Origin: Halocatena pleomorpha | Lineage (GTDB): Archaea; Halobacteriota; Halobacteria; Halobacteriales; Haloarculaceae | NCBI RefSeq assembly: GCF_003862495.1 | Contig: NZ_RRCH01000029.1 | Location: forward strand, 1 to 64,000 | DNA length: 64,000 nucleotides | Direction: 5' to 3' | Shown: piece by piece, positions 1 through 64,000 of the stretch | Layout of the letters: every line of letters starts with the position of its first letter | Numbering within the stretch: the stretch's first letter is position 1 | Position numbers and translations under genes: made by a program | Notes under the pieces: model-generated | Seen by the model: the letters and a program-made list of their open reading frames with translations, nothing else | Told to the model about the DNA's origin: nothing | Databases searched by the model: none

Positions 1-271
1 CCGCGTCGATCGCTCGTTGTACCTCGCCCGCAGAGGCACACTCAGCCCCGAGTCCGCACTGCTCAACGGCTTCGAGTACGGCTCGGGTCGTGTTCGCTTT
101 GAGAGCGTAGCTCACCTCGGTCTCGGGGAAGGCCGCCCGAAGCCGATCCGCGTTCTCGCGGACTCGATCGGGATCAAGCACGTACAGCGGTGTGCCGTAC
201 TCGTCCGCGAGATCCCGGAGTCGATCGGCCGACCAGTCGGCCAGTCGTCGCACAGGCGGGTTCGTAGTCAT
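1..271 (-). CDS. lysA: Diaminopimelate decarboxylase, N-terminal part (cut by window edge)
   Basis: Last step of lysine synthesis: PLP-dependent decarboxylation of meso-diaminopimelate in the cytoplasm. The first 90 residues are visible. They start at ATG 271 (MTTNPPVRRL), continue with YGTPLYVLD and contain YALKAN, the signature of fold-type III PLP decarboxylases; Lys58 should be the Schiff-base lysine. The rest lies left of the window. The start is 6 bp below the dapD stop, so it is the fourth visible gene of the dap operon. The related arginine/ornithine decarboxylases share this fold, but the dap neighbours make LysA much more likely. Confidence 0.9.
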   Translation of the reverse strand, partial: MTTNPPVRRLADWSADRLRDLADEYGTPLYVLDPDRVRENADRLRAAFPETEVSYALKANTTRAVLEAVEQCGLGAECASAGEVQRAIDA

Positions 272-277
272 ATTCCG

Positions 278-1120
278 TTACTCTCGGAGTGCTGCCTCCC
301 GTTCGGTTCCGTCGAGCGTCGTCGCCTCGATGTCCGTCGCAACAACCGCTGGTTTGTACGCGCCGCCCGCAAAGAGGTCGTGCTCACCAACGCTTGATTC
401 GACAAAGCGCGTGAACGCGCGCCGTTCAGGCGGCAACCGGCCGTAGCGGATTTCCTCGTCAACGAGATCGTACACCGGGATGCGGGGTGTGAGTAGCGTG
501 TTTTCGCCCACGACACAGCCCTCACCGACGACGAATCCCGACGTGACTCGACAGCCCGCACCCAGAGAAACGTCGTCTTCGACGACAACCGGCGCGTCTT
601 CGACCGGTTCGAGGACGCCCCCGATCAACGTGTTCGCGCCGAGTTTCACATTGGCACCGATCTGGGCACACGAGCCAACGGTGTCACAGGAGTCAACGAG
701 CGTTCCGTCGCCAACGTACGCGCCGATGTTGACGAACGCCGGACTCATCAGGATGGCGTCACCGCCGACGTATGATCCGCGTCGGATCACCGTTCCGTCG
801 GGCGTGTTTCGTGTTCCCCGTTCGGGGAGATCCTCCGTTTCGCGCAACGGGAGCACGTCGTGGTACGCGACATCCCCGTGGGTGTGGCTGTGGATCTCTC
901 GCAGCCCGAAGTTCAACAGGATTCCGCGTTTGACCCATTCGTTAGCCGTCCACTCGCCCCCCTGCCGCTCGGCTGCGCGGATGTCGCCGGTTTCGAGCGC
1001 GTCGAGGAACGAATCGAGTGTTGCATACTCCTCTGTCCCCGCTTCGCTCGCGGTCAGTTGGCCGTTGTCGTAGCGCCGATACAACTCCGTGATCTCCGAT
1101 CGTAACGAATTCGTACTCAT
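278..1120 (-). CDS. dapD: Tetrahydrodipicolinate N-succinyltransferase (DapD)
   Basis: Transfers an acyl group from acyl-CoA to tetrahydrodipicolinate, committing lysine synthesis to the acyl branch. The protein is 280 aa. From about residue 110 it shows the irregular hexapeptide pattern of a left-handed beta-helix, including GAYVGDGT, SCAQIGANVKLGANT and GGVLEP, as in DapD trimers. The open frame extends upstream, but ATG 1120 (MSTNSLRSEITELYRR) is preferred because it overlaps the dapB stop as ATGA, a typical coupled start. Whether the donor is succinyl- or acetyl-CoA cannot be told from the sequence. Confidence 0.9.
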   Translation of the reverse strand: MSTNSLRSEITELYRRYDNGQLTASEAGTEEYATLDSFLDALETGDIRAAERQGGEWTANEWVKRGILLNFGLREIHSHTHGDVAYHDVLPLRETEDLPERGTRNTPDGTVIRRGSYVGGDAILMSPAFVNIGAYVGDGTLVDSCDTVGSCAQIGANVKLGANTLIGGVLEPVEDAPVVVEDDVSLGAGCRVTSGFVVGEGCVVGENTLLTPRIPVYDLVDEEIRYGRLPPERRAFTRFVESSVGEHDLFAGGAYKPAVVATDIEATTLDGTEREAALRE

Positions 1121-1872
1121 GTGTCTGCGATCACCTCGCTGAACGCGTACTGTCCCGGCTCCTGTCCGGCGAGCCACGTCGCGGCGTCGAGTGCGCCGGC
1201 TGCGAACACCCGGCGGCTTTCGGCCCGGTGGGTCAGCGTGAGCACTTCATCGTTACCGGCAAAGACGACTTCGTGCTCGCCACGGATTGATCCCGCACGC
1301 CGGACGTGGACGCCGATCTCGCCGTCGCTCCGTGGTTGAATCCCGTCTCGGCCATAAACGCGCTCGGTTGCGTCGGTCTCCGCCTCGATCGCGTCGAGCA
1401 GCGTGTTTGCCGTTCCGCTCGGCGCGTCACGCTTCCCGTTGTGGTGAGTCTCAGTGAGTTCCACATCGTACCCCGGCAGGGCCCCAGCCGCTTCGCGGAC
1501 GAGCGCGAGTAAGCCTTGCACACCGCGCGCGAAGTTCGCCGCCCGCAGTACGGGAACCACGTCGCTCGCCCGTTCGATGCGGTCCAGTTCCGACGCTTCG
1601 AACCCCGTTGTTCCGATCACAGCAGGCGTTTCGGTATCGACGCACGCATCGAGGAACTCGACGCTCGCTGCCGGAACAGTGAAATCGATGAGTGCGTCGA
1701 CCGACTGCTCGGCCAGCACCGAAGGGAGATCTTCCGGCTGGCACGTGCTGGCCGCCTCATCGACATCGGTGAGCGTCCGTGAAACCGCGATCGTCTCCAC
1801 ACCGCGATCGCTCGCCAACCCGAGAATCGATCGACCCATGCGGCCTGACGCCCCTGTCACCGCGATTGTCAT
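1117..1872 (-). CDS. dapB: 4-hydroxy-tetrahydrodipicolinate reductase (DapB)
   Basis: NAD(P)H-dependent reduction of the DapA product to tetrahydrodipicolinate. The protein is 251 aa, slightly shorter than many bacterial DapB. The N-terminal Rossmann motif GASGRMG is at residues 7-13, and the family signature ETHHNGKRDAPSGTA carries the catalytic His pair, Lys and substrate-binding SGT. It overlaps dapA by 4 bp upstream and dapD by 4 bp downstream, so translation is probably coupled through the operon. Confidence 0.95.
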   Translation of the reverse strand: MTIAVTGASGRMGRSILGLASDRGVETIAVSRTLTDVDEAASTCQPEDLPSVLAEQSVDALIDFTVPAASVEFLDACVDTETPAVIGTTGFEASELDRIERASDVVPVLRAANFARGVQGLLALVREAAGALPGYDVELTETHHNGKRDAPSGTANTLLDAIEAETDATERVYGRDGIQPRSDGEIGVHVRRAGSIRGEHEVVFAGNDEVLTLTHRAESRRVFAAGALDAATWLAGQEPGQYAFSEVIADT

Positions 1873-2795
1873 GAACGGCCCTCAGGCGAGGACTGTGCTT
1901 CGAGTGGTTCGACCGGTTCGAGCGATTCGAGAACGCTAGCGAGTTGTTCGCGGTTCTCGGGACTGAGCGGCGACAGCGGTGAGCGCAGTCGCTCGGGAGC
2001 ATGCCCTCGGATCTCCATCGCCGCCGTAACCGGGATGGGATTTGTTTCGAGGAACAGTGCCCGGAACAGCGGACCGAGTTCGTGGTGTAACTCGCGGGCG
2101 CGGTCGTACTCTCCCTCGTTGGCGGCGTGCACCATCGCACACATCCGTTCGGGTTCGACGTTGGCTGCGACGCTGATACAACCGGCCGCGCCGATGGCGA
2201 GCATCGGCGTCGTGAGCGCGTCGTCGCCCGAGAGCACCGAAAACGCCTCGTCTCGTGTGCGTTCGATGATCTCCGTGACGCGGTTGAGATCCCCGCTGGC
2301 AGCCTTATACCCGACCACGTTTTCGTGGCTGGCCAGCGAAACGGCCGTGTCGACTGCAATGTTCCGCCCGGTACGGCTCGGGACGTTGTACACGATCTGG
2401 GGGAGAGCTACCTTGTCAGCGATCGTCCGGAAATGCTCTTCCATGCCGGCCGGCTCGGGGTTGTTGTAGTACGGGGCGATGAGCAACAGCCCATCAGCAC
2501 CCGCATCCGCCGCGCGAGTTGCGAGATCGACCGCCTCGTGAGTCGCGTTGCTTCCAGCCCCGGCGATCACGGGCACGTCGGTTACTGCTTCGACGACCGT
2601 CTCGATGACCGCAATGTGCTCGTCGTGGGTCATCGTCGCGCTCTCGCCGGTCGTGCCGACGGGAACGAGTCCGTCGACGCCTGCAGTTTCAAGACGCTCT
2701 GCTTGCGCAGCGAGCCGGTTGTGATCGATGCTGTACTCGTCTGTAAACGGCGTCGTCATCGCTGGAAGGACGCCTGTGAACGGTTCGTGTCTCAT
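1869..2795 (-). CDS. dapA: 4-hydroxy-tetrahydrodipicolinate synthase (DapA)
   Basis: Condenses pyruvate with aspartate semialdehyde, the first committed step to diaminopimelate and lysine. The 308-aa TIM-barrel protein has GTTGES at 47-52, the catalytic Tyr136 in YNVPSRTG, and the Schiff-base Lys164 in GYKAASGD. All active-site landmarks of the DHDPS family are present, which favours DapA over KDG aldolase or N-acetylneuraminate lyase; the following dapB and dapD support this. It is the first gene of the operon and is read from the 2.8-3.1 kb spacer. Confidence 0.93.
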   Translation of the reverse strand: MRHEPFTGVLPAMTTPFTDEYSIDHNRLAAQAERLETAGVDGLVPVGTTGESATMTHDEHIAVIETVVEAVTDVPVIAGAGSNATHEAVDLATRAADAGADGLLLIAPYYNNPEPAGMEEHFRTIADKVALPQIVYNVPSRTGRNIAVDTAVSLASHENVVGYKAASGDLNRVTEIIERTRDEAFSVLSGDDALTTPMLAIGAAGCISVAANVEPERMCAMVHAANEGEYDRARELHHELGPLFRALFLETNPIPVTAAMEIRGHAPERLRSPLSPLSPENREQLASVLESLEPVEPLEAQSSPEGRS

Positions 2796-3131
2796 TCGTT
2801 TGCTTGATTACTGTGTCCAGTTGGTGTCACACTACGACGCTATCAAAAACAGCCCGCGACGGGGTGCCAACCCGCCATGGACCCGTCGCTACGGGCGTTT
2901 TGTTTTCCTCGGGCGTACCCGACGGTCACACCCGATGACTGTTGGGGATGTGACGACGTGCATGTCTGTAGAGGCGCGCCAGGACGACTTAGCAATTGTG
3001 CCACACCCCAATACCTGCCACATTAATGTATTCCAATAATTCCTGTCTGGATTTTTATCGTGTGTCGTGCATTGAGTGTCACTGTCAGAAGAATACCAAG
3101 GTCTATCCGCCTGGACGGTCGTATACGGCGT
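2796..3131. other. Intergenic spacer between divergent dapA and the NYN gene
   Basis: This 336-bp spacer holds the promoters of two divergent units. On the minus strand the AT element TTTTTGATAG (about 2839-2848) lies about 45-50 bp upstream of the dapA start and is a plausible TATA box with a short leader. The plus side has an AT-rich patch around 3020-3060. Short open frames here lack homology or composition that would support a gene. Confidence 0.4.
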
Positions 3132-3623
3132 ATGCCACCGTTACATTCGAGTCAGCGCGTCGCGGTGCTTGCCGACGCGCAAAATCTCTACCACAGTGCT
3201 CACAGTCTTTTCTCACGGAACGTCGATTACGACGCCGTTCTTGAACAGGCTGTGTACGAACGGGAACTGGTTCGCGCCATTGCGTACGTCATTCGGGCGC
3301 ACTCTCCCGACGAGGAGCGGTTTTTCGAGGCGTTGTCCGACATTGGGTACGAAACGAAAAGCAAAGATTTGAAAACGTTCGCTGACGGGACAAAAAAGGC
3401 CGACTGGGATGTCGGGCTGAGTCTCGACGCCATCACGCTCGCGCAACACGTGGACGCGATCGTGCTCTGCACTGGTGATGGCGATTTTACCCGTCTCTGT
3501 TGGCACCTCCGCCACGAAGGCGTCCGGGTCGAAGTCATGAGTTTCCGGCCCTCGACCTCTGAGGATCTCATCGACGCCGCCGACTCGTTCGTCGATCTGG
3601 CCGAAGACGAGTATCTGTTGTAG
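3132..3623 (+). CDS. NYN domain (LabA/DUF88-like) putative ribonuclease
   Basis: 163-aa protein starting MPPLHSSQRVAVLADAQN. It has the conserved PIN-like acidic residues of NYN proteins: VLADAQN near residue 15, DWDVGLSLDA in the middle and CTGDGDF near the end of the fold. Proteins of this class are predicted metal-dependent RNases of the cytoplasm; the target RNA is unknown. The frame is open upstream to 3060, but the extra stretch is Arg/Ile-rich and unlike haloarchaeal coding sequence, so ATG 3132 is chosen. It is monocistronic and convergent to nothing nearby. Confidence 0.8.
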   Translation: MPPLHSSQRVAVLADAQNLYHSAHSLFSRNVDYDAVLEQAVYERELVRAIAYVIRAHSPDEERFFEALSDIGYETKSKDLKTFADGTKKADWDVGLSLDAITLAQHVDAIVLCTGDGDFTRLCWHLRHEGVRVEVMSFRPSTSEDLIDAADSFVDLAEDEYLL

Positions 3624-3702
3624 CGAGAGACGCGATTCGAGGCCGATCACTCAGATATCTGCAAGAGACAAAAATATATTGCAATTCGCGGCGTCACCGT
3701 GT

Positions 3703-3958
3703 ATGGACGAGTTTGATCCGGTCCCGCCACAGAAAGCTATTGACGACGTTCGGCAGCGCTGGCGTTCGTTGGGAGTGTCGCTGGGACCGTCACCCGAACG
3801 GCCACAATACGCGGACGCATTTCCATGAGCCTCCAGACGGAGCGTCGGTGACGAATGTATCGCCTCCCTCACAACATCCACTTGAGGTGTATGCGACGGT
3901 GCAGGCCGCAATCGAACAACGACTCGAAACCCATTGGATGGACGAAGAGACCGGGTGA
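3703..3958 (+). pseudogene. Small unrecognised gene, apparently frameshifted near 3820
   Basis: ATG 3703 opens a 41-codon frame (MDEFDPVPPQKAIDD, then QYADAFP) that stops at 3826-3828. The next frame is open across the same point and runs on to 3958 with haloarchaeal-looking residues (HEPPDGAS, ending HWMDEETG). Removing one T from the TTT at 3820-3822 would join the two as about 84 residues. Either the gene carries a one-base insertion, or the assembly has an error, or only the short 41-aa product exists. The joined protein is not a family I recognise. It ends exactly where the convergent GNAT gene ends. Confidence 0.4.
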
Positions 3959-4462
3959 TCAGTTAAGCTTCGTCCGATAAAACAGCAGCTCGAACGGGTC
4001 ACCCTCCCGTCGGCGGCGTTCGGTCCGTACCTGTTCGAAGCCGTTGGTCTCGAAAAACCGCCGTGCGCCTGTCTGTGCAGGTGTCGTATCGAGCACTATC
4101 TCCGTAAAGCCCTGCTCGCGCGCGCGGCGCTCCACTTCCTCGCAGACGGCTTGGCCGTACCCGTTTCGTTGGTGAACGGGATCGACGCGCAGCCGTTTCA
4201 GTTCTGCGGTCGTCCCAGAGCAGTCAAGGACTTCGGTGATGTGGCCCGTGGCTGGCCGGAACGCGCCCATCGCTACGATCCGATCATCGATCTCACCGAC
4301 GAGAAAGTCGCCGTCCGTGAGATACGTCTTTTCGACGGCGTCGAGATCCGGCTCCGGCGCTCCCTCGATGAACCCACCCGCCGCTCGTAACGCGGTCTCG
4401 TGGAGTTCGCGGACACGGTCGTCGTCGGCAGGGCGGTACTGACGGATCGAGAGCGTCGTCAT
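3959..4462 (-). CDS. GNAT family N-acetyltransferase
   Basis: 167-aa acetyl-CoA-dependent acetyltransferase fold. The acetyl-CoA loop is seen as LRVDPVHQRNGYGQAV (motif A, the Q/RxxGxG/A pattern), followed by ARRFFETNGFEQV, the usual C-terminal motif B. The substrate is unknown; the family covers small amines, antibiotics and protein N-termini. It overlaps the upstream DHFR-fold gene by 4 bp, so the two are co-translated. Confidence 0.85.
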   Translation of the reverse strand: MTTLSIRQYRPADDDRVRELHETALRAAGGFIEGAPEPDLDAVEKTYLTDGDFLVGEIDDRIVAMGAFRPATGHITEVLDCSGTTAELKRLRVDPVHQRNGYGQAVCEEVERRAREQGFTEIVLDTTPAQTGARRFFETNGFEQVRTERRRREGDPFELLFYRTKLN

Positions 4463-4998
4463 GTACGATCCACTCCGTATCGCAGTTCGACGATTCCCGA
4501 GTCACGCGCAACCGTATTCAGGAGCGTCAGATCACGCGTTTCGCCAGCGTCATCGAACAGGGGGATTCCGCCACCGAGCAGTATGGGGGCGCGACTCAGA
4601 TGGAGACGATCGATCTGGTCCGAGCGCAAGACCGTTTGGGCGAGTTGTGCACCGCCGACGAGCCAAACGTGGTCGTACTCTCCTTTGAGTCGTTCGACGA
4701 GTCCGTCGACGGGACCGTCGAACAGCTCGATGGCTTCATTCGCGCGTGGCAGTTCTCGACGTGTCACGACGTACGTCGGTTTCTGTCCATAGGGCCACTC
4801 TCCGAACCCCATGACCTGTTCGTACGTTTTCGATCCCATGAGGAGACAGTCGATGCTGGCGAAAAACGCCTCGAAATCCCCGGCGTCGTCCTCCGTCTCC
4901 TCGTGAAACGCATCGAGCCACGAGACGCCACCGTCCTCGGTGGCGATGTATCCATCCACGCTCGCGGCGATGTACAGTGTGACAGTTCCGGAACTCAC
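4459..4998 (-). CDS. DHFR-fold reductase (RibD C-terminal-like family)
   Basis: 179-aa protein of the dihydrofolate-reductase-like superfamily: N-terminal LYIAASVDGYIATEDGGVSWL, then LLMGSKTYEQV (the NADPH-binding MGxxT motif) and VTRRELP. These proteins (YyaP/YwjB type) are cytoplasmic NADPH-binding reductases whose substrates are mostly undefined. It is probably not the main folate DHFR because folate-site residues are not obvious. It forms a two-gene unit with the downstream acetyltransferase. Confidence 0.8.
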   Translation of the reverse strand: MSSGTVTLYIAASVDGYIATEDGGVSWLDAFHEETEDDAGDFEAFFASIDCLLMGSKTYEQVMGFGEWPYGQKPTYVVTRRELPRANEAIELFDGPVDGLVERLKGEYDHVWLVGGAQLAQTVLRSDQIDRLHLSRAPILLGGGIPLFDDAGETRDLTLLNTVARDSGIVELRYGVDRT

Positions 4999-5049
4999 GA
5001 CCGGACAGACCGCGGCTCACGATAACAATGTTCCGCAGACACGACGGCA

Positions 5050-5979
5050 TCACCCGAGCCGTCGCAGCCAGTAGTTGAGCGTTGAGGTCAGCCGATCGCC
5101 GCGCCTGGTCACGATGACGGTGCCTTGGGCGTTCCGGCCGACTTTTTCCGGCGTTGGGCCGACTGCCAACCGTTGGGTCCACGTCCGATCGGTCGCGCCG
5201 AGGACGGTCACGTCCCGGTCGGCGGTCGCTTCGGTGATGGTCTCGGCCACCGAGTCGGTTTCCTCAACGAGCAGCGACACCGCAGTGACTGGTTCGAGTG
5301 CCTCACCGACGGTACGGACGTGTTCATGGGCATCGGTTCGCTCCGCTCGGGACGCATTCTGGTCGACAAGCCGAAGCACGTCGATTCCTGCGTCGTTGGC
5401 CACCGCGATCGCGCTTGCCACGCTCGCCGCAAGCTCGGTGTTTGGGCCTTTTCCGGCCGGAAGCAGTATGCGCTCGACTGAATTAGCCGTGTGTCCGATC
5501 TTCTCGACGAGCACGTCACACGGCGCGCGCGTCACCACTCGATCAACGTTCCGCCCGAACACCGATTCCGTCCGACGGCGATCGTGCCACCCGAGCAGCA
5601 CGGCGTCACAATCGAATTCCGAAACGGCCTGCTCGATGGCCCGAGAAACATCGGGACCGACCAGCAACCGACCGCGGATCGGGACGCCAGAGCCGTCGGC
5701 TAATGCTATCGCACGATCGAGGATCTCCTGCCGATCGCCACTGAATTCCCGTTTGATGAACTCATCAGTAAACAGTGAAAATGGCGAGCCGCGAGGTTTC
5801 GTGATGACGCTCACGATGAGGACTTCCCCGTCGTTGTCAGCCGCGAGATCGAGCGCCGTACGGAGCAACTGCTCGACCGGCGTCGGTGCTTGGAGCGCCA
5901 CGGCGATCCGGTAATCCGCCGACGGGAGCGTCTCGGTGTCGGTCGTGACTCGCCCTCTGGACGGTCTCACATCCTCCAT
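5050..5979 (-). CDS. Tandem universal stress protein (two UspA domains)
   Basis: About 309 aa from ATG 5979 (MEDVRPSRG). Two UspA-like domains are fused: one spans roughly residues 20-155 (starting YRIAVALQAP, with VLLGWHDRRR near its end), the second roughly 160-300 (ERILLPAGKG, VTVLGATDRTW, GTVIVTRRG). The glycine-rich ATP-loop of each domain is degenerate, so nucleotide binding is uncertain. Some haloarchaeal tandem USPs accompany transporters, but here the gene stands alone. The frame is open to 6030, but that extension is Phe/Cys-rich and unlikely to be translated. Confidence 0.8.
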   Translation of the reverse strand: MEDVRPSRGRVTTDTETLPSADYRIAVALQAPTPVEQLLRTALDLAADNDGEVLIVSVITKPRGSPFSLFTDEFIKREFSGDRQEILDRAIALADGSGVPIRGRLLVGPDVSRAIEQAVSEFDCDAVLLGWHDRRRTESVFGRNVDRVVTRAPCDVLVEKIGHTANSVERILLPAGKGPNTELAASVASAIAVANDAGIDVLRLVDQNASRAERTDAHEHVRTVGEALEPVTAVSLLVEETDSVAETITEATADRDVTVLGATDRTWTQRLAVGPTPEKVGRNAQGTVIVTRRGDRLTSTLNYWLRRLG

Positions 5980-6064
5980 GGTGTAAGTTATCACCAAGCA
6001 CCGAAAAGTGTTCTCGAATTTCGAGGACAAAAGGACTATTCACTAACCGTCCGTTCGATCGGTC

Positions 6065-6460
6065 ATGACCGTCGATCTCACCTTCGATGACGGACTGATC
6101 CCGGCGATCGCTCACGACGCCGAGTCCGGACAGGTGTTGATGTTCGCGTACGCCTCCCCGGAGGCCATCGAGCGAACCGAGGAAACGGGGCTGGCGCACT
6201 ACTATTCCCGCAGCCGAGAGGAACTCTGGCAGAAGGGTGCGACCAGCGGCCACGTCCAACACGTCGAAGCGATCCGGGTCGACTGCGATGGTGACGCGTT
6301 GGTGTACGAAGTCGAGCAGGAGGGTGGTGCGTGTCACACCGGATACGAGAGCTGTTTCTACCGGACGGTCGAGACGGTCGAGCGGACAGACGCCTCGGTT
6401 GCGGTGTCAACGACCGAAACGGGCGAGCAACTGTTCGATCCCGAGGAGGTGTACGAGTAA
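6065..6460 (+). CDS. hisI: Phosphoribosyl-AMP cyclohydrolase (HisI)
   Basis: Third step of histidine synthesis: opens the purine ring of phosphoribosyl-AMP. At 131 aa it is a stand-alone cyclohydrolase without a fused HisE domain. Family landmarks are [26 protein letters not shown], the metal-site VDCDGDA and the Cys pair in [14 protein letters not shown]. The remaining his genes are not adjacent, apart from hisH 26 kb away. The coiled-coil gene follows after 8 bp and may be co-transcribed. Confidence 0.95.
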
Positions 6461-6468
6461 CGCGTCAT

Positions 6469-7581
6469 ATGTCAGACGCAGTCGAGACACTCCGAAACGT
6501 CGTCGAGGAGTACGATACCGTGCATGACCGCGTCGAATCGGTTGGAATCGAAGAGCTGAGAGCGGTGAGTACGGCCTATCACGACGTGATTGAACTGTTC
6601 GATCGGTACGAGGAGCGAGCGACCGACTGGGACGATTTTGAGGGGTACGTGGAGTTTCAAGAGAAGCTGGTCGATCTGATTGAAGGACTGCCGGCGGAGC
6701 TACCCGAGCGCGAGGCATTCGAGGCGGCCGACGAGCAACTCCACCAGCAAACGCTCTCCGCTGCGGAGTTCGATCGCGCGCGGTCGGCGCTACAGCCCGC
6801 CGCTGAGTACGCCGAGCTGTTGGACCGATACCGAGAGCTTCGAGAGCGCTACGACGACGCGCGCCACGCGGTCAGCCAGCAACGCGACGCGACCGTAGAA
6901 CGGATCGAGCGGCTCGAACGACTCCAACGGTTCGAAACGGTTGATCTCGACGCCTCGGTCGATCGGATTCGAACGCCGATCAAGCGGTATAACGATACCG
7001 TCGGTGCTGCGTTCGAGACGTTTCGCGCCGAGACAAGCACTCGAACAGTGCTATCGCTCGTCGCCACGACGGAGCAGTATCCGCTCGTCGACTACCGCCA
7101 GCCGCCACCGGCGCTGTGTGAGTACGTTATGACACACGAAGCGGGCACCGAACCGATCCCGACGCTGCTTGAGTACGCGGACTACTCCCGCTCGAAGTTG
7201 AGCCACTACGTAGACGATCCACAGGCGCTGTTCAGCGCCGTCCGAACGAGCCGTACGTATCTGAGCCGTCTCGACGGTAGCCCGCTCGAAATCGCGTGGC
7301 CACCACCCTCTGCTGGGGCCCTTCGGTACCAGATCCGCGAACGCATCGCCGTCGCCGGCCGGTTCGCCCCCGAGAAGACGGTGCCACAACTCCGAGAACT
7401 CCGGTCGCTGTGCCAAAGCGCGGCGTACGAGCGGCTTCGGAAAACTGCCGTCGCCCACGATCGGCTCGGTGACGACGACCGCGAGCGCATCCGAAATGGC
7501 TCTGTCGATCGTGATCTCGAACGAGCGCGAGAGAAACGCCAACAGCTCGACGCCGTGCTCGATGAGCAACAAATTTCATAA
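6469..7581 (+). CDS. Conserved haloarchaeal coiled-coil protein of unknown function
   Basis: 370 aa from ATG 6469 (MSDAVETLRNVVEEYDTV), 8 bp after hisI. Residues about 10-190 are Glu/Arg/Leu-rich heptad-like helices (for example RYRELRERYDDARHAVSQQR), and a second helical block ends the protein (LERAREKRQQLDAVLDEQ). The middle contains a more globular stretch with Tyr/Pro (DYRQPPPALCEYV). There is no signal peptide or membrane span. I do not recognise an enzymatic motif. The length and position after hisI suggest a structural or scaffold protein, but the role is unknown. Confidence 0.75.
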   Translation: MSDAVETLRNVVEEYDTVHDRVESVGIEELRAVSTAYHDVIELFDRYEERATDWDDFEGYVEFQEKLVDLIEGLPAELPEREAFEAADEQLHQQTLSAAEFDRARSALQPAAEYAELLDRYRELRERYDDARHAVSQQRDATVERIERLERLQRFETVDLDASVDRIRTPIKRYNDTVGAAFETFRAETSTRTVLSLVATTEQYPLVDYRQPPPALCEYVMTHEAGTEPIPTLLEYADYSRSKLSHYVDDPQALFSAVRTSRTYLSRLDGSPLEIAWPPPSAGALRYQIRERIAVAGRFAPEKTVPQLRELRSLCQSAAYERLRKTAVAHDRLGDDDRERIRNGSVDRDLERAREKRQQLDAVLDEQQIS

Positions 7582-7586
7582 CAAGA

Positions 7587-7593
7587 TTTTTTT
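7587..7593 (+). terminator. Oligo-T run after the hisI/coiled-coil unit
   Basis: Seven T residues immediately after the coiled-coil stop at 7581. Archaeal termination often occurs at such oligo-T stretches without a hairpin. The same AT-rich patch could also serve as the promoter element of the next gene (ATG 7616). Confidence 0.4.
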
Positions 7594-7615
7594 GGAATGA
7601 TTGGTAACGCAGTAC

Positions 7616-8404
7616 ATGCGTTCACTGCGTCTCGGTTTTACGCTCGGACTCGAACTCCCGTTCGAGCAGACGGTCGAGTGGGCCACCGAAGAGGGGTTCG
7701 ACTTCGTTGAGATCCTTCTTGACGGTCCATACGCCCGCGAGCGCGTCGAGAATCGCAGCGAATCGATGCGCACATCCCTCTCCGACGCTGGGCTGGACAT
7801 CGTGGTGCACCTGCCGTTCGTCCCCGATCCCGGCTCGCCGTTCACGCCGGTTCGGAACGGGGTGATCGCGGAGTTCAGGGCCGGAATGGAACTGGCGGTC
7901 GATCTGGGTGCGGAAAAAGTGGTTTTTCACCCATCCTCAGACGCGTGGAAACTGGGCTGGTCCGAATCCGAGTGTCAGGCGTTCGTCCATGAGAGCCTCG
8001 ACGAACTGGTGCCTGCTGCCAGTGATCGAGGACTTACCCCCTGTCTCGAAAACATCGTTTCGAGCTACTACGATATCACCACGTTTCCGGAGCTGTTAGA
8101 CCGGTATCCCAACGCGTCGATGACGTTCGACACCAGCCACGCGCTGCTCGCTGGAATGGAGGAACCGGCGATGGCCCAGTTCTGTCGGGAGTACGCCGAC
8201 CGGATCGACCATCTTCATCTCGTTGACACCCGTGACGGTGACGAACACCTTCCGGTTGGGATGGGTCACATCGATTTCGCCACCGTGTTCGAGGGGATTG
8301 CGGCCGCTGACTGGTCGGGCACCGCGACACTCGAAGTCGGCACCAACGATCTCGATACGATCGCACTCGGCAAACGCCACGTTGCGAAATTGCTGGCGGA
8401 CTGA
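7616..8404 (+). CDS. Sugar phosphate isomerase/epimerase-like TIM barrel
   Basis: 262 aa; xylose-isomerase-like/AP-endonuclease-2 superfamily. Metal-ligand-type residues appear in order: VVHLPF, KVVFHPSSD, PCLENI, TFDTSHAL, HLHLVDTRDGDEHLPVGMGHIDF and ATLEVG. This resembles the Zn/Mn-binding barrel of endonuclease IV and hydroxypyruvate isomerases. Which activity applies cannot be decided; loss of the full endonuclease IV signature favours a sugar isomerase/epimerase. ATG 7616 is preferred over an upstream ATG because the N-terminus MRSLRLGFTLGL starts directly with strand beta-1. Its stop codon abuts the convergent SDR stop. Confidence 0.75.
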   Translation: MRSLRLGFTLGLELPFEQTVEWATEEGFDFVEILLDGPYARERVENRSESMRTSLSDAGLDIVVHLPFVPDPGSPFTPVRNGVIAEFRAGMELAVDLGAEKVVFHPSSDAWKLGWSESECQAFVHESLDELVPAASDRGLTPCLENIVSSYYDITTFPELLDRYPNASMTFDTSHALLAGMEEPAMAQFCREYADRIDHLHLVDTRDGDEHLPVGMGHIDFATVFEGIAAADWSGTATLEVGTNDLDTIALGKRHVAKLLAD

Positions 8405-9193
8405 TCAACAGATCTGCCAGCCGCCATCGACGTGGAGCAACTCCCCGGTGATGTAGCTCGCGTCGTCGCTCGCGAGAAAGAGGTACGCGCCAGCAACGTC
8501 CTCGGGATGTCCGGCCCGCCCCATCGGGATCGGCTTGAGAAAGGCGTCCTCCTGTGCGCCAGTTGTCGCCTCCTCGGTCCACCCATCGAGGAATTCCGTG
8601 GCGATCTGGCCGGGGGCGACGCCGGCAACCCGGATGTCGTGTTCAGCGAGTTCGAGCGCCGCGCCGCGCGTAACCATCCGGATCGCTCCTTTCGTCGAGT
8701 CGTACTGCACCTGTCCGAACTGCGCGAGCGAGGAGCTGATTGAGGCCGTGTTCACGATAACGCCGCCCTGATCGCGGTCGATCATGTCATTGGCGGCGGC
8801 TTGACAGCCGAAAAACACGCCACGGACGTTCACCGCGTGGATGCGGTCGAACGCTTCGGGCGTGAGTTCTCGCAGCGGTGTTTCGATGTGCAGCCCCGCG
8901 TTGTTCACCATCACGTCGACACCGCCGTGCTCGCGGGCCGCCACAACAAGCGATTCGATGGCGTCGGGATCAGTCACATCGGTCTCAACGTACGCGGCCG
9001 TTCCACCGGCCGCGTTGATCAGTTCGTGAGTCGGCGTGGTTTCATCAACGTCTTTCGGCTCGGTCCGAACGTCACCGATTACCACTGTAGCACCTGCGTC
9101 CGCGAACCGCAGCGCAGTCTCTCGACCGATCCCCGAACTCCCGCCCGTCACGATCACTGTCTTCGCATCGAAATCATAGGTCGGCGTTCCCAT
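8405..9193 (-). CDS. Short-chain dehydrogenase/reductase (glucose 1-dehydrogenase-like)
   Basis: 262-aa classical SDR. The cofactor motif is TGGSSGIG near residue 16, NNAG near 94, and the catalytic Ser with YDSTK (Tyr-x3-Lys) near 160-170. The adenine-pocket GDVRTE carries an acidic Asp after beta-2, which usually means NAD preference. The C-terminus (GELLHVDGGWQIC) is typical. The substrate is unknown. ATG 9193 begins the conserved MGTPTYDFDAKTVIVTGG; longer upstream frames are Arg-rich and are rejected. Confidence 0.85.
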   Translation of the reverse strand: MGTPTYDFDAKTVIVTGGSSGIGRETALRFADAGATVVIGDVRTEPKDVDETTPTHELINAAGGTAAYVETDVTDPDAIESLVVAAREHGGVDVMVNNAGLHIETPLRELTPEAFDRIHAVNVRGVFFGCQAAANDMIDRDQGGVIVNTASISSSLAQFGQVQYDSTKGAIRMVTRGAALELAEHDIRVAGVAPGQIATEFLDGWTEEATTGAQEDAFLKPIPMGRAGHPEDVAGAYLFLASDDASYITGELLHVDGGWQIC

Positions 9194-9261
9194 GGGTCGT
9201 GTACACGATTCATCACCATAGGTGTTAACCGCAGCCCCCGAAACCGAATCGAACGTGCCAC

Positions 9262-9912
9262 TCACCCGAACAGTTGAGTGAGAATCGAGCGCTCGGCCCG
9301 CCGGAGCCGCTCCAGAAACGCTGATTTGCTTACGCCGAGTTCGGCCGCGACCGCAGCCGCGTCGGCGTTCCTCGGCAGCTCGAAATAACCCAGTTCGGTT
9401 GCCACACGCAGCGCTTGTTCTTGCTTCCGTGTGAGATCCCACCGCTGTGTGATGGCCGTTCGTTCGCGTTCGTCGTGCACTCCCAGCGGATACACCCGCT
9501 TGAGCGTGACGCCGACCGTTTCACCGGCCCGGTCCATTACTCCGCCGAGCACATCATACCCGACGACGGCACCCGTGACGGTTGCGGTTCCGTTTCGATA
9601 GCCCAGTGACTCGATCAACAGGCCTTCACTCACCAGTTCGTGGACAACACACGGGTGTTTCGAGAGACACCGGTAGTTCACGCCGTTGTCGGTTAGCACG
9701 CGATGGAGATACCGAACCCGGTCGTCAGCTTCCAATACAGTCGTCAGGCGATCGGCCGCATTGGACGCGCCGAACCGTAACAGCGCGTATCCGTCGGACC
9801 GTAACTGTGGGGGCTGTGCCGTTACCGGGACAGCCACCCGCCGGGTGGCCTCCGCAAGCGGACAGTCATCACCCCGTATTTCGAATTCCACGACGAGGCA
9901 CTCCGAAATCAC
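9262..9912 (-). CDS. HTH-10 (bacterioopsin-activator-type) transcription regulator
   Basis: 216 aa if read from GTG 9912. The start gives V/M-ISECLVVEFEIRGDDCPLAEA, which is how haloarchaeal HTH-10 proteins typically begin. The C-terminal third is the HTH-10 domain: LTRKQEQALRVA, GYFELPRNADAA, AAELGVSKSAFLERLRRAE. An ATG at 9951 is also in frame, but the TATA element at 9931-9942 lies about 26 bp from GTG 9912, fitting a leaderless transcript from that GTG. It is divergent from the paa operon and is likely its regulator (inference from position). Confidence 0.82.
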   Translation of the reverse strand: MISECLVVEFEIRGDDCPLAEATRRVAVPVTAQPPQLRSDGYALLRFGASNAADRLTTVLEADDRVRYLHRVLTDNGVNYRCLSKHPCVVHELVSEGLLIESLGYRNGTATVTGAVVGYDVLGGVMDRAGETVGVTLKRVYPLGVHDERERTAITQRWDLTRKQEQALRVATELGYFELPRNADAAAVAAELGVSKSAFLERLRRAERSILTQLFG

Positions 9913-9930
9913 GTGTATCGATACCGCTGA

Positions 9931-9942
9931 TTTGTTATAAAA
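9931..9942. promoter_or_regulatory. Shared bidirectional TATA element for HTH-10 gene and paa operon
   Basis: TTTGTTATAAAA reads as a good haloarchaeal TATA box in both orientations. On the minus strand its centre is about 26 bp from GTG 9912 of the regulator. On the plus strand it predicts transcription starting near 9965, just before the first in-frame ATG (9968) and about 30 bp before the preferred paaA ATG (9998). One element therefore appears to serve both divergent units. Confidence 0.5.
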
Positions 9943-9997
9943 CCCGCTCATGTTGGGGGTAATTCGTATGGTAGTGCATCGCAAACATCCGATCGTA

Positions 9998-10912
9998 ATG
10001 AACGTCGAGGAGGTCACAGAGCGGGCCGAACCACGGGCGTTCAGTCCCCACGACGACATGCCTGAGGAGTACCGCAAGGCAGCGACGCGGATGATTCAGT
10101 TTCACGCCAACTCCGAGATCATGGGTGCGTATCTCGAACGGCCGTTCATCCGTCAGGCACCGAGTCTCGATCGGAAGCTTGCGTTTTCAGCGAAAGTTCA
10201 GGACGAGATCGGTCACGGACAGTTGCTGTACCGGGCAGCGGAGTCGCTCGGAATCAAAACGCGCGCGGAAATGTTGGACGAATTGGCCGCAGGTGAGGGA
10301 AAATTCCTCAACTGCTTTCATTATCCCATGACCGAGTGGTGGGAGACGCCGATGATCGCCTTCTTCGTTGACGGAGCGGCGATGCGCCGGCAAGCGACGA
10401 TCAAACGCACTAGTTGGGAACCGTACGCCCACGCGATGGACAAGATCTGTTTTGAAGAGGGGTTCCACATCAAACACGGTGAGGACATCATGCGCGAGCT
10501 AGCGATGGGGTCCCGCCGGGAACAGCAGTTGCTACAAGAGGCGTTCGAGGAGTGGTGGCCGCGCATTCTGCAGTTTTTCGGGCCGACGGACGATCGAAGT
10601 ACTCACCACGATTTCTCTGCGCGCGTGGGACTAAAAACGATGAGCAACGACGAACTCAGACAGGCGTTTCTGAACGCTTACCTTCCGAAAGCCGAAAAAT
10701 ACGGGTTAGAGATCCCTGACGAGCCACGGATCCGCAAGGAGGACGGACGATACATCGTCGCGGAGGATGATCTCGACTGGGAGGAGTTTTGGGAAGTCGC
10801 CAGCAACGAATACGACGGCAGTCACGAACAGATCGGATCCCGTGCCGCCACGCAGGAGGCGGTGGCGTGGGTCAGAAACGCGATCGACCGATCCGAACAA
10901 TCACAACCATGA
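9998..10912 (+). CDS. paaA: 1,2-phenylacetyl-CoA epoxidase catalytic subunit PaaA
   Basis: 304-aa di-iron subunit of the multicomponent monooxygenase that epoxidises the aromatic ring of phenylacetyl-CoA, opening aerobic phenylacetate breakdown. Ferritin-like metal ligands are visible as ExxH pairs: KVQDEIGHGQLLY and CFEEGFHIKHGED, plus HANSEIMGAYLERPF. The N-terminus MNVEEVTERAEPRAFSPHDD at ATG 9998 fits PaaA; an in-frame ATG at 9968 would add ten basic residues and cannot be excluded. It is the first gene of the paaABCD operon and overlaps paaB by ATGA. Confidence 0.95.
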   Translation: MNVEEVTERAEPRAFSPHDDMPEEYRKAATRMIQFHANSEIMGAYLERPFIRQAPSLDRKLAFSAKVQDEIGHGQLLYRAAESLGIKTRAEMLDELAAGEGKFLNCFHYPMTEWWETPMIAFFVDGAAMRRQATIKRTSWEPYAHAMDKICFEEGFHIKHGEDIMRELAMGSRREQQLLQEAFEEWWPRILQFFGPTDDRSTHHDFSARVGLKTMSNDELRQAFLNAYLPKAEKYGLEIPDEPRIRKEDGRYIVAEDDLDWEEFWEVASNEYDGSHEQIGSRAATQEAVAWVRNAIDRSEQSQP

Positions 10913-11223
10913 TCTGGGAAGTGTTCAGACAGGAACAAGCGGGCGAATATCACACCCATTGCGGAAACGTCCATGCACCGGACCGGGAGATGGCGCTGTT
11001 GTTCGCACAGATCCAACACGCACGCCGAAAGCCGACCAACAGCTTATGGGTCGTTCCACAGTCGGAAGTGTCGGCAGTCGACGCAGATACCGACGGCGTC
11101 GAGTTCGGTGGGACGACCGACAAATCGTACCGATGGGTGTCGGCCTACAACGTTGATGTCGAATTCGCTGAAGAGATCGAAACCTCAGACCGCGAGCAAC
11201 GCAAAGCGGAGGGTGAACGCTGA
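10909..11223 (+). CDS. paaB: Phenylacetyl-CoA epoxidase subunit PaaB
   Basis: 104-aa small subunit that bridges PaaA-PaaC units in the epoxidase complex. The PaaB pattern is WEVFRQEQAGEYHTHCGNVHA, then DREMALLFAQIQHARR and SLWVVP. The C-terminal KxxRWxxAYNVDVEF-like segment is longer and more acidic than in bacteria, as expected for a halophile. The start overlaps the paaA stop by four bases, and the stop overlaps paaC as TGATG. Confidence 0.93.
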   Translation: MIWEVFRQEQAGEYHTHCGNVHAPDREMALLFAQIQHARRKPTNSLWVVPQSEVSAVDADTDGVEFGGTTDKSYRWVSAYNVDVEFAEEIETSDREQRKAEGER

Positions 11224-12074
11224 TGGCAACGAACCAGCAGTCCGATCCGGACGAACTGACTGACCGTCAGCAGGCGGCCGTCGAGACGCTGCTGTTCTCG
11301 CTGGCTGATGATGAATTCGTGCTCGCGGAACGATACACCGAGTGGCAGGTGCGTGCACCGACGCTTGAGTCGGATCTCGCGCTCTCGAACATCGCACAGG
11401 ATGAGTTGGGTCACGCGCGACTGTGGTACGATCTCCTCACGGAGTTCGATTACACTGAATCCGAGCTGCTCTTCGAGCGCGATCCGGCCGATTTCACCCA
11501 CGCAGCACTCGTCGAACTTCCCTTCGCGGACGGCGACTGGGCCGACGCGATCGTTCGAAGCTACCTGTACGACACCGCCGAACAACTCCGGTTGGCCGCG
11601 CTTGAAGACGCCGCCTACACTCCGATCGCGGATCGGATCGGGAAGATCAGGAGTGAGGAGGCCTATCACCGCGAGCACGCAGAAAACTGGCTCGAACGGC
11701 TGTGTGCGGATCCAGATGGGCGTGCGAACGTACAGGCGGCGACAGATCGGCTGTTCCCGCACGCGTTGGCGCTATTCGAACCGGTTGACGCAGAGCACGA
11801 GGCAACGATCCGGGAGTTCGGTCTCCGATCCGAATCGCTTGCCGACCTGCGCGAGCGGTGGCTTTCGATCACCGTGCCGCTTCTCGATTCACTCGGCGTT
11901 CGCCCGCCGGTTTCGGCGGACGGTTCACCCCCAGAGCTTCCGGTTGCCTACGGTCGCGGCGGTGAGCACACCGAGCAGTGGCCGGTGCTCCACGCGGAGT
12001 TGACCCGAACGTACCGCGAACTCGACCGGACGAACACCCGCACGATCACGAACGATCCCGACCATGCCAGATGA
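11223..12074 (+). CDS. paaC: Phenylacetyl-CoA epoxidase structural subunit PaaC
   Basis: 283-aa ferritin-like partner of PaaA. Helical landmarks: LADDEFVLAERYTEWQ, SNIAQDELGHARLWYD and IRSEEAYHREHAENWL. PaaC resembles PaaA but is regarded as non-catalytic; here it still retains ExxH-like residues. It overlaps paaB by 1 bp and paaD by 11 bp, so it lies inside a tightly coupled operon. Confidence 0.93.
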   Translation: MATNQQSDPDELTDRQQAAVETLLFSLADDEFVLAERYTEWQVRAPTLESDLALSNIAQDELGHARLWYDLLTEFDYTESELLFERDPADFTHAALVELPFADGDWADAIVRSYLYDTAEQLRLAALEDAAYTPIADRIGKIRSEEAYHREHAENWLERLCADPDGRANVQAATDRLFPHALALFEPVDAEHEATIREFGLRSESLADLRERWLSITVPLLDSLGVRPPVSADGSPPELPVAYGRGGEHTEQWPVLHAELTRTYRELDRTNTRTITNDPDHAR

Positions 12075-12504
12075 TCCATCCACCTCGATCGAGGCACACG
12101 GCGAGCCTGAGCAGACCGCGTACTGTCCGTATACGGCGTACGAACAGACGGGCGACGACAGTGATCTCCCCGCGACCGGTGAATCAGCACGCGGCCGAAA
12201 GCGATCAGTATGGGACGCGCTGTCTGAAGTAGAGGATCCAGAAATGCCGATCAGCGTCGTCGATCTGGGATTGATCTACGGCGTCGAAATCGATGACGAC
12301 CACGTGCTGGTCGAGATGACACTCACCTACACCGGTTGTCCGGCCCGCACGATGCTGCTTTCAGATGTTCAGAGCGCTGTCGAAGCGGTCGATACCGTGG
12401 AGGACTGTGATGTGCGACTCGTATGGACGCCCGAGTGGTCGATCGAATTCATCACCGAAGACGGCGCGAACGCGCTCGAAGCGTTCGGGGTGAGTGTCCC
12501 ATGA
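12064..12504 (+). CDS. paaD: PaaD-like DUF59/MIP18 protein, lacking the usual zinc tail
   Basis: 146 aa. Residues about 48-146 form the DUF59 (MIP18) domain: VWDALSEVEDPEMPISVVDLGLIYGVEI, then TLTYTGCPARTMLLSDV with the conserved Cys, and VRLVWTPEWSIEFITEDG. PaaD is thought to help mature the epoxidase (Fe-S/metal handling). Bacterial PaaD proteins normally continue into a C-terminal zinc ribbon; here the gene stops after the DUF59 domain and the ribbon is encoded by the next gene. The first about 45 residues are an acidic extension. Confidence 0.88.
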   Translation: MPDDPSTSIEAHGEPEQTAYCPYTAYEQTGDDSDLPATGESARGRKRSVWDALSEVEDPEMPISVVDLGLIYGVEIDDDHVLVEMTLTYTGCPARTMLLSDVQSAVEAVDTVEDCDVRLVWTPEWSIEFITEDGANALEAFGVSVP

Positions 12505-12677
12505 GACGATTTAACAACCCAGATCCGAGCGTCGACACCGATCGATCGACCGACGACGTTCGGTGTCCGTACTGTGAGGGGACGAACACGAGCCGTGAGC
12601 ATCCAAAGGGACCGTCGCTCTGTCGATCGATGCATTTCTGTTACGATTGTAAAGAGCCGTTCGAAGCGCTTCGCTAA
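12501..12677 (+). CDS. Stand-alone zinc ribbon corresponding to the PaaD C-terminus
   Basis: 58 aa, MRRFNNPDPSVDTDRSTDD followed by CPYCEGTNTSREHPKGPSLC, HFCYDCKEPFEAL. Two CPxC/CxxC knuckles plus the FEAL ending match the zinc-ribbon tail of bacterial PaaD (CPxCGS...C..C..PF). It starts on the ATGA overlap with paaD, so the two halves of a normally fused protein are made from adjacent coupled genes. It is the last gene of the visible paa operon; the ferredoxin reductase subunit PaaE is not in the window. Confidence 0.8.
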   Translation: MRRFNNPDPSVDTDRSTDDVRCPYCEGTNTSREHPKGPSLCRSMHFCYDCKEPFEALR

Positions 12678-12776
12678 AGCCATAACACGCGCGACGGACA
12701 AACTGTGTGAGAACTTCTCATGATGTTGTCACCCGATCAATAACGTAATGCCGTCTCACGCGCAAGCAAACCCAGG

Positions 12777-13607
12777 ATGAACGGTCGAGCGTTTACTCGT
12801 CGTCGCCTCATTCAGTTGGCGGGGACATCGGTGGCGGTCGGTATCAGCGGCTGTTTGGCCTCCGACGATGGAGAGAGCGGTGCCGAAGGCTATGCACCGC
12901 AGTCCGCGACACAGACCAACGAGACCATGAGCGCGATGGGGAACGAGAGTTCGTCCACGACCCCAGTGAATGAGGATTCGTTTAAAACACGCCCGACTCG
13001 GGGAGTGTCCGTGCCGCTTGTGCCGACCGATGTCGCGTATAGGTGGTATCGCAACCGGGAAGCCCGGTTTGTGGACGCCCGCAACGGTGGATATGAGGAA
13101 TCTCACATCAGCGGTGCTGTGCGGAGTCCAGCCCCAAACGGGCAGGCGAACAGCGATCCCGTCGAGAACTGGCCGAAATCGGATCGGATCGTAACGTACT
13201 GTCGGTGTCCCCATCACATGTCGTCACTCCGTGCTGCAAATCTCATCAACCAAGGCTATGAGCGAGTGTACGCCCTTGATAAAGGGTTCGACGATTGGAT
13301 AGCCAAAGGCCATCCCATCGCCGGATCGAACGTCGATAAACAACCGAATCGACAAACGATCACCGGCACAACCGCACCGAAGTTCGCGGGAGAGACGGCG
13401 TGGGCATTCCACCGCCAATCCGAACAACAGGAAGCGACAGGGATCAAGAAAAACGGTCAGTACGTCCTCAATCTACCCTTTTATGACGTTACTGCTGATT
13501 CGATGATCGAGATCAAAACACCTGGATACACGATCGAGGAATCGCTCGGAAAACTGACTAGCACCACTATTACCCCCTCCGGAACGCTGTCTCAGAACGA
13601 TCAGTAA
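12777..13607 (+). CDS. Tat-exported lipoprotein with rhodanese domain
   Basis: 276 aa. The N-terminus has a twin-arginine signal (RRRLIQLAG) and a lipobox (GISGC, Cys at about 26), so the protein is probably lipid-anchored on the outer face of the membrane. After a Thr/Ser/Asn-rich linker (residues 30-70) comes a rhodanese-like domain: RFVDARNGGYEESHISGAV, then the active-site loop CRCPHHMSSLRA with Cys. About 85 C-terminal residues form an additional beta-rich region I do not recognise. The role is likely sulfur transfer or redox at the cell surface; the substrate is unknown. Confidence 0.82.
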   Translation: MNGRAFTRRRLIQLAGTSVAVGISGCLASDDGESGAEGYAPQSATQTNETMSAMGNESSSTTPVNEDSFKTRPTRGVSVPLVPTDVAYRWYRNREARFVDARNGGYEESHISGAVRSPAPNGQANSDPVENWPKSDRIVTYCRCPHHMSSLRAANLINQGYERVYALDKGFDDWIAKGHPIAGSNVDKQPNRQTITGTTAPKFAGETAWAFHRQSEQQEATGIKKNGQYVLNLPFYDVTADSMIEIKTPGYTIEESLGKLTSTTITPSGTLSQNDQ

Positions 13608-13698
13608 CACTGAACGCAACATATAAAATACACGTTGTCAGTTAGTAGCATCCCCCATGATGCGGGTACGTGAAACGCTCGCTGTGTGCGATTCGGTA

Positions 13699-13708
13699 CT
13701 TTTATGTA
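13699..13708 (+). promoter_or_regulatory. Probable TATA box of the thermosome gene
   Basis: CTTTTATGTA centred near 13704 predicts a transcript start near 13731, only a few bases before ATG 13735. This supports that ATG over the upstream in-frame ATG at 13657 and suggests an almost leaderless mRNA. Confidence 0.45.
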
Positions 13709-13734
13709 GAAGCACATTCAATCATCGTCCGATT

Positions 13735-15426
<1,692 letters not shown>

Positions 15427-15762
15427 GCGTCCCCACGATCGCCTAACCGCAATCAGTCCAATCAGTTCCTACACGCGATTTTTTTCAACGCGTTGCCGTA
15501 CCGAATTCGAAATCGTCACGCAGTGACCCAGAGCGACGTGTCATCAGACTTTCTTTCAGTGTCGTGTCCGTCCCTTCCCTGCCCATCGGATCAGTCGCGT
15601 CGGTTCTGTCGCTGAGCGTATTTTTCGTTCCGTTTCATACTGAGCGCGATGGTGTATCGCTTTTAGCCAACAGCGAGTTTCTGTAACACCACGACTGATC
15701 AGTCTACTCTCTGATCGCTTGGCGGTGATTTCCACCGTGAAACCGTACACCGCGTCGCGTGA
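15427..15762. other. Gene-free stretch between thermosome and Lrp genes
   Basis: These 336 bp lie between two convergent genes. A seven-T run at 15479-15485 is a likely terminator of the thermosome mRNA. Short open frames (for example on the minus strand at 15556-15750) are basic and Thr/Arg-rich with no recognisable family. I see no RNA gene. Confidence 0.4.
15479..15485 (+). terminator. Oligo-T terminator of the thermosome gene
   Basis: Seven consecutive T residues about 55 bp after the thermosome stop codon. Oligo-T stretches of this size commonly terminate archaeal transcripts. Confidence 0.45.
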
Positions 15763-16221
15763 TCACTCCGTAACGTCCAAGGGGAACTGTTCGTGTTCAC
15801 ACACCGTGTTCAACACGACGCTCGTGTTGGTCTCTTTGACGTTGACATCGTTCAGAAGTTCCTTGATCTCGTCGTTCATCCCGTCGGTGTCTTTGAATTT
15901 AGCGATGGCGATCACGTCGTGGTCACCGGTCACCTCATACACCGACACCATCTGTTTGGCGTCCCGGAGCGTAGCGGCGACATCAGTGATGGCCGTGCCT
16001 TCGACCTTGAGCTGGATGACTGCTGTCACGTCATACCCTAACTCGCCGTAATCGACTTTCGGTGTGTATCCTTTGATCACTCCCTGTTCGTCCAGATCGC
16101 TCAGGTGGTTCGAAACGGTCGTGACCGAAACATCGAGATCCTCTGCGAGGTTCCGAAGACTCGACCGGCCGTCGTTAAGGAGCGCGTTCACCAACTTCTC
16201 GTCCAAGTTTTCATACGTCAT
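15763..16221 (-). CDS. lrp: Lrp/AsnC family regulator adjacent to glnA
   Basis: 152 aa. Residues about 1-60 form an AsnC-type winged HTH ([34 protein letters not shown]), and residues 65-145 the RAM ligand-binding domain ([30 protein letters not shown]). It is divergent from glutamine synthetase, the arrangement known for Lrp in Halobacterium, so control of nitrogen metabolism and of glnA itself is likely. Minus-strand TATA-like AT element at 16247-16257 is about 27 bp from the ATG, fitting a nearly leaderless mRNA. Confidence 0.88.
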
Positions 16222-16246
16222 TACATCACCACACTCGACGGAAGCA

Positions 16247-16257
16247 CTATAATTTTA
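16247..16257 (-). promoter_or_regulatory. Probable TATA box of lrp
   Basis: The minus strand reads TAAAATTATAG here. Its centre predicts a start near 16225, four bases upstream of the lrp ATG at 16221. Confidence 0.45.
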
Positions 16258-16307
16258 CGAATATCCAGTTATCTGTCCCTGCATAACGCGATTGCGGGAA
16301 CCAATAC

Positions 16308-16320
16308 GATTTTAACTATT
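16308..16320 (+). promoter_or_regulatory. Probable TATA box of glnA
   Basis: CGATTTTAACTATT-like AT element centred near 16313 on the plus strand, about 28 bp before a predicted start near 16341 and 37 bp before the glnA ATG. The 128-bp lrp-glnA spacer is the obvious place for Lrp operators. Confidence 0.4.
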
Positions 16321-16349
16321 CGGGTGGTTGAATAGGACGTCAAAGAACA

Positions 16350-17720
16350 ATGGGAAACGAAAATATTGCCCCTGATGGGGGTCTCAGCGTCGAGGCACAG
16401 AACGTTCTAGATTCGATCGAAGAAAACGACGTGGATTTCCTTCGGATCCAGTTTACGGATATTCTCGGAACCGTCAAGAACGTCTCCATTCCGGCGAGTC
16501 AGGCCGAAAAAGCGTTTTCTGAGGGCATTTACTTCGATGGGTCCTCGATCGAGGGGTTCGTCCGGATACAGGAGAGCGACATGCGCCTCAAGCCAGATCC
16601 GAGCACGTTCGCGTTGTTGCCGTGGCGAACCCGTGATGACGGTACTGCCAGCGCTCGGTTGATCGCTGACGTGATGGAGACATCCGGTGGCAGCTTCGCT
16701 GGTGATCCCCGCCACGTGCTCAAGCGCGCGTTAGGGAAAGCCGGCGACATGGGGTATACGCTCAACGCCGGACCGGAGCCGGAATTTTTCCTCTTTGAGG
16801 AGGAAAACGGGCAGGCAACGACGGTTACCCACGACGCTGGGGGCTATTTCGATCTCGCACCGAAGGATTTGGCGAGCGATGTCCGTCGGGACATCATCTA
16901 CGGACTCGACCAGATGGGTTTCGAAGTCGAAGCCAGCCACCACGAAGTCGCAGAAGGACAACACGAGATCAGCTTCAAATACGCCGACGCCATCACGACC
17001 GCTGATAACATCGCTACCTTCCGGGCCGTCGTGCGTGCGATCGCCGCCGAGCACGGGCTTCACGGGACGTTCATGCCGAAACCGATCGCGGGCATCAACG
17101 GCAGCGGGATGCACACCCACCTCTCGCTGTTCACAGAAGACGGTGAAAATGCCTTCTACGACGGTAGCGACGAATTCGATCTCTCTCGGGAAGCCAAACA
17201 GTTCCTCGCTGGGATTCTCGAACACGCCCCTGCCATCACCGCGGTGTGTAACCCCACCGTGAACTCCTACAAACGACTGGTACCGGGGTATGAAGCGCCA
17301 GTGTACGTCGCGTGGAGCGACGTGAACCGCTCTGCGTTGGTTCGCAAACCTGCTGCACGAACACCGGCCGCCTCGCGGATCGAACTCCGCTCACCGGATC
17401 CCTCGTGCAACCCGTATCTCGCGCTGGCAGTCATGCTGCAAGCCGGTCTCGATGGGATCGAACGGGAACTCGAAGCGCCAAATCCCGTCCGGGAGAACAT
17501 CTACGAGTTCGACGAATCGACCCGTGAGGAGTACGGCATCGACACCCTGCCGCCCAATCTCGGTGCGGCCATTGACGCACTCGAAAACGATGCGGTCGTC
17601 CTCGATGCACTCGGTGAGCACGTCGCTGAGAAGTTCATTGAGGCCAAACGCGCCGAATTCGCTGAGTACCGTGCCTCGGTTTCGGAGTGGGAAATCGATC
17701 AGTACCTCGAAATCTTCTAA
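16350..17720 (+). CDS. glnA: Glutamine synthetase type I
   Basis: 456-aa ATP-dependent ligase joining ammonia to glutamate, the main ammonium-assimilation step. Type I landmarks: [88 protein letters not shown] and [17 protein letters not shown]. The length fits the GSI-alpha subgroup (about 440-460 aa), which normally lacks the adenylylation insert. It is divergent from lrp. Confidence 0.96.
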
Positions 17721-17744
17721 CCGACGTCGGTTCGATCGGTCGCA

Positions 17745-18131
17745 CTACGACCGGAACGAACTGATGCGGTCTCGTAGTCGACCGGGAACGCCGAGCAGGT
17801 TGAGACCAACCCCGACCACGATCATAAACACATAGAGACCGAGCGTCGAGAGCCAGAGCACGATCATTGCGAGGATTGCCCACCCTCCCCTGAGAAAGTA
17901 GAACGCGCCGAGCGTCATCACCGTTCCATAAAGGAGCACGAGATACGGTCCCCATCCTCGGGCTTTACCGCGACGGGCGCGTTTCCGAACGTACCGTTTG
18001 AGATCGGATTCGATCTCATCGCGGTGGAGAGTACGCTCATCGACCTGTGCTTCGAATTCATTGAGTTTCGACCGGAGATCCCGCACCTCAGATCTGAGAT
18101 CGTCGTCCGGCTCGCTTGTCTCGTCTGGCAT
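17745..18131 (-). CDS. Small membrane protein with N-terminal coiled coil
   Basis: 128 aa from ATG 18131 (MPDETSEPDDDLRSEV). An acidic helical segment of about 50 residues (RDLRSKLNEFEAQVDERT) is followed by a basic stretch and two membrane spans (YLVLLYGTVMTLGAFYFL; WAILAMIVLWLSTLGLYVFM). It ends in a basic tail. It is encoded 24 bp after the YihY-family gene and in the same direction, so the two may be one unit. No function is recognised. Confidence 0.7.
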   Translation of the reverse strand: MPDETSEPDDDLRSEVRDLRSKLNEFEAQVDERTLHRDEIESDLKRYVRKRARRGKARGWGPYLVLLYGTVMTLGAFYFLRGGWAILAMIVLWLSTLGLYVFMIVVGVGLNLLGVPGRLRDRISSFRS

Positions 18132-18155
18132 AGTATGGTGGTGAATCGGCAGCAC

Positions 18156-19037
18156 CTAAGTTGTCGGTTCCGTCTTTGTCCCGCCGTGATCGTCTCCGTT
18201 GTCCGTTTCGTCCGTCGCGGTATCGAGGCGTCCGGCGAGTGTGGCGTTTATCACCACGCCGACGAGGAGGATAAGGCCGCCGAAATAGAGAAACGTTACG
18301 AGCAATAGGCCCCCCCCGAGTACCCCATAGGCAGCGTAGGAGGTCGCGTATTCCGTGTACGTTCGAAACACGGTCTGGAGCACGGTCCAGCCGATGGCTG
18401 TAAACACGGCTCCAGGCACCACTTCTCGAACTGAAACGGACACCCCCGGAAGGATGTAATAGATCGGCAACAGTGAGAGGATCAGCCCGCTCACCTGAAC
18501 GATCGTTCCGATCGCGACGACGAGATAGCCGCTGATAACGGTCACAACGTCGAACACTGCCAGTATCGTTCCGATGACGACCGTCAGTGTGATCCCGATC
18601 CCGACTGCAAGCAGGGTGAGTAACGCGTTTCGGAGTTGACCGACGAATCCCGGTGACGAAGCGCCGCTGTAGACGGTCGAAAACGCGATATCGATCCCTC
18701 GAAACAGCTTCAACCCACTCCACAAAAGAACGAGCAGGCTGACGACTGTTGCGCCGCTACTCCCTGACCGACGTTCGAGCGCGTCACGGACGACCGTGCC
18801 GGCTTCGCCACCGATAGCAGCCGTCACGGGGTCGGAAACGGTGTTGGCGAACGTTGCCCCACCGAGCGTTGTCCCGATCGCAATCGTAAGCAAAAGCAGG
18901 GGGATGAGCGAGACGAACGCGTAGTAGGCGAGGCTGGCCCCGAGGAACGTGATCTGTTTCGATCTGATTCCGTCAAGAATCGACCGGGTAGTGGCAACTG
19001 CTGCGGCGACGTCTCTGTTCACACGGTAGCAGTTCAC
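18156..19037 (-). CDS. YihY/BrkB-family integral membrane protein
   Basis: 293 aa with about six hydrophobic spans. The family start is visible: ITFLGASLAYYAFVSLIPLLLLTIAIG, and later LLVLLWSGLKLFRGIDIAFSTVY and YAAYGVLGGGLLLVTFLYFGGLILLVGVVINA. BrkB/YihY proteins were once called ribonuclease BN in error; their transport or envelope role is still unclear. The C-terminal tail is Asp/Thr-rich and probably cytoplasmic. Confidence 0.85.
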   Translation of the reverse strand: MNCYRVNRDVAAAVATTRSILDGIRSKQITFLGASLAYYAFVSLIPLLLLTIAIGTTLGGATFANTVSDPVTAAIGGEAGTVVRDALERRSGSSGATVVSLLVLLWSGLKLFRGIDIAFSTVYSGASSPGFVGQLRNALLTLLAVGIGITLTVVIGTILAVFDVVTVISGYLVVAIGTIVQVSGLILSLLPIYYILPGVSVSVREVVPGAVFTAIGWTVLQTVFRTYTEYATSYAAYGVLGGGLLLVTFLYFGGLILLVGVVINATLAGRLDTATDETDNGDDHGGTKTEPTT

Positions 19038-19064
19038 AGGGAGCCCACATATATCTCGGGCAGG

Positions 19065-20177
19065 TCAGGACTGAACGGTGGCGCGTTCGATCTCTGCGAC
19101 GTTCGCATCGGTTTTGAACGTCGTCCCGCCGTATTGGGCGCGTGAAGCGTCGAAGCCAGCATGTCTGAGCCGATCGAGGAATTCGTCCATGCCGATCGCA
19201 GAAACACCCCACTGTTTGGAAAGCCGGTGTTGGTCGTAATGCGTCGGCGTGTCGATTTCTGCGCCGACCGTATCGAGCAGTCGCTGTGCCCGCGTGGCGG
19301 TGTTGAACGTTTCGGGCAGTCGCTCGCTCACTTTAGTCACAAAGTCCGCGTCGTGTGTCGGACCGAGCCACAGCGGTCCAGCCGTGTTGATACGGTCGCT
19401 CGCACAGTTCGGGCACACGGCGGGCGGATCAGCGATCAGTCCCTGCGTCGTCGTGCGATACAAACAATCCTCGCAGTGATCGACGTAGCCCAACGTATCG
19501 ATAGCGGCGTTGGCGTCCGTCGCCCGGTGATCGAGTGCCAGATACGTCCGAACGTAGTGACGGGTGACGTGACTCAACACGGGCGTGACACCGATATCAT
19601 AGCGCGCACCAGTGCGCGCGAGCGCGGAGAGAAGGATCCGGAGTCCCATTTCGGCGTGAAAATCCGTATTGCGTGGCACGGCGCTGTACGACCGAACACC
19701 GCTTTCGAAGTGCGCACCACACAGCGGCGCGGTGTCGGTCGCCGTGACACACAGTAGGGATCGTGCCGACCGAAACGCACTGTCAGCGAAGGGGATCGGC
19801 GTCCCGAACGGGTCGAGGTCCACGACGTCGAACCGTTCTTCGTGCATGTACGCGTTGGCGTCCCGGTGGACGGCAGTCCCCGAGCGGTCGTTCCGCGCGA
19901 AGTTGGCGCGACAGTACTCGACCGCGCGCTCATCGTGGTCACAACACGTCGCTTCCCAACCCGCCGCCGCTCCGCGAACACCTCGAATACCGCTTGCGGC
20001 CGTCGCGTCGAGATACGTTCCTGTTCTGTCTCCCGTGCGGTCGTCCCAGACACGAAGTACGGCAGCGGTGATGTCCCGATTCAACTCTTGGTCGGGGTTG
20101 AAAAACACGTCGTCCCCGATACCCGACTCCGGTTGTTCGGGCACATCGACGGTGACGAGTCCCTCCGAAACTTCCAT
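19065..20177 (-). CDS. trm1: tRNA (guanine26-N2)-dimethyltransferase Trm1
   Basis: 370-aa SAM-dependent enzyme that dimethylates G26 at the corner of the tRNA L-fold. Motifs: [33 protein letters not shown] (SAM site), [13 protein letters not shown] (catalytic DPFG-type motif), and two zinc knuckles CEDC and CPNC in the C-terminal half. ATG 20177 ([15 protein letters not shown]) gives the canonical length; the longer frame upstream overlaps the divergent promoter. Confidence 0.95.
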
Positions 20178-20274
20178 ACACGCCTCACATGCTCGAACGC
20201 GAAAAACGACACCGATCGAACGTTGTATGAGTGCATCGAATCGGTTTTGGTTCCGGCCGGACAACCGTGTAGGT

Positions 20275-20622
20275 GTGATCTCCGTGGAAGAGTGGCAGGA
20301 CTCTCTCGCTCAAGCAGGCGAACTCACTGCCCCGGTTGTCGATCGTATCATCACTGTCCACGGCTCGCGGGGGGAGCGCGCCATTGAAGCCGTCGCTGAA
20401 GCGCGTGTCAAGGAATACCGCGATTTCACCGTTGTCGTCGGCCACACCGAGGAGTACGTGGTCGAAGACGGCGAGTGTCCCTGTGAGGACAGCGTGTACA
20501 ACCTCGACCGCGACGATCCGACACAGCAGTGTTGGCACACGCTTGCTGTCGAAATCGCACACCGGATCGACGCCGTCGACCATCACGATATGTGGTACTC
20601 GGAAGTCCGAGAGTTTCTGTAA
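20275..20622 (+). CDS. SWIM zinc-finger protein
   Basis: 115 aa from GTG 20275 ([19 protein letters not shown]). The SWIM pattern CxC...CxH is seen as [12 protein letters not shown] then [17 protein letters not shown] fingers bind nucleic acids or proteins and in archaea often occur in small stand-alone proteins near DNA-repair or RNA genes. An ATG at 20227 would add 16 residues rich in Arg, Trp and Phe, which look non-coding, so GTG is preferred with moderate confidence. It is divergent from trm1. Confidence 0.75.
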
Positions 20623-20640
20623 CCGACTCGGACGTAGTTT

Positions 20641-21360
20641 TCATTGGGAACCAGACGTGTGATCAGTAATCGTGTAGTTCGTGACGACGTGGTCGATGAT
20701 CCAATTGACCGTGTCCGGATCGTACGTCCAGAAACCGTAGAAGGTGTCCGGTTCCCGTTCTTCGGCTAACAACGCACACTTGTTCGTGTCGGCTCCGTCC
20801 CCATCGTACGCGACGAACCACGTCGTGCGAATTTCCTCGGAGCGTTCGAGATGCACGGTAACGTCATCGTGGGTCGGAATTTCGCTGTCGGGAAACGCGT
20901 ACAAATGAACCGATAAGGGTTTTTTGTCCGCGAGGCGCTCGTACGCATCGATCCGGAATTCAAGCGCTGAAACCGTTCCGAACCCGGCGTACACCGTTCC
21001 CGAACCGATGCGCCACGCGCGGTCTTCGATCTCGTGAGAGGCAGCACCCATCTGATCCATGTCGTACGACGTAAACGTCGTTTCATCGAGATGATCGAGG
21101 ATCGGTCGGTACGAAGCCGGCTGTGAGGCTGTCCCGTCCGTTCCGAGCACTGAATCGATGCTCGTCGCCGTGACGAAGTCGTCTCCCTTGCTGAGAACGA
21201 CGTACCGCTGTGGTCCAGCCGGTGTCTGTTCCCCCTGAACATCGATGTTCCGATCGGAAAAGTGATCTCGAAGCGCAGTGATCTCCGATTCGGTGGCGTT
21301 GAACACTGTGAGCGTCTTCCGATGCGCCTCGACCCCTGCGATCAGCTCTGTAAGCGTCAT
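20641..21360 (-). CDS. DICT-domain sensory protein
   Basis: 239 aa starting MTLTELIAGVEAHRKTLTVFNATES, the typical DICT beginning, followed by LRDHFSDRNIDV, YVVLSKGDDFVTATSIDSVL and a C-terminal half ending with YGFWTYDPDTVNWIIDHVV. DICT domains are usually sensors in two-component or diguanylate-cyclase systems; here the domain stands alone without an output domain. It is divergent from korA, which suggests but does not prove a link to redox metabolism. Confidence 0.7.
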   Translation of the reverse strand: MTLTELIAGVEAHRKTLTVFNATESEITALRDHFSDRNIDVQGEQTPAGPQRYVVLSKGDDFVTATSIDSVLGTDGTASQPASYRPILDHLDETTFTSYDMDQMGAASHEIEDRAWRIGSGTVYAGFGTVSALEFRIDAYERLADKKPLSVHLYAFPDSEIPTHDDVTVHLERSEEIRTTWFVAYDGDGADTNKCALLAEEREPDTFYGFWTYDPDTVNWIIDHVVTNYTITDHTSGSQ

Positions 21361-21540
21361 TCTCAATACATCCTGTTTGCTCTGCCATATAGTACGGTGT
21401 CTCCAATATGGTGACCGGTCCGGACTCAAACGTGGTCTTTACAACGCTGTGATCTATTGGTATTCTTGATAATCACTGCCCTTCCTTATGCTCATGATAG
21501 AACCTTATTCATCATAATCGATGTATGCTAACACATGGTA

Positions 21541-21561
21541 AACCCTTTAGTCTGCAGGGTT
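21541..21561. promoter_or_regulatory. Inverted repeat in the korA upstream region
   Basis: AACCCT, nine bases, AGGGTT form a perfect six-base dyad about 40-60 bp before the korA start, where an archaeal repressor or activator could bind. An AT-rich element inside it (CTTTAG) might be part of the promoter. No regulator can be assigned. Confidence 0.3.
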
Positions 21562-21600
21562 CCTTGCTGGGAGTACAGGCCTGTTTGGCCGTGATTTGCA

Positions 21601-23523
21601 ATGACAAATGATGAGCTACTCTGGCGGATCGCTGGTGGGTCTGGCGACGGGATCGACTCGACCAGCCAAAATTTCGCCAAGGCACTGATGCGATCCGGTC
21701 TGAATATATTCACACACCGGCATTACCCCTCACGGATCCGTGGCGGTCACACGTACGTAGAGGTTCGAGCAGCGTCCCACGAGGTCAAATCACGCGGTGA
21801 TGGGTATAACTTCCTCTTGGCGCTTGGGGACAGTTTTGCGCGCAATCCACAAGAAGACGCCTACTACGGCAACGAGGAAGTCAAACCGCTCACTGAAAAT
21901 CTCGATGACCTACGCGAGGGCGGTGTGATCGTTTACGACGAAGGGTTACTCGATGAGACAGATGTTGCGGATCTCGATGAGCAAGCCGAAGAGAACGGCT
22001 GGCACGTCTACCCGCTCGATCTCCGCGGGCTTGCACGGGAACACGGCCGTGAAGTGATGCGAAACACTGCCGGCGTCGGTGCGACCGCCGCGCTCCTCGG
22101 TATGGAACTCGATCCGGTCGAAGAGTTGATGGAAGAGCGCATGAGCGGCGAAGTGTTGGAGCAGAATCTCGAAATCCTTGAGATCGCAAAAAACGAGGTC
22201 GAAGACCGGGAGTTCACCCACGACCTCCAGATCCCGGCGGTCGAGGACGGCCAAAAACAGGGGTTAGCCGAGGACCACGAACAGGTGCTTGTCTCGGGAA
22301 GCACGGCAATCGCGTACGGAGCGATCGATGAAGGCTGTCGGTTCATCTCCGGCTATCCGATGACGCCGTGGACCGACGTGTTCACGATCATGTCCCAGAA
22401 CCTGCCGGAGTTCGGCGGGATCGCTGAGCAGGTCGAAGACGAGATCGCCGCTGCGTCGCTGGCGATCGGAGCTTCCCACGCGGGCGTCAAAGCCATGTCC
22501 GGTTCCTCTGGCGGGGGATTCGCGCTCATGTCCGAGCCGCTCGGACTGGCAGAGATGGCCGAAACGCCGATCGTGCTCGTCGAAGCAATGCGAGCCGGAC
22601 CATCGACAGGCATGCCGACCAAGCCCGAACAGGGCGACCTCGAACACGTTCTATACACGAGTCAGGGCGATTCGAACCGTGTCGTCTTTGCGCCGGGGAA
22701 CGCACAGGAAGCCTACGAGCAGACCCGGCGAGCGTTCCAGCTCGCCTATGAATACCAGCTCCCCGCGATCGTGCTGTACGACCAGAAGCTCTCGGGTGAG
22801 TTGGTCAACGTTGATGAGGCGTTTTTCGACCGCGAGCCGAACCCGTCGCTCGGCTCAGTGCTCACGGAAGAGGAGATCGCAGAGGCACCCCACCACCACT
22901 CTGGGAAGTTCAACCGGTACCAACACGATGTCGAAAACGGCGTCAGTCCCCGTTCAGTCCCCGGACAGGAAGACGGTCGGTTCCTCGTGACCGGCAACGA
23001 GCACACCCCACAGGGACACATCAGCGAGGATCCGGACAACCGGGTCAATCAGATGGACCGCCGGATGGAGAAGTTAGAATCCATTCGCGCAGAACTCGAC
23101 GCTGACGACCAGAGCAGCCAGACGCTGTACGCCCCCGATGGTGCGGAGTGCCAGTACGGTATCGTGACGTTTGGTAGCCAGCAGGGCACCGTCGAGGAGG
23201 CCACGAAACGGCTCTCCGAGAACGGTCACTCTGTGAAAGCACTCGGTGTTAGCGAGTTGCTTCCGTACCCGACTAAGGACGTTAAAGCGTTTCTTGACTC
23301 GGTTGAGCAGTGTATGGTCGTCGAGATGAACGCCTCCGCGCAGTTCCGGGGTCTCACCCAGAAGGAACTGGGCGGCTACGGCGACATGATGACGAGCCTG
23401 TTGAAGTACAACGGCAACCCCTTCGAACCGGAGGAGATCGTTGACGGGTTCGAATCGAGCATCAGCGGGGATGGGGACGCCCCCGGTCACTCGACCACGT
23501 TCGTTCCCGCAGCAGGTGACTAA
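21601..23523 (+). CDS. korA: 2-oxoacid:ferredoxin oxidoreductase alpha subunit (gamma-alpha fusion)
   Basis: 640 aa. Residues about 1-190 are the gamma domain (WRIAGGSGDGIDSTSQNFAKAL, HYPSRIRGGHTYVEV) and the rest the alpha/pyrimidine-binding part (ISGYPMTPWTD, GSSGGGFALMSEPLGLAEM, STGMPTKPEQGDL). With KorB it oxidatively decarboxylates a 2-oxoacid to acyl-CoA and reduces ferredoxin, the archaeal replacement of the dehydrogenase complexes. The N-terminal sequence resembles haloarchaeal KorA (2-oxoglutarate) more than PorA, but substrate assignment from sequence alone is not certain. Confidence 0.85.
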   Translation: MTNDELLWRIAGGSGDGIDSTSQNFAKALMRSGLNIFTHRHYPSRIRGGHTYVEVRAASHEVKSRGDGYNFLLALGDSFARNPQEDAYYGNEEVKPLTENLDDLREGGVIVYDEGLLDETDVADLDEQAEENGWHVYPLDLRGLAREHGREVMRNTAGVGATAALLGMELDPVEELMEERMSGEVLEQNLEILEIAKNEVEDREFTHDLQIPAVEDGQKQGLAEDHEQVLVSGSTAIAYGAIDEGCRFISGYPMTPWTDVFTIMSQNLPEFGGIAEQVEDEIAAASLAIGASHAGVKAMSGSSGGGFALMSEPLGLAEMAETPIVLVEAMRAGPSTGMPTKPEQGDLEHVLYTSQGDSNRVVFAPGNAQEAYEQTRRAFQLAYEYQLPAIVLYDQKLSGELVNVDEAFFDREPNPSLGSVLTEEEIAEAPHHHSGKFNRYQHDVENGVSPRSVPGQEDGRFLVTGNEHTPQGHISEDPDNRVNQMDRRMEKLESIRAELDADDQSSQTLYAPDGAECQYGIVTFGSQQGTVEEATKRLSENGHSVKALGVSELLPYPTKDVKAFLDSVEQCMVVEMNASAQFRGLTQKELGGYGDMMTSLLKYNGNPFEPEEIVDGFESSISGDGDAPGHSTTFVPAAGD

Positions 23524-23526
23524 CCA

Positions 23527-24459
23527 ATGAGTGCATTCAGTGCAATCGAGACGAAACGGGACGTCGACCAGAACGAGTTCACCCCCGACATCGAGCCACA
23601 GGCGACGTGGTGTCCCGGCTGTGGCGACTTCGGCGTTTTGAAGGCGCTGAAAGGCGCTATGACCGAAGTCGGCAAGAATCCGGACGAGGTGTTGCTCGTG
23701 ACAGGTATCGGCTGCTCGGGCAAGCTCTCGTCGTATTTCGACAGCTATGGCTACCACTCCATCCACGGCCGCTCGCTTCCGATCGCGCGGGCGTCGAAAC
23801 TCGCCAATCCGAACCTCGAAGTCGTCGCTGCTGGCGGAGATGGTGACGGCTACGGCATCGGTGGGAACCACTTCATGCACACCGCCCGCGAGAACCACGA
23901 TATGGTGTACATCGTGTTCAACAACGAGATCTTCGGGCTGACCAAAGGCCAGACTTCACCGACGAGTCCGAAAGGTCACAAATCCAAAACCCAGCCACAC
24001 GGCAGTGCGAAAGATCCGGTTCGGCCGCTGTCGATGTCTCTCTCTGCAGGTTCATCGTACATCGCTCGGACCGCTGCCGTCAACCCCAACCAGGCTAAAG
24101 AGATCCTTGTCGAAGCCATCGAACACGACGGATTCGCCCACATCGATTTCCTCACGCAGTGTCCGACGTGGAACAAGGACGCGAAACAGTACGTGCCGTA
24201 CACCGACGTGCAGGAAGACGAGGAATTCTCCTTTGAGGTAACCGATCGTCAAGAAGCCGGCGAGATGATGTATGAGGCCGAATCTCGACTCTCAGAGGGC
24301 GAGGTGCTCACGGGTCGATTCTACCAGGACGATCGTCCTTCCTACGGTCAGGAGAAACGACACACCGGAGAGATGCCCGAACAACCCCTCGCAGAACGCT
24401 ACTTCGACGATAGCTACGAATGGGAACGGTCGGCTGATCTCATGCACCGACACCGGTGA
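23527..24459 (+). CDS. korB: 2-oxoacid:ferredoxin oxidoreductase beta subunit
   Basis: 310-aa thiamine-diphosphate-binding subunit, 3 bp after korA. Landmarks: TWCPGCGDFGVL (Cys pair of the first Fe-S ligand loop), GIGCSGKLSSYF, and the TPP/Mg motif GGDGDGYGIGGNHFMH followed by VFNNEIFGLTKGQTSPTS. It completes the two-subunit haloarchaeal type of oxidoreductase, which lacks a separate delta ferredoxin-like subunit. Confidence 0.88.
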   Translation: MSAFSAIETKRDVDQNEFTPDIEPQATWCPGCGDFGVLKALKGAMTEVGKNPDEVLLVTGIGCSGKLSSYFDSYGYHSIHGRSLPIARASKLANPNLEVVAAGGDGDGYGIGGNHFMHTARENHDMVYIVFNNEIFGLTKGQTSPTSPKGHKSKTQPHGSAKDPVRPLSMSLSAGSSYIARTAAVNPNQAKEILVEAIEHDGFAHIDFLTQCPTWNKDAKQYVPYTDVQEDEEFSFEVTDRQEAGEMMYEAESRLSEGEVLTGRFYQDDRPSYGQEKRHTGEMPEQPLAERYFDDSYEWERSADLMHRHR

Positions 24460-24498
24460 AAAGCGACCGAATCGTCTCACTCGGACCCCGACGCGGCA

Positions 24499-24731
24499 CT
24501 ATCTCTCCATCGTTCGTAACGCCGCCAGACTGACGCTGTCTGTACTGCGTGTTCCTCGCCGGATGACCGCTGATACAGCCTGAACCCCCCCCCACACTAA
24601 AGCGCTGATCACGATGAACGTGACGCCATACGCCGGGCCTGAGAGTTCGCCACTCGTCGACGCCTCCCACTGAGCAACTTTTGCACGGATACGTTGCAGA
24701 ACTGTTTGAGAAAGCTATTGATAGCTCCCAT
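24499..24731 (-). pseudogene. Possible remnant of a small one-span membrane protein
   Basis: On the minus strand one frame, open from 24714 to 24499, reads like a coding C-terminus: VLQRIRAKVAQWEAS, then the hydrophobic YGVTFIVISALVWGGVQAV, then RRGTRSTDS. It has no start codon of its own. An ATG in another frame at 24731 (MGAINSFLKQF) would join it through a one-base shift around CTCAAACAG. This could be a frameshifted small membrane-protein gene; the evidence is composition only. Confidence 0.25.
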
Positions 24732-24828
24732 ATGGATTCATTCAATGTATTATTAATATAATTTGTGAATAGAAAACGCCACTCTCTAATCAGTGAGAAT
24801 ACACTTCTACCATTTTCTGATTCGGAAG

Positions 24829-24838
24829 GTATTTTTTC
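24829..24838 (+). promoter_or_regulatory. Probable TATA box of the second Lrp-type gene
   Basis: GTATTTTTTC centred near 24834 predicts transcription starting at about 24860, the ATG itself, so this mRNA is probably leaderless. Confidence 0.4.
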
Positions 24839-24859
24839 TCGGATGCAAAATAATGATCC

Positions 24860-25288
24860 ATGAGTACGGACACGACCGAGAATAGGATCCTTTCGGCCTT
24901 AGAGGACGATGCTCAAGCCTCCTACGCCGAGATCGCAGAACGGGCCGGCGTCTCGAAACCGACAGTACGTAAGTATATCGATAAGTTGGAGACTGAGGGG
25001 ATCATTGTCGGCTACTCTGCTGATGTCGATCCGAAGAAACTCTCCGGTCGGTCGATTGCGCTGGTCGGAATCGATGTCGAGAGCGAGCAGTATGTCGAAG
25101 CCACGCGGGCGCTCGAAGAACACGACGCGATCGAGGCGTTGTACACCTCTTCGGGTGATCACATGTTGATGGCCGAGATCCACGCTGTGGACGGCCACGC
25201 AGTCGGTGACATCATCAGCGATCAGATCGAATCCATCGATGGCATCACGGCAGCCCATCCCTCGTTTCTCCAAGAACGGCTGAAGTAA
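24860..25288 (+). CDS. Lrp/AsnC family transcriptional regulator
   Basis: 142 aa. Residues about 5-60 form the winged HTH (ILSALEDDAQASYAEIAERAGVSKPTVRKYIDKL), and residues 65-135 the RAM domain (IALVGIDVESEQYVEA, YTSSGDHMLMAEIHAVDG). It differs clearly from the glnA-linked Lrp. It follows korB in the same direction but with its own promoter, so regulation of the kor genes or of the downstream transporter is possible but not shown. Confidence 0.85.
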   Translation: MSTDTTENRILSALEDDAQASYAEIAERAGVSKPTVRKYIDKLETEGIIVGYSADVDPKKLSGRSIALVGIDVESEQYVEATRALEEHDAIEALYTSSGDHMLMAEIHAVDGHAVGDIISDQIESIDGITAAHPSFLQERLK

Positions 25289-25425
25289 TGCGTGATTGGG
25301 GATCTGTATCGATCCGCTGCCACCAGCGGACGAACTCGGTTTTCCGTGGGACCAGCTCGCTCTGTCTTCCCCGAAGAGAGCGGTTCGCCGACACGGGTAC
25401 AGTTCTTCGGACGGTAGTATTATTC

Positions 25426-25902
25426 ATGCCGGTGTTCACCCGTCATACCCATGTTCGGGCATCGCTCGATTCCGTGTGGGAGTTTCACTCCTCGATCGAT
25501 GGACTCGTGGCGCTCACACCGGGGGTTGCGAATCTTCGCATTGAGCGCGTTGTCGACGCCGACGGACGGCCAGCGGATCGGGATCAACTCGTACCCGGAA
25601 CGCGCGTCGAAGCGTCCGTCAGACCGTTCGGCGTTGGTCCACGACACGCGTGGACCTCTGTCATCGTCGAACGCACTGAAGAGCCGGGAGCGAGGGTGTT
25701 CGTTGACGAGATGCAGGACGGTCCGTTCCCTCACTGGCGACACACACACGCGTTCTACGCCGATGGACCGGAAACCCTGCTCCGAGATCGGATCGAGTAC
25801 GAACTCCCCGCAACGTTCGGTCCACTCAGTCGGTTCGGTGCGCTCGGGTTCGAACCGGTGTTTCGCTACCGTCATCGGCAGACGAAAGAGATCTTGGAGT
25901 GA
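25426..25902 (+). CDS. SRPBCC (START-like) family protein
   Basis: 158 aa from ATG 25426: MPVFTRHTHVRASLDSVWEFHSS is the usual start of polyketide-cyclase/START-like proteins, followed by alternating strands and a long C-terminal helix. The fold binds hydrophobic ligands; the ligand is unknown. It overlaps the following transporter by one base (TGATG). Longer upstream frames are Arg/Cys-rich and rejected. Confidence 0.78.
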   Translation: MPVFTRHTHVRASLDSVWEFHSSIDGLVALTPGVANLRIERVVDADGRPADRDQLVPGTRVEASVRPFGVGPRHAWTSVIVERTEEPGARVFVDEMQDGPFPHWRHTHAFYADGPETLLRDRIEYELPATFGPLSRFGALGFEPVFRYRHRQTKEILE

Positions 25903-26786
25903 TGGCACGAGATTCGCCATCTGTCCCGCCTGCGCTCGGACTCCTCATCGCTGTGGGGGCAGTGAGCACGAGTGCAATCCTCATCCGTTGGAGTAACGCA
26001 CCGAGTCTCATCAAGGCGTTTTATCGTGTTCTGTTCACGACGGTTCTACTCGCACCGGTCGCTCTCTTGCGCTACCGAACAGCGTTCAGCCGTCTCACTG
26101 TCCGTGACGCACTCGGTGCTGGAATCGCGGGATTCGCACTTGCGCTGCATTTTGCGACGTGGTTCGAGAGCCTCGAATGGACGAGTGTAGCGGCGAGTGT
26201 CACGCTTGTTCAGTCCCAACCCCTGTTCGTCGTTATCGGAGCTGCTCTGTTGCTTGAGGAGCACGTCTCGACACGAACCACAGTCGGAATCCTGATCGCG
26301 CTCGCAGGGATGGTCGTGATGTCGGTCGGTGGTGGTGGGGGTGGCGGACCGACGGCATTATCAGTTTATGGGAACGCGCTCGCTGTTGTCGGTGCAGTGA
26401 TGGCTGCCGGATACGTGTTGGTCGGTCGAGCGCTCAGACACGGGGAGCGCATCGCGTTGCTCCCCTACGTGACGATCGTCTACGCCGTTTGTGCAGTCGT
26501 TCTGCTCGTACTGCTTCGCATCGAACAGCTACCGCTCATTTCCTATCCGCCGCGGGAGTGGCTCCTCTTTCTCGGCATGGCTATCGGTCCCGGAATCTTG
26601 GGACACACGGTCATCAACTGGGCGCTCGCACACGTCGAATCGAGCGTTGTCAGCGTCTCGCTCCTCGGTGAACCGGTTGGAAGCACGGTGCTCGCGCTCG
26701 TACTACTCGGAGAGTTCCCCGGCGTCGCTACCGTTGTTGGTGGGACCGTTGTGCTCAGTGGGATCGTCGTCACGTCTCACCGCTGA
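25902..26786 (+). CDS. EamA/DMT superfamily transporter
   Basis: 294-aa membrane protein with about ten spans in two EamA repeats: the first begins LGLLIAVGAVSTSAILIRWS with FALALHFATWFESL and VQSQPLFVVIGAALLLEEHV; the second VYGNALAVVGAVMAAGYVLVG with SVSLLGEPVGSTVLALVLLGEF. Members export metabolites such as amino acids or import small solutes; the substrate here is unknown. It is co-translated with the SRPBCC gene. Confidence 0.88.
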   Translation: MARDSPSVPPALGLLIAVGAVSTSAILIRWSNAPSLIKAFYRVLFTTVLLAPVALLRYRTAFSRLTVRDALGAGIAGFALALHFATWFESLEWTSVAASVTLVQSQPLFVVIGAALLLEEHVSTRTTVGILIALAGMVVMSVGGGGGGGPTALSVYGNALAVVGAVMAAGYVLVGRALRHGERIALLPYVTIVYAVCAVVLLVLLRIEQLPLISYPPREWLLFLGMAIGPGILGHTVINWALAHVESSVVSVSLLGEPVGSTVLALVLLGEFPGVATVVGGTVVLSGIVVTSHR

Positions 26787-26869
26787 ATGTCGAATGCCTG
26801 AGAAACACGTCTAACTCACGTCATTAGCACCGACTGACAAGTAGTTCGTCGAGAGGTAGAAAGTAAAGA

Positions 26870-28339
26870 TTAGGCAGAATAATCGAGTGCATCGTTGATT
26901 ACTTTATACACTTGTTTGACGATGATCTGCATATCGAGCGGGAACGACTGTCGTCTAATGTATTCGACATCGTATCCGAGCTTTTGTTTTGGGTTCGTAC
27001 TCGATGCCTCGTTAATCTGTGCTAATCCCGTTAGTCCTGGTTTAACGAACCATCGTTTCTGCCAGTCACCAACCCGTTTTTGGAGTTCTTTTTCTTCGTC
27101 TGTCCATGCGGCTCGTGGTCCGACGACGCTCATCTTCCCAGTGAAGATGGCCCACAACTGTGGGATTTCATCGACGTGCGTGTCTCGGAGGATACGACCA
27201 ACTCGTGTGATTCGATCGTTCTCTTCATCATCAATAGGGGTTGGATCCTCCGTCTCTGGGATCATCGTCCGGAACTTATACACGGAAAACGTCCCGCCGA
27301 AAGCTGATGTCCGTTCTTGAACGTAAAATATTGGACCAGGACTGTCAACTTTGATCGCTATTGCGATCGCGATCATTAGCGGTGAGAACACGAGTAAGCC
27401 TGTGGCTGCAAACGACATATCAAATACACGCTTTATCATTCGATCTTGCCAATCCCACGGCTCGAGATTAATATCAACTAGGTCTTCATATTTTGACGTG
27501 TCGCATGTCAGTATGTTATCTCCAAGTTCACGGTGAGCTTTCGTCGTGACCCCGTGATTGTAACACGTGTTAAGAACTCCGAAAAATTCCTCACGGTCTG
27601 TCTGGCTGAACGCAAGTACGGCAGTGTCTGGATCGTAGGACAGCAATGTTTCGTGAAGGCGTGATAGTCCACCGAGATAATCCAGGTTATCTATCTCTGG
27701 TTGAGGAACAAGGGATGTAGTTCCTCCGTCGGTGAACGTCGCTACTGGAGTTGATTCGGAAGTGGTTTCGGGATTTTTGTGCCCATCTTGACTGCGGATA
27801 TTCAACGATACATACCCAATAAAATCTATCTCTGAATTGTTGTTTATTGCCGAAATCTTCTCGAGGTCATCTCCAATAATAATAACGCTTTCAGTTGCTC
27901 CTCGTTTTTGATTCCGTATGAGAACGTGCCACGCGGGAAGAAGAACAAGCAGCCCAAGGGTCATCAACACGAGCATCATCCGGGGAAGGCGGTAAGTGTA
28001 ATCGAAATATCCGATGGTGGCGAGCGCAAACGCCGCGAGCAAGAGCCGACGTTGTGTTTCGGAAATTACGTCGATAATACGACGGGGGCGGGGTTTGTAC
28101 AGCGGAATAAGCGACAGCAACACGACGAGAACTGCTGTCGCCGTGATGATAGTGAGACCACCGTGTGTGTGTACAGGTTTCGGGAGGTGTGAAACAACCG
28201 GCAATGATTTCGCGAGGTTCTCAACTGTTGGATGGCTAGTAACAGGGACCACAGTCGCAGTGATCAATGCCGTGCCGGTCACACTCGCCACCCGGTATCG
28301 CCAGCCGGACGTCACACCACTACTACGTTGACTCGACAT
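26870..28339 (-). CDS. Polyprenyl-phosphate sugar phosphotransferase (WcaJ-like)
   Basis: 489 aa. The N-terminal 150 residues contain about four membrane spans; a Rossmann-like region follows (SVIIIGDDLEKI). The C-terminal bacterial-sugar-transferase domain starts near residue 300: KRVFDMSFAATGLLVFSP, then VDSPGPIFYVQERTSAFGG, YKFRTM, THVDEIPQLWAIFTGKMSVVGPR and VKPGLTGLAQIN. The enzyme attaches the first sugar phosphate to a lipid carrier, initiating a surface polysaccharide or glycan. The gene is more AT-rich than its neighbours, which fits a variable surface-glycan region. Confidence 0.9.
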   Translation of the reverse strand: MSSQRSSGVTSGWRYRVASVTGTALITATVVPVTSHPTVENLAKSLPVVSHLPKPVHTHGGLTIITATAVLVVLLSLIPLYKPRPRRIIDVISETQRRLLLAAFALATIGYFDYTYRLPRMMLVLMTLGLLVLLPAWHVLIRNQKRGATESVIIIGDDLEKISAINNNSEIDFIGYVSLNIRSQDGHKNPETTSESTPVATFTDGGTTSLVPQPEIDNLDYLGGLSRLHETLLSYDPDTAVLAFSQTDREEFFGVLNTCYNHGVTTKAHRELGDNILTCDTSKYEDLVDINLEPWDWQDRMIKRVFDMSFAATGLLVFSPLMIAIAIAIKVDSPGPIFYVQERTSAFGGTFSVYKFRTMIPETEDPTPIDDEENDRITRVGRILRDTHVDEIPQLWAIFTGKMSVVGPRAAWTDEEKELQKRVGDWQKRWFVKPGLTGLAQINEASSTNPKQKLGYDVEYIRRQSFPLDMQIIVKQVYKVINDALDYSA

Positions 28340-28998
28340 ACTATTATCTGTTTCCTACGTCTGATTGATATCCACTTCGATGGTGTTCTTTGCCCGTATC
28401 AGTGCCATCACAGTGTCGCTTGCTACAGTCGCTCCTATGTACATATTTCGATACTCCATGTTCTTCCGAAGGTCTCGTAGAGCAATCGTTTAGACGTAGT
28501 ATTAAATGGCTGGGATCTCGATCCTTCCAATTATTTTACTACCCTCTATGTTATGAAAGACATATAACATTTGGTTAGAACAGGTACATTCACCACGACT
28601 ACGAACTAGTTAAACGTGGCGTTTTGACAGATATCAGTATTCGATTCGTATCAGAATCTGATTTCATGTAATTGGCTTTTATTGACATGAAATAAAATAG
28701 GAGTTATACATGGGTTGGCTAAGCATCATTCTTGAAGTTCAATAATTAATATTCTTATTCCTACATAATAGCGAAGGTATATTTCAGCGTTCATACTGTT
28801 TTCTTTTACATCTATATTACGGATATAACCAGTGAGCAAAGATTCCCTCGGGATCGCTTCCTACTGGAGACAGCCACCAGCCGAATTGAGGTCGATCGAA
28901 ATATCTCGGATGTGACCAGGAGTTACTGTCTTTTTTATTGTATATAACTGGAGAGTGTATAATCAGATTTTTACCTTGCTGCTACAAGAGAGTAGCTG
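28340..28998. other. AT-rich gene-free region between the glycan genes
   Basis: About 660 bp, clearly AT-richer than the rest of the window. Open frames are short and rich in Cys/Phe/Tyr and not convincing. A hairpin with arms ATGTTAT/ATAACAT lies at 28548-28570. Near the right end two AT elements (about 28940-28949 and 28956-28964) are candidate promoters for the polymerase gene. No terminal repeats or transposase pieces were recognised. Confidence 0.45.
28940..28949 (+). promoter_or_regulatory. Candidate TATA box of the polysaccharide polymerase gene
   Basis: GTATATAACT, about 55 bp before ATG 28999, predicting a leader of roughly 28 nt; a second AT element at 28956-28964 is an alternative. 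Confidence 0.35.
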
Positions 28999-30543
28999 AT
29001 GAGTAGACTAGTCCGATACCTGTCGACTGGGTTTTTCGCAGTGATTGTTTCATGTCTAATATTAACCGACGCCAGCAATCCGCTAGTCACAAAATATCAT
29101 CTTCTCGCACTCGGTCTATTGCTGGGGGGGGTCGGATTCACCGTCTATGGAGCCGAAGTGTATGGTGCCGATGGTCGATTCGTGATCTTGTTGTTCACGT
29201 ATATCCTGAGTATGCTAGTCCTCCTCGGGGTGGTGTTTCGGCGGATGGGACCAGGGTTCCCACAGCCGGGAAGAGCGGCGAAGTTGACGCTCATCACGTC
29301 GTTGTTTTTCTTTTTCATTTTCGTGAGTCCGCGACAGCAACGATACTTACAGCGAGCAGGAATCTTTTTACTGGCGTTCGTCGTGCTGTTCTCGGTCCAT
29401 CTGTTCTACGTCATGCCGATCGTAGATCCGGCTACGTCCGGCACTGCGGCGTTTTTCATCATCGCTGGGTTCATGACGGGACTGAACCTGTTTGTCATCC
29501 CTCGATACGTGCCCCGTAATGCGTTTTTGTGGACGGTGAGTTTCTTTTCAGCCGCTCTCATGCTGCTCGGATTTCTCTCTTACAGCGGGGCATTCTCGTT
29601 TTTCGGACTTCCTGTTGCCCCATGGGACAGGACGTTTACGCCGATGTTTGTGGATAGCGAAGTGTATATACTCACGTCGGTGTTCCCTAATCCGAACACA
29701 CTCGGAGTGGTCGGGTTTGCTGGAACCATCGCATCAGTTTTACTCGTCACTCGTGCATTCCCCCGACGCAAGCAGAACGACCAACAGCAGCAGGTGCACA
29801 CGGATGGTGGATCAGCCACCGTCTCCACGTTCCCATTCGTCGTATCACTCGGCTTGTCGTTCGTCGCCGGAGCGTTGTTCGTGGTAAACGCGTTCGGAAC
29901 GTATCTCACTAACAGCCGAGCGAGCTATTTCGCGGTCGGGACGGCCCTCGCGCTGTACAGCGTTTACCTAATATTCGGTCGGCGTGCGCTTCCGTTTGCC
30001 GTGGTCGGTCTGATCGGTTCCGTATTCCTGTTCATACTGCTCATGCCGGTGCTCGGTATCAGTTCCACGGGACGGTTCGAACTCTGGGCCGGATCGATCG
30101 CAGCTGCCTTTGATGGACCATTGTTGTTCGGTCGCGGACTGGTCGCCGTCGGTGACACCATCGCGCCGTACGTTTCAGGATCTGCGAGCGGCTATAGTCC
30201 CCACAACTCCTATCTCTCGATCCTGATCCGGACTGGCGTCATCGGGTTCTCTGCGTATGTTTTCATCGTCGTTGGGAGCCTGTTCAGGGGTGTGTTCCAA
30301 TCGGCTCGGGTTGACGTGCCCGCACTCGTTCTCGCGTTCGGTTTCGCAACCCACCAGATTTTCGAAGCGTACACGATCTTCCACCATACGCTTCCCGCAG
30401 TGCTCGCGTCGCTTTCGGCTGGTTATCTCATCATGAACGGAGCGTGGGTCGACGTGGCCGAAATCGACGAACGGGAAAGGCGTCGACGGAATTCCCGCGG
30501 TGCTGGAACCAGCGCGTGGAGTCGACCCGAGTGGGAACGATAG
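28999..30543 (+). CDS. O-antigen ligase/polymerase-like membrane protein
   Basis: 514 aa with about twelve hydrophobic segments. The Wzy/O-antigen-ligase pattern is seen as VFPNPNTLGVVGFAGT, NSRASYFAVGTALALYSVYLIFG and the large-loop GYSPHNSYLSILIRTGVIGFSAYVF, with the conserved His-Asn-Ser. Such proteins polymerise or ligate lipid-linked glycans at the outer face of the membrane. A His/Gln-rich loop (QNDQQQQVHTDGG) separates the halves. Together with the divergent sugar phosphotransferase it makes a minimal surface-polysaccharide pair. Confidence 0.85.
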   Translation: MSRLVRYLSTGFFAVIVSCLILTDASNPLVTKYHLLALGLLLGGVGFTVYGAEVYGADGRFVILLFTYILSMLVLLGVVFRRMGPGFPQPGRAAKLTLITSLFFFFIFVSPRQQRYLQRAGIFLLAFVVLFSVHLFYVMPIVDPATSGTAAFFIIAGFMTGLNLFVIPRYVPRNAFLWTVSFFSAALMLLGFLSYSGAFSFFGLPVAPWDRTFTPMFVDSEVYILTSVFPNPNTLGVVGFAGTIASVLLVTRAFPRRKQNDQQQQVHTDGGSATVSTFPFVVSLGLSFVAGALFVVNAFGTYLTNSRASYFAVGTALALYSVYLIFGRRALPFAVVGLIGSVFLFILLMPVLGISSTGRFELWAGSIAAAFDGPLLFGRGLVAVGDTIAPYVSGSASGYSPHNSYLSILIRTGVIGFSAYVFIVVGSLFRGVFQSARVDVPALVLAFGFATHQIFEAYTIFHHTLPAVLASLSAGYLIMNGAWVDVAEIDERERRRRNSRGAGTSAWSRPEWER

Positions 30544-30556
30544 CACGGCCGACCGC

Positions 30557-31684
30557 TCAATCGTTGGTGTTTGGCCGTGGTTGCCGATGCGAATTGCTGT
30601 CGACTGGTCGGTGTTGCCGTCGGTCTTCTCGCGTCACATCGATGTCCAGCACCCCGCTCGTCTCATCGAAAACGACGTGTGAGTGTGGATAAGCCAGTTC
30701 CACGTCACTCTCCGCAAGTCGATTCAAGATCTCGTTTAGCACACGGGAACGAATCCTGTACTGTTTGGATGGCTTGGCGATCCAGTAGCGCAGCTGCAAC
30801 TCTACGCTGTGGGCCCCGAATTCAGTGATATAGCACGTGGGAGCGGCTGGATAGCGCGCGCTCGAAATCCGAATCGCTGGCCCACCGGAAACGATTCCCG
30901 ATACATCGGTAGCCGCGTCCTCGATGAGCGTTCGGGCGGTGTCGACATCGCTTTCGTAGGTAACGCCGATATCGAGTGCCAACCGCGTGCGGGCGTCCTC
31001 TGCGGTGTAGTTGACGACATCCCGCTCACGCATCGAACTGTTCGGGATCACGAGGGTCGTGTTATCGAGAGTGGCGACCTTGGTGTATCGGATCGTGATA
31101 TCCTGAACGAAGCCGCGTTGCTCCGTATTGACGAGTTCGATCATATCCCCGATCTCGTAGGGTTGATCAGCGAGAATGAACAGTCCGGAGATAAAGCTCT
31201 GGACGATCGGCGCGAGCACGACACCAGCTATCGCTGAGAAGACGGTGAGCGGAAGAACGACGATATTCCCACTGATGCTGTACAGGTTGGTGATGGCAAA
31301 CAGGATCCCGATCCCGAGAATCACCGCCCGGATGGCTCTGAGTATCATTCGCGTGACGCTCGGTCGTTCGAACTGGCTGGACACGTGCGGCTCCACTGAC
31401 CGAGCAACGTACTTTGCGATGTACCACGCGATGGCAATGACAAGCGCTGTGACGAGCAACCGTGCTACGTCGGTTGGGAGCCACTGATTGAAGAGATTGA
31501 ACAACTCATCTATGGCTTCCCGAGATTGCTCGACTGCTTGCTCTCTGACTGACGTGTTCACCGGGGTCGACGTGGAAGACGACTCCGGTGTCGCAGTAGC
31601 TGTGGTGTTGGTAGTTGTGGTCGTGATGTTCTCGACCTGTGATTGTCGTCGCATCCGCTCCCCGATCCCCATATCCTGGGGCAT
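30557..31684 (-). CDS. Small-conductance mechanosensitive channel (MscS family)
   Basis: 375 aa. A Thr/Ser-rich N-terminus precedes about three spans; the pore helix region reads LTVFSAIAGVVLAPIVQSFISGLFILADQPYEIGDMIEL, matching TM3 and the first beta-domain element of MscS. The soluble part follows (VQDITIRYTKVATLDNTTLVIPNSSM). It releases solutes during osmotic down-shock. The start at 31684 is the longest option; ATG codons at residues 5 and 11 are alternatives. It lies 45 bp after the upstream small gene in the same direction. Confidence 0.9.
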   Translation of the reverse strand: MPQDMGIGERMRRQSQVENITTTTTNTTATATPESSSTSTPVNTSVREQAVEQSREAIDELFNLFNQWLPTDVARLLVTALVIAIAWYIAKYVARSVEPHVSSQFERPSVTRMILRAIRAVILGIGILFAITNLYSISGNIVVLPLTVFSAIAGVVLAPIVQSFISGLFILADQPYEIGDMIELVNTEQRGFVQDITIRYTKVATLDNTTLVIPNSSMRERDVVNYTAEDARTRLALDIGVTYESDVDTARTLIEDAATDVSGIVSGGPAIRISSARYPAAPTCYITEFGAHSVELQLRYWIAKPSKQYRIRSRVLNEILNRLAESDVELAYPHSHVVFDETSGVLDIDVTREDRRQHRPVDSNSHRQPRPNTND

Positions 31685-31729
31685 CTCAGGTGAATGAAAA
31701 AGCGTTGCGAACGACGACTGTCCGGTCGC

Positions 31730-32104
31730 TCACTCCACTCGATCGATATCGCTGTTACCCGCGAGAAGCGTGTACTCCTGAAGTATCGATTCGAATTTAT
31801 CGCCACCTTCTGTCCGTTTCTCTTCAGCTTCGTACGTAACCCACTGGGTTGTTCTGTCGTGTTGAACGTAGCTGTACATCCGGTACTCCGTCGGGGTTTC
31901 CAACACGAAATCGACGATCGCGGTATCGGAAACCTCCTCCGGGATCGATCCCCGTTGGATCTGTCCCTGTGTCACTCCCCAAATGCCGACGACGGTCTCG
32001 TCGAGCGGGAGGTGATCGATCGCGTCGATCGGATCGAGATCGGTCTGGATCTCGGATCGTGTCACTGGCCGATCAGGCCATTCCGTTACTGGCCTCGGTG
32101 GCAT
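31730..32104 (-). CDS. Conserved-looking hypothetical protein
   Basis: 124 aa, acidic, no signal peptide or membrane span: MPPRPVTEWPDRPVTRSEI, LPLDETVVGIWGVTQGQI, YRMYSYVQHDRTTQWVTYEAEEK. The composition is typical haloarchaeal coding sequence. I do not recognise the family. Upstream on the minus strand TTTTATAG at about 32148-32156 could be its TATA box. It may be co-transcribed with the MscS gene. Confidence 0.65.
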   Translation of the reverse strand: MPPRPVTEWPDRPVTRSEIQTDLDPIDAIDHLPLDETVVGIWGVTQGQIQRGSIPEEVSDTAIVDFVLETPTEYRMYSYVQHDRTTQWVTYEAEEKRTEGGDKFESILQEYTLLAGNSDIDRVE

Positions 32105-32228
32105 ATCCTACATATTTTTTCGAATTGTATTCACTCTTTGCTTTGCACTATAAAACGTGTGGTCGGCGTGTCGTGTAATGTCGTTGCTCCGGTCGTTGTC
32201 GCTCGTGGACAGTGCTCGTCGGACGACT

Positions 32229-32867
32229 TCACGCCGAGATGTCGCAGAGGTCCACGAAGTTCTGGAGGATTCGGAGTCCGGTCGCGCCGCTCTTTTCGGG
32301 ATGGAACTGCGTTCCAAAGACGGTGCCGTCGTCCGTTGCAACGACGCTCGGAAACGCGCGGCCGTAGTCAGTGCTTGCCACAGCGGCGTGTTCGTCCTCG
32401 GGCGCGGCGTAGTAAGAGTGAACAAAGTACGCGTACTGGCCGTCGACGCCCGCGACGATCGGGTGGTCGCGCTCAACGGTTAGTTCGTTCCACCCCATAT
32501 GGGGAACCGTTTGTTCTCGTTCAAATCGGACGTTTTTTCCGGGGATCAGATCGAGACCGTTCACATCGCCCTCTCCGACCTGTTCGGATTCTTCACTCGC
32601 GCTGAGTAGCATCTGCATCCCGAGACAGATGCCGAACAGCGGGATGTCATCGTCAACGGTTTCGGTCAGGGTTTCTCGGAATGGCTTGGCGTTTTCCATT
32701 CCCTCACTGAACGCACCCACACCGGGCAACACGATCCCATCGGCGCGCGTGAGGGCGGTCGGATCGTCACTCACTTCGACGTTTGCCCCCACCCGTTGGA
32801 GTGCTTGTGTTACACTCCGAAGGTTTCCGAGTCCGTAATCGACAACGACGATGTCCGCCTGGTTCAT
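32229..32867 (-). CDS. hisH: Imidazole glycerol phosphate synthase subunit HisH
   Basis: 212-aa class-I glutamine amidotransferase that supplies ammonia to HisF in histidine synthesis. The nucleophile Cys is in PLFGICLGMQML, and the His-Glu pair in FGTQFHPEKSG. N-terminal VVVDYGLGNLRSV is the usual HisH start. HisF is not adjacent. A plus-strand overlapping frame is only its shadow. Confidence 0.95.
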   Translation of the reverse strand: MNQADIVVVDYGLGNLRSVTQALQRVGANVEVSDDPTALTRADGIVLPGVGAFSEGMENAKPFRETLTETVDDDIPLFGICLGMQMLLSASEESEQVGEGDVNGLDLIPGKNVRFEREQTVPHMGWNELTVERDHPIVAGVDGQYAYFVHSYYAAPEDEHAAVASTDYGRAFPSVVATDDGTVFGTQFHPEKSGATGLRILQNFVDLCDISA

Positions 32868-32906
32868 GGCGTTACTTTGGCAGGCGCGAGTAAGTCCTTT
32901 ACCGTC

Positions 32907-33500
32907 TCAGTACTCACTGAGCCGGGACTGTCCGCCCGCGCTGTGACCCACGATCGAGATCGCTTCGTCTAACGCGCCTTCGAAGGCGTCCTGTTGGCTC
33001 GAATCGTACAGCGTCGCAGCGGGATGAACGCAGATCACGACGCGTCGTGAGGACCCAGCGATCCGGTGTTCAACGACCGACCCGGCTTCGTTGGTCACCG
33101 CGACATCGCGCTCAAGAAGGTGCTGACTCGGTACCTTCCCGAGTGTGACAATCAGTTCAGGATCGATCTGTTCGATCTCCCGGTGTAAATGCACGCGGCA
33201 GTTTTCGAGTTCGTTCGCGGTCGGATCGCGGTTATCCGGTGGCCGACAGCGGACGCAGTTGGTGATGCGGACATCGCGCCGTGTGAACCCGCGGTCACGC
33301 AGCGCCGCATCGAGGACGTCGCCTGATCGTCCGACGAACGGCTCGCCTCGTTCGTCCTCGTTCGCCCCCGGTCCCTCTCCGACGAACAGTATCGATCCGC
33401 TTGTGGTGCCAGTCCCATTGACGATCCGCGATCGAGACTCACACAGTTCGGGACACTGCTCGCAGGCGAGTACGTCGATTCCGTCGGTGCGCTGTTCCAT
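32907..33500 (-). CDS. udg: Uracil-DNA glycosylase, family 4 (Fe-S)
   Basis: 197 aa from ATG 33500 (MEQRTDGIDVLACEQCPELC). It removes uracil from DNA. Motif A GEGPGANEDERGEPFVGRSG and the C-terminal motif ICVHPAATLYD fit family 4; Cys residues in CEQC, NCVRC and ENC supply the [4Fe-4S] ligands. It is downstream of, and co-directional with, the DUF99 and DUF5786 genes, 49 bp from DUF99, giving a likely repair operon. Confidence 0.92.
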   Translation of the reverse strand: MEQRTDGIDVLACEQCPELCESRSRIVNGTGTTSGSILFVGEGPGANEDERGEPFVGRSGDVLDAALRDRGFTRRDVRITNCVRCRPPDNRDPTANELENCRVHLHREIEQIDPELIVTLGKVPSQHLLERDVAVTNEAGSVVEHRIAGSSRRVVICVHPAATLYDSSQQDAFEGALDEAISIVGHSAGGQSRLSEY

Positions 33501-33549
33501 ACTCGAATCCCGTCCGACCGTGACTACAAGGTTGTGTTCTCGTCCATGT

Positions 33550-34101
33550 TCACAGCGTATCAACCGCAGCGGCTGCGGTGTGGGCCACACGAAGCGGCTC
33601 TGGACGGCCGCCTTCAGGAGTGAACGCCCGAACGACTCGCTTGGATTCCGCAGTGGTGAGTCCGACAGCGCGAACGAACAACTGCTCACCGTTCACACTG
33701 ATTCTCTGACGGGACGGTTGGCGTTCGTATCGGCTAAGCCGCTCAGCGAGTGCTCGACCCTCGAACGCGTCTCGGAGTGCGGGCGCTAATCCATCGCTTT
33801 CCTCGAACGAAACAGAAATCACCGGACGATCGACGGCAACAGCAATCTCTGGGAGGTCAATGACGTTGTACCACGCCGGGGCAATCCCTGCGAGAAACAC
33901 GTACTGCACGTCGGGTCGATCGATCCGCTGCCAAAGCTCAGTGATACGCGCAGTGCTGTCGGTTCCCCCCACGGTGATGTGTCCGCACACCATCCCATCG
34001 AACACACGATCAGCGCGCACGACAGCACCCACGATTGTGCTTTTGGTGGCCCCGTGAGTGTACGAATCAGCGACACCGAGCGCTCGCGTTCCTGCCTTCA
34101 C
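33550..34101 (-). CDS. DUF99 protein (endonuclease V-like, putative dU endonuclease)
   Basis: 183 aa from GTG 34101, giving V/M-KAGTRALGVADSYTHG. DUF99 proteins are archaeal homologues of endonuclease V; VADSYT near residue 10 and YVFLAGIAPAWYNVIDL are family features, with an acidic residue set for metal binding. A role in cutting deaminated DNA is plausible and is strengthened by the uracil-DNA glycosylase gene just downstream. The start overlaps the stop of the DUF5786 gene (GTGA). Confidence 0.85.
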   Translation of the reverse strand: MKAGTRALGVADSYTHGATKSTIVGAVVRADRVFDGMVCGHITVGGTDSTARITELWQRIDRPDVQYVFLAGIAPAWYNVIDLPEIAVAVDRPVISVSFEESDGLAPALRDAFEGRALAERLSRYERQPSRQRISVNGEQLFVRAVGLTTAESKRVVRAFTPEGGRPEPLRVAHTAAAAVDTL

Positions 34102-34268
34102 TCTTTCATCTCTTGCAACCGATCTAACAGCTCGTCATTGGAAGTGTCGAACTCGAACGAGACGCTTCCCTCGTGGGAGTCCCCTGACGTAACGGTTTCA
34201 TCTTCGTCAAAATCGGTGTCGATCTCACGATTCTCCTGTTCGGATTCATCGTAACTCCCAAAGCCCAT
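34098..34268 (-). CDS. DUF5786 small haloarchaeal protein
   Basis: 56 aa, too short for most gene tracks: MGFGSYDESEQENREIDTDF followed by an acidic middle and ending DELLDRLQEMKE. The MGFGSYDESEQ start and Leu-rich end are characteristic of haloarchaeal DUF5786 proteins. Function unknown; it is acidic, soluble and possibly a small regulator or chaperone-like partner. It is the first gene of the unit leading into DUF99 and UDG, with a four-base overlap. Confidence 0.85.
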   Translation of the reverse strand: MGFGSYDESEQENREIDTDFDEDETVTSGDSHEGSVSFEFDTSNDELLDRLQEMKE

Positions 34269-34440
34269 ACACGCTTTTCTAGGGAACAGCCGTTGAAAAG
34301 CGTTGTCCGAGTTTGGAATAATATAGTGTGGACAATATTCCCTTCGATTTCACGTCCGTCAGAGCGCTCGCTAACCGTCTAATCCGCAGGCCGGCAGGAT
34401 GGTGAAGCAGGCTGAAGTGTGCGCACCACCATCGACCGGT

Positions 34441-35070
34441 ATGGACGTACACAACGTCACGGCAGGGCTCGAGGCGTTCACCTGTAACGCGTATCTCGTC
34501 ACTGGTGGGGCAACGACGCTCGTCGACGCTGGAGCAGTCGATGGCGTCGTTGACGCGATCAACGAGCGGACGGACACCGTTGACAGGGTTGTTCTCACGC
34601 ATCAACACGGTGACCACGTCGGGGCGCTCGACACCGTAATGGACGCCTTCCAACCCGACTGTTATGCGTATGCCGACCAATCACACCGGACACACGCCAT
34701 CGAAGACGGGGACGCCATCGAGATCGGTGAGGAAACGTTCGAGGTAGTGCACACGCCGGGTCACGCTGATGATCACGTCTCATTGGTGGGTGAAACCACG
34801 ATTTTCACCGGCGATGTGGTGGTTCACGACGATGGGGCGTTCGACGATGGCAGCTTCGGACGAACGGATATGCCCGGCCAGTCGCGCGATCGCCTCATTG
34901 AGAGCATTGAGACGCTTCTCGACCGGCTTCCAGAACAGGATAACGCCGACGCGGACGGTATCACTCACATGTACTCGGGACACGGCGGCCCGTTCCATGG
35001 CGATGTCCGCACTGTCATCAAACGGGCGCTCGAACGGGCACGTCGGCGCGAACCAAAATATCCGGAGTGA
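34441..35070 (+). CDS. Metallo-beta-lactamase fold hydrolase
   Basis: 209 aa from ATG 34441 (MDVHNVTAGLEAFTCNAYLV). The metal-binding motif HQHGDH is near residue 57, with downstream ligands in VVHTPGHADDH and FTGDVVVHD, then MYSGHGGP. This is the glyoxalase-II/hydrolase subgroup of the fold; the substrate is unknown. An ATG at 34399 is in frame but would add a Cys/Lys-rich stretch unlike the family start. Confidence 0.85.
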   Translation: MDVHNVTAGLEAFTCNAYLVTGGATTLVDAGAVDGVVDAINERTDTVDRVVLTHQHGDHVGALDTVMDAFQPDCYAYADQSHRTHAIEDGDAIEIGEETFEVVHTPGHADDHVSLVGETTIFTGDVVVHDDGAFDDGSFGRTDMPGQSRDRLIESIETLLDRLPEQDNADADGITHMYSGHGGPFHGDVRTVIKRALERARRREPKYPE

Positions 35071-35113
35071 GGGCACTTACTATGGTGGTCCGTCCGGATA
35101 GAAAACGAACAGA

Positions 35114-35959
35114 TCACTCGGTGATCACCCTGAGATCGATCCCATCTGGATCGGAAACCTCGACGCCGTCCTCTGTGGTGGTGAAGCGTCGGCCGCTCGC
35201 GTCCAAGCGCGACTGCACCGTGTCGAGCGTGTGCTGGTCGGGCACCACGATCTCGAACCGATCCAACCCCCGGCCCGTGTGTGGTTCCGTCCGTTCGTTC
35301 CACGTGTTGAGACCGATGTGGTGGTGGTAGTCGCCCGCAGCGACGAACAGCGCCGACTCACCGAACTGATCCCGGACACGGAAACCGAGATCATCGACGT
35401 AAAACGCCCGTGCAGCAGCGAGCGAGGAGTTTTCGAGATGCACGTGGCCGACGGTCGTACCGGAGGGAACCGTCGGCTCCTGAGAGTGCTCTGGCAACGA
35501 TTCGATGTCCAACGGGCGCGTCTCCATACCCACAGAGCCGTCCGCCGGAGTCGGCCACGCGTCGCGCGGTCGATCACAGTACACTTCTACCCCGTTTCCC
35601 GCCGGATCGGTGGCGTACAACGCCTCGCTGACGAGATGATCGGACGCCCCGTCCAGTTGCCACCGGTCGTGATCACGAATCCGGCCGAGTGCGGCGGCCA
35701 ACGCCGTCCGTGACGGCACGCGAAACGCAACGTGGAACAGTCCCGTTTCCGTTCGGCTCCGCGGTGGGACATCCGGAGCGGCGACCACCACTACCAACGG
35801 GTCGGTTCCCGTTCCCAAAACCGCGCGACCGTCGTCGTGCTGGTGGGTTGTGAGACCAATCACCGTCTCGTAGTACTCGACCGTTTGATCGAGATCACCG
35901 ACGCGAAGGAACACTCGACCGATGTGCGTAGAGCGTGGGAGTGTCGCCTGGTTCGACAT
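35114..35959 (-). CDS. Two-domain VOC (glyoxalase/ring-cleavage dioxygenase-like) protein
   Basis: 281 aa with two vicinal-oxygen-chelate domains. N-terminal: THIGRVFLRVGDLDQTVEYYETVIGL, with LFHVAFRVPS and GNGVEVYCDRP. C-terminal: VGHVHLENSSLAAARAFYVDDLGFRV, YHHHIGLNTW and DPDGIDLRV. His and Glu ligands of a metal site are kept in each half. It resembles catechol-2,3-dioxygenase-like proteins; with the phenylacetate operon in the genome an aromatic role is possible but not implied by position. Confidence 0.85.
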   Translation of the reverse strand: MSNQATLPRSTHIGRVFLRVGDLDQTVEYYETVIGLTTHQHDDGRAVLGTGTDPLVVVVAAPDVPPRSRTETGLFHVAFRVPSRTALAAALGRIRDHDRWQLDGASDHLVSEALYATDPAGNGVEVYCDRPRDAWPTPADGSVGMETRPLDIESLPEHSQEPTVPSGTTVGHVHLENSSLAAARAFYVDDLGFRVRDQFGESALFVAAGDYHHHIGLNTWNERTEPHTGRGLDRFEIVVPDQHTLDTVQSRLDASGRRFTTTEDGVEVSDPDGIDLRVITE

Positions 35960-36362
35960 GTGGACAGTCCTGTCTCAGTGTTCCAGAATGAAAAGCGTAA
36001 CAGCCACGGTTTAAACCCGGACGGGAGACGTTTTCCACGGTCCGTACGACCCTGCTGGTCGCCCAGATTCACGAATCCCGTTTGCACGAGATCCGCTACG
36101 TTGGTCTTCGCTCCCATCCGCTCTCACGGATGGGTACTGGACCGCTTCGATTCTCCTTCGAGGCGTTCACCTCGTTCTCCTGTTATGGAGCCTTCGGTTT
36201 TGTCTCTCATCCGACCAAGTTCCGTACGAACCGGATCGGATCATCCGGCGTGTCCCCGTGACTCCTACATCTTGATTCTAGTTAGCAATGAGCATAAGAA
36301 TTGTCGTTGCAAGAGAAACGTCTCCGTCTCAGCGGCGGTACGGCGGGCACAGCCCCCCTAGC
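35960..36362. other. Gene-free region with several hairpins; possible structured RNA or element relic
   Basis: About 400 bp with no convincing ORF between two minus-strand genes. Perfect hairpins occur at 36113-36134 (8-bp stem, 6-nt loop), 36159-36174 (5 bp, 6-nt loop) and 36231-36248 (6 bp, 6-nt loop); smaller dyads are at 36219-36231 and 36066-36077. Such clustering is unusual here. Candidates are an RNA gene on the minus strand or the end of a lost transposon. It does not look like the SRP or RNase P RNAs as I know them. Confidence 0.35.
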
Positions 36363-39300
36363 TCACATGAAGTCTCCGAGCGTAGAGGGCTTGTTATGAT
36401 CATTCTCGAAGATGCTTTCGAGCTGTCGTTTGAGGATTTCGAGTCGTTGTTTGGTGTACTCCCGGCAGTCGAACTCCTCTGCAACGCGGATTGCGGTGTC
36501 GAGATACTTATTGACCGATCCTTCATGAACAGTAAGATTCACGCGGCCACCACACTCCCGACACTCCCCGGAAAGTGGCACCCGTCGGTATTTCCTGTTA
36601 CAGTCCAAACACCGGGTCTCTTGGCGGGCAAACGCCCGAAGATTGCCGATGAGATCCGGGAGGAAGTGATATTCGATGATGCGCTCTGCAACGTCGGTCT
36701 CGTCGACCGCCCGGAGCTTTCGGGCGAGGGCCAACTGAGCGTCCATCTTTTCCAGCATCGATCCGAGGGTCTTGTATGCGGAGAGATCCGGTCCGGCGGC
36801 GAGATCTGAGGTGTCGTGTGTGTGGTCGAACCCGGAATACTGGTCGTCGGTTCCAAGCGTGTCCTCTGCGATCGTGATGTCGACTTCGTCGGGATCAGCC
36901 ATCTCTCGGGTCGCTTCGTAGAACTCGACGGGATAGGACGAAACGATGTCGACGTTGTGGGCTTCGTCGTCGATCTCGGTCGGATCGATCCGCGAGGACA
37001 TCACTAGCGGTGCGTCCATGGAGTTGTGGGCGTACAGCCAGTTTGCGGTGAAGATCGGTTCACCGCCCACTTGGAGATCGTACAGATAACCGCTGTAGTT
37101 GACGCGTTCGATGTCGGTCACTTTGAGATACGAGAGGTCACCGTCGACGAGCGGGCGGAGTCGTTCGAGACGAGTCTCGGCCGCAGTCGACAGCTCACGC
37201 CGAGTGAGCGTGTCGACGATTTCCCGGAGTTTCGTCGCGGGGATCGTGTCTCGACGCGCGTACTTCCGTGGGATGAGTTGCCCCCCGTTTTGAACCATCT
37301 CCCGGAGTTCGAGTAAGGCGTCCGGAACGGGGACCACGAGACTCTCTTCGGATCCGTCGCTATCGGCCTGGGGTTCCCGAGTCGCGGAAAGGGTGTACGC
37401 TGGCTCGCCCGTCTGATGGGTGGTGATGTTCGCGACCAACCCGAGCCGGTGGAGCAGAAACACCAGTCCGTCTTTGACCGACTCGCTGTGTGCATGGAGA
37501 TCGATCCGAGAACGAGCGGTGGTTTCATTCCCGCTGCGACCACCGGTCATGTATCCGCGAAGGAACGACTGCACGATCTGGCGTTCACCCCGGAGAACGC
37601 AGTCCGGAACGGCGAACGCCTCGTTGTCGGCGTCGGTGTCCGTAACGCCGAGGTGGTCGAGTACGTCGTTGAACACGGCCGGGAATCGAACGTGCTCGGT
37701 GTCGTGTTCGGTCTCGACAGCGGGTTCACAGCCGAGTGTTCCTGTTGCGATCGTCAGCACCCGGTCAAGGACAGCCGCTTCCGTGACCGAAAGCGTCGGT
37801 CGCTTCCCCTGGGAACCGTCAGCGATGAGCAGTCCGAGTAGCCATGCGACTTCTTCATCAACAGGGATGTACCGGTTGAGACCGCTCGATGAATCCTTAC
37901 GTCCGATCTCCATGACATTTGGTACAGACTGAGAGCTGTGCGATGAGCTGCCGGCTACCACTCTGAACGGAAGCGTCTCTCGTCCCGTGGACTGATCTCC
38001 GTCGTCCGGGTCGTTGATGAAGACGTGCGGGGTATCCAGACAGTCGGTAACGTCGATCGTGGTTTCCGTCTCGTCGACCGCGAGTCGACGGGGTGCGAGG
38101 ATCAGATCACCAGCGTCGAGTTCTGCTCCGGCAATGGTCTCGATGCCCTCGTCGTACCGGAAGAGACTGTGGTTGTCCGTGATCGTCACCGAGCGTCCGA
38201 ACTGGGTTTTGACCTGAAGCAGTTGTTCATCCTCGACACGGTACCGGATGGCCTTCTCGATCGGCTGCGGTGTTGTCTCGTGGTGTTCGTCAAAGGCGTA
38301 CGTCGTCCATCCCTCCCCGAGACAGCTCTTTTTCTCGAACTTTCCGTCGTACTCGATCGGACAGTCTAGCTCCGTCCACAACTCCTCGATCGGAAGCGTC
38401 TGAAGTTCCCCTGCCGGGTCGAAGGCGGTGAGACGGGTATCCGCCGTCACGCTTCCGCCGCGTTTGTCGGGCAGATACAGCTTGCTGAAGTTCAACAAGC
38501 CATCCATCAACAACATCACACAATCTTCGTCGCCATCGCAATTTCTGCGCTTTGCAGCGTGGAAATACGGGTGCGCATACCCGACGGCGGCGTCGGTGAA
38601 TCCGACGACACGGCCGACGACCGCCGCGGAGGTGTGCGGTGCCATCCCGAACACCAGCTCACCCACCAGTTCGTCGCGGTCGTCAACGTCATAGAACGGC
38701 TCCATCCCGTAGTAGCGTTCAAGGAGGTCGTCCACGAAATCCGCCGTTTTGAGCATGTGCTCGGCCGCACCACTGGAGAGGACGATGTCTTGGACCCGCA
38801 GCTCGACCAGTTGGTCGTCGTGGCGGAGCGCCGCTCCGTCGATGTCGGTTTCGTATCCCAGCTCGCGGAACTGTTCGACGGTAACGTCCAACTCGGCCGG
38901 TCTGACGGCCGTCACCGGGAGATCCGTCATATCGTACCGGATCGTTCCGTCTTTGAACGCCGAAACGTCGTGTTTCGCGCGCAGGACCCCTTTCTCCATC
39001 GGTTCGGGAACCTTCTGCTCAGAGGTGAGTCCTTTCACCCCTTTGAGGATCTCGAAGGCGTGTTCCCGCTCTCCAACGGCCGACAGCGCCTCGTGATACG
39101 CCTCATTGAGATCAACCGTCCGGTTCTCGACAGGCGTGGCAAGCTCCTCACACCGGGGACACTCCGCTCGACCGGATTCGTCAGGCTCGACACGGATATC
39201 ACAATCACGACAGACGTACACTGGTTCAGTGACCCCGCCACAGTCCGGACAGCGGGCCGTAAACGTCGTCGTTCCACAGTCGACACACTCTCGGCGTGCG

Positions 39301-41324
39301 ATCGTCAGCTCAACTTCGCCAGCAGTCGATCGCATCGACTCCGTGTGCGCAGCCGCCTGTGCGACGTCCCGCTGGCTGCCACCGGACTCACCGATCGGGA
39401 ACAGCGTGTGAACCGCCGGACTCAGCTCGCGCTTTTCGGATTTCTCCGGGCGACCCATCCGGTTGCCGACGCGGGTCGGGGCGCGTTCTCGAACCGAGAA
39501 CGGTGCGACCTCGTTTACCGCCTTGATGGCGTTGCTCCCGGCGCTTTCGCCCCACGATCGGGCGGTCTCGGACAGATCGTTTAGCGACCACTCCCGTTCG
39601 AGATCAGGGGTTAGCCCAAGCGAGTGGATGAGCGCGCTCGCGTCGGGAATCGTGATTTCCTCGTCCGTCGTGTGTTCGACGAGCAGCGTTTCGAGCGCGG
39701 TTCGGGTGGACTCGGTTCGGGGAACGACCAGCGTGTCATCGGTCTCAGACACCCGTCCCGCCGAAACGGCGTCGGCCAACTCGTCGAACTGCCCAACGGT
39801 GAGATCGTGCCACAAGTACGTGTATTCGGGATGGAGCGGAACCTCGTCGGTTGCCCACGCCAACGCGCGTGTCACCGGGGGAGCAGCGAGATCCACGTGT
39901 GGATCATCCCGCAGTGCCTGTACGTCCCCTCCAGCCCGCTCGAACTCCTGCACCCACCATTCGACGGTGTACGACGCCGGAGCAAGCGGATGGTTGTTCT
40001 CGACGAATTCCCCGTAGTTGACGAGATACTCCCCGAGATCGAGGATGGCTTCGACCCCGTTCCGAATCTCTTTGGCCTCCTCGGGATCGTCGATGCGGCG
40101 CACTTCGCCGTTTGCCAGCCGAACCGTCGGCCCCTCGATCGTGTCGACAGGGACGACGCCGGCCGCCTTTCCAGGGCGCTCCGTTTTGATCTGCGTGCCG
40201 GTTGCGAGGAAATCATCGACCAGATGCATCGTCGCAGGATGGACGCCAGCGGTTGCAAAGCCGTGGTTGCGCGCCCGTCCGTACCGCAACCGGAAGCCGC
40301 CGGTTCGAGAGGGATGGGAAAAGACGGGCCGACCGGCGATGAGATCTCGGAGGAACTTCGTCGTTTGCTCTGCTCGCGGGGGACCCGATTCCGAGGCGGA
40401 TGCGTCTTCAACGGCCGACGTTTGGCTGTCGGCGTCACCGTCGGTGTCGGTCTCAGTGTCGGTGTCGGAACCGTCGTCAGAATCAGTGCCGATCGTCCCC
40501 TCGATCAGATCATCGAGCCACGGCCATTCGAGTTCTGCAAGCTGTCCGGTGTACCGCTTTATTTTTGGGGCCTTCTGGGCGATTCCCTCTCCAAGTACGA
40601 GACACATCCCTCCCCGAGGGTTGTTCGTATCAACGCGTTCCAAATCGCGGGTGGCAGACACCTCCGTTTCGCCTGTCGCCTCGCCGTCGAGCATGATCGG
40701 ACAGTGCTCAGCGATGAACGTCGTCTCCTTGTCTTTCGGTGAGTACTGTAGCCCGGTTTCGTTGTCGTACAGACCCAACTCCTCGGCGTAGCGTTCGACT
40801 TCCTCCTCACGAGGCTTGTATCGATCTAATCCGAGCAGCGTCCGGGCGTAGTCCGCGACGAGCACGGACAGCGCTTGAGCGGTCCCGCCAGCGGATCGGA
40901 TCGGACCGGCGTAGAACACCCGAACGAACCGGGAGCCGTCGTCGTTTTCGAGCACTTCCACACGGTCGATCCCCTCGATGGGTGCCGCCACGACGCCCTC
41001 GGTAAGCAGCGCGACGGCAGTACGGACCGCACCTTCGATCTTTCCGGCCGTGGTTTCGTAGTCACCAACCCGTTCCTCAGCGAAATCTTCGGCCAGTGCT
41101 AACGCGGCCTCCTCACGGCTCATCTCCCCTTCGAGTTCTCGAACCCGCTGTGCGACCCCCTCGATACCGAGGATGTTCTCCACGCGGTCGGCCATGTCTT
41201 TGGCCACCGGAATCTCCACCTCGGTACTCGGATCGCCACCGCGTTCTTTGGCCGAGCGGGCGACCGAAAACGCCTCGTCCAATCGGGCTTCGATCTGCTC
41301 GAAATAGCGCTCCTCAGCGCTCAC
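36363..41324 (-). CDS. polC: DNA polymerase D large subunit DP2, with in-frame intein
   Basis: Polymerase subunit of archaeal family-D replicative polymerase. The precursor is 1653 aa; removal of the 477-aa intein (residues 958-1434) leaves 1176 aa, a normal DP2 length. It starts at GTG 41324 (V/M-SAEERYFEQIEARLDEA). Landmarks are FYAGPIRSAGGTAQALSVLVADY, FSHPSRTGGFRLRYGR, zinc-finger cysteines (CVDCG, CPDCG, CRDC, CPRC), DGDEDCVMLLMDGLLNFSK with the catalytic acidic residues, and a C-terminal zinc site (CLDC, CREC). A Asp/Ser-rich low-complexity insert lies near residue 285-310. The start overlaps the PPC gene stop by GTGA. Confidence 0.96.
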   Translation of the reverse strand: MSAEERYFEQIEARLDEAFSVARSAKERGGDPSTEVEIPVAKDMADRVENILGIEGVAQRVRELEGEMSREEAALALAEDFAEERVGDYETTAGKIEGAVRTAVALLTEGVVAAPIEGIDRVEVLENDDGSRFVRVFYAGPIRSAGGTAQALSVLVADYARTLLGLDRYKPREEEVERYAEELGLYDNETGLQYSPKDKETTFIAEHCPIMLDGEATGETEVSATRDLERVDTNNPRGGMCLVLGEGIAQKAPKIKRYTGQLAELEWPWLDDLIEGTIGTDSDDGSDTDTETDTDGDADSQTSAVEDASASESGPPRAEQTTKFLRDLIAGRPVFSHPSRTGGFRLRYGRARNHGFATAGVHPATMHLVDDFLATGTQIKTERPGKAAGVVPVDTIEGPTVRLANGEVRRIDDPEEAKEIRNGVEAILDLGEYLVNYGEFVENNHPLAPASYTVEWWVQEFERAGGDVQALRDDPHVDLAAPPVTRALAWATDEVPLHPEYTYLWHDLTVGQFDELADAVSAGRVSETDDTLVVPRTESTRTALETLLVEHTTDEEITIPDASALIHSLGLTPDLEREWSLNDLSETARSWGESAGSNAIKAVNEVAPFSVRERAPTRVGNRMGRPEKSEKRELSPAVHTLFPIGESGGSQRDVAQAAAHTESMRSTAGEVELTIARRECVDCGTTTFTARCPDCGGVTEPVYVCRDCDIRVEPDESGRAECPRCEELATPVENRTVDLNEAYHEALSAVGEREHAFEILKGVKGLTSEQKVPEPMEKGVLRAKHDVSAFKDGTIRYDMTDLPVTAVRPAELDVTVEQFRELGYETDIDGAALRHDDQLVELRVQDIVLSSGAAEHMLKTADFVDDLLERYYGMEPFYDVDDRDELVGELVFGMAPHTSAAVVGRVVGFTDAAVGYAHPYFHAAKRRNCDGDEDCVMLLMDGLLNFSKLYLPDKRGGSVTADTRLTAFDPAGELQTLPIEELWTELDCPIEYDGKFEKKSCLGEGWTTYAFDEHHETTPQPIEKAIRYRVEDEQLLQVKTQFGRSVTITDNHSLFRYDEGIETIAGAELDAGDLILAPRRLAVDETETTIDVTDCLDTPHVFINDPDDGDQSTGRETLPFRVVAGSSSHSSQSVPNVMEIGRKDSSSGLNRYIPVDEEVAWLLGLLIADGSQGKRPTLSVTEAAVLDRVLTIATGTLGCEPAVETEHDTEHVRFPAVFNDVLDHLGVTDTDADNEAFAVPDCVLRGERQIVQSFLRGYMTGGRSGNETTARSRIDLHAHSESVKDGLVFLLHRLGLVANITTHQTGEPAYTLSATREPQADSDGSEESLVVPVPDALLELREMVQNGGQLIPRKYARRDTIPATKLREIVDTLTRRELSTAAETRLERLRPLVDGDLSYLKVTDIERVNYSGYLYDLQVGGEPIFTANWLYAHNSMDAPLVMSSRIDPTEIDDEAHNVDIVSSYPVEFYEATREMADPDEVDITIAEDTLGTDDQYSGFDHTHDTSDLAAGPDLSAYKTLGSMLEKMDAQLALARKLRAVDETDVAERIIEYHFLPDLIGNLRAFARQETRCLDCNRKYRRVPLSGECRECGGRVNLTVHEGSVNKYLDTAIRVAEEFDCREYTKQRLEILKRQLESIFENDHNKPSTLGDFM
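37023..38453 (-). mobile_element. Intein in DP2 with degenerate LAGLIDADG endonuclease
   Basis: The intein begins with Ser in SVTADTRLTA after DKRGG and ends with WLYAHN before the extein Ser of SMDAPLVMS; the joined host sequence is the conserved DKRGGSMDAPL. Splicing block B is ITDNHSLF (intein residues 91-98), block F/G YDLQVGG to AHN. A DOD homing-endonuclease domain lies between: block C LLGLLIADGS at 205-214 keeps its Asp, whereas block E FLRGYMTGGRSG (297-308) lacks an acidic residue. This is the site occupied in other haloarchaeal DP2 genes. Confidence 0.92.
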
Positions 41325-41743
41325 AGCTCCCAGAGATCTAGATCCGTCGTCTCATCGCGCTGGCGAACCAACTCGGTGTCGAACTCCCGGACGTACAGCT
41401 CGCCCGCGTACGTCGTCGCCCAGTCGAGGTGTCCTGCAACTGTCCGGCCCTCGTTATCGGAAAGTGTCATGTGGGTATGGGCGAACGACTCGCCGTCAAG
41501 TTTCGAAATGTTTCCGACGCACGCGGTCACTTCCAGTGGCTCCTCGAACGTGATCGGGCGGTACTCTTGGGCGTCGTGGTCGTAAAACAGTAGCTCCGCG
41601 TCTTGTACAGCACCTAGTCCATAGAAGAACGCCGCGTCGATCCCGCGTTCGTCCGCGAACGTCTCGATCTGATCGCGCCAGTCCACACCGTGGTCCAGAC
41701 GAGCGACGAACTCACGGCTGCTTTCGACAGTCCGATAGTCCAT
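41321..41743 (-). CDS. PPC/DUF296 domain protein
   Basis: 140 aa. The PPC fold signature is AFFYGLGAVQDAELLFYD and the metal-type histidines in FAHTHMTLSDNEGRTVAGHL. Archaeal stand-alone PPC proteins are small, probably trimeric, and of unclear role; in plants the domain is part of AT-hook DNA-binding proteins. It is immediately upstream of the DP2 gene with a four-base overlap, so it is translated with the replicative polymerase. Confidence 0.85.
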   Translation of the reverse strand: MDYRTVESSREFVARLDHGVDWRDQIETFADERGIDAAFFYGLGAVQDAELLFYDHDAQEYRPITFEEPLEVTACVGNISKLDGESFAHTHMTLSDNEGRTVAGHLDWATTYAGELYVREFDTELVRQRDETTDLDLWEL

Positions 41744-41818
41744 ACACGGACCCCACGAACGATGTCGGCAAAAAGGTTCCCGAACGATATGAGCCGCAGA
41801 TCGGACGGGTCGAACCCA

Positions 41819-41977
41819 TCAGCGCCAGTCTTCCATTGTTGCCGCTTCTGCGGTCGGCATCTTCAGCCAGGCTCCGTCCCGAGAAACGTCGGCAATGATG
41901 AGCTGGTCGGAGTCGACAGCCACCATCACCTCATGATCGACGCGTGTCTCCGACGCCGGGGCCGTATCTGGCACCAT
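41819..41977 (-). CDS. Small conserved-looking haloarchaeal protein
   Basis: 52 aa from ATG 41977: MVPDTAPASETRVDHEVMVA, then LIIADVSRDGAWLKMP and ending EAATMEDWR. The middle resembles a family of small haloarchaeal proteins with an IIADVxRDxAWL core; function unknown. In-frame ATGs at 41986 and 41998 exist, but a minus-strand TATA element at 41999-42008 predicts transcription starting near 41977, favouring a leaderless start there. It is 75 bp upstream of the PPC gene. Confidence 0.7.
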   Translation of the reverse strand: MVPDTAPASETRVDHEVMVAVDSDQLIIADVSRDGAWLKMPTAEAATMEDWR

Positions 41978-41998
41978 ATCCGGCATTTGTTTCCACAT

Positions 41999-42008
41999 CG
42001 ATATAAAC
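41999..42008 (-). promoter_or_regulatory. TATA box of the small gene upstream of the PPC/polC unit
   Basis: The minus strand reads GTTTATATCG. Its centre is about 26 bp from ATG 41977, consistent with a leaderless transcript that may continue into the PPC and polC genes. Confidence 0.45.
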
Positions 42009-42334
42009 GTGACGAAACTGAGAACGAGTGATTATACAATAGGAATAATATATATGTAGAGAGATGGTTGGTGGCGACGTACAGCGGGCCACCCGAGTGG
42101 CATGAGTGTCGAAATCTATGCGTGAGTGAAACAGCGATTTCACTTATACTGGGATATTAGAGGTGTGATTTATTAATGATGAGATGTGTATATGTGTCCC
42201 ACAAACAGTGGTATATCCACCGTACTAGCCCCGAATGCCGGAGAATTACTCACGGAGCGTGTGTCTGGGTTTCGATATGATGGCGGACGTATAACGGCAA
42301 ATTTATCACCAAGGATCATTGAAGAGGTGATGGA
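42009..42334. other. AT-rich promoter region of the peptide ABC operon
   Basis: About 330 bp between divergent genes. No gene is apparent. At the right end CAAATTTATC (42298-42307) is a TATA candidate, predicting a start near 42330, and GAGGTGAT at 42324-42331 matches the anti-Shine-Dalgarno but sits only three bases from the ATG. If transcription starts near 42330 that Shine-Dalgarno would not be fully on the mRNA, so initiation mode is ambiguous. Confidence 0.4.
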
Positions 42335-44146
42335 ATGACAGACAGTGCCGGACTCTCACGACGGGGGTTCCTCCAGGCGACGGCTGGTACAGCTGCCGCG
42401 ATGTCGCTGGCAGGTTGTATTGGCGGTGACGGCGGAGACGACGGAGGCGATGGCAGTGGCTCCAAAAAACCGCAAAAGGGCGGACGGTTGAACTTCATCA
42501 ACTCCACGATGGGTGGGTTCGATCCGGTCGCCAGCGACGGGACTGCCTCCGGACGGATCATCACACAGGTGTTCGATCCACTCGTCCACTACCCCCACGG
42601 GACGGTCGAGGCCGAGTCGTTGCTCGCGAAGAACTACGAGACCAACAACGACAAGACGGTGTACACATTTACGCTCAAAGAGGCCACGTTCCACAACGGC
42701 AATCCGGTGACGGCGAAGGACGTGGTGTACTCCTTTGAGCGGGTCGCTGGCTCGCCCCATTCGGTTCGGGCGGATTTCATCCTCAGTTCGATCGGCGTTA
42801 CCCACGAAACCGATTCGGACGGCAACTACGAACCAGGATCGTTGGGCGTGAAAGCGGTCGACGAGAAAACAGTGGAGGTAACGCTCGAACAGCCGTTCCA
42901 CTCCACGCTCGAAGTGCTGGCCTACGCCGCGTTCGCGATCGTTCCCGAGGGGGTCGTCGGCTCCCTGGAGGAAGAAGGCACATCGGAGAAACCGTCTAAG
43001 AAGTACACCAAATTCGCTGAGACGAATCCGATCGGTGCCGGCCCGTTCAAGTTCGACCACTGGAACAAACAGGAAGAAGCCGAAGTCGTTCGGTATGAAG
43101 ACTACCACGGCCAGACCGCCTACGTCGATGGCGTCCACTGGGCAGTCATCGAGGACGATTCGGCCAAACTCAACTACGCGATGGAGGGCAACGCCGACAT
43201 CTTCGAGATGCCCACGGCGGAGTACGATCCCGGTGGCGTTTCGGTCGACAACACCGACGACAAGAAACGCGAAACGGGAACGTACAAACACACCAATGGC
43301 GAGGAATTCGACTACCTGAAAGTACCCGAGGTCGCCACGCGCTACATCGCGTTCAACACGTCGAACGTGCCCAAACCCGTCCGCCAAGCAATCGCGTACA
43401 TCTTCAACACCGAAACGTACGTGAAGCAGGTGCTTAAGAACCGCCAGACGCCGACATACCACCTCACTCCGTCGCTCATCTATCCCGGCGGACCAGACGC
43501 TGCGGACAAACACGCCAAGAAGAACTACCCCTACAGTCCCGGCAAAAACGACGCCGAGAGTGCGAAAAAGGTGATGGAGAAGGCGGGATACGGTGAGAAC
43601 AACCGCTACCAGCTGAACTTCACCCATTACCAAGATAAGGCGTTCGCAAGCCTCGCGAAGAATCTCCAACAGCGCACCGGACAGGCGTACATCGATCTGT
43701 CGGCACAAGCGGCCGACTTCCAGACGCTCCAACAGCGCGGAGAGAACGGAACGAACGAGTTGTACTCGCTGGGGTGGATCGCTGACTGGCCCCGGCCGGA
43801 TAACTTCCTGAAACTGCTGTACCCGCCGAACACCCACACCGGCGATCCGGCAGCGTACACGTATCTTAACTGGGGCCGTGACTCATCGACCAAGGCCTCC
43901 AAAAAGGCGAAAAGCGCCTTCGAGAAGGTCCAGAACAACCTCGGCCCGAGCGACGCAGCACGGAAAACGCGGGAAAAAGCGTACATCCAGATGGAAGAAG
44001 CCAATTGGGAGGACGCGGTACTCATTCCGACCAACGCCATCGCCACCGAATACTTCAGCTACCAGAAAGTTCATATTCAGAACAAGTTTGGTGGGATGGG
44101 TGTTTCACGGAGCATGTACAACACGATTTGGAAAGAACAGAAGTAA
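42335..44146 (+). CDS. ABC transporter substrate-binding lipoprotein (peptide type, family 5)
   Basis: 603 aa. Tat signal SRRGFLQATAG with lipobox SLAGC (Cys near 28), then a Gly/Asp linker, so it is anchored outside the membrane. The SBP family 5 pattern is seen in FDPLVHYPHGTVEAESLLAKNYE, TFTLKEATFHNGNPVTAKDVVYSFERV, and TNPIGAGPFKFDHW. It binds oligo- or dipeptides (or similar solutes such as nickel chelates) for the permeases encoded next. First gene of a six-gene operon. Confidence 0.92.
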   Translation: MTDSAGLSRRGFLQATAGTAAAMSLAGCIGGDGGDDGGDGSGSKKPQKGGRLNFINSTMGGFDPVASDGTASGRIITQVFDPLVHYPHGTVEAESLLAKNYETNNDKTVYTFTLKEATFHNGNPVTAKDVVYSFERVAGSPHSVRADFILSSIGVTHETDSDGNYEPGSLGVKAVDEKTVEVTLEQPFHSTLEVLAYAAFAIVPEGVVGSLEEEGTSEKPSKKYTKFAETNPIGAGPFKFDHWNKQEEAEVVRYEDYHGQTAYVDGVHWAVIEDDSAKLNYAMEGNADIFEMPTAEYDPGGVSVDNTDDKKRETGTYKHTNGEEFDYLKVPEVATRYIAFNTSNVPKPVRQAIAYIFNTETYVKQVLKNRQTPTYHLTPSLIYPGGPDAADKHAKKNYPYSPGKNDAESAKKVMEKAGYGENNRYQLNFTHYQDKAFASLAKNLQQRTGQAYIDLSAQAADFQTLQQRGENGTNELYSLGWIADWPRPDNFLKLLYPPNTHTGDPAAYTYLNWGRDSSTKASKKAKSAFEKVQNNLGPSDAARKTREKAYIQMEEANWEDAVLIPTNAIATEYFSYQKVHIQNKFGGMGVSRSMYNTIWKEQK

Positions 44147-44268
44147 TCGGACGAGAACAGTCGCTTTTCGCTGTGTCAGCGATCATCCAAAGGAAAGAGA
44201 TATTTGCCTCAAACAGAAACGCAAAGTATGTCATCAATGTATCAATACAGAACGAGCGGTGAGCGACC

Positions 44269-45315
44269 GTGAGCCGGTGGCAGTATTTCCTCCGGCGGGT
44301 GGTGCTCGCCGTGCCAGTGGTGTTTTTCGCCATGTCGCTCGTGTTCCTCGTGATCCGGGCGGGACCGAGGGATCCGGTCGCGGCGGCGCTCGGACAGAAC
44401 CAGAATCCGGAGATTGCCCACCGGATGCGGGTCCAGATGGGTATCATCAACCCCGACGGGACGCCAGTACCGCTGTGGGAACAGTACATCGACTTTATGA
44501 CCGATCTTGTGACGTTGAGTCTCGGTCAGACGTGGGTGATCAATCGGGGCGCGTCGGTACTTGATCTGATCATCGCCCGCGCACCAATCACGATCTGGCT
44601 CGGTTTTTGGTCGGTGTTGATCGCACTGCTCATCGGGATCCCCTTGGGATTTTACGCGGGATTGCGACCGAACACGTTCCCTGATTATTTCGCCTCGTTC
44701 GGCGGAATCGTCTGGCGCGCGATGCCGAATTTCTGGCTCGCCATCATCCTTTCGAGTGTTCTCGTCAGTTCAGAGGGGTTGACCGAGGACCTGATCGGCG
44801 TTCCGCTCTCTTGGAGTGATTTCCTCATCGAGACAGACGTGATCGGGACAGCGAGTCTTGCGAACTTGGGCGATCCAGTCTCACTGATCGCCGCGGTCAA
44901 GTGGATTTTGCCGCCCGCGATCGTGTTGGGTTCGGCCTCGATGGGCAACGAGATGCGGATCGGTCGGACCGCTGTACTCGAAACCATCAACTCCGCTTAC
45001 GTCGAAACCGCCCGCGCCAAGGGACTAGGTCGTCGAGTGATCGTCTGGAAGCACGTGTTCCGCAACGCGTTGATCCCATTGGTGCCCGTCATTTCGAGCG
45101 AGGCGTTCGTGCTGATCGGGGGATCGGTGCTCGTGGAAACCGTCTTTGCGATCAATGGGCTGGGGAAGCTCACGTTCGATGCGGTCAAACAGGGCGATCT
45201 CGCGCTCGCGGGTGGGCTGTTGTTCGTCTTCGCCATCTTCCTCCAGATCGTGAACATCGTCCAAGATCTGTTGTATACGCTGATCGATCCACGAATCGGG
45301 TATGATCAATCATGA
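44269..45315 (+). CDS. ABC permease, DppB type
   Basis: 348-aa permease with about six spans; start GTG 44269 (V/M-SRWQYFLRRVVLAVPVVFFAM) is the typical DppB N-terminus. The EAA loop is seen as YVETARAKGLGRRVIVWKHVFRNALIPLV, which contacts the ATPases. It follows the binding-protein gene after 122 bp and overlaps the DppC-type gene by ATGA. Confidence 0.92.
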   Translation: MSRWQYFLRRVVLAVPVVFFAMSLVFLVIRAGPRDPVAAALGQNQNPEIAHRMRVQMGIINPDGTPVPLWEQYIDFMTDLVTLSLGQTWVINRGASVLDLIIARAPITIWLGFWSVLIALLIGIPLGFYAGLRPNTFPDYFASFGGIVWRAMPNFWLAIILSSVLVSSEGLTEDLIGVPLSWSDFLIETDVIGTASLANLGDPVSLIAAVKWILPPAIVLGSASMGNEMRIGRTAVLETINSAYVETARAKGLGRRVIVWKHVFRNALIPLVPVISSEAFVLIGGSVLVETVFAINGLGKLTFDAVKQGDLALAGGLLFVFAIFLQIVNIVQDLLYTLIDPRIGYDQS

Positions 45316-46811
45316 GTGAAACTGCTACTACGGAACTGCCGTTCAGAGAGCGACTCCGAGAGAATCCTCGTCCAGCGCTGCTCTGGGTGGGTGTATTAGG
45401 TGTACTGCTCGCGCTCGAAATCGGAGCGATCACTTCGGTGGCCGTCACGGTCGTATCAGGATTAGCTGGTGCTGTCGCCAGTGCTGCCGCCGCGGTGCTG
45501 GGTGGGCCAGTAGTGCCCTCAATCGGTGGGGCTATCGACGGTGCGCTCACGAGTGCGGCCCACGTGGCCGATGGATTGCCATCGCTGTTGTCCCGTGATG
45601 TGATCCCGAACCAAGGGTATCAAACGCCGGACGGCACGTGGCACGGGACGTTCCTCGGACTCGAACCCAAATACGCGTGGTTGCTCCGACTCGTGCTCGT
45701 GTACGCCTACATGTTCGCCTTCCTGTGGTGGTGTTGGCGGGGCTACCGCGTTTACGTCCGCCACTATCGGTTTGCGGACTGGACGCCCCGAGACGACATG
45801 GTCGACCGGCTTCGCACCCACCGATGGGGCCAGTTCGGGTTCGTCGTAGTGTTGCTGTTCGTCGGCATGGCGTTGTTCGCGCCGGCAATCAGCCCGACTT
45901 CTGCCGACCAGAACATCTACCATACGAGTCAGTACGACGTTCAATACTACGACGCCGACACCGAGAGCGTCGAAACGATAGCAGTGCTCGATGCGAACCT
46001 CGATAGCGCTTCCCGAGGAGCAGGGACGACCAACATCGGTCCGTGGCAGTACGACCAGTACGACCGGTTCCATCCCTTTGGCACGATGTCCAATCCTGGG
46101 CAGGATCTCTTTACCTTCATGGCGTACGGCGCTCGGATCTCGCTCGCCATCGGTCTCATCGCCATCGGTGTGAGCGTCGTGTTGGCCGGCGGCTTTTCGA
46201 TGCTCACCGCCTACTACAAGGGATTGGTCGATCTGTCGGTGGTGTTTGTCAGCGACTCGATCCAGTCGCTGCCGGGGATCTTGCTGTTGCTCCTCGTCGT
46301 GGCGGTGTTTCAGAGTCACTGGCTCTGGGAGATCTACAACGGCGGGCTGTTGCTCGCGCTCGCCTTCGGCGTGGTGTACTGGCCGGGGCTGTGGCGAGCG
46401 GTCCGTGGTCCGGCGCTTCAGGTGGCCGAACAGGAATGGGTCGACGCCGCAAAGAGCTACGGACAGCGATCGGTAACGACGATGCGAAAGCACATGTTGC
46501 CGTATCTCCTGAGCTACCTCCTGATCTACGGCTCGATGTCGCTCGGCGGCGTCATCATCGGTATAGCGGGACTGTCGTTTTTGGGTCTTGGTATTGATCC
46601 ACCGACGCCGGAGTGGGGACGAGCCATCAATACGGGACAGGACTACGTTACGACCCCTGCGTGGCACATCTCACTTATTCCCGGCATCCTCATCGTGATC
46701 GTTGTCACGGGATTCAACGCGCTGGGTGACGGCATCCGAGACGCGATGGATCCTGAAAGCGAGGGTGAAGACGCGGGTGCCGGTGCGACCGCTAGTGGTG
46801 GGGGTGCATAA
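45312..46811 (+). CDS. ABC permease, DppC type, with long N-terminal extension
   Basis: 499 aa, against about 300 for bacterial DppC. The C-terminal 260 residues are standard: TFMAYGARISLAIGLIAIGVSVVLAGG, SIQSLPGILLLLLVV and the EAA loop EWVDAAKSYGQRSVTTMRKHMLPY. The N-terminal half adds about three membrane segments (ALLWVGVLGVLLALEIGAIT, LVLVYAYMFAFLWWCWRGY, FVVVLLFVGMALFAPAIS) and an extracytoplasmic loop. Pairs with the DppB-type permease. Confidence 0.9.
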   Translation: MSETATTELPFRERLRENPRPALLWVGVLGVLLALEIGAITSVAVTVVSGLAGAVASAAAAVLGGPVVPSIGGAIDGALTSAAHVADGLPSLLSRDVIPNQGYQTPDGTWHGTFLGLEPKYAWLLRLVLVYAYMFAFLWWCWRGYRVYVRHYRFADWTPRDDMVDRLRTHRWGQFGFVVVLLFVGMALFAPAISPTSADQNIYHTSQYDVQYYDADTESVETIAVLDANLDSASRGAGTTNIGPWQYDQYDRFHPFGTMSNPGQDLFTFMAYGARISLAIGLIAIGVSVVLAGGFSMLTAYYKGLVDLSVVFVSDSIQSLPGILLLLLVVAVFQSHWLWEIYNGGLLLALAFGVVYWPGLWRAVRGPALQVAEQEWVDAAKSYGQRSVTTMRKHMLPYLLSYLLIYGSMSLGGVIIGIAGLSFLGLGIDPPTPEWGRAINTGQDYVTTPAWHISLIPGILIVIVVTGFNALGDGIRDAMDPESEGEDAGAGATASGGGA

Positions 46812-46813
46812 CC

Positions 46814-48181
46814 ATGAGTATGCATTCACATTCACCGGCGTCGGTCGACCGGACTGATGACGCGCTGTTGACCGTCGAGAACCTCCAGACATCGTTTTTC
46901 ACGGACAAGGAGACGATCCGAGCGGTTGACTCGATCAGCTTCGAGATCGATCGGGGCGAGACCGTCGGAATCGTCGGTGAGTCTGGGTCTGGAAAGAGCG
47001 TGACGGCCCGGTCGATCATGGGTTTGATCGACGCTCCCGGTCGTGTGGTCGGCGGCAGCGTCCGGTTCAACGACGCTGAGACCGTCGAGCGCCTCGCACG
47101 GCAGTATCCTGACCGGACGATCGACGTAGACGAGCTTCGCACTGAACACGATGTCGCGGACTGTATCGAGCAGTTGCTCGAACAGGGGGTTTCCCCCGCG
47201 AAACTCACCGACGGCGAGCAGGATCGATCCGATGTCGATCCCGTCGAACTCGCGCGCGAAGACATCGTTACGATGCGCGATCTCGTCGAACGTCGGTTCA
47301 CCGACGAACTCGGAATCACTGAGAAGAGCGCGTTCGTCGTGCGCGATACCGACGGCGGATACGTCGATGCGACGCACGCCTCCGAAGACGCGTTCCGGAA
47401 GCTTCGGGGACGGGGGATCTCAATGATCTTCCAGGATCCGCTCACGTCGCTGAATCCGGTGTACACCGTCGGCAACCAGATCAAAGAGGCGATCCGTCTT
47501 CATCAGGGATTGCAGGGCACCGAAGCCCACGAGGAAGCTATCAGACTTCTCGAAGCCGTCTCGATCCCTGACGCACACCGCCGTGTCGATGAGTATCCAC
47601 ACGAGTTCTCGGGCGGGATGCGCCAGCGTGCAGTCATCGCCATGGCGTTGGCGTGCAAACCCGAGTTGCTTATTTGCGACGAACCGACCACGGCGTTGGA
47701 CGTGACGATTCAGGCCCAGATCCTCGAACTCCTAATGGAGATCCAAGACGACCGTGACCTAGCGATCATGTTCATTACCCACGATATGGGTGTGATCGCG
47801 GAGATCGCTGACCAAGTGAACGTGATGTATGCGGGCGAACTCGTGGAAAAAGCGCCTGTCGGGGCGCTGTTCGACGCGCCGAAACACCCCTACACCCAGG
47901 GGCTGCTTGAGTCGATTCCGGGGCGTCATCCCGAAGAAGACCGACTCAGAACCATCGAGGGCGATGTGCCGACACCAAACGAACAGCCGACGTACTGTCG
48001 GTTCGCACCCCGGTGTCCTGAGGCGTTCGACGCCTGTGAGGTGGTTCATCCCGAGAACGTCGGTGTGGGCGATGCGGAACACACCGCTGCGTGTCTGCTT
48101 TATCCCGAGGAACTACCCACAGACGAAGCGCTCGAACAGCACCGGTCACTCGGAGCGACCGACGGAGGTGATCAACGATGA
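46814..48181 (+). CDS. ABC ATPase, DppD type, with large insertion
   Basis: 455 aa. Walker A GESGSGKS at 55-62, Q-loop [11 protein letters not shown] near 205, signature [15 protein letters not shown], Walker [16 protein letters not shown]-loop FITHDMG, and the C-terminal oligopeptide-transport Cys cluster ([15 protein letters not shown]). About 100 extra residues (roughly 90-192) lie between Walker A and the Q-loop, acidic and helical in appearance, which standard DppD proteins lack. It overlaps the next ATPase by ATGA. Confidence 0.92.
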
Positions 48182-49806
48182 GCGAGGAGCTACTCACCGA
48201 ATCACGACAGACGACGGCCGAGCCGCTCGTTGAGGTCAACGGATTGAAGACGTACTACGACACCGGCGGGATGCTCGGTTCCCAGCCTGTCAAGGCCGTT
48301 GACGGCGTCGACTTCTCGATCGCGCGCGGCGAGACACTCGGATTGGTTGGCGAATCGGGCTGTGGAAAGACGACGCTCGGACGGACGCTCGTTCAGCTCG
48401 AAACCGCCACTGATGGAGAAGTGTTGTTCGATGGGCGTGATGTGACAACCCTTTCCGGGTCGGAGCTGAAGAAGTGGCGGCGCAACGCCCAGATCGTCTT
48501 TCAGGACCCTGAATCTAGCCTCAACAGCCGGATGACTGTGGGAGAGATCATCCGCGAACCGCTCGATGTCCACGGCTGGCCCAACTTCACTGTCGCTGTC
48601 GACGATCCACAGGACCGATCCGTGAGTCTTTCTGGCGACGGCACGCTCACAGACGACGACCAGGCCGATATCACCGTCGCTGTCGGAGACGATGATCAGA
48701 CCGTAGCGGTACGGGAGGGGATTCCGATGGACGAGTCCGCTGTGAAGGTATCGACCACCGAACGCGGATCATCCGTGACGGTGTCGCTGTCGGTCGGCGT
48801 CTCTAAATCCCGCCTTCGTCGTGCACGCGTCCGAGAGCTGTTGAAGACGGTGGGACTCCAGGAAGAACACTACTACCGGTATCCACACCAGTTTTCCGGT
48901 GGACAACGACAACGCGTCGGTATCGCTCGCTCACTCGCGCTCGAACCGGAGTTCGTCGTTCTCGACGAACCAGTGAGCGCGCTTGATGTCTCAGTTCAGG
49001 CAAAGGTACTGAATCTACTCGAAGATCTCCAAGAACAGTTCGGGCTGACGTATCTGTTCATCGCTCACGACCTTTCCGTCGTCCGCCACATCTGTGATCG
49101 GGTCGCCGTGATGTATCTCGGTCACATCATGGAGATTGGAGAGACAGAAGAGCTATTCCAGAACCCGAAAAACCCCTACACCTACTCGTTGCTGTCGGCA
49201 ATTCCGGACCCAGATCCCGAGACGACCCGCGAGCGCGTCACACTCCGGGGAACGCCACCCAGTCCTCGAAATCCGCCATCGGGCTGTCCGTTCAGCACGC
49301 GGTGTCCAGTAAAGATCCGGCCGACAGAGTACAGGGATATCGACGAACAGACCTGGGAAGGAATCGAACTTTTGGGCGACATCCTCCGAAACCGCGAGCA
49401 GCAGAGCGTCGGGGTTCGTGAGCGTGCAAAGCGGCTCTTGGGGTTGGAGACGGGCTTCGATGACATCGTGGATGTCGTCGAAGAGGTGTTCATGCCTGAG
49501 ACCGTCGAGACGGAGCAATCGGCTGCTGAGAGATCGATGGCCGACGACGAACGACTCGAAGCCGCGTTGTCCGACGTGCCAGCCACTGTCAAAACCCACA
49601 TCGAGACGGCCGTCGAACTCATCGAAGCCGGCGACGAATCACAGGCACACCAGCTGTTGACAGACGAATTCGGCTCGGTTTGTGAACACGAATCTCCAGA
49701 ACACCACCCTGTGAGCGACACGGGCCGCGCGAGCTACTGTCACCGTCACCGATCAGAGTACGACGAGCCAGAGCCGGTGTTCGACAGCCATCTGGATCAC
49801 GACTGA
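48178..49806 (+). CDS. ABC ATPase, DppF type, with insertion and C-terminal extension
   Basis: 542 aa, well above the usual 320-350. Walker A GESGCGKT at 58-65, Q-loop [14 protein letters not shown] near 106, signature [15 protein letters not shown] near 239, Walker [15 protein letters not shown]. Two additions stand out: an acidic beta-rich segment at about 134-210 ([26 protein letters not shown]) before the signature helix, and about 150 residues after the usual CPFSTRCP, before a late C...CHRH tail. Cys/His spacing in the tail suggests the normal metal-type cluster has been split by the insertion. Confidence 0.9.
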
Positions 49807-50204
49807 TGAACCGAGAGCCGTCGATCCGCGTTCAACAGGCGGTGGATGCGTTCGTGTACGCCGTTGCCGTCACGACGATCGCCCTCGTGAGCGCAGTCAT
49901 CGTCAGCTTCGCGCTCGGCGGCGGGTGGGTGGGTGTGAAGTTCATCCTGTTTCTCATCGGAATCGGACTGTTCGGAGTCGGTACGTTCGCTCTCCGACCG
50001 ACCCCACCGTGGCGAGACCACTCCCGCCTCCCCACACCCGACCGATCAGTGCTGCAGTCGAGGCTGCAACGACTTCCGCCGCTCGATGCGTACGGATTGA
50101 CTGCTGACGAACGGTTCCCGACCGGAGCGAAGCTGCTGCTGTCGAGTGTCTTTATTCTCGCGCTTTCGTTCGTACTCGAAACTGTGTTCGGCGTTGCACG
50201 GTGA
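49806..50204 (+). CDS. Small three-span membrane protein at the end of the ABC operon
   Basis: 132 aa, overlapping the DppF-type stop by one base (TGATG). Spans: VYAVAVTTIALVSAVIVSFAL, VKFILFLIGIGLFGVGTFAL and LLLSSVFILALSFVLETVFG. Between spans two and three is a basic soluble loop. No family is recognised with certainty; the tight coupling suggests an accessory role in the transporter. Confidence 0.75.
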   Translation: MNREPSIRVQQAVDAFVYAVAVTTIALVSAVIVSFALGGGWVGVKFILFLIGIGLFGVGTFALRPTPPWRDHSRLPTPDRSVLQSRLQRLPPLDAYGLTADERFPTGAKLLLSSVFILALSFVLETVFGVAR

Positions 50205-50313
50205 CGAACCGAAGCGAACGTTGACCGTTCCGTTCTGTGCTGGACATGTATTATGGGAAGTACATAGAACAGAAGAGAGTGAACTTTAATGTCCATGCGA
50301 TCCAGCTGTCAGT

Positions 50314-50847
50314 ATGACCGAATCCGGTGACGATGGGGCACACACTGAACAAAGCGCAGATACTATCGAGGAAGGGAAATCAGCGTGGCAAGCCACGGTC
50401 GATGACATGAACGGAATGGCTGCCGAGCTCGAAGAAGAGGGGTGGACGGCGACCGCCATCGCGGCCGACGATACCGCTCCGAATCCGCCGGAGGCGGGTG
50501 ATACCGACCGATACGGCTTCATTCACGTGATCGCAGATAACGACGCTGAGGAGTTTTCCGAGACGTTCGAGCGCGGCCACGAGGAAGGCGGCGGCTTTCC
50601 GGAGTACGAAGTGTATCAATCCGAATCCGGCGGACGGATCTTCCAAGTGACCGTGTTGTACGATGAGGTGACAGCCAGCGTGATCCTTCTTGCTGGCAAC
50701 TACGAACCACAACGGGCGCAGGATCTGATGCAGACCGCAGCCGAGCGCGAGGAGTTGTACACACACGTTCAAACCCTCGATAAGACGGTGTTGGGCAGTT
50801 TCCGACATGAGGGGTGGGAGATCTTCTTCCCGAACGTCGAGCAATGA
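50314..50847 (+). CDS. Conserved haloarchaeal hypothetical protein
   Basis: 177 aa, acidic and soluble: SAWQATVDDMNGMAAELEEE, then TDRYGFIHVIADNDAEEF, YEVYQSESGGRIFQVTVLYD and SVILLAGNYEPQRAQDLM. The last third is helical. The pattern of a small alpha-beta domain with a long N-terminal acidic tail is common in haloarchaea, but I cannot assign a function. It has its own upstream region after the ABC operon. Confidence 0.7.
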   Translation: MTESGDDGAHTEQSADTIEEGKSAWQATVDDMNGMAAELEEEGWTATAIAADDTAPNPPEAGDTDRYGFIHVIADNDAEEFSETFERGHEEGGGFPEYEVYQSESGGRIFQVTVLYDEVTASVILLAGNYEPQRAQDLMQTAAEREELYTHVQTLDKTVLGSFRHEGWEIFFPNVEQ

Positions 50848-51018
50848 CTCGACGTGCGGCTCTCTACAACGGAGTCGCTCTGACACACGGACGATAATAT
50901 TTTATACGGCGTGAGGTGACTACTGACACGGATCATACACGCGTTCACTCACTTCAAGAGATCCCACGATTCACCGAAAGTGTGTAAGGTCTTTGTAGTC
51001 TCGCGGCGACGAGTCGAT

Positions 51019-51867
51019 ATGGACGTAACAGACGCGATGACACCGCGTGAAGAATTGGTTACGGTGTCACTTCCAGGGTCGCGCGATGCTGCGCTCGAAC
51101 ACCTCCGCAAGCGCGAGTTTTCATCCGTTGCGGTGGTCAAAGAGGAGAACAGCGATGAGACGTTTCGGGGGCTGATCTCCCGTGAGGCACTGATCGAAAA
51201 CCCCGACGAAGATCAGCTCGCGCTGTTAGTGGAGGAAGGCCCGACCACATCCTCGGACGCGAGCTTAGAAACGTTGGCGGAGATGATGGTCGAGACCGGT
51301 GCCCGCCGTGTACCGGTCGTCAACGGTAGCGGATTGAACGGCATCGTCACGATCACGGACGTTATCGGAGCCATCGCTGAAGGCGCTGCTGACGGTGAAC
51401 GGCAGGTGTCGGAACTGGCGACGCGGTCAGTGAACGGAATTTACAGCGGCTCGCCGTTGCGCGTCGCAGAGCAGGAACTGCGGTACGCCGACACGCCGTA
51501 CGCGGTCGTCATTGATGACGCGGCGGAGCCTGTCGGCATTCTCACGGACGCGGATTTGATCGCGGTAGCCGAAATCGTTGAGGGTGAAGACGATACCGGT
51601 GGCGCGATGGCGGGTGACGACGACGAGTGGATGTGGGAAGGGATCAAGACGGTTGGAAACCGCTATTACCCCACTCGGAACGTGGAGTTTCCCGACGGCA
51701 CGGTCGCTGACTACATGAGCGACGATCTCGTCACGGTCTCGCGCACGCAGACCGCGCGTGAGGCCGCACAACTCATGGTCCGTCACGACATCGAACAGAT
51801 CCCGCTGATGAGCGGCGGTGAACTCCTCGGCATCGTCCAGGATATGGACCTCCTTCACGCAGTATGA
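51019..51867 (+). CDS. CBS-domain protein (four CBS motifs)
   Basis: 282 aa from ATG 51019 (MDVTDAMTPREELVTVSLPG). Four CBS repeats form two Bateman modules: residues about 1-75, 75-130 (LETLAEMMVETGARRVPVVNG), 135-190 (YADTPYAVVIDDAAEPVGILTDADLIAV) and 225-282 (MSDDLVTVSRTQTAREAAQLMVRHDIEQIPLMSGGELLGIVQD). Such proteins usually bind adenosyl ligands and regulate partners. It overlaps glyS by four bases, so the two are co-translated; a link to translation or adenylate sensing is inference. Confidence 0.85.
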   Translation: MDVTDAMTPREELVTVSLPGSRDAALEHLRKREFSSVAVVKEENSDETFRGLISREALIENPDEDQLALLVEEGPTTSSDASLETLAEMMVETGARRVPVVNGSGLNGIVTITDVIGAIAEGAADGERQVSELATRSVNGIYSGSPLRVAEQELRYADTPYAVVIDDAAEPVGILTDADLIAVAEIVEGEDDTGGAMAGDDDEWMWEGIKTVGNRYYPTRNVEFPDGTVADYMSDDLVTVSRTQTAREAAQLMVRHDIEQIPLMSGGELLGIVQDMDLLHAV

Positions 51868-53570
51868 GTGATCGACTTGTCGAACTTGCAAAGCGTCGCG
51901 GCTTTTTCTTCCCGGCCAGCGGCGCGTACGGCGGCACAGCTGGGTTCTACGCGTACGGTCCACAAGGGGCGGCGCTGAAGCGCAATCTGATCGAATCGTG
52001 GCGTGAGCAGTTCCTCACCAGAGAAGGCCACATGGAGATCGACGCGCCGACGGTTATGCCCGAAAGCGTCTTCGAGGCCTCCGGACACCTCGATACGTTC
52101 GACGACATGATCATCGAATGTCCGTCGTGTGGGGAGAGCCACCGTGCGGACCACCTCGTCGAAGACGAGACCGACATTGACGACGCTGAAGGCATGTCCC
52201 TATCGGCCGTCGAGGAGATTATTGCCGAGCAGGATCTCCACTGTCCGGACTGCGGGGCGTCACTCGCCGGCATCGAGGTGTCGGCGTTCAACCTGATGTT
52301 CGGAACGAACATCGGTCCCGGTTCGTCCTCGCCGGGCTATCTTCGGCCGGAAACAGCCCAAGGGATTTTCGTGGAGTTTCCCCAGCTGAAAGAGTACGCG
52401 CGCAATCAACTCCCCTTTGGCGTGGGTCAGATCGGACGGGCGTACAGAAACGAGATCAGCCCACGGCGCTCGATCGTTCGGGTTCGGGAGTTGACACAGG
52501 CCGAACTGGAACATTTCATCGATCCGGAAACAGACAAGCCGCCGTTGTCGCGGGTTGCCGGCGTGGACGTGCCGTTGTACTCCGCGGCGGCCCAAGCGGA
52601 CGACGGAGAGATCGAGACGATGACGGTCAACGATGCGGTCGAGGCGGGTGTCGTCAACGACTGGATCGCGTACTACCTCGGCGTGGCGGCCGAGTGGTAC
52701 GAACGGGTGGGCGTCGACATGGACCGGTTCCGGTACCGTCAACATCAGCCTGAAGAGCTTTCACACTACTCTTCGGACTGTTGGGACGCCGAAGTCGAGG
52801 TTGATGGCAACTGGATCGAACTCACCGGCTTTGCCTACCGGGGATCGTACGATCTGTCCAAACACGACGAGTACTCCGATGAGGAGTTCACCCTGTTCAA
52901 ACAGTACGACGAGCCGATCACCGTCGAGCGGCCGACCGTCGATCCGGACATGAGCGTGCTCGGTCCTGAGTTTGGGAGCGAGGCCAGCGACATCGCTGAG
53001 GAGCTACAGCGACTGGCCGAAACCGATCCTGACGCATTTGAGGGCGAGACTGTGACCGTCACGATCAACGACGAGGATCGGACGGTCCCTGTCGACGTGA
53101 CTGGCTTTGCCGTCGAGGAGGTGACCGAATCCGGTGAGCACATCACCCCGCACGTCATCGAACCGTCGTTCGGCATCGACCGGCTCATCTACACGGTGTT
53201 AGCACACGGCTACCGAGAAGATGAAGTCGACGGCGAGCCACGAACCTCACTCGCACTACAGCCCGACATCGCACCGACGACAGTGGGCGTGTTTCCGCTG
53301 ATGGCGAAAGACGGGATGGCCGAGCGTGCTCAGGAGATCGTCCGACGGCTCCGATCAGAGGGTTTCACCGTGAACTACGACGATTCGGGGGCGATCGGAC
53401 GGCGGTACCGTCGACAGGACGAGATCGGGACACCCTACTGCGTCACAGTCGATTACGAATCACTGGAGGATGACACCGTTACCGTCCGTGAACGGGATTC
53501 GACCGAACAGGATCGGGTGGCTGTCGACGACCTGTGTTCCCACCTCAGATCACGCAGCGCAACGCAGTAG
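51864..53570 (+). CDS. glyS: Glycyl-tRNA synthetase
   Basis: 568-aa class-II synthetase of the alpha2 archaeal/eukaryotic type. Motif 1 region PTVMPESVFEASGHL, zinc cysteines CPSCGESH and CPDCGASL, motif 2 GRAYRNEISPRRSIVRVRELTQAELEHFI, motif 3 HVIEPSFGIDRLIY, and the anticodon-binding domain (LQPDIAPTTVGVFPLM, GAIGRRYRRQDEIGTPYCVTV). It starts on the ATGA of the CBS gene and is followed without a gap by the dolichol-kinase-like gene. Confidence 0.96.
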   Translation: MSDRLVELAKRRGFFFPASGAYGGTAGFYAYGPQGAALKRNLIESWREQFLTREGHMEIDAPTVMPESVFEASGHLDTFDDMIIECPSCGESHRADHLVEDETDIDDAEGMSLSAVEEIIAEQDLHCPDCGASLAGIEVSAFNLMFGTNIGPGSSSPGYLRPETAQGIFVEFPQLKEYARNQLPFGVGQIGRAYRNEISPRRSIVRVRELTQAELEHFIDPETDKPPLSRVAGVDVPLYSAAAQADDGEIETMTVNDAVEAGVVNDWIAYYLGVAAEWYERVGVDMDRFRYRQHQPEELSHYSSDCWDAEVEVDGNWIELTGFAYRGSYDLSKHDEYSDEEFTLFKQYDEPITVERPTVDPDMSVLGPEFGSEASDIAEELQRLAETDPDAFEGETVTVTINDEDRTVPVDVTGFAVEEVTESGEHITPHVIEPSFGIDRLIYTVLAHGYREDEVDGEPRTSLALQPDIAPTTVGVFPLMAKDGMAERAQEIVRRLRSEGFTVNYDDSGAIGRRYRRQDEIGTPYCVTVDYESLEDDTVTVRERDSTEQDRVAVDDLCSHLRSRSATQ

Positions 53571-54158
53571 ATGCATCCCGAGATCCAACGACGGCTGGTG
53601 CACGCGTCTGGCGTCGTGATCCCGTTTTCGTATCTTGGCGGGATCATCACGTGGGAGCACGTGCAGTTGCTGTTCGTCCTCTGTATGCTGAGTGCGTTCG
53701 TTCTCGAAGCGCTCCGGCTCACTGGATTCCTCCAGTGGCAGATCTTCGACACGCTCACCCGCGAGTACGAGCACGATCACGTTGCGGCCTACGCGTTGTA
53801 CATGATCGGCACCACGGTCGTCGTGTTAACCGTCCGTCCGGGCGTTGCTGTTCCTGCCCTCCTGTTGCTCATGATCGCTGATCCCGTGATCGGCGTGCTC
53901 GGCTCCGGTGGTGGACTGACGATCAAACCGATCCGCGTGTTGGCGACGATGTTTGCCCTCTGTACGCTCATTGCGCTCCCGTTCGTCCATCTGGTTCCAG
54001 CGATCTGTGGGGCGTTCGCCGCAACCGTTGCCGACGGGGCAAAGCCGGTCATCGCCGGCTACGTGATCGACGACAATCTCACCATCCCACCGGCTGCTGC
54101 GGTTTCGATCATTGCCGGTCAGCAACTCCTTGAAATGAGCCATTCGGTCGGCTTCTGA
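53571..54158 (+). CDS. Dolichol kinase-like (SEC59/DGK1/VTE5) membrane protein
   Basis: 195 aa, ATG directly after the glyS stop. About six spans; family-like features are the N-terminal RRLVHASGVVIPFSYLGG, LFVLCMLSAFVLEALRLTG and VPALLLLMIADPVIGVLGS followed by GAFAATVADGAKP. Relatives phosphorylate polyprenols such as dolichol, which carry glycans for N-glycosylation and lipids. Substrate is inferred. This is interesting beside a region encoding a sequon-rich secreted protein. Confidence 0.75.
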   Translation: MHPEIQRRLVHASGVVIPFSYLGGIITWEHVQLLFVLCMLSAFVLEALRLTGFLQWQIFDTLTREYEHDHVAAYALYMIGTTVVVLTVRPGVAVPALLLLMIADPVIGVLGSGGGLTIKPIRVLATMFALCTLIALPFVHLVPAICGAFAATVADGAKPVIAGYVIDDNLTIPPAAAVSIIAGQQLLEMSHSVGF

Positions 54159-54213
54159 GTGTCGCCACCGTCCAGGGGAACGCTTATGCGCCGGAGACGA
54201 CAGCATTACGCTG

Positions 54214-56613
54214 ATGGCGGCTGTTGATGAGGACTTCAATCTCGATCTCGATCATCCACTGTTGACGCCGGGACTCCTCGAACGCCGAGAGTACCAGCTA
54301 CAGTTGGCTGACACGGCCTACACCCAGCACACGCTCGTCTGTCTTCCAACCGGACTGGGCAAGACGACTGTGAGCCTCCTTGTGACTGCGTATCGACTAG
54401 ACGCGTGCGCTCGATCTGGACCCTCCGATGCGCAAGCTTCTGATCGGACACCGGTGTCGTTACTGCTCGCACCGACGAAGCCGCTGGTGTCCCAGCACGC
54501 GTCGTTTTATCGAGAGGCGCTCTCGATTCCTGAGGAGGAAATCGTCGTCTTCACGGGGGCTGTCTCACCCGAGGATCGGATCGACCTCTGGGACCGAGCG
54601 CGCGTCGTTGTTGCGACGCCCCAAGTGGTCGAAAACGACCTGATCGGTGATCGGATCGATCTCACCGATGTCGTGCATCTCACCTTCGATGAATGTCACC
54701 GCGCGACCGGCGAGTATGCCTACAACTACATTGCTGAACGCTACCACGCGGACGCCGCTGATCCACTCGTGACAGGAATGAGTGCTTCCCCTGGCGGCGA
54801 CAACGAGGAGATCCTCACCGTCTGCTCAAACTTGGGTCTCACAACGGTCGAAGTGATGACCGAAGACGACGCCGACGTGAACGCATTTACCTATCAAACC
54901 GACGTTGAGTGGGAACGGATCGAACTTCCTGAGGAGGTCATCGAGATCCGCGATCTACTGAACGGCGTGATCGAGGATCGGCTCCAACGGCTGAAGTCGA
55001 TCGGGGTGACCGAAACGACCAGTTCAGGACTCGCCCAGCGGGAACTCAACGAGATCCGGAGCAAACTCCAGCGGCTCATCGATGCCGACAAATCCGACGG
55101 CTACGAGGGGATGTCCGCCCACGCCGAGATCATGCGGCTCAGGCGGGCTGTCGAACTGGTCGAAACACAGAGTGTCGAGTCTCTGCGCCGATATTTCGAG
55201 CGCCAACGCAACGGAGCGCGTTCATCGGGTGCCTCGAAAGCTGCACAACGGTTCGTCAGTGATCCAGACGTGCAAGCCGCGATGAAACGCGCCGAGACCT
55301 ACGACGACCTCCATCCGAAGTTTCGGCGGGCGCGCATCCTGCTGGCCCAAACCCTCGGTATCAACGACGGTGAGCGAGTGATCGTGTTCACCGAATCGCG
55401 TGACACCGCCGAAACGCTCACCGACTTCTTTTCTAATCACTTCGAAACAAGGAAATTTGTCGGCCAAAGCGACACCGACGGTTCGGACGGCATGACACAG
55501 ACCGAACAGCAGGAAACGCTAGACGCGTTCCGCGACGGGGCGTTCGAAGTGCTCGTCTCTACGTCCGTCGCAGAAGAGGGACTAGATGTCCCGGAAGTCG
55601 ATCTCGTGTTGTTTTATGAACCCGTCCCGAAGGGAATCCGGTCAATCCAGCGCAAGGGCCGAACCGGCCGTGGTCGTGAGGGGCACGTGGTCGTGTTGTT
55701 GGCCGAAGACACGCGTGACGAAGCGTTTTTCTGGATCTCGCGCCGCGAGGAAAAGCGGATGGAAGAGGAACTTCGTTCGCTTAAAGACGGTGCCGGGGAA
55801 CTCCGAGACGAACTCGGGCCGTCCACAGCGGAAACGAAAAATTCCGAGGGACAGTCCGATCTGGAGTCGTTCACGGCAGTGCCCGACGGCGACGCGTCTC
55901 AAACCGACAGCGATCGAGACGCTGGTGTTGCGTCGACTGCCAGTCCCACCGCCGAGAACGCCGTCGAGATCGTGATTGACCAGCGAGAGCTGGACGCGAC
56001 CATTGCCCGAGACCTCTCGACTCGCGACGGTCTCACAACCCGACTCGAAACCCTCGATGTCGGTGATTATGTCCTGTCCGACCGTGTGGTGGTCGAACGC
56101 AAGTCGGTCGACGATTTCCTCGATACGATCGTCGAAAGCGATCGGTCGTTGTTCGAGCAGATCCGGGACGCCACTCGAAGCTACGCCAGACCGATCTTGA
56201 TCGTCGAGGGCGAGCAGACAGCGCTGTTCGAACGGCGCAACGTCCACCCGAACGCGATCCGTGGTGTGTTGGCGTCGCTCGCTGTTGATTTCGGAATCAG
56301 CGTGCTGTACACGCAGGACGAAACAGGAACGGCCGACCTGTTAGAAACCATCGCGCGCCGTGAACAGGAGGACACCGACCGCACCGTGAGCGTCCACGGC
56401 GAGAAAAGCACGAAAACCCTCACCGAACAACAGGAGTACGTCGTCAGCGCAATCGCGGAAGTCGGTCCCGTGACGGCCACTGCGCTCCTCGAACAGTTTG
56501 GGAGCGTTGAGGCAGTGATGAGTGCCTCGGCTGAGGACCTCACGTCGGTGTCGGGTGTCGGTGACGTGACTGCCAACAGGATCAGAGACGTCGTCGGAAG
56601 CGAGTACGCCTGA
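54214..56613 (+). CDS. hef: Hef helicase-nuclease (ERCC4/XPF family)
   Basis: 799 aa. N-terminal SF2 helicase: Walker A PTGLGKTT near 45-52, motif II DECHRATG, motif III GMSASPGG, motif VI QRKGRTGRGREG. C-terminal ERCC4 nuclease: motif VVERKSVDDF near 626-635 keeps the catalytic residues, then LIVEGEQTAL, and a helix-hairpin-helix pair (LEQFGSVEAVMSASAEDLTSVSGVGDVTANRI). Hef processes stalled replication forks. An acidic linker of about 70 residues joins the halves. The gene looks intact. Confidence 0.95.
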   Translation: MAAVDEDFNLDLDHPLLTPGLLERREYQLQLADTAYTQHTLVCLPTGLGKTTVSLLVTAYRLDACARSGPSDAQASDRTPVSLLLAPTKPLVSQHASFYREALSIPEEEIVVFTGAVSPEDRIDLWDRARVVVATPQVVENDLIGDRIDLTDVVHLTFDECHRATGEYAYNYIAERYHADAADPLVTGMSASPGGDNEEILTVCSNLGLTTVEVMTEDDADVNAFTYQTDVEWERIELPEEVIEIRDLLNGVIEDRLQRLKSIGVTETTSSGLAQRELNEIRSKLQRLIDADKSDGYEGMSAHAEIMRLRRAVELVETQSVESLRRYFERQRNGARSSGASKAAQRFVSDPDVQAAMKRAETYDDLHPKFRRARILLAQTLGINDGERVIVFTESRDTAETLTDFFSNHFETRKFVGQSDTDGSDGMTQTEQQETLDAFRDGAFEVLVSTSVAEEGLDVPEVDLVLFYEPVPKGIRSIQRKGRTGRGREGHVVVLLAEDTRDEAFFWISRREEKRMEEELRSLKDGAGELRDELGPSTAETKNSEGQSDLESFTAVPDGDASQTDSDRDAGVASTASPTAENAVEIVIDQRELDATIARDLSTRDGLTTRLETLDVGDYVLSDRVVVERKSVDDFLDTIVESDRSLFEQIRDATRSYARPILIVEGEQTALFERRNVHPNAIRGVLASLAVDFGISVLYTQDETGTADLLETIARREQEDTDRTVSVHGEKSTKTLTEQQEYVVSAIAEVGPVTATALLEQFGSVEAVMSASAEDLTSVSGVGDVTANRIRDVVGSEYA

Positions 56614-56645
56614 TCAGCCTGTCCACAAGCCCCGGACCCCGAGGG

Positions 56646-56654
56646 TTTATTATG
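56646..56654 (+). promoter_or_regulatory. Probable TATA box of the first small membrane gene
   Basis: TTTATTATG, centred about 27 bp before ATG 56677, consistent with a leaderless transcript starting at that ATG. Confidence 0.4.
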
Positions 56655-56676
56655 ATATTGAACAATATGAAGGTGT

Positions 56677-57150
56677 ATGAGTGGGAATAACACGACGGCA
56701 TCCGGGACACAGTTTGCCGCGATCGATTTTTCGATCGACAAGCAGGCAGTGATTGTAGGGGCCGTACTCGGCGTTCTCATCAACATGAGTGCAATGTTAG
56801 TACCGGTGCTCAACTACGTCGGTGGGGGTGTCATCGCGGGATTCGTCGCCGCGTACATGGTTGGCGGCCCACGCGGGTGGCTCCACGGCGTTATTGCTGG
56901 CACTTTCGCGGGTATCGCAGGGGGAACGGTCGTCATGTTCACCGGCGCGTTGATCGGACTGTACACCGAACCCCCGACGCTGCTTCAGGAACTGTTTGGT
57001 ATCATCAGTCCCGTCTTCAATGGAGCGGGGGTTCTCGAACCGCTGTACATCGGTCTGGGCGTCGCAGCGTTCATCCTTGTCGACAGCCTCATCGGCAGCG
57101 CGATCGGTGGACTGCTACGCACGCTCGTCGACGTACTGTTCAGGCGCTGA
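56677..57150 (+). CDS. DUF5518-like small membrane protein
   Basis: 157 aa with four hydrophobic segments: VIVGAVLGVLINMSAMLVPVL, GGGVIAGFVAAYMVGGPRG, GVIAGTFAGIAGGTVVMFTGALIG and LGVAAFILVDSLIGSAIGGLL. The gly-rich AAYMVGGPRGWLHGVIAG pattern resembles haloarchaeal DUF5518 proteins. Function unknown. A TATA element lies 27 bp upstream, so the ATG at 56677 is probably the transcript start. Confidence 0.7.
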   Translation: MSGNNTTASGTQFAAIDFSIDKQAVIVGAVLGVLINMSAMLVPVLNYVGGGVIAGFVAAYMVGGPRGWLHGVIAGTFAGIAGGTVVMFTGALIGLYTEPPTLLQELFGIISPVFNGAGVLEPLYIGLGVAAFILVDSLIGSAIGGLLRTLVDVLFRR

Positions 57151-57246
57151 CTCACTGAACTATTCGGCTGTCGGTCGGCACTCACGCCGTCGTTATCTCC
57201 CATCTTCATTGTATGTAATAAACGACCCTCTTATTCCCACAAGAGA

Positions 57247-57256
57247 TTTTTATAAG
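57247..57256 (+). promoter_or_regulatory. TATA box of the second small membrane gene
   Basis: TTTTTATAAG is a strong AT element; its centre is 24-26 bp from ATG 57276, again fitting a leaderless start. Confidence 0.5.
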
Positions 57257-57275
57257 AGCAGGAACGCGCGAGAGT

Positions 57276-57815
57276 ATGGAACGTACCATTCGGTCGTTGT
57301 TTGCGATCGAGACCGACATCGACATCGGAGATATCGAAGCCATCCTCGGTGGAAGCCTGTTCGGCGCGCTGCAAGCGAACGTCATCCTTCACCTCGGTGA
57401 TCTCGAAGCGCTCAAACTGCTCGGGGCAACCGTCGGACGACCAACGTTGCTAGCCGGCGCAGGACTGTTGTTCGTTTACGGTGTGGTACTCGCGTTCCCG
57501 TTTCTCGCGTTCGTTTCGGGATCAATCAACGCGTTCGTCACTCGGGTCATCATGTTATCACGCAACAGTTCGCTGTTACAGAAAGTACTCGTGCCGCTCC
57601 TCAACGTGTCCGCGCTCGGCGTGACGCTGTTCGCACTCGGACAGATCTACGGACTCCTCGTCGGTGTCGTCTTCTTCGGCGTGCTCGTCCAACTGTGGCT
57701 TCTCTTCATCGGTGGACCGAGCGCGCTGCCAGCGCTGGGACTCGTCTCGCTGTTCGCGTGGATGACGTACGGTGGAATGATGGGTCTCGTGTACGGTCTC
57801 GCTATGGAACGGTGA
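57276..57815 (+). CDS. Unrecognised multi-span membrane protein
   Basis: 179 aa. After a short soluble N-terminus (MERTIRSLFAIETDIDIGD) it has about five spans, including LLAGAGLLFVYGVVLAFPFLAFVSG, VLVPLLNVSALGVTLFALGQIYG and LVGVVFFGVLVQLWLLFIGG. No motif allows a functional call. The clear TATA box upstream indicates that it is a real, separately transcribed gene. Confidence 0.7.
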   Translation: MERTIRSLFAIETDIDIGDIEAILGGSLFGALQANVILHLGDLEALKLLGATVGRPTLLAGAGLLFVYGVVLAFPFLAFVSGSINAFVTRVIMLSRNSSLLQKVLVPLLNVSALGVTLFALGQIYGLLVGVVFFGVLVQLWLLFIGGPSALPALGLVSLFAWMTYGGMMGLVYGLAMER

Positions 57816-58186
57816 GAATCCCGACCGGACTACTATTTGTCTGACCTGATTTCGAACGACGACCCGGTAACGCCCCCGAAAAACGCCGCTCAAAGATGAC
57901 TGAGGATACGTCACCGAAAATCCATTAGGAAATATGATGGGCAACTATGGTATTAAATAGCCGCGTATGTCCGGGCAAAAGGTCTAACTGAGTGACATAG
58001 AAACAACGGTCGGGTCGATGGACACGCGAGACAGTGGGTTACACGGGAATTCGATCGTTCGGGAGGCCATCCGTAGATTGTCGTGTGTGAGGAGGCGTGA
58101 GGGAGTCGCTACGAGACGTGTTTGTTTCGGTGACTATATATGGCTTCCCTCCATCGACCGACCAGGTACGCACGACATTAACAACC
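57816..58186. other. Spacer before the DUF6230-like gene
   Basis: About 370 bp with no convincing gene; the frame from 58097 that runs into the next gene is the only long one. It contains an AT element around 57950 and a stronger TATA candidate at 58132-58143. I see no RNA gene or repeat. Confidence 0.4.
58132..58143 (+). promoter_or_regulatory. TATA box of the DUF6230-like gene
   Basis: GACTATATATGG centred near 58137 predicts a start near 58164 and a leader of about 23 nt before ATG 58187. It supports this ATG over the longer frame from 58097, whose first codons overlap the promoter. Confidence 0.45.
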
Positions 58187-58834
58187 ATGTACAACAAGCG
58201 CACGTTTGGAAAGGGAATGGGTGCATCGATCGGACTACTGGCTGTGATTGCGTTACTCATCATTTCTACGGGGTCTGCGTATGCCGTTCCGCTCGCCGGT
58301 ATCGGTGGGTTCACGATTCAGGCAGACCAGCTCACTGCTGAGTCGGCGTATATCTATCCAGGAGTCGATGACACCAGCAATCAAGACGCCTATCCGATGG
58401 CAGTGATTGAGCAGAAAGACGTCAAAATTGATGGGATGAAGCTCATGAAGTCGCTCGATGTGAGCGCGGTGCCCGGACTCAGCGGTAGTGCTCGGGTCGT
58501 GATGACATCTAGTGACACTGTAACAGCAGATCAGCAGATGGTCAAGGTGAGCAACATCGAAGCCGACACCGCGGAGTTCAACCAGCAGGTTATCGACGAG
58601 TCCAACTCGAACAACCCATCAGACCAGTTCGGCATCTGGGCGGGTGACGCGTCGAAGAATCAGGACAAGCTTCAGGATGGAAAGATTGTCGACATTAGTG
58701 GCGATGGCCCGGCTCAGAAGCTACAAGGAGCAAACATCAAGGCGCACTACCTTGCGTCTAGTTCGATCAGCATTCCAGGTCTGAGCCTGCAAGTCCAGTA
58801 CGACCAAGACGGTGACGGTCAGTACAACGAGTAG
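58187..58834 (+). CDS. Secreted or membrane-anchored protein resembling DUF6230
   Basis: 215 aa from ATG 58187. Basic N-terminus (MYNKRTFGKGMG), then one hydrophobic segment (SIGLLAVIALLIISTGSAYA) that is a signal peptide or anchor. The mature part is beta-rich and Ser/Asp/Gln-rich: GIGGFTIQADQLTAES, LMKSLDVSAVPGLSGSARVV, DQFGIWAGDASKNQDKLQDG and a closing SISIPGLSLQVQYD. The order of elements resembles actinobacterial DUF6230 proteins, which sit beside DUF6114 membrane proteins, as here. The family call is by eye; function unknown. First gene of a three-gene set. Confidence 0.6.
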   Translation: MYNKRTFGKGMGASIGLLAVIALLIISTGSAYAVPLAGIGGFTIQADQLTAESAYIYPGVDDTSNQDAYPMAVIEQKDVKIDGMKLMKSLDVSAVPGLSGSARVVMTSSDTVTADQQMVKVSNIEADTAEFNQQVIDESNSNNPSDQFGIWAGDASKNQDKLQDGKIVDISGDGPAQKLQGANIKAHYLASSSISIPGLSLQVQYDQDGDGQYNE

Positions 58835-58903
58835 TTGGTAGGGCCTGCCAACTTCCGTTAGAACAGCATCACAGCGATCATGATAAATACAACCTATGGA
58901 TTC

Positions 58904-59368
58904 ATGAGCGACCGACGACAACGACTCGAACAGTGGCGCCAGCGTCGTCCGGTGCTCGGTGGCGTGTTCTTGCTTCTCGGGAGCGTGTTCATGTTTTATG
59001 TACCGATGTTCATCGCAAAGGACACGATTTTCATCGGGGGCAACACGGTCGCCTACATCGGACTAGTGAACGCTTCGTTCATCTTCTTGATCGGGGTGTT
59101 TTCCCTAACGAAGCCGGAGTACTCCACGATACTCGGTTACGCCGGTGTCGTGTTTTCGTTTACTTCATTGATGGGGACGCTTGGGGGATTGCTTATCGGG
59201 ATGATATTCTCGCTCATCGGGTCGAATCTCTGTATTGCGTGGGAGTCTGAGCTGGTCGAAGAGAACAGTCCGTTCAGTTGGAACGGCAGCACGGACGTGG
59301 ATTCAGATTCGAACGATGAGGACGCTGAGGACATGGGCGTTTCCGGGCTCGTGAATAAGTGGCGATAA
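58904..59368 (+). CDS. DUF6114-like membrane protein
   Basis: 154 aa from ATG 58904 (MSDRRQRLEQWRQRRPVLGG). The RRPVLGGVFLLLGSVFMFYVP start, then FIFLIGVFSLTKPEYSTILG and LMGTLGGLLIGMIFSLIGSNLCIAW give four spans; the sequence of a short basic helix, WRxRRPxxGG and the late GGLLIGMxxxxxGxxLxxAW pattern matches DUF6114. A 35-residue acidic tail follows. An ATG at 58880 is in frame but less family-like. It lies 69 bp after the DUF6230-like gene and 2 bp before the next one. Confidence 0.65.
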   Translation: MSDRRQRLEQWRQRRPVLGGVFLLLGSVFMFYVPMFIAKDTIFIGGNTVAYIGLVNASFIFLIGVFSLTKPEYSTILGYAGVVFSFTSLMGTLGGLLIGMIFSLIGSNLCIAWESELVEENSPFSWNGSTDVDSDSNDEDAEDMGVSGLVNKWR

Positions 59369-59370
59369 AA

Positions 59371-60459
59371 ATGTCGATGGACAGCTTAAAACGACGAATC
59401 CGGTCGGTCGGGCCGCTCCGCGCCGCGCTTGCGTGTGGATTTTCGCTATTACTCGTTACGAGTGGAAGTCTCGTGTTCGTCACGTCGGCCCAAGAATCGC
59501 CTGATGGTGTCGATGACCGCGCGACGTTCACTGTTCGAACGGGCTCGATTCACCCGGATATAGCAGATGCCGGACAGATCTGTGCGGAGAAAATCGAACC
59601 CGACGTGAACAAGGTCACAGTCTCCGATTCGACATTGAAAGACGTCGATATTTATGTCGGAAAGGAAGGGAGTATCGAGTCCCATATCAGCTTCCCAACG
59701 GGGGACGTGAGCGGGAATCTCGTCTTGTACACGAACGGCGAGAATCCGCTGGTCAACACACTAGCGACGCTCGGCATTTGTCTCCCGCCGGGGGTACCGA
59801 ACCCGTTGCCGACGACGCTCAAAGCCTACTGGCTCGGTGTCGACAACTTAGAGACGGATGGGCTTTCGATCTCGTCTGGCGGTGAACCACCGAGCGTCGG
59901 TGGCCCAGAACTCTCGGACGTTCTTGCGGAGACGAACACGTCCAAATCTGAACTCGGGATCAACAACTCTACTGAAACGAACACCACCAACGAGACGCTG
60001 ACTAACGTCACGAACACCACCAACGAGACGCTGACTAACGTCACGAACACCACCAACGAGACGCTGACTAACGTCACGAACACCACCAACGAGACGCTGA
60101 CTAACGTCACAAACACCACTAATGAGACGCTAACCAACGTCACGAACACCACTAACGAGACGCTGACTAACGTCACGAATGAGACGACAGCAGTAGAATC
60201 AGGGACGAATGACACGGCAACGCCGACAGCAACAGACGCACAGTCTGAGGCTGTCAGTCAGGGGACCGACGTTCAGGCAGAGTCGCTCCAGAACACCCCT
60301 GACCGAACCGATCGGAACACCTCCGAACCAGATGCGACTGAAACCGAGGCAGACGCGCCAGAATCACCGTCTATTCCGACCGGAACACCCCAGCCGACGA
60401 CGACTGATGATGAAGATGACGGAATCCTGTCTGGCATACTGGGACCGTTGTTCAGCTAA
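59371..60459 (+). CDS. Secreted sequon-rich repeat protein
   Basis: 362 aa from ATG 59371. N-terminal basic region and hydrophobic core (LRAALACGFSLLLVTSGSLVF) end at about TSAQE, a Sec-type signal. Residues about 50-180 form a compact beta-rich domain (TFTVRTGSIHPDIADAG, SDSTLKDVDIYVGKEGS, GNLVLYTNGENP) with three Cys. Then six copies of an 11-residue unit NTTNETLTNVT at 204-269, each carrying three N-glycosylation sequons, and a Thr/Glu/Asp-rich tail ending DDGILSGILGPLFS. No enzymatic motif. It is 2 bp after the DUF6114-like gene, so probably the third member of one operon; surface-exposed and probably heavily N-glycosylated (inference). Confidence 0.75.
   Translation: MSMDSLKRRIRSVGPLRAALACGFSLLLVTSGSLVFVTSAQESPDGVDDRATFTVRTGSIHPDIADAGQICAEKIEPDVNKVTVSDSTLKDVDIYVGKEGSIESHISFPTGDVSGNLVLYTNGENPLVNTLATLGICLPPGVPNPLPTTLKAYWLGVDNLETDGLSISSGGEPPSVGGPELSDVLAETNTSKSELGINNSTETNTTNETLTNVTNTTNETLTNVTNTTNETLTNVTNTTNETLTNVTNTTNETLTNVTNTTNETLTNVTNETTAVESGTNDTATPTATDAQSEAVSQGTDVQAESLQNTPDRTDRNTSEPDATETEADAPESPSIPTGTPQPTTTDDEDDGILSGILGPLFS
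59980..60177 (+). repeat. Six tandem 33-bp repeats encoding NTTNETLTNVT
   Basis: Six contiguous in-frame 33-bp units. Units 1-3 are identical at DNA level; unit 4 differs at one base, unit 5 at five and unit 6 at one, every difference synonymous, so the peptide unit is exactly conserved. Each unit holds the sequons NTT, NET and NVT. Confidence 0.95.
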
Positions 60460-60542
60460 CTGGCAATCGTGTTCTACTCCGTTTACGGTTTCTGAGAAAG
60501 CGTATGTGTGTTCGTGAGAATCCCTAGTCGTACAGAGGATCA

Positions 60543-61487
60543 ATGACGGACAACATCACTGCTGAGACGATGGATATCGAACGCGCCCAAACGGTGGCGC
60601 GGCGCGTGATCGAAAACGTAGAGCAGGTGATCGTCGGGCAACACGAGGCCGTGGAACATCTCGTCACATCGGTGTTGGCAGGGGGAAACGTTCTACTTGA
60701 AGACATCCCAGGAGTGGGTAAGACGATGCTCGCTCGGTCGATCGCTCGGTCGGTCGATGGCCGATTCAAACGGATTCAATTCACACCGGATCTCCTCCCG
60801 AGCGACATCACTGGCGCGAACGTGTTCAATCAGAAAACGCAGGAATTCGAGTTCCGCAACGGACCGATCTTTGCGAACGTGGTCCTTGGGGACGAGATCA
60901 ATCGCGCGCCTCCCAAAACACAGAGTGCGCTGTTAGAGGCGATGGATGAGGGACAAGTCACTGTCGACGGCGAGACGCATCCGGTCCCATCGCCGTTTAC
61001 CGTCATCGCCACGCAGAACTCCGTCGAAGACGATCAAACGTACTCGCTGCCCCTAGCCGAGATCGATCGCTTCATGAAACGTCTCCATCTGGGGTATCCC
61101 GATGAACACGAAGAAACCGAACTGTTGGGGCGAGTCACCGGCGAACATCCGATCGAGTCGCTGTCTTCGGTTGCCACCATCGACGACATACAGACGGCAC
61201 GACGCGCCGTCTCGAACGTTCGAGTGGAGGACGCTATCCGGCAGTACGTCACCCGACTCGCGCGGTACACGCGGGATCACGCACAGCCGGGTGCGAGTCC
61301 ACGAGGATCGGTCGCGCTGCTCCACGCGGCTCAGGCCCGAGCAGTACTCGATCAACGGGGGTACGTGATTCCGGAAGATGTTCAACAGGAAATACGTTCG
61401 GTTTTTACCCACCGGATCAGACCAGTACCGAGTGGCGACGCGCCAGCCTCTATCGTTACCGCTGCGCTCGAATCCGTCGACGTATGA
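60543..61487 (+). CDS. MoxR-family AAA+ ATPase
   Basis: 314 aa. Walker A DIPGVGKT near residue 56, then FKRIQFTPDLLPSDITG, Walker B LGDEINRAPPKTQSALLEAMDEGQVTVDG, sensor IATQNSVEDDQTYSLPLAEIDRF and a C-terminal helical lid with GASPRGSVALLHAAQARA. MoxR ATPases act as chaperones maturing VWA- or DUF58-protein complexes. The start overlaps nothing upstream; the downstream DUF58 gene overlaps by ATGA. Confidence 0.93.
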   Translation: MTDNITAETMDIERAQTVARRVIENVEQVIVGQHEAVEHLVTSVLAGGNVLLEDIPGVGKTMLARSIARSVDGRFKRIQFTPDLLPSDITGANVFNQKTQEFEFRNGPIFANVVLGDEINRAPPKTQSALLEAMDEGQVTVDGETHPVPSPFTVIATQNSVEDDQTYSLPLAEIDRFMKRLHLGYPDEHEETELLGRVTGEHPIESLSSVATIDDIQTARRAVSNVRVEDAIRQYVTRLARYTRDHAQPGASPRGSVALLHAAQARAVLDQRGYVIPEDVQQEIRSVFTHRIRPVPSGDAPASIVTAALESVDV

Positions 61488-62503
61488 ATCTGACACGACG
61501 CGGAGCTGTAGTCGTGGCTGCTGCCGTTGTTGGGGTGATACTTGGGGCGTCGTTCGGTGCCCGTTCGCTCGATGTCGTTGTCGTTCCGGCGGTTGCCGTG
61601 CTCGCGTTTGCCCTCGGTCAGGTCACATTGGCCGATCGGCCGACGGTCGAACGGACGAGTACCGAACCGGGAATGCCGGGGGACACTCGCACGATTGGCC
61701 TACAGATCGAGACGGACGCGATGGCAACGGTCACGGATCGGATCGACGGCGTCAGTCCGGAGACTGTTGAGATGGCCGTCAGTGACGACGGATCGGTCGA
61801 GTACGACGTGACGTTCATCCGTCGAGGCGTCCATTCGGTCGGGCCGCTTTCGGTCACCGTGTGCGATCCTCTCGGATTAGTCACTGAGCGATACCAGTAC
61901 ACCGATTTCGATCCGATACTCGTCTACCCTGATATTCACCAAATCGCCGCAACGGATGTGTTCGCCACCCTCACAGGCGGGGACGGAGTGCCCGAACGCC
62001 AAGAGTTTCAAGGGCTTCGGGAGTACACGCCGGGCGAATCGCTCCGCAATGTCCATTGGAAAACGAGCGCCAAACAGCAGGACCTTTTCGTCGTCGAACA
62101 CACGCGAGAGAGCGAGTCCAGCGTTTCGGTCGTCGCTGAATCGCTCAGCGGAGCGGAAAACGCCGACGCAATGGCGCGTGCGGCCGCAAGCATCGTCTGT
62201 TTTCTACTCAGAAACGGCGTCAACGTGGGGTTGACAGTTCCAAACAGTCGCCTCGAACACACACAGACCACAACTCGACAGTCGGTCCTTGAATTCTTCG
62301 CAAAAGCCACGTCGGGACGCGTTCCGACTGCTCGCACTGAATCAGCCGACGTCTGCGTACGCGGTGAACGCGGCCACGCAGTCGTGGAGATCGACGGTCA
62401 CCAGATTCCATTCGACCGATTGGTCGACTACCGTCACTCCGGGCGCCGATCGAGCGAACCGGCATTACACGCCGTGGACACGACACCGGGTGGTAACTCG
62501 TGA
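61484..62503 (+). CDS. DUF58 protein
   Basis: 339 aa. Two N-terminal membrane spans (VVVAAAVVGVILGASFGARS; VVVPAVAVLAFALGQVTL), a beta domain, and the DUF58 signature EFQGLREYTPGESLRNVHWKTSAKQQDLFVVEH, followed by a VWA-like part (VSVVAESLSGAENADAMARAAAS). DUF58 proteins are regular partners of MoxR ATPases and transglutaminase-domain membrane proteins. It overlaps both neighbours by four bases. Confidence 0.92.
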   Translation: MNLTRRGAVVVAAAVVGVILGASFGARSLDVVVVPAVAVLAFALGQVTLADRPTVERTSTEPGMPGDTRTIGLQIETDAMATVTDRIDGVSPETVEMAVSDDGSVEYDVTFIRRGVHSVGPLSVTVCDPLGLVTERYQYTDFDPILVYPDIHQIAATDVFATLTGGDGVPERQEFQGLREYTPGESLRNVHWKTSAKQQDLFVVEHTRESESSVSVVAESLSGAENADAMARAAASIVCFLLRNGVNVGLTVPNSRLEHTQTTTRQSVLEFFAKATSGRVPTARTESADVCVRGERGHAVVEIDGHQIPFDRLVDYRHSGRRSSEPALHAVDTTPGGNS

Positions 62504-64000
62504 CGACTGTTACTGACAGACTCGACCACGATCGGATACCGTGGCCATGGCTGTGTTCGCTGGCTGCTCTAGCGGTTATGAGTATATCCTACCTCTGGGT
62601 GTTGTATCGGGCGGTCGATATCGACGGCGATCCGGACTTGTTTTTTCTGGTCGTCTGTGGGGCGCTCGTTACCGGACTCCTCCTCGGTCGGTTCGTGGGT
62701 CCCGTAGTCGCGTATCTCTGTGTCGGTCTGCTCGCAGCTGGGGGAACCATGCTGTACGCATCCACCATACCGAACGGCTATTCGATCATCCTCTCTATCG
62801 ACGCGTTCCAGACAGACATCGTGGCGTTGCTCACGGGACTGTCGATCATCCAGATCATCAATGCAGGTGTTTGGGCCACGGCCGTCGCTCCCGTTCCAGT
62901 GTTTCTCACCGCGTATTTCACCGCCCGCCACCGCTACGGTCAAGCGACGTTCGTCGGCTGTCTGGCGCTCGGATTCTTGATTCTTACCGGAGACGTAAAC
63001 ACGACGATCGGTCTCATCGGTGTGCTCGGTGCCACAGCAGCGGTCGGGTTCGGGGATCTCGCGCGCCACAACACCGATCTCTCGGGGGCGAGTGCGCTCC
63101 TTGTCGTGCTCGCGGTGATCGTCGTACTCACGTCATCTCTCAGCCTCGTTCCTGGCGGAGAAAGCACCCCGATACTCGGCGGATCCGACGGGGATCGAGC
63201 GCAAACGGTCGAAGGCAGTCTCACACGCGCCGATTCACAGCTTTCGATACAAGGCTCGATCAGCCTCGATCCCGAAGTGCGGTTCTCGATCGAAAGCGAC
63301 CGGGAAGCGTACTGGCGCGTCGGTGCCTACGACCGGTACACCGGCACAGGATGGGTACGGACGGCCGACGATCGGTCGTACAACGGGTCTCTCTCGAAAC
63401 CGCCAGGAACGACTGACACTGTTCGCCAGCGAGTTCGCGCCGAATCGTCAATCTCGACCATGCCGGCGGCGTGGAAACCGATCTCCGTCGAGAATCGATC
63501 CCCACGGGTGACGGGCTTCGATGGATTGCAACCGTCCGAACAGCTCGACGCTGGAGACAGCTACACGGTTACCAGTGCTGTGCTGCGGACTGAGCCTGCT
63601 GTGCTCCGCAACGCGAGCACCGGCTACCCCGACGGCCTCCGACAGCGGTACACCCAACTCCCGGACAGTACGCCCGACCGGGTCGACGCGTACACCGATC
63701 GCGTGACCGCAAACGCTGACAACAGCTACGACACGGCACGGGTTATTGAACGCCACCTCCAGAAGAACTGGAACTATTCGCTCGACGTGCAGCGCCCGGA
63801 CAAACACGTCGCCAACAATTTCCTGTTCGAGATGGAACGAGGCTACTGCACCTACTTCGCAACGACGATGGTCACGATGTTGCGCACCCAAGGGATCCCG
63901 ACTCGACTCGCGGTCGGGTATGCGCCGGGGGAATCAGTCGACGGAAACCGGTGGGTCGTCCGCGGTCTCGACTCGCACGCGTGGGTCGAGGTGTATTTCC
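62500..64000 (+). CDS. Transglutaminase-domain membrane protein (TgpA-like), right end cut
   Basis: The first 500 codons are visible, from GTG 62500 (V/M-TTVTDRLDHDRIPWPW). About six membrane spans occupy residues 15-205 (for example LCSLAALAVMSISYLWVLYRAV, ASALLVVLAVIVVLTSS). A large extracytoplasmic region follows: FSIESDREAYWRVGAYDRYTGTGWVR and, near the window edge, the transglutaminase core with catalytic Cys in MERGYCTYFATTMVTMLR and His in LDSHAWVEVYF. The catalytic Asp lies beyond the window. Third gene of the MoxR-DUF58-TgpA operon (GTGA overlap). Confidence 0.9.
   Translation, partial: MTTVTDRLDHDRIPWPWLCSLAALAVMSISYLWVLYRAVDIDGDPDLFFLVVCGALVTGLLLGRFVGPVVAYLCVGLLAAGGTMLYASTIPNGYSIILSIDAFQTDIVALLTGLSIIQIINAGVWATAVAPVPVFLTAYFTARHRYGQATFVGCLALGFLILTGDVNTTIGLIGVLGATAAVGFGDLARHNTDLSGASALLVVLAVIVVLTSSLSLVPGGESTPILGGSDGDRAQTVEGSLTRADSQLSIQGSISLDPEVRFSIESDREAYWRVGAYDRYTGTGWVRTADDRSYNGSLSKPPGTTDTVRQRVRAESSISTMPAAWKPISVENRSPRVTGFDGLQPSEQLDAGDSYTVTSAVLRTEPAVLRNASTGYPDGLRQRYTQLPDSTPDRVDAYTDRVTANADNSYDTARVIERHLQKNWNYSLDVQRPDKHVANNFLFEMERGYCTYFATTMVTMLRTQGIPTRLAVGYAPGESVDGNRWVVRGLDSHAWVEVYF

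Follow-up and report, generated by a model that had tools for sequence, protein, structure and literature searches.

The window analysed here is the whole stretch of 64,000 nucleotides from contig NZ_RRCH01000029.1 of Halocatena pleomorpha. Three closely spaced plus-strand genes, as announced in the preliminary description, were found near its end, at 58187..58834 (gene A, 215 aa), 58904..59368 (gene B, 154 aa) and 59371..60459 (gene C, 362 aa). Gene A comes first and is separated from gene B by 69 bp; the start of gene C lies 2 nt past the stop codon of gene B, for which an alternative ATG at 58880 is also possible. Two membrane proteins are encoded upstream on the same strand: P0005 (56677..57150), which is DUF5518-like (PF17647, below cut-off), and P0004 (57276..57815), a multi-span protein without a Pfam family. 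Downstream, at 60543..63999 (+), Pfam matches and gene order identify a MoxR AAA ATPase, a DUF58 protein and a TgpA/transglutaminase protein, the set running off the window.

The first gene had been described as DUF6230-like and the second as DUF6114-like, and a search of both proteins against the family models gave significant matches. Gene A reached 33.8 bits with PF19741 (DUF6230; hmmscan, E 4.8e-8, Pfam cut-off 27.5), and gene B reached 80.1 bits with PF19609 (DUF6114; E 2.2e-22, cut-off 27.9) over model positions 2-106 of 106. Gene A is thus a remote member of its family, as Actinomadura proteins score up to 185 bits. A translated scan of the window's own genome with PF19741 missed gene A, although the protein passes in hmmscan; therefore, genomes were surveyed for gene A by alignment instead.

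Hydropathy analysis of the gene A product revealed a hydrophobic helix at residues 10-28, followed by a cleavage-like site (AYA33|V34, in the context AYA|VP). The stretch around this signal site, GxAxAxPxxGxGGF, is the most conserved part of gene A proteins. The body past the signal segment is an all-beta core in the AlphaFold2 model, which was built with 20 homologues and has a pLDDT of 80.4, mostly above 90 in the beta core. Unlike Streptomyces-type DUF6230 proteins, haloarchaeal A lacks their cysteines.

For the gene B product, hydropathy indicated two clear hydrophobic spans and a broad third stretch (residues 83-111), which is compatible with four spans. The spans are rich in glycine and end in LCIAW, after which an acidic C-terminal tail follows. 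Invariant glycines and the terminal AW motif are visible in the DUF6114 alignment that includes gene B.

The gene C product consists of a signal peptide, a two-cysteine beta-rich domain of about 130 residues in which C71 and C137 are invariant, a repeat tail, and a hydrophobic C-terminal end, GILSGILGPLFS. No meaningful family match was found for it in Pfam and NCBIfam. The AlphaFold2 model of its domain is poor (pLDDT 55), and a PDB search started from this model is without meaning. Within the tail, a 33-bp unit (11 aa, TNETLTNVTNT) is repeated 6.2 times in tandem at 59977..60179 (+), with a lag-11 autocorrelation of z = 10.6, and most of the sequons are found here. All 24 sequons of the protein are located in the tail and none in the two-cysteine domain. 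Shuffled tails contained 8.5 +/- 2.2 sequons, with a maximum of 16 in 2000 shuffles, which bears out the earlier view that the third protein is glycan-ready. The tails of orthologous C proteins differ in sequence, yet every tail tested had more sequons than the mean of its shuffles. The window's genome also encodes an STT3/AglB-type oligosaccharyltransferase (E 1.5e-24). Judged from these sequence features, the repeat tail of the gene C product probably carries N-glycans. In being exported and acidic and in carrying a Thr/Asn-rich sequon tail, it is like S-layer and other surface glycoproteins of haloarchaea, but it matches no S-layer family, and its long hydrophilic tail closes with a short hydrophobic stretch.

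An 11-residue period recurs in tails that look unrelated, namely those of most haloarchaeal C proteins and of a single third protein from Bacilli, with z values of 9-15 at lag 11 in the C tails of L051, L054, L070 and L107 and in gene 5 of the Bacilli locus L200. We rejected this repeat as a feature of all lineages: it is missing in Natrinema altunense-type tails and not significant in Actinomycetes. The hydrophobic segment encoded at 60420-60459 of the window stands out in an otherwise hydrophilic tail, and similar segments occur in third-protein tails elsewhere; Streptomyces-type third proteins, for example, have GNLLTDIGDAITGIFTGG-like hydrophobic segments, so that these tails seem similar across lineages.

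We then come to the distribution of the three genes among 292 Halobacteria genomes. Gene B scored above cut-off in 32 of them, and gene A was present in exactly the same 32. By chance such a coincidence would have a probability of about 1e-43, or about 1e-14 when counted by genus (13 of 77), values that assume independent genomes and serve as a guide only. Among these genomes are members of Natrinema, Halorientalis, Halomarina and Haladaptatus, and in the window's own genus gene A was present in all seven genomes examined (69-94% identity). Most haloarchaeal B copies (54 of 62) are preceded by an A gene in the same orientation, no more than 2.3 kb away; the other eight, without A nearby, all come from Halorientalis-type genomes. 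Strong matches to C were found in 16 genomes, all within the 32 that have A and B, for which chance gives about 1e-17, or about 1e-6 by genus (again assuming independent genomes and as a guide only). In all 16, C lies directly 3' of B, starting 44-272 bp past the B match. Chance as the cause of the A-B-C arrangement is excluded because the neighbourhood survey shows its recurrence. The expectation that the three genes co-occur in Halobacteria was therefore borne out in that C always lies beside B and within A-B genomes, of which only half (16 of the 32) have C.

The set also varies in its architecture. In L053, L055, L056 and L065, an A-like domain is fused behind DUF6114. In Halorientalis (L101, L102, L103), DUF6230 is followed by long PKD-like repeat arrays, and each genome has several extra DUF6114 copies. 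L086 and L087 (genomes G286 and G218) have tandem arrays of five or six DUF6230 genes, divergent in sequence, ahead of just one DUF6114 gene.

The genes upstream of A may belong to the set as well. Strong homologues of P0004 were detected in 22 genomes, all 22 inside the 32 A-B genomes, although they do not always adjoin A-B, and one Halorientalis-type protein of 668 aa consists of three P0004-like units followed by DUF6114. From this co-inheritance and fusion, P0004 is probably a further, fourth component of the A-B-C set. In 22 of 54 haloarchaeal loci, a homologue of P0005 is encoded at most 1.3 kb away on the same strand, and in Natrinema-type loci it follows C by 3 bp; by its position, P0005 may be a fifth component. 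The MoxR-DUF58-TgpA genes were found to be kept downstream of A-B-C in the window's genus only and not elsewhere. The three-gene module of the preliminary description thus holds insofar as its genes co-occur, but it was drawn too narrowly: fusions or different partners are found elsewhere, P0004 probably belongs to it, and P0005 may.

The pair had been regarded as known mainly from actinobacteria, a view that our survey does not support: among the genomes sampled, DUF6114 passed its cut-off in 49 of 247 from Actinomycetes and 24 of 200 from Bacilli, beside the 32 of 292 in Halobacteria. In Actinomycetes the same families occur in the same order and on the same strand as in haloarchaea, with A just upstream of B in 24 of 24 loci (at about 0.55-0.83 kb in nearly all of them). 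An outer domain, D, unrelated in sequence to haloarchaeal C, is fused behind DUF6114 in 8 of these 24 loci; in 5 it is secreted as a protein of its own, which has a Pro/Ser/Ala-rich stretch. Counts of bacterial third proteins are partly circular, since some of the proteins counted had gone into the models, yet L205 and L201 lie outside the training sets and were matched by the third-protein models.

In Bacilli, A was found near B in 16 of 16 loci inspected, and the third proteins are remote relatives of DUF6230 (HHalign 96-98%), often with low-complexity tails. The Alicyclobacillus/Tuberibacillus-type sets resemble the haloarchaeal one in that A and B are neighbours, usually with a third secreted protein that has a low-complexity or coiled tail. 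However, their third proteins are DUF6230 relatives, some of them with a C-terminal HPr domain, and haloarchaeal C is not such a relative. We compared C with A (HHalign probability 8.1%) and with the bacterial third proteins of types T, S and D (0.8-6.5%), and rejected homology to any of them at the sensitivity of HHalign (no value above 8.1%). In the DUF6114 tree, which has about 109 columns and is indicative only, all haloarchaeal sequences cluster together (SH-aLRT 92) beside one Bacilli set, of the Alicyclobacillus/Tuberibacillus type, as their nearest bacterial relatives, and the Actinomycete sequences group with another Bacilli set. At its C-terminus, a DUF6230 copy of Tuberibacillus calidus (L111:5529-6311) has LPDTA, then a membrane span and RKR, an arrangement that resembles a cell-wall sortase signal.

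The observed family matches, gene order and co-inheritance, the excess of sequons, and the fusions of A-like or other outer domains to DUF6114 suggest that A, B and C form one expression unit for a complex of the cell envelope, with B as its base and A and C outside (probability roughly 0.6). We infer that the three proteins bind one another physically, and propose the following topology, glycosylation, anchoring and end function. A and C would be exported via Sec and end up outside the membrane, where the tail of C would be glycosylated. B would stay in the membrane as the base that holds or assembles A (and C), rather than act as a transporter. An anchor is favoured over a transporter because, where A-like domains or D are fused to DUF6114, a single polypeptide contains both the exported domain and the membrane part. 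P0004, and perhaps P0005, would be membrane accessories. The end function would be a surface structure or adhesion rather than catalysis; a surface role is favoured because of the PKD-like arrays on A in Halorientalis and the sortase-like tail on A in Tuberibacillus. Counting against an envelope complex are the absence of C from half of the haloarchaeal A-B genomes, its lack of a detectable relation to A or any of the third proteins from bacteria, the poor model of C, and the eight of 62 B copies that lack A nearby.

A more speculative extension, which we consider possible but rather doubtful, is that DUF6230-DUF6114 represents an unrecognised envelope complex common to Actinomycetes, Bacilli and Halobacteria, located on the surface of hyphae or spores in those haloarchaea that form hyphae. 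The plan would be the same throughout, namely a secreted beta protein, a membrane base and, as the third part, an exported protein whose long tail is of low complexity; unrelated proteins would have taken the place of this third part in different lineages.

Alternatively, the module may have its role in the growth of hyphae or in sporulation, which would account for its occurrence in Streptomyces, spore-forming Bacilli and hyphae-forming haloarchaea. Strain YIM 93972 (Actinoarchaeum halophilum) is a haloarchaeon described as forming hyphae and spores (PMC10067837). Genome G183 of the window's genus is this strain, so the window comes from a hyphae- and spore-forming clade (Halocatena and relatives), in whose genus gene A was present in every genome examined. 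The window also contains a five-gene oligopeptide ABC transporter operon (42335-49806) with 66-78% identity to its orthologue at 2,532,235-2,539,703 in YIM 93972, which there lies about 9 kb upstream of A; the A-B-C genes of that strain are at 2,549,122-2,551,299 on its major chromosome. The operon very probably corresponds to ORF_2669-2673, by which hyphae were restored in a bldK mutant of Streptomyces, and its likely position close to A speaks for a hyphal role. However, Natrinema, Halorientalis, Halomarina and Haladaptatus are, to our knowledge, not known to form hyphae, and since A-B occurs in them too, the pair is not specific to hyphal growth and a role limited to hyphae or spores is disfavoured, although it may contribute there. 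We consider this explanation unlikely.

A could also be a lipid carrier or groove protein, with B moving lipids across or along the membrane. In its favour, the model of A has long strands with an alternating hydrophobic pattern, and A is always paired with a membrane protein. On the other hand, a Foldseek search of the model against the PDB and a viral library returned no match at E <= 0.001, lipid-transfer folds included, and no ATPase recurs with the A-B pair outside the window's genus. Lipid transport by A and B is therefore quite unlikely in our view.

The name 'cholesterol esterase' raises the question of whether A is a secreted lipid or sterol esterase, with B and C as accessories. Actinomycete proteins annotated in this way are presumably DUF6230 members, and the published actinomycete esterase family may be DUF6230. 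Haloarchaea are not known to make cholesterol esters, which speaks against such an enzyme. The name is used in Streptomyces papers, and a novel actinomycete cholesterol esterase family was reported (Xiang et al. 2007, as cited in PMC4098958). The Streptomyces protein possibly shares its family with A; no annotated names for DUF6230 were obtained from plasmid records. In the wider family, however, no catalytic residue is conserved. Among 20 diverse A proteins, the columns conserved to at least 75% comprise G, A, P, F, Y, K, R, I and L, and none of them is Ser, His, Asp, Glu or Cys; the conserved Ser-His-Asp/Glu of an esterase is thus missing, and a catalytic role of A is disfavoured for this reason. 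The tandem copies and PKD fusions also suit a structural protein better, which makes an esterase distinctly improbable. That A, B and C merely travel together on a mobile or selfish island, without a joint function, would fit their patchy distribution (13 of 77 genera) but is very improbable given that no mobile genes recur beside them in the loci inspected, that haloarchaeal DUF6114 forms a single group, and that fusions and the 2-nt spacing between B and C occur.

Returning to the envelope complex, DUF6230 and DUF6114 are known by name only, and their combination with C and P0004 in haloarchaea is new. In 5.39 million open papers, DUF6230 is mentioned once, in passing, and DUF6114 never; nor did we find a description of a three-part envelope plan shared by three distant groups, which is put forward here. 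Two families of no known function are thus inseparable in Halobacteria and have recurrent extra partners in three distant groups, so that A-B-C can be approached as a testable unit rather than as isolated unknown genes. As the clade is described as forming hyphae and spores, its published transcriptome and proteome could show whether the module changes with differentiation.

A last observation concerns two Bacilli loci (L203:5871-6962 and L204:6916-8082), in which a PTS HPr-like domain (E 1e-12 and 7e-16, respectively) forms the C-terminal end of a third protein that appears to be exported. Such a domain is odd for a secreted protein, and its phosphorylation-site histidine looks replaced.
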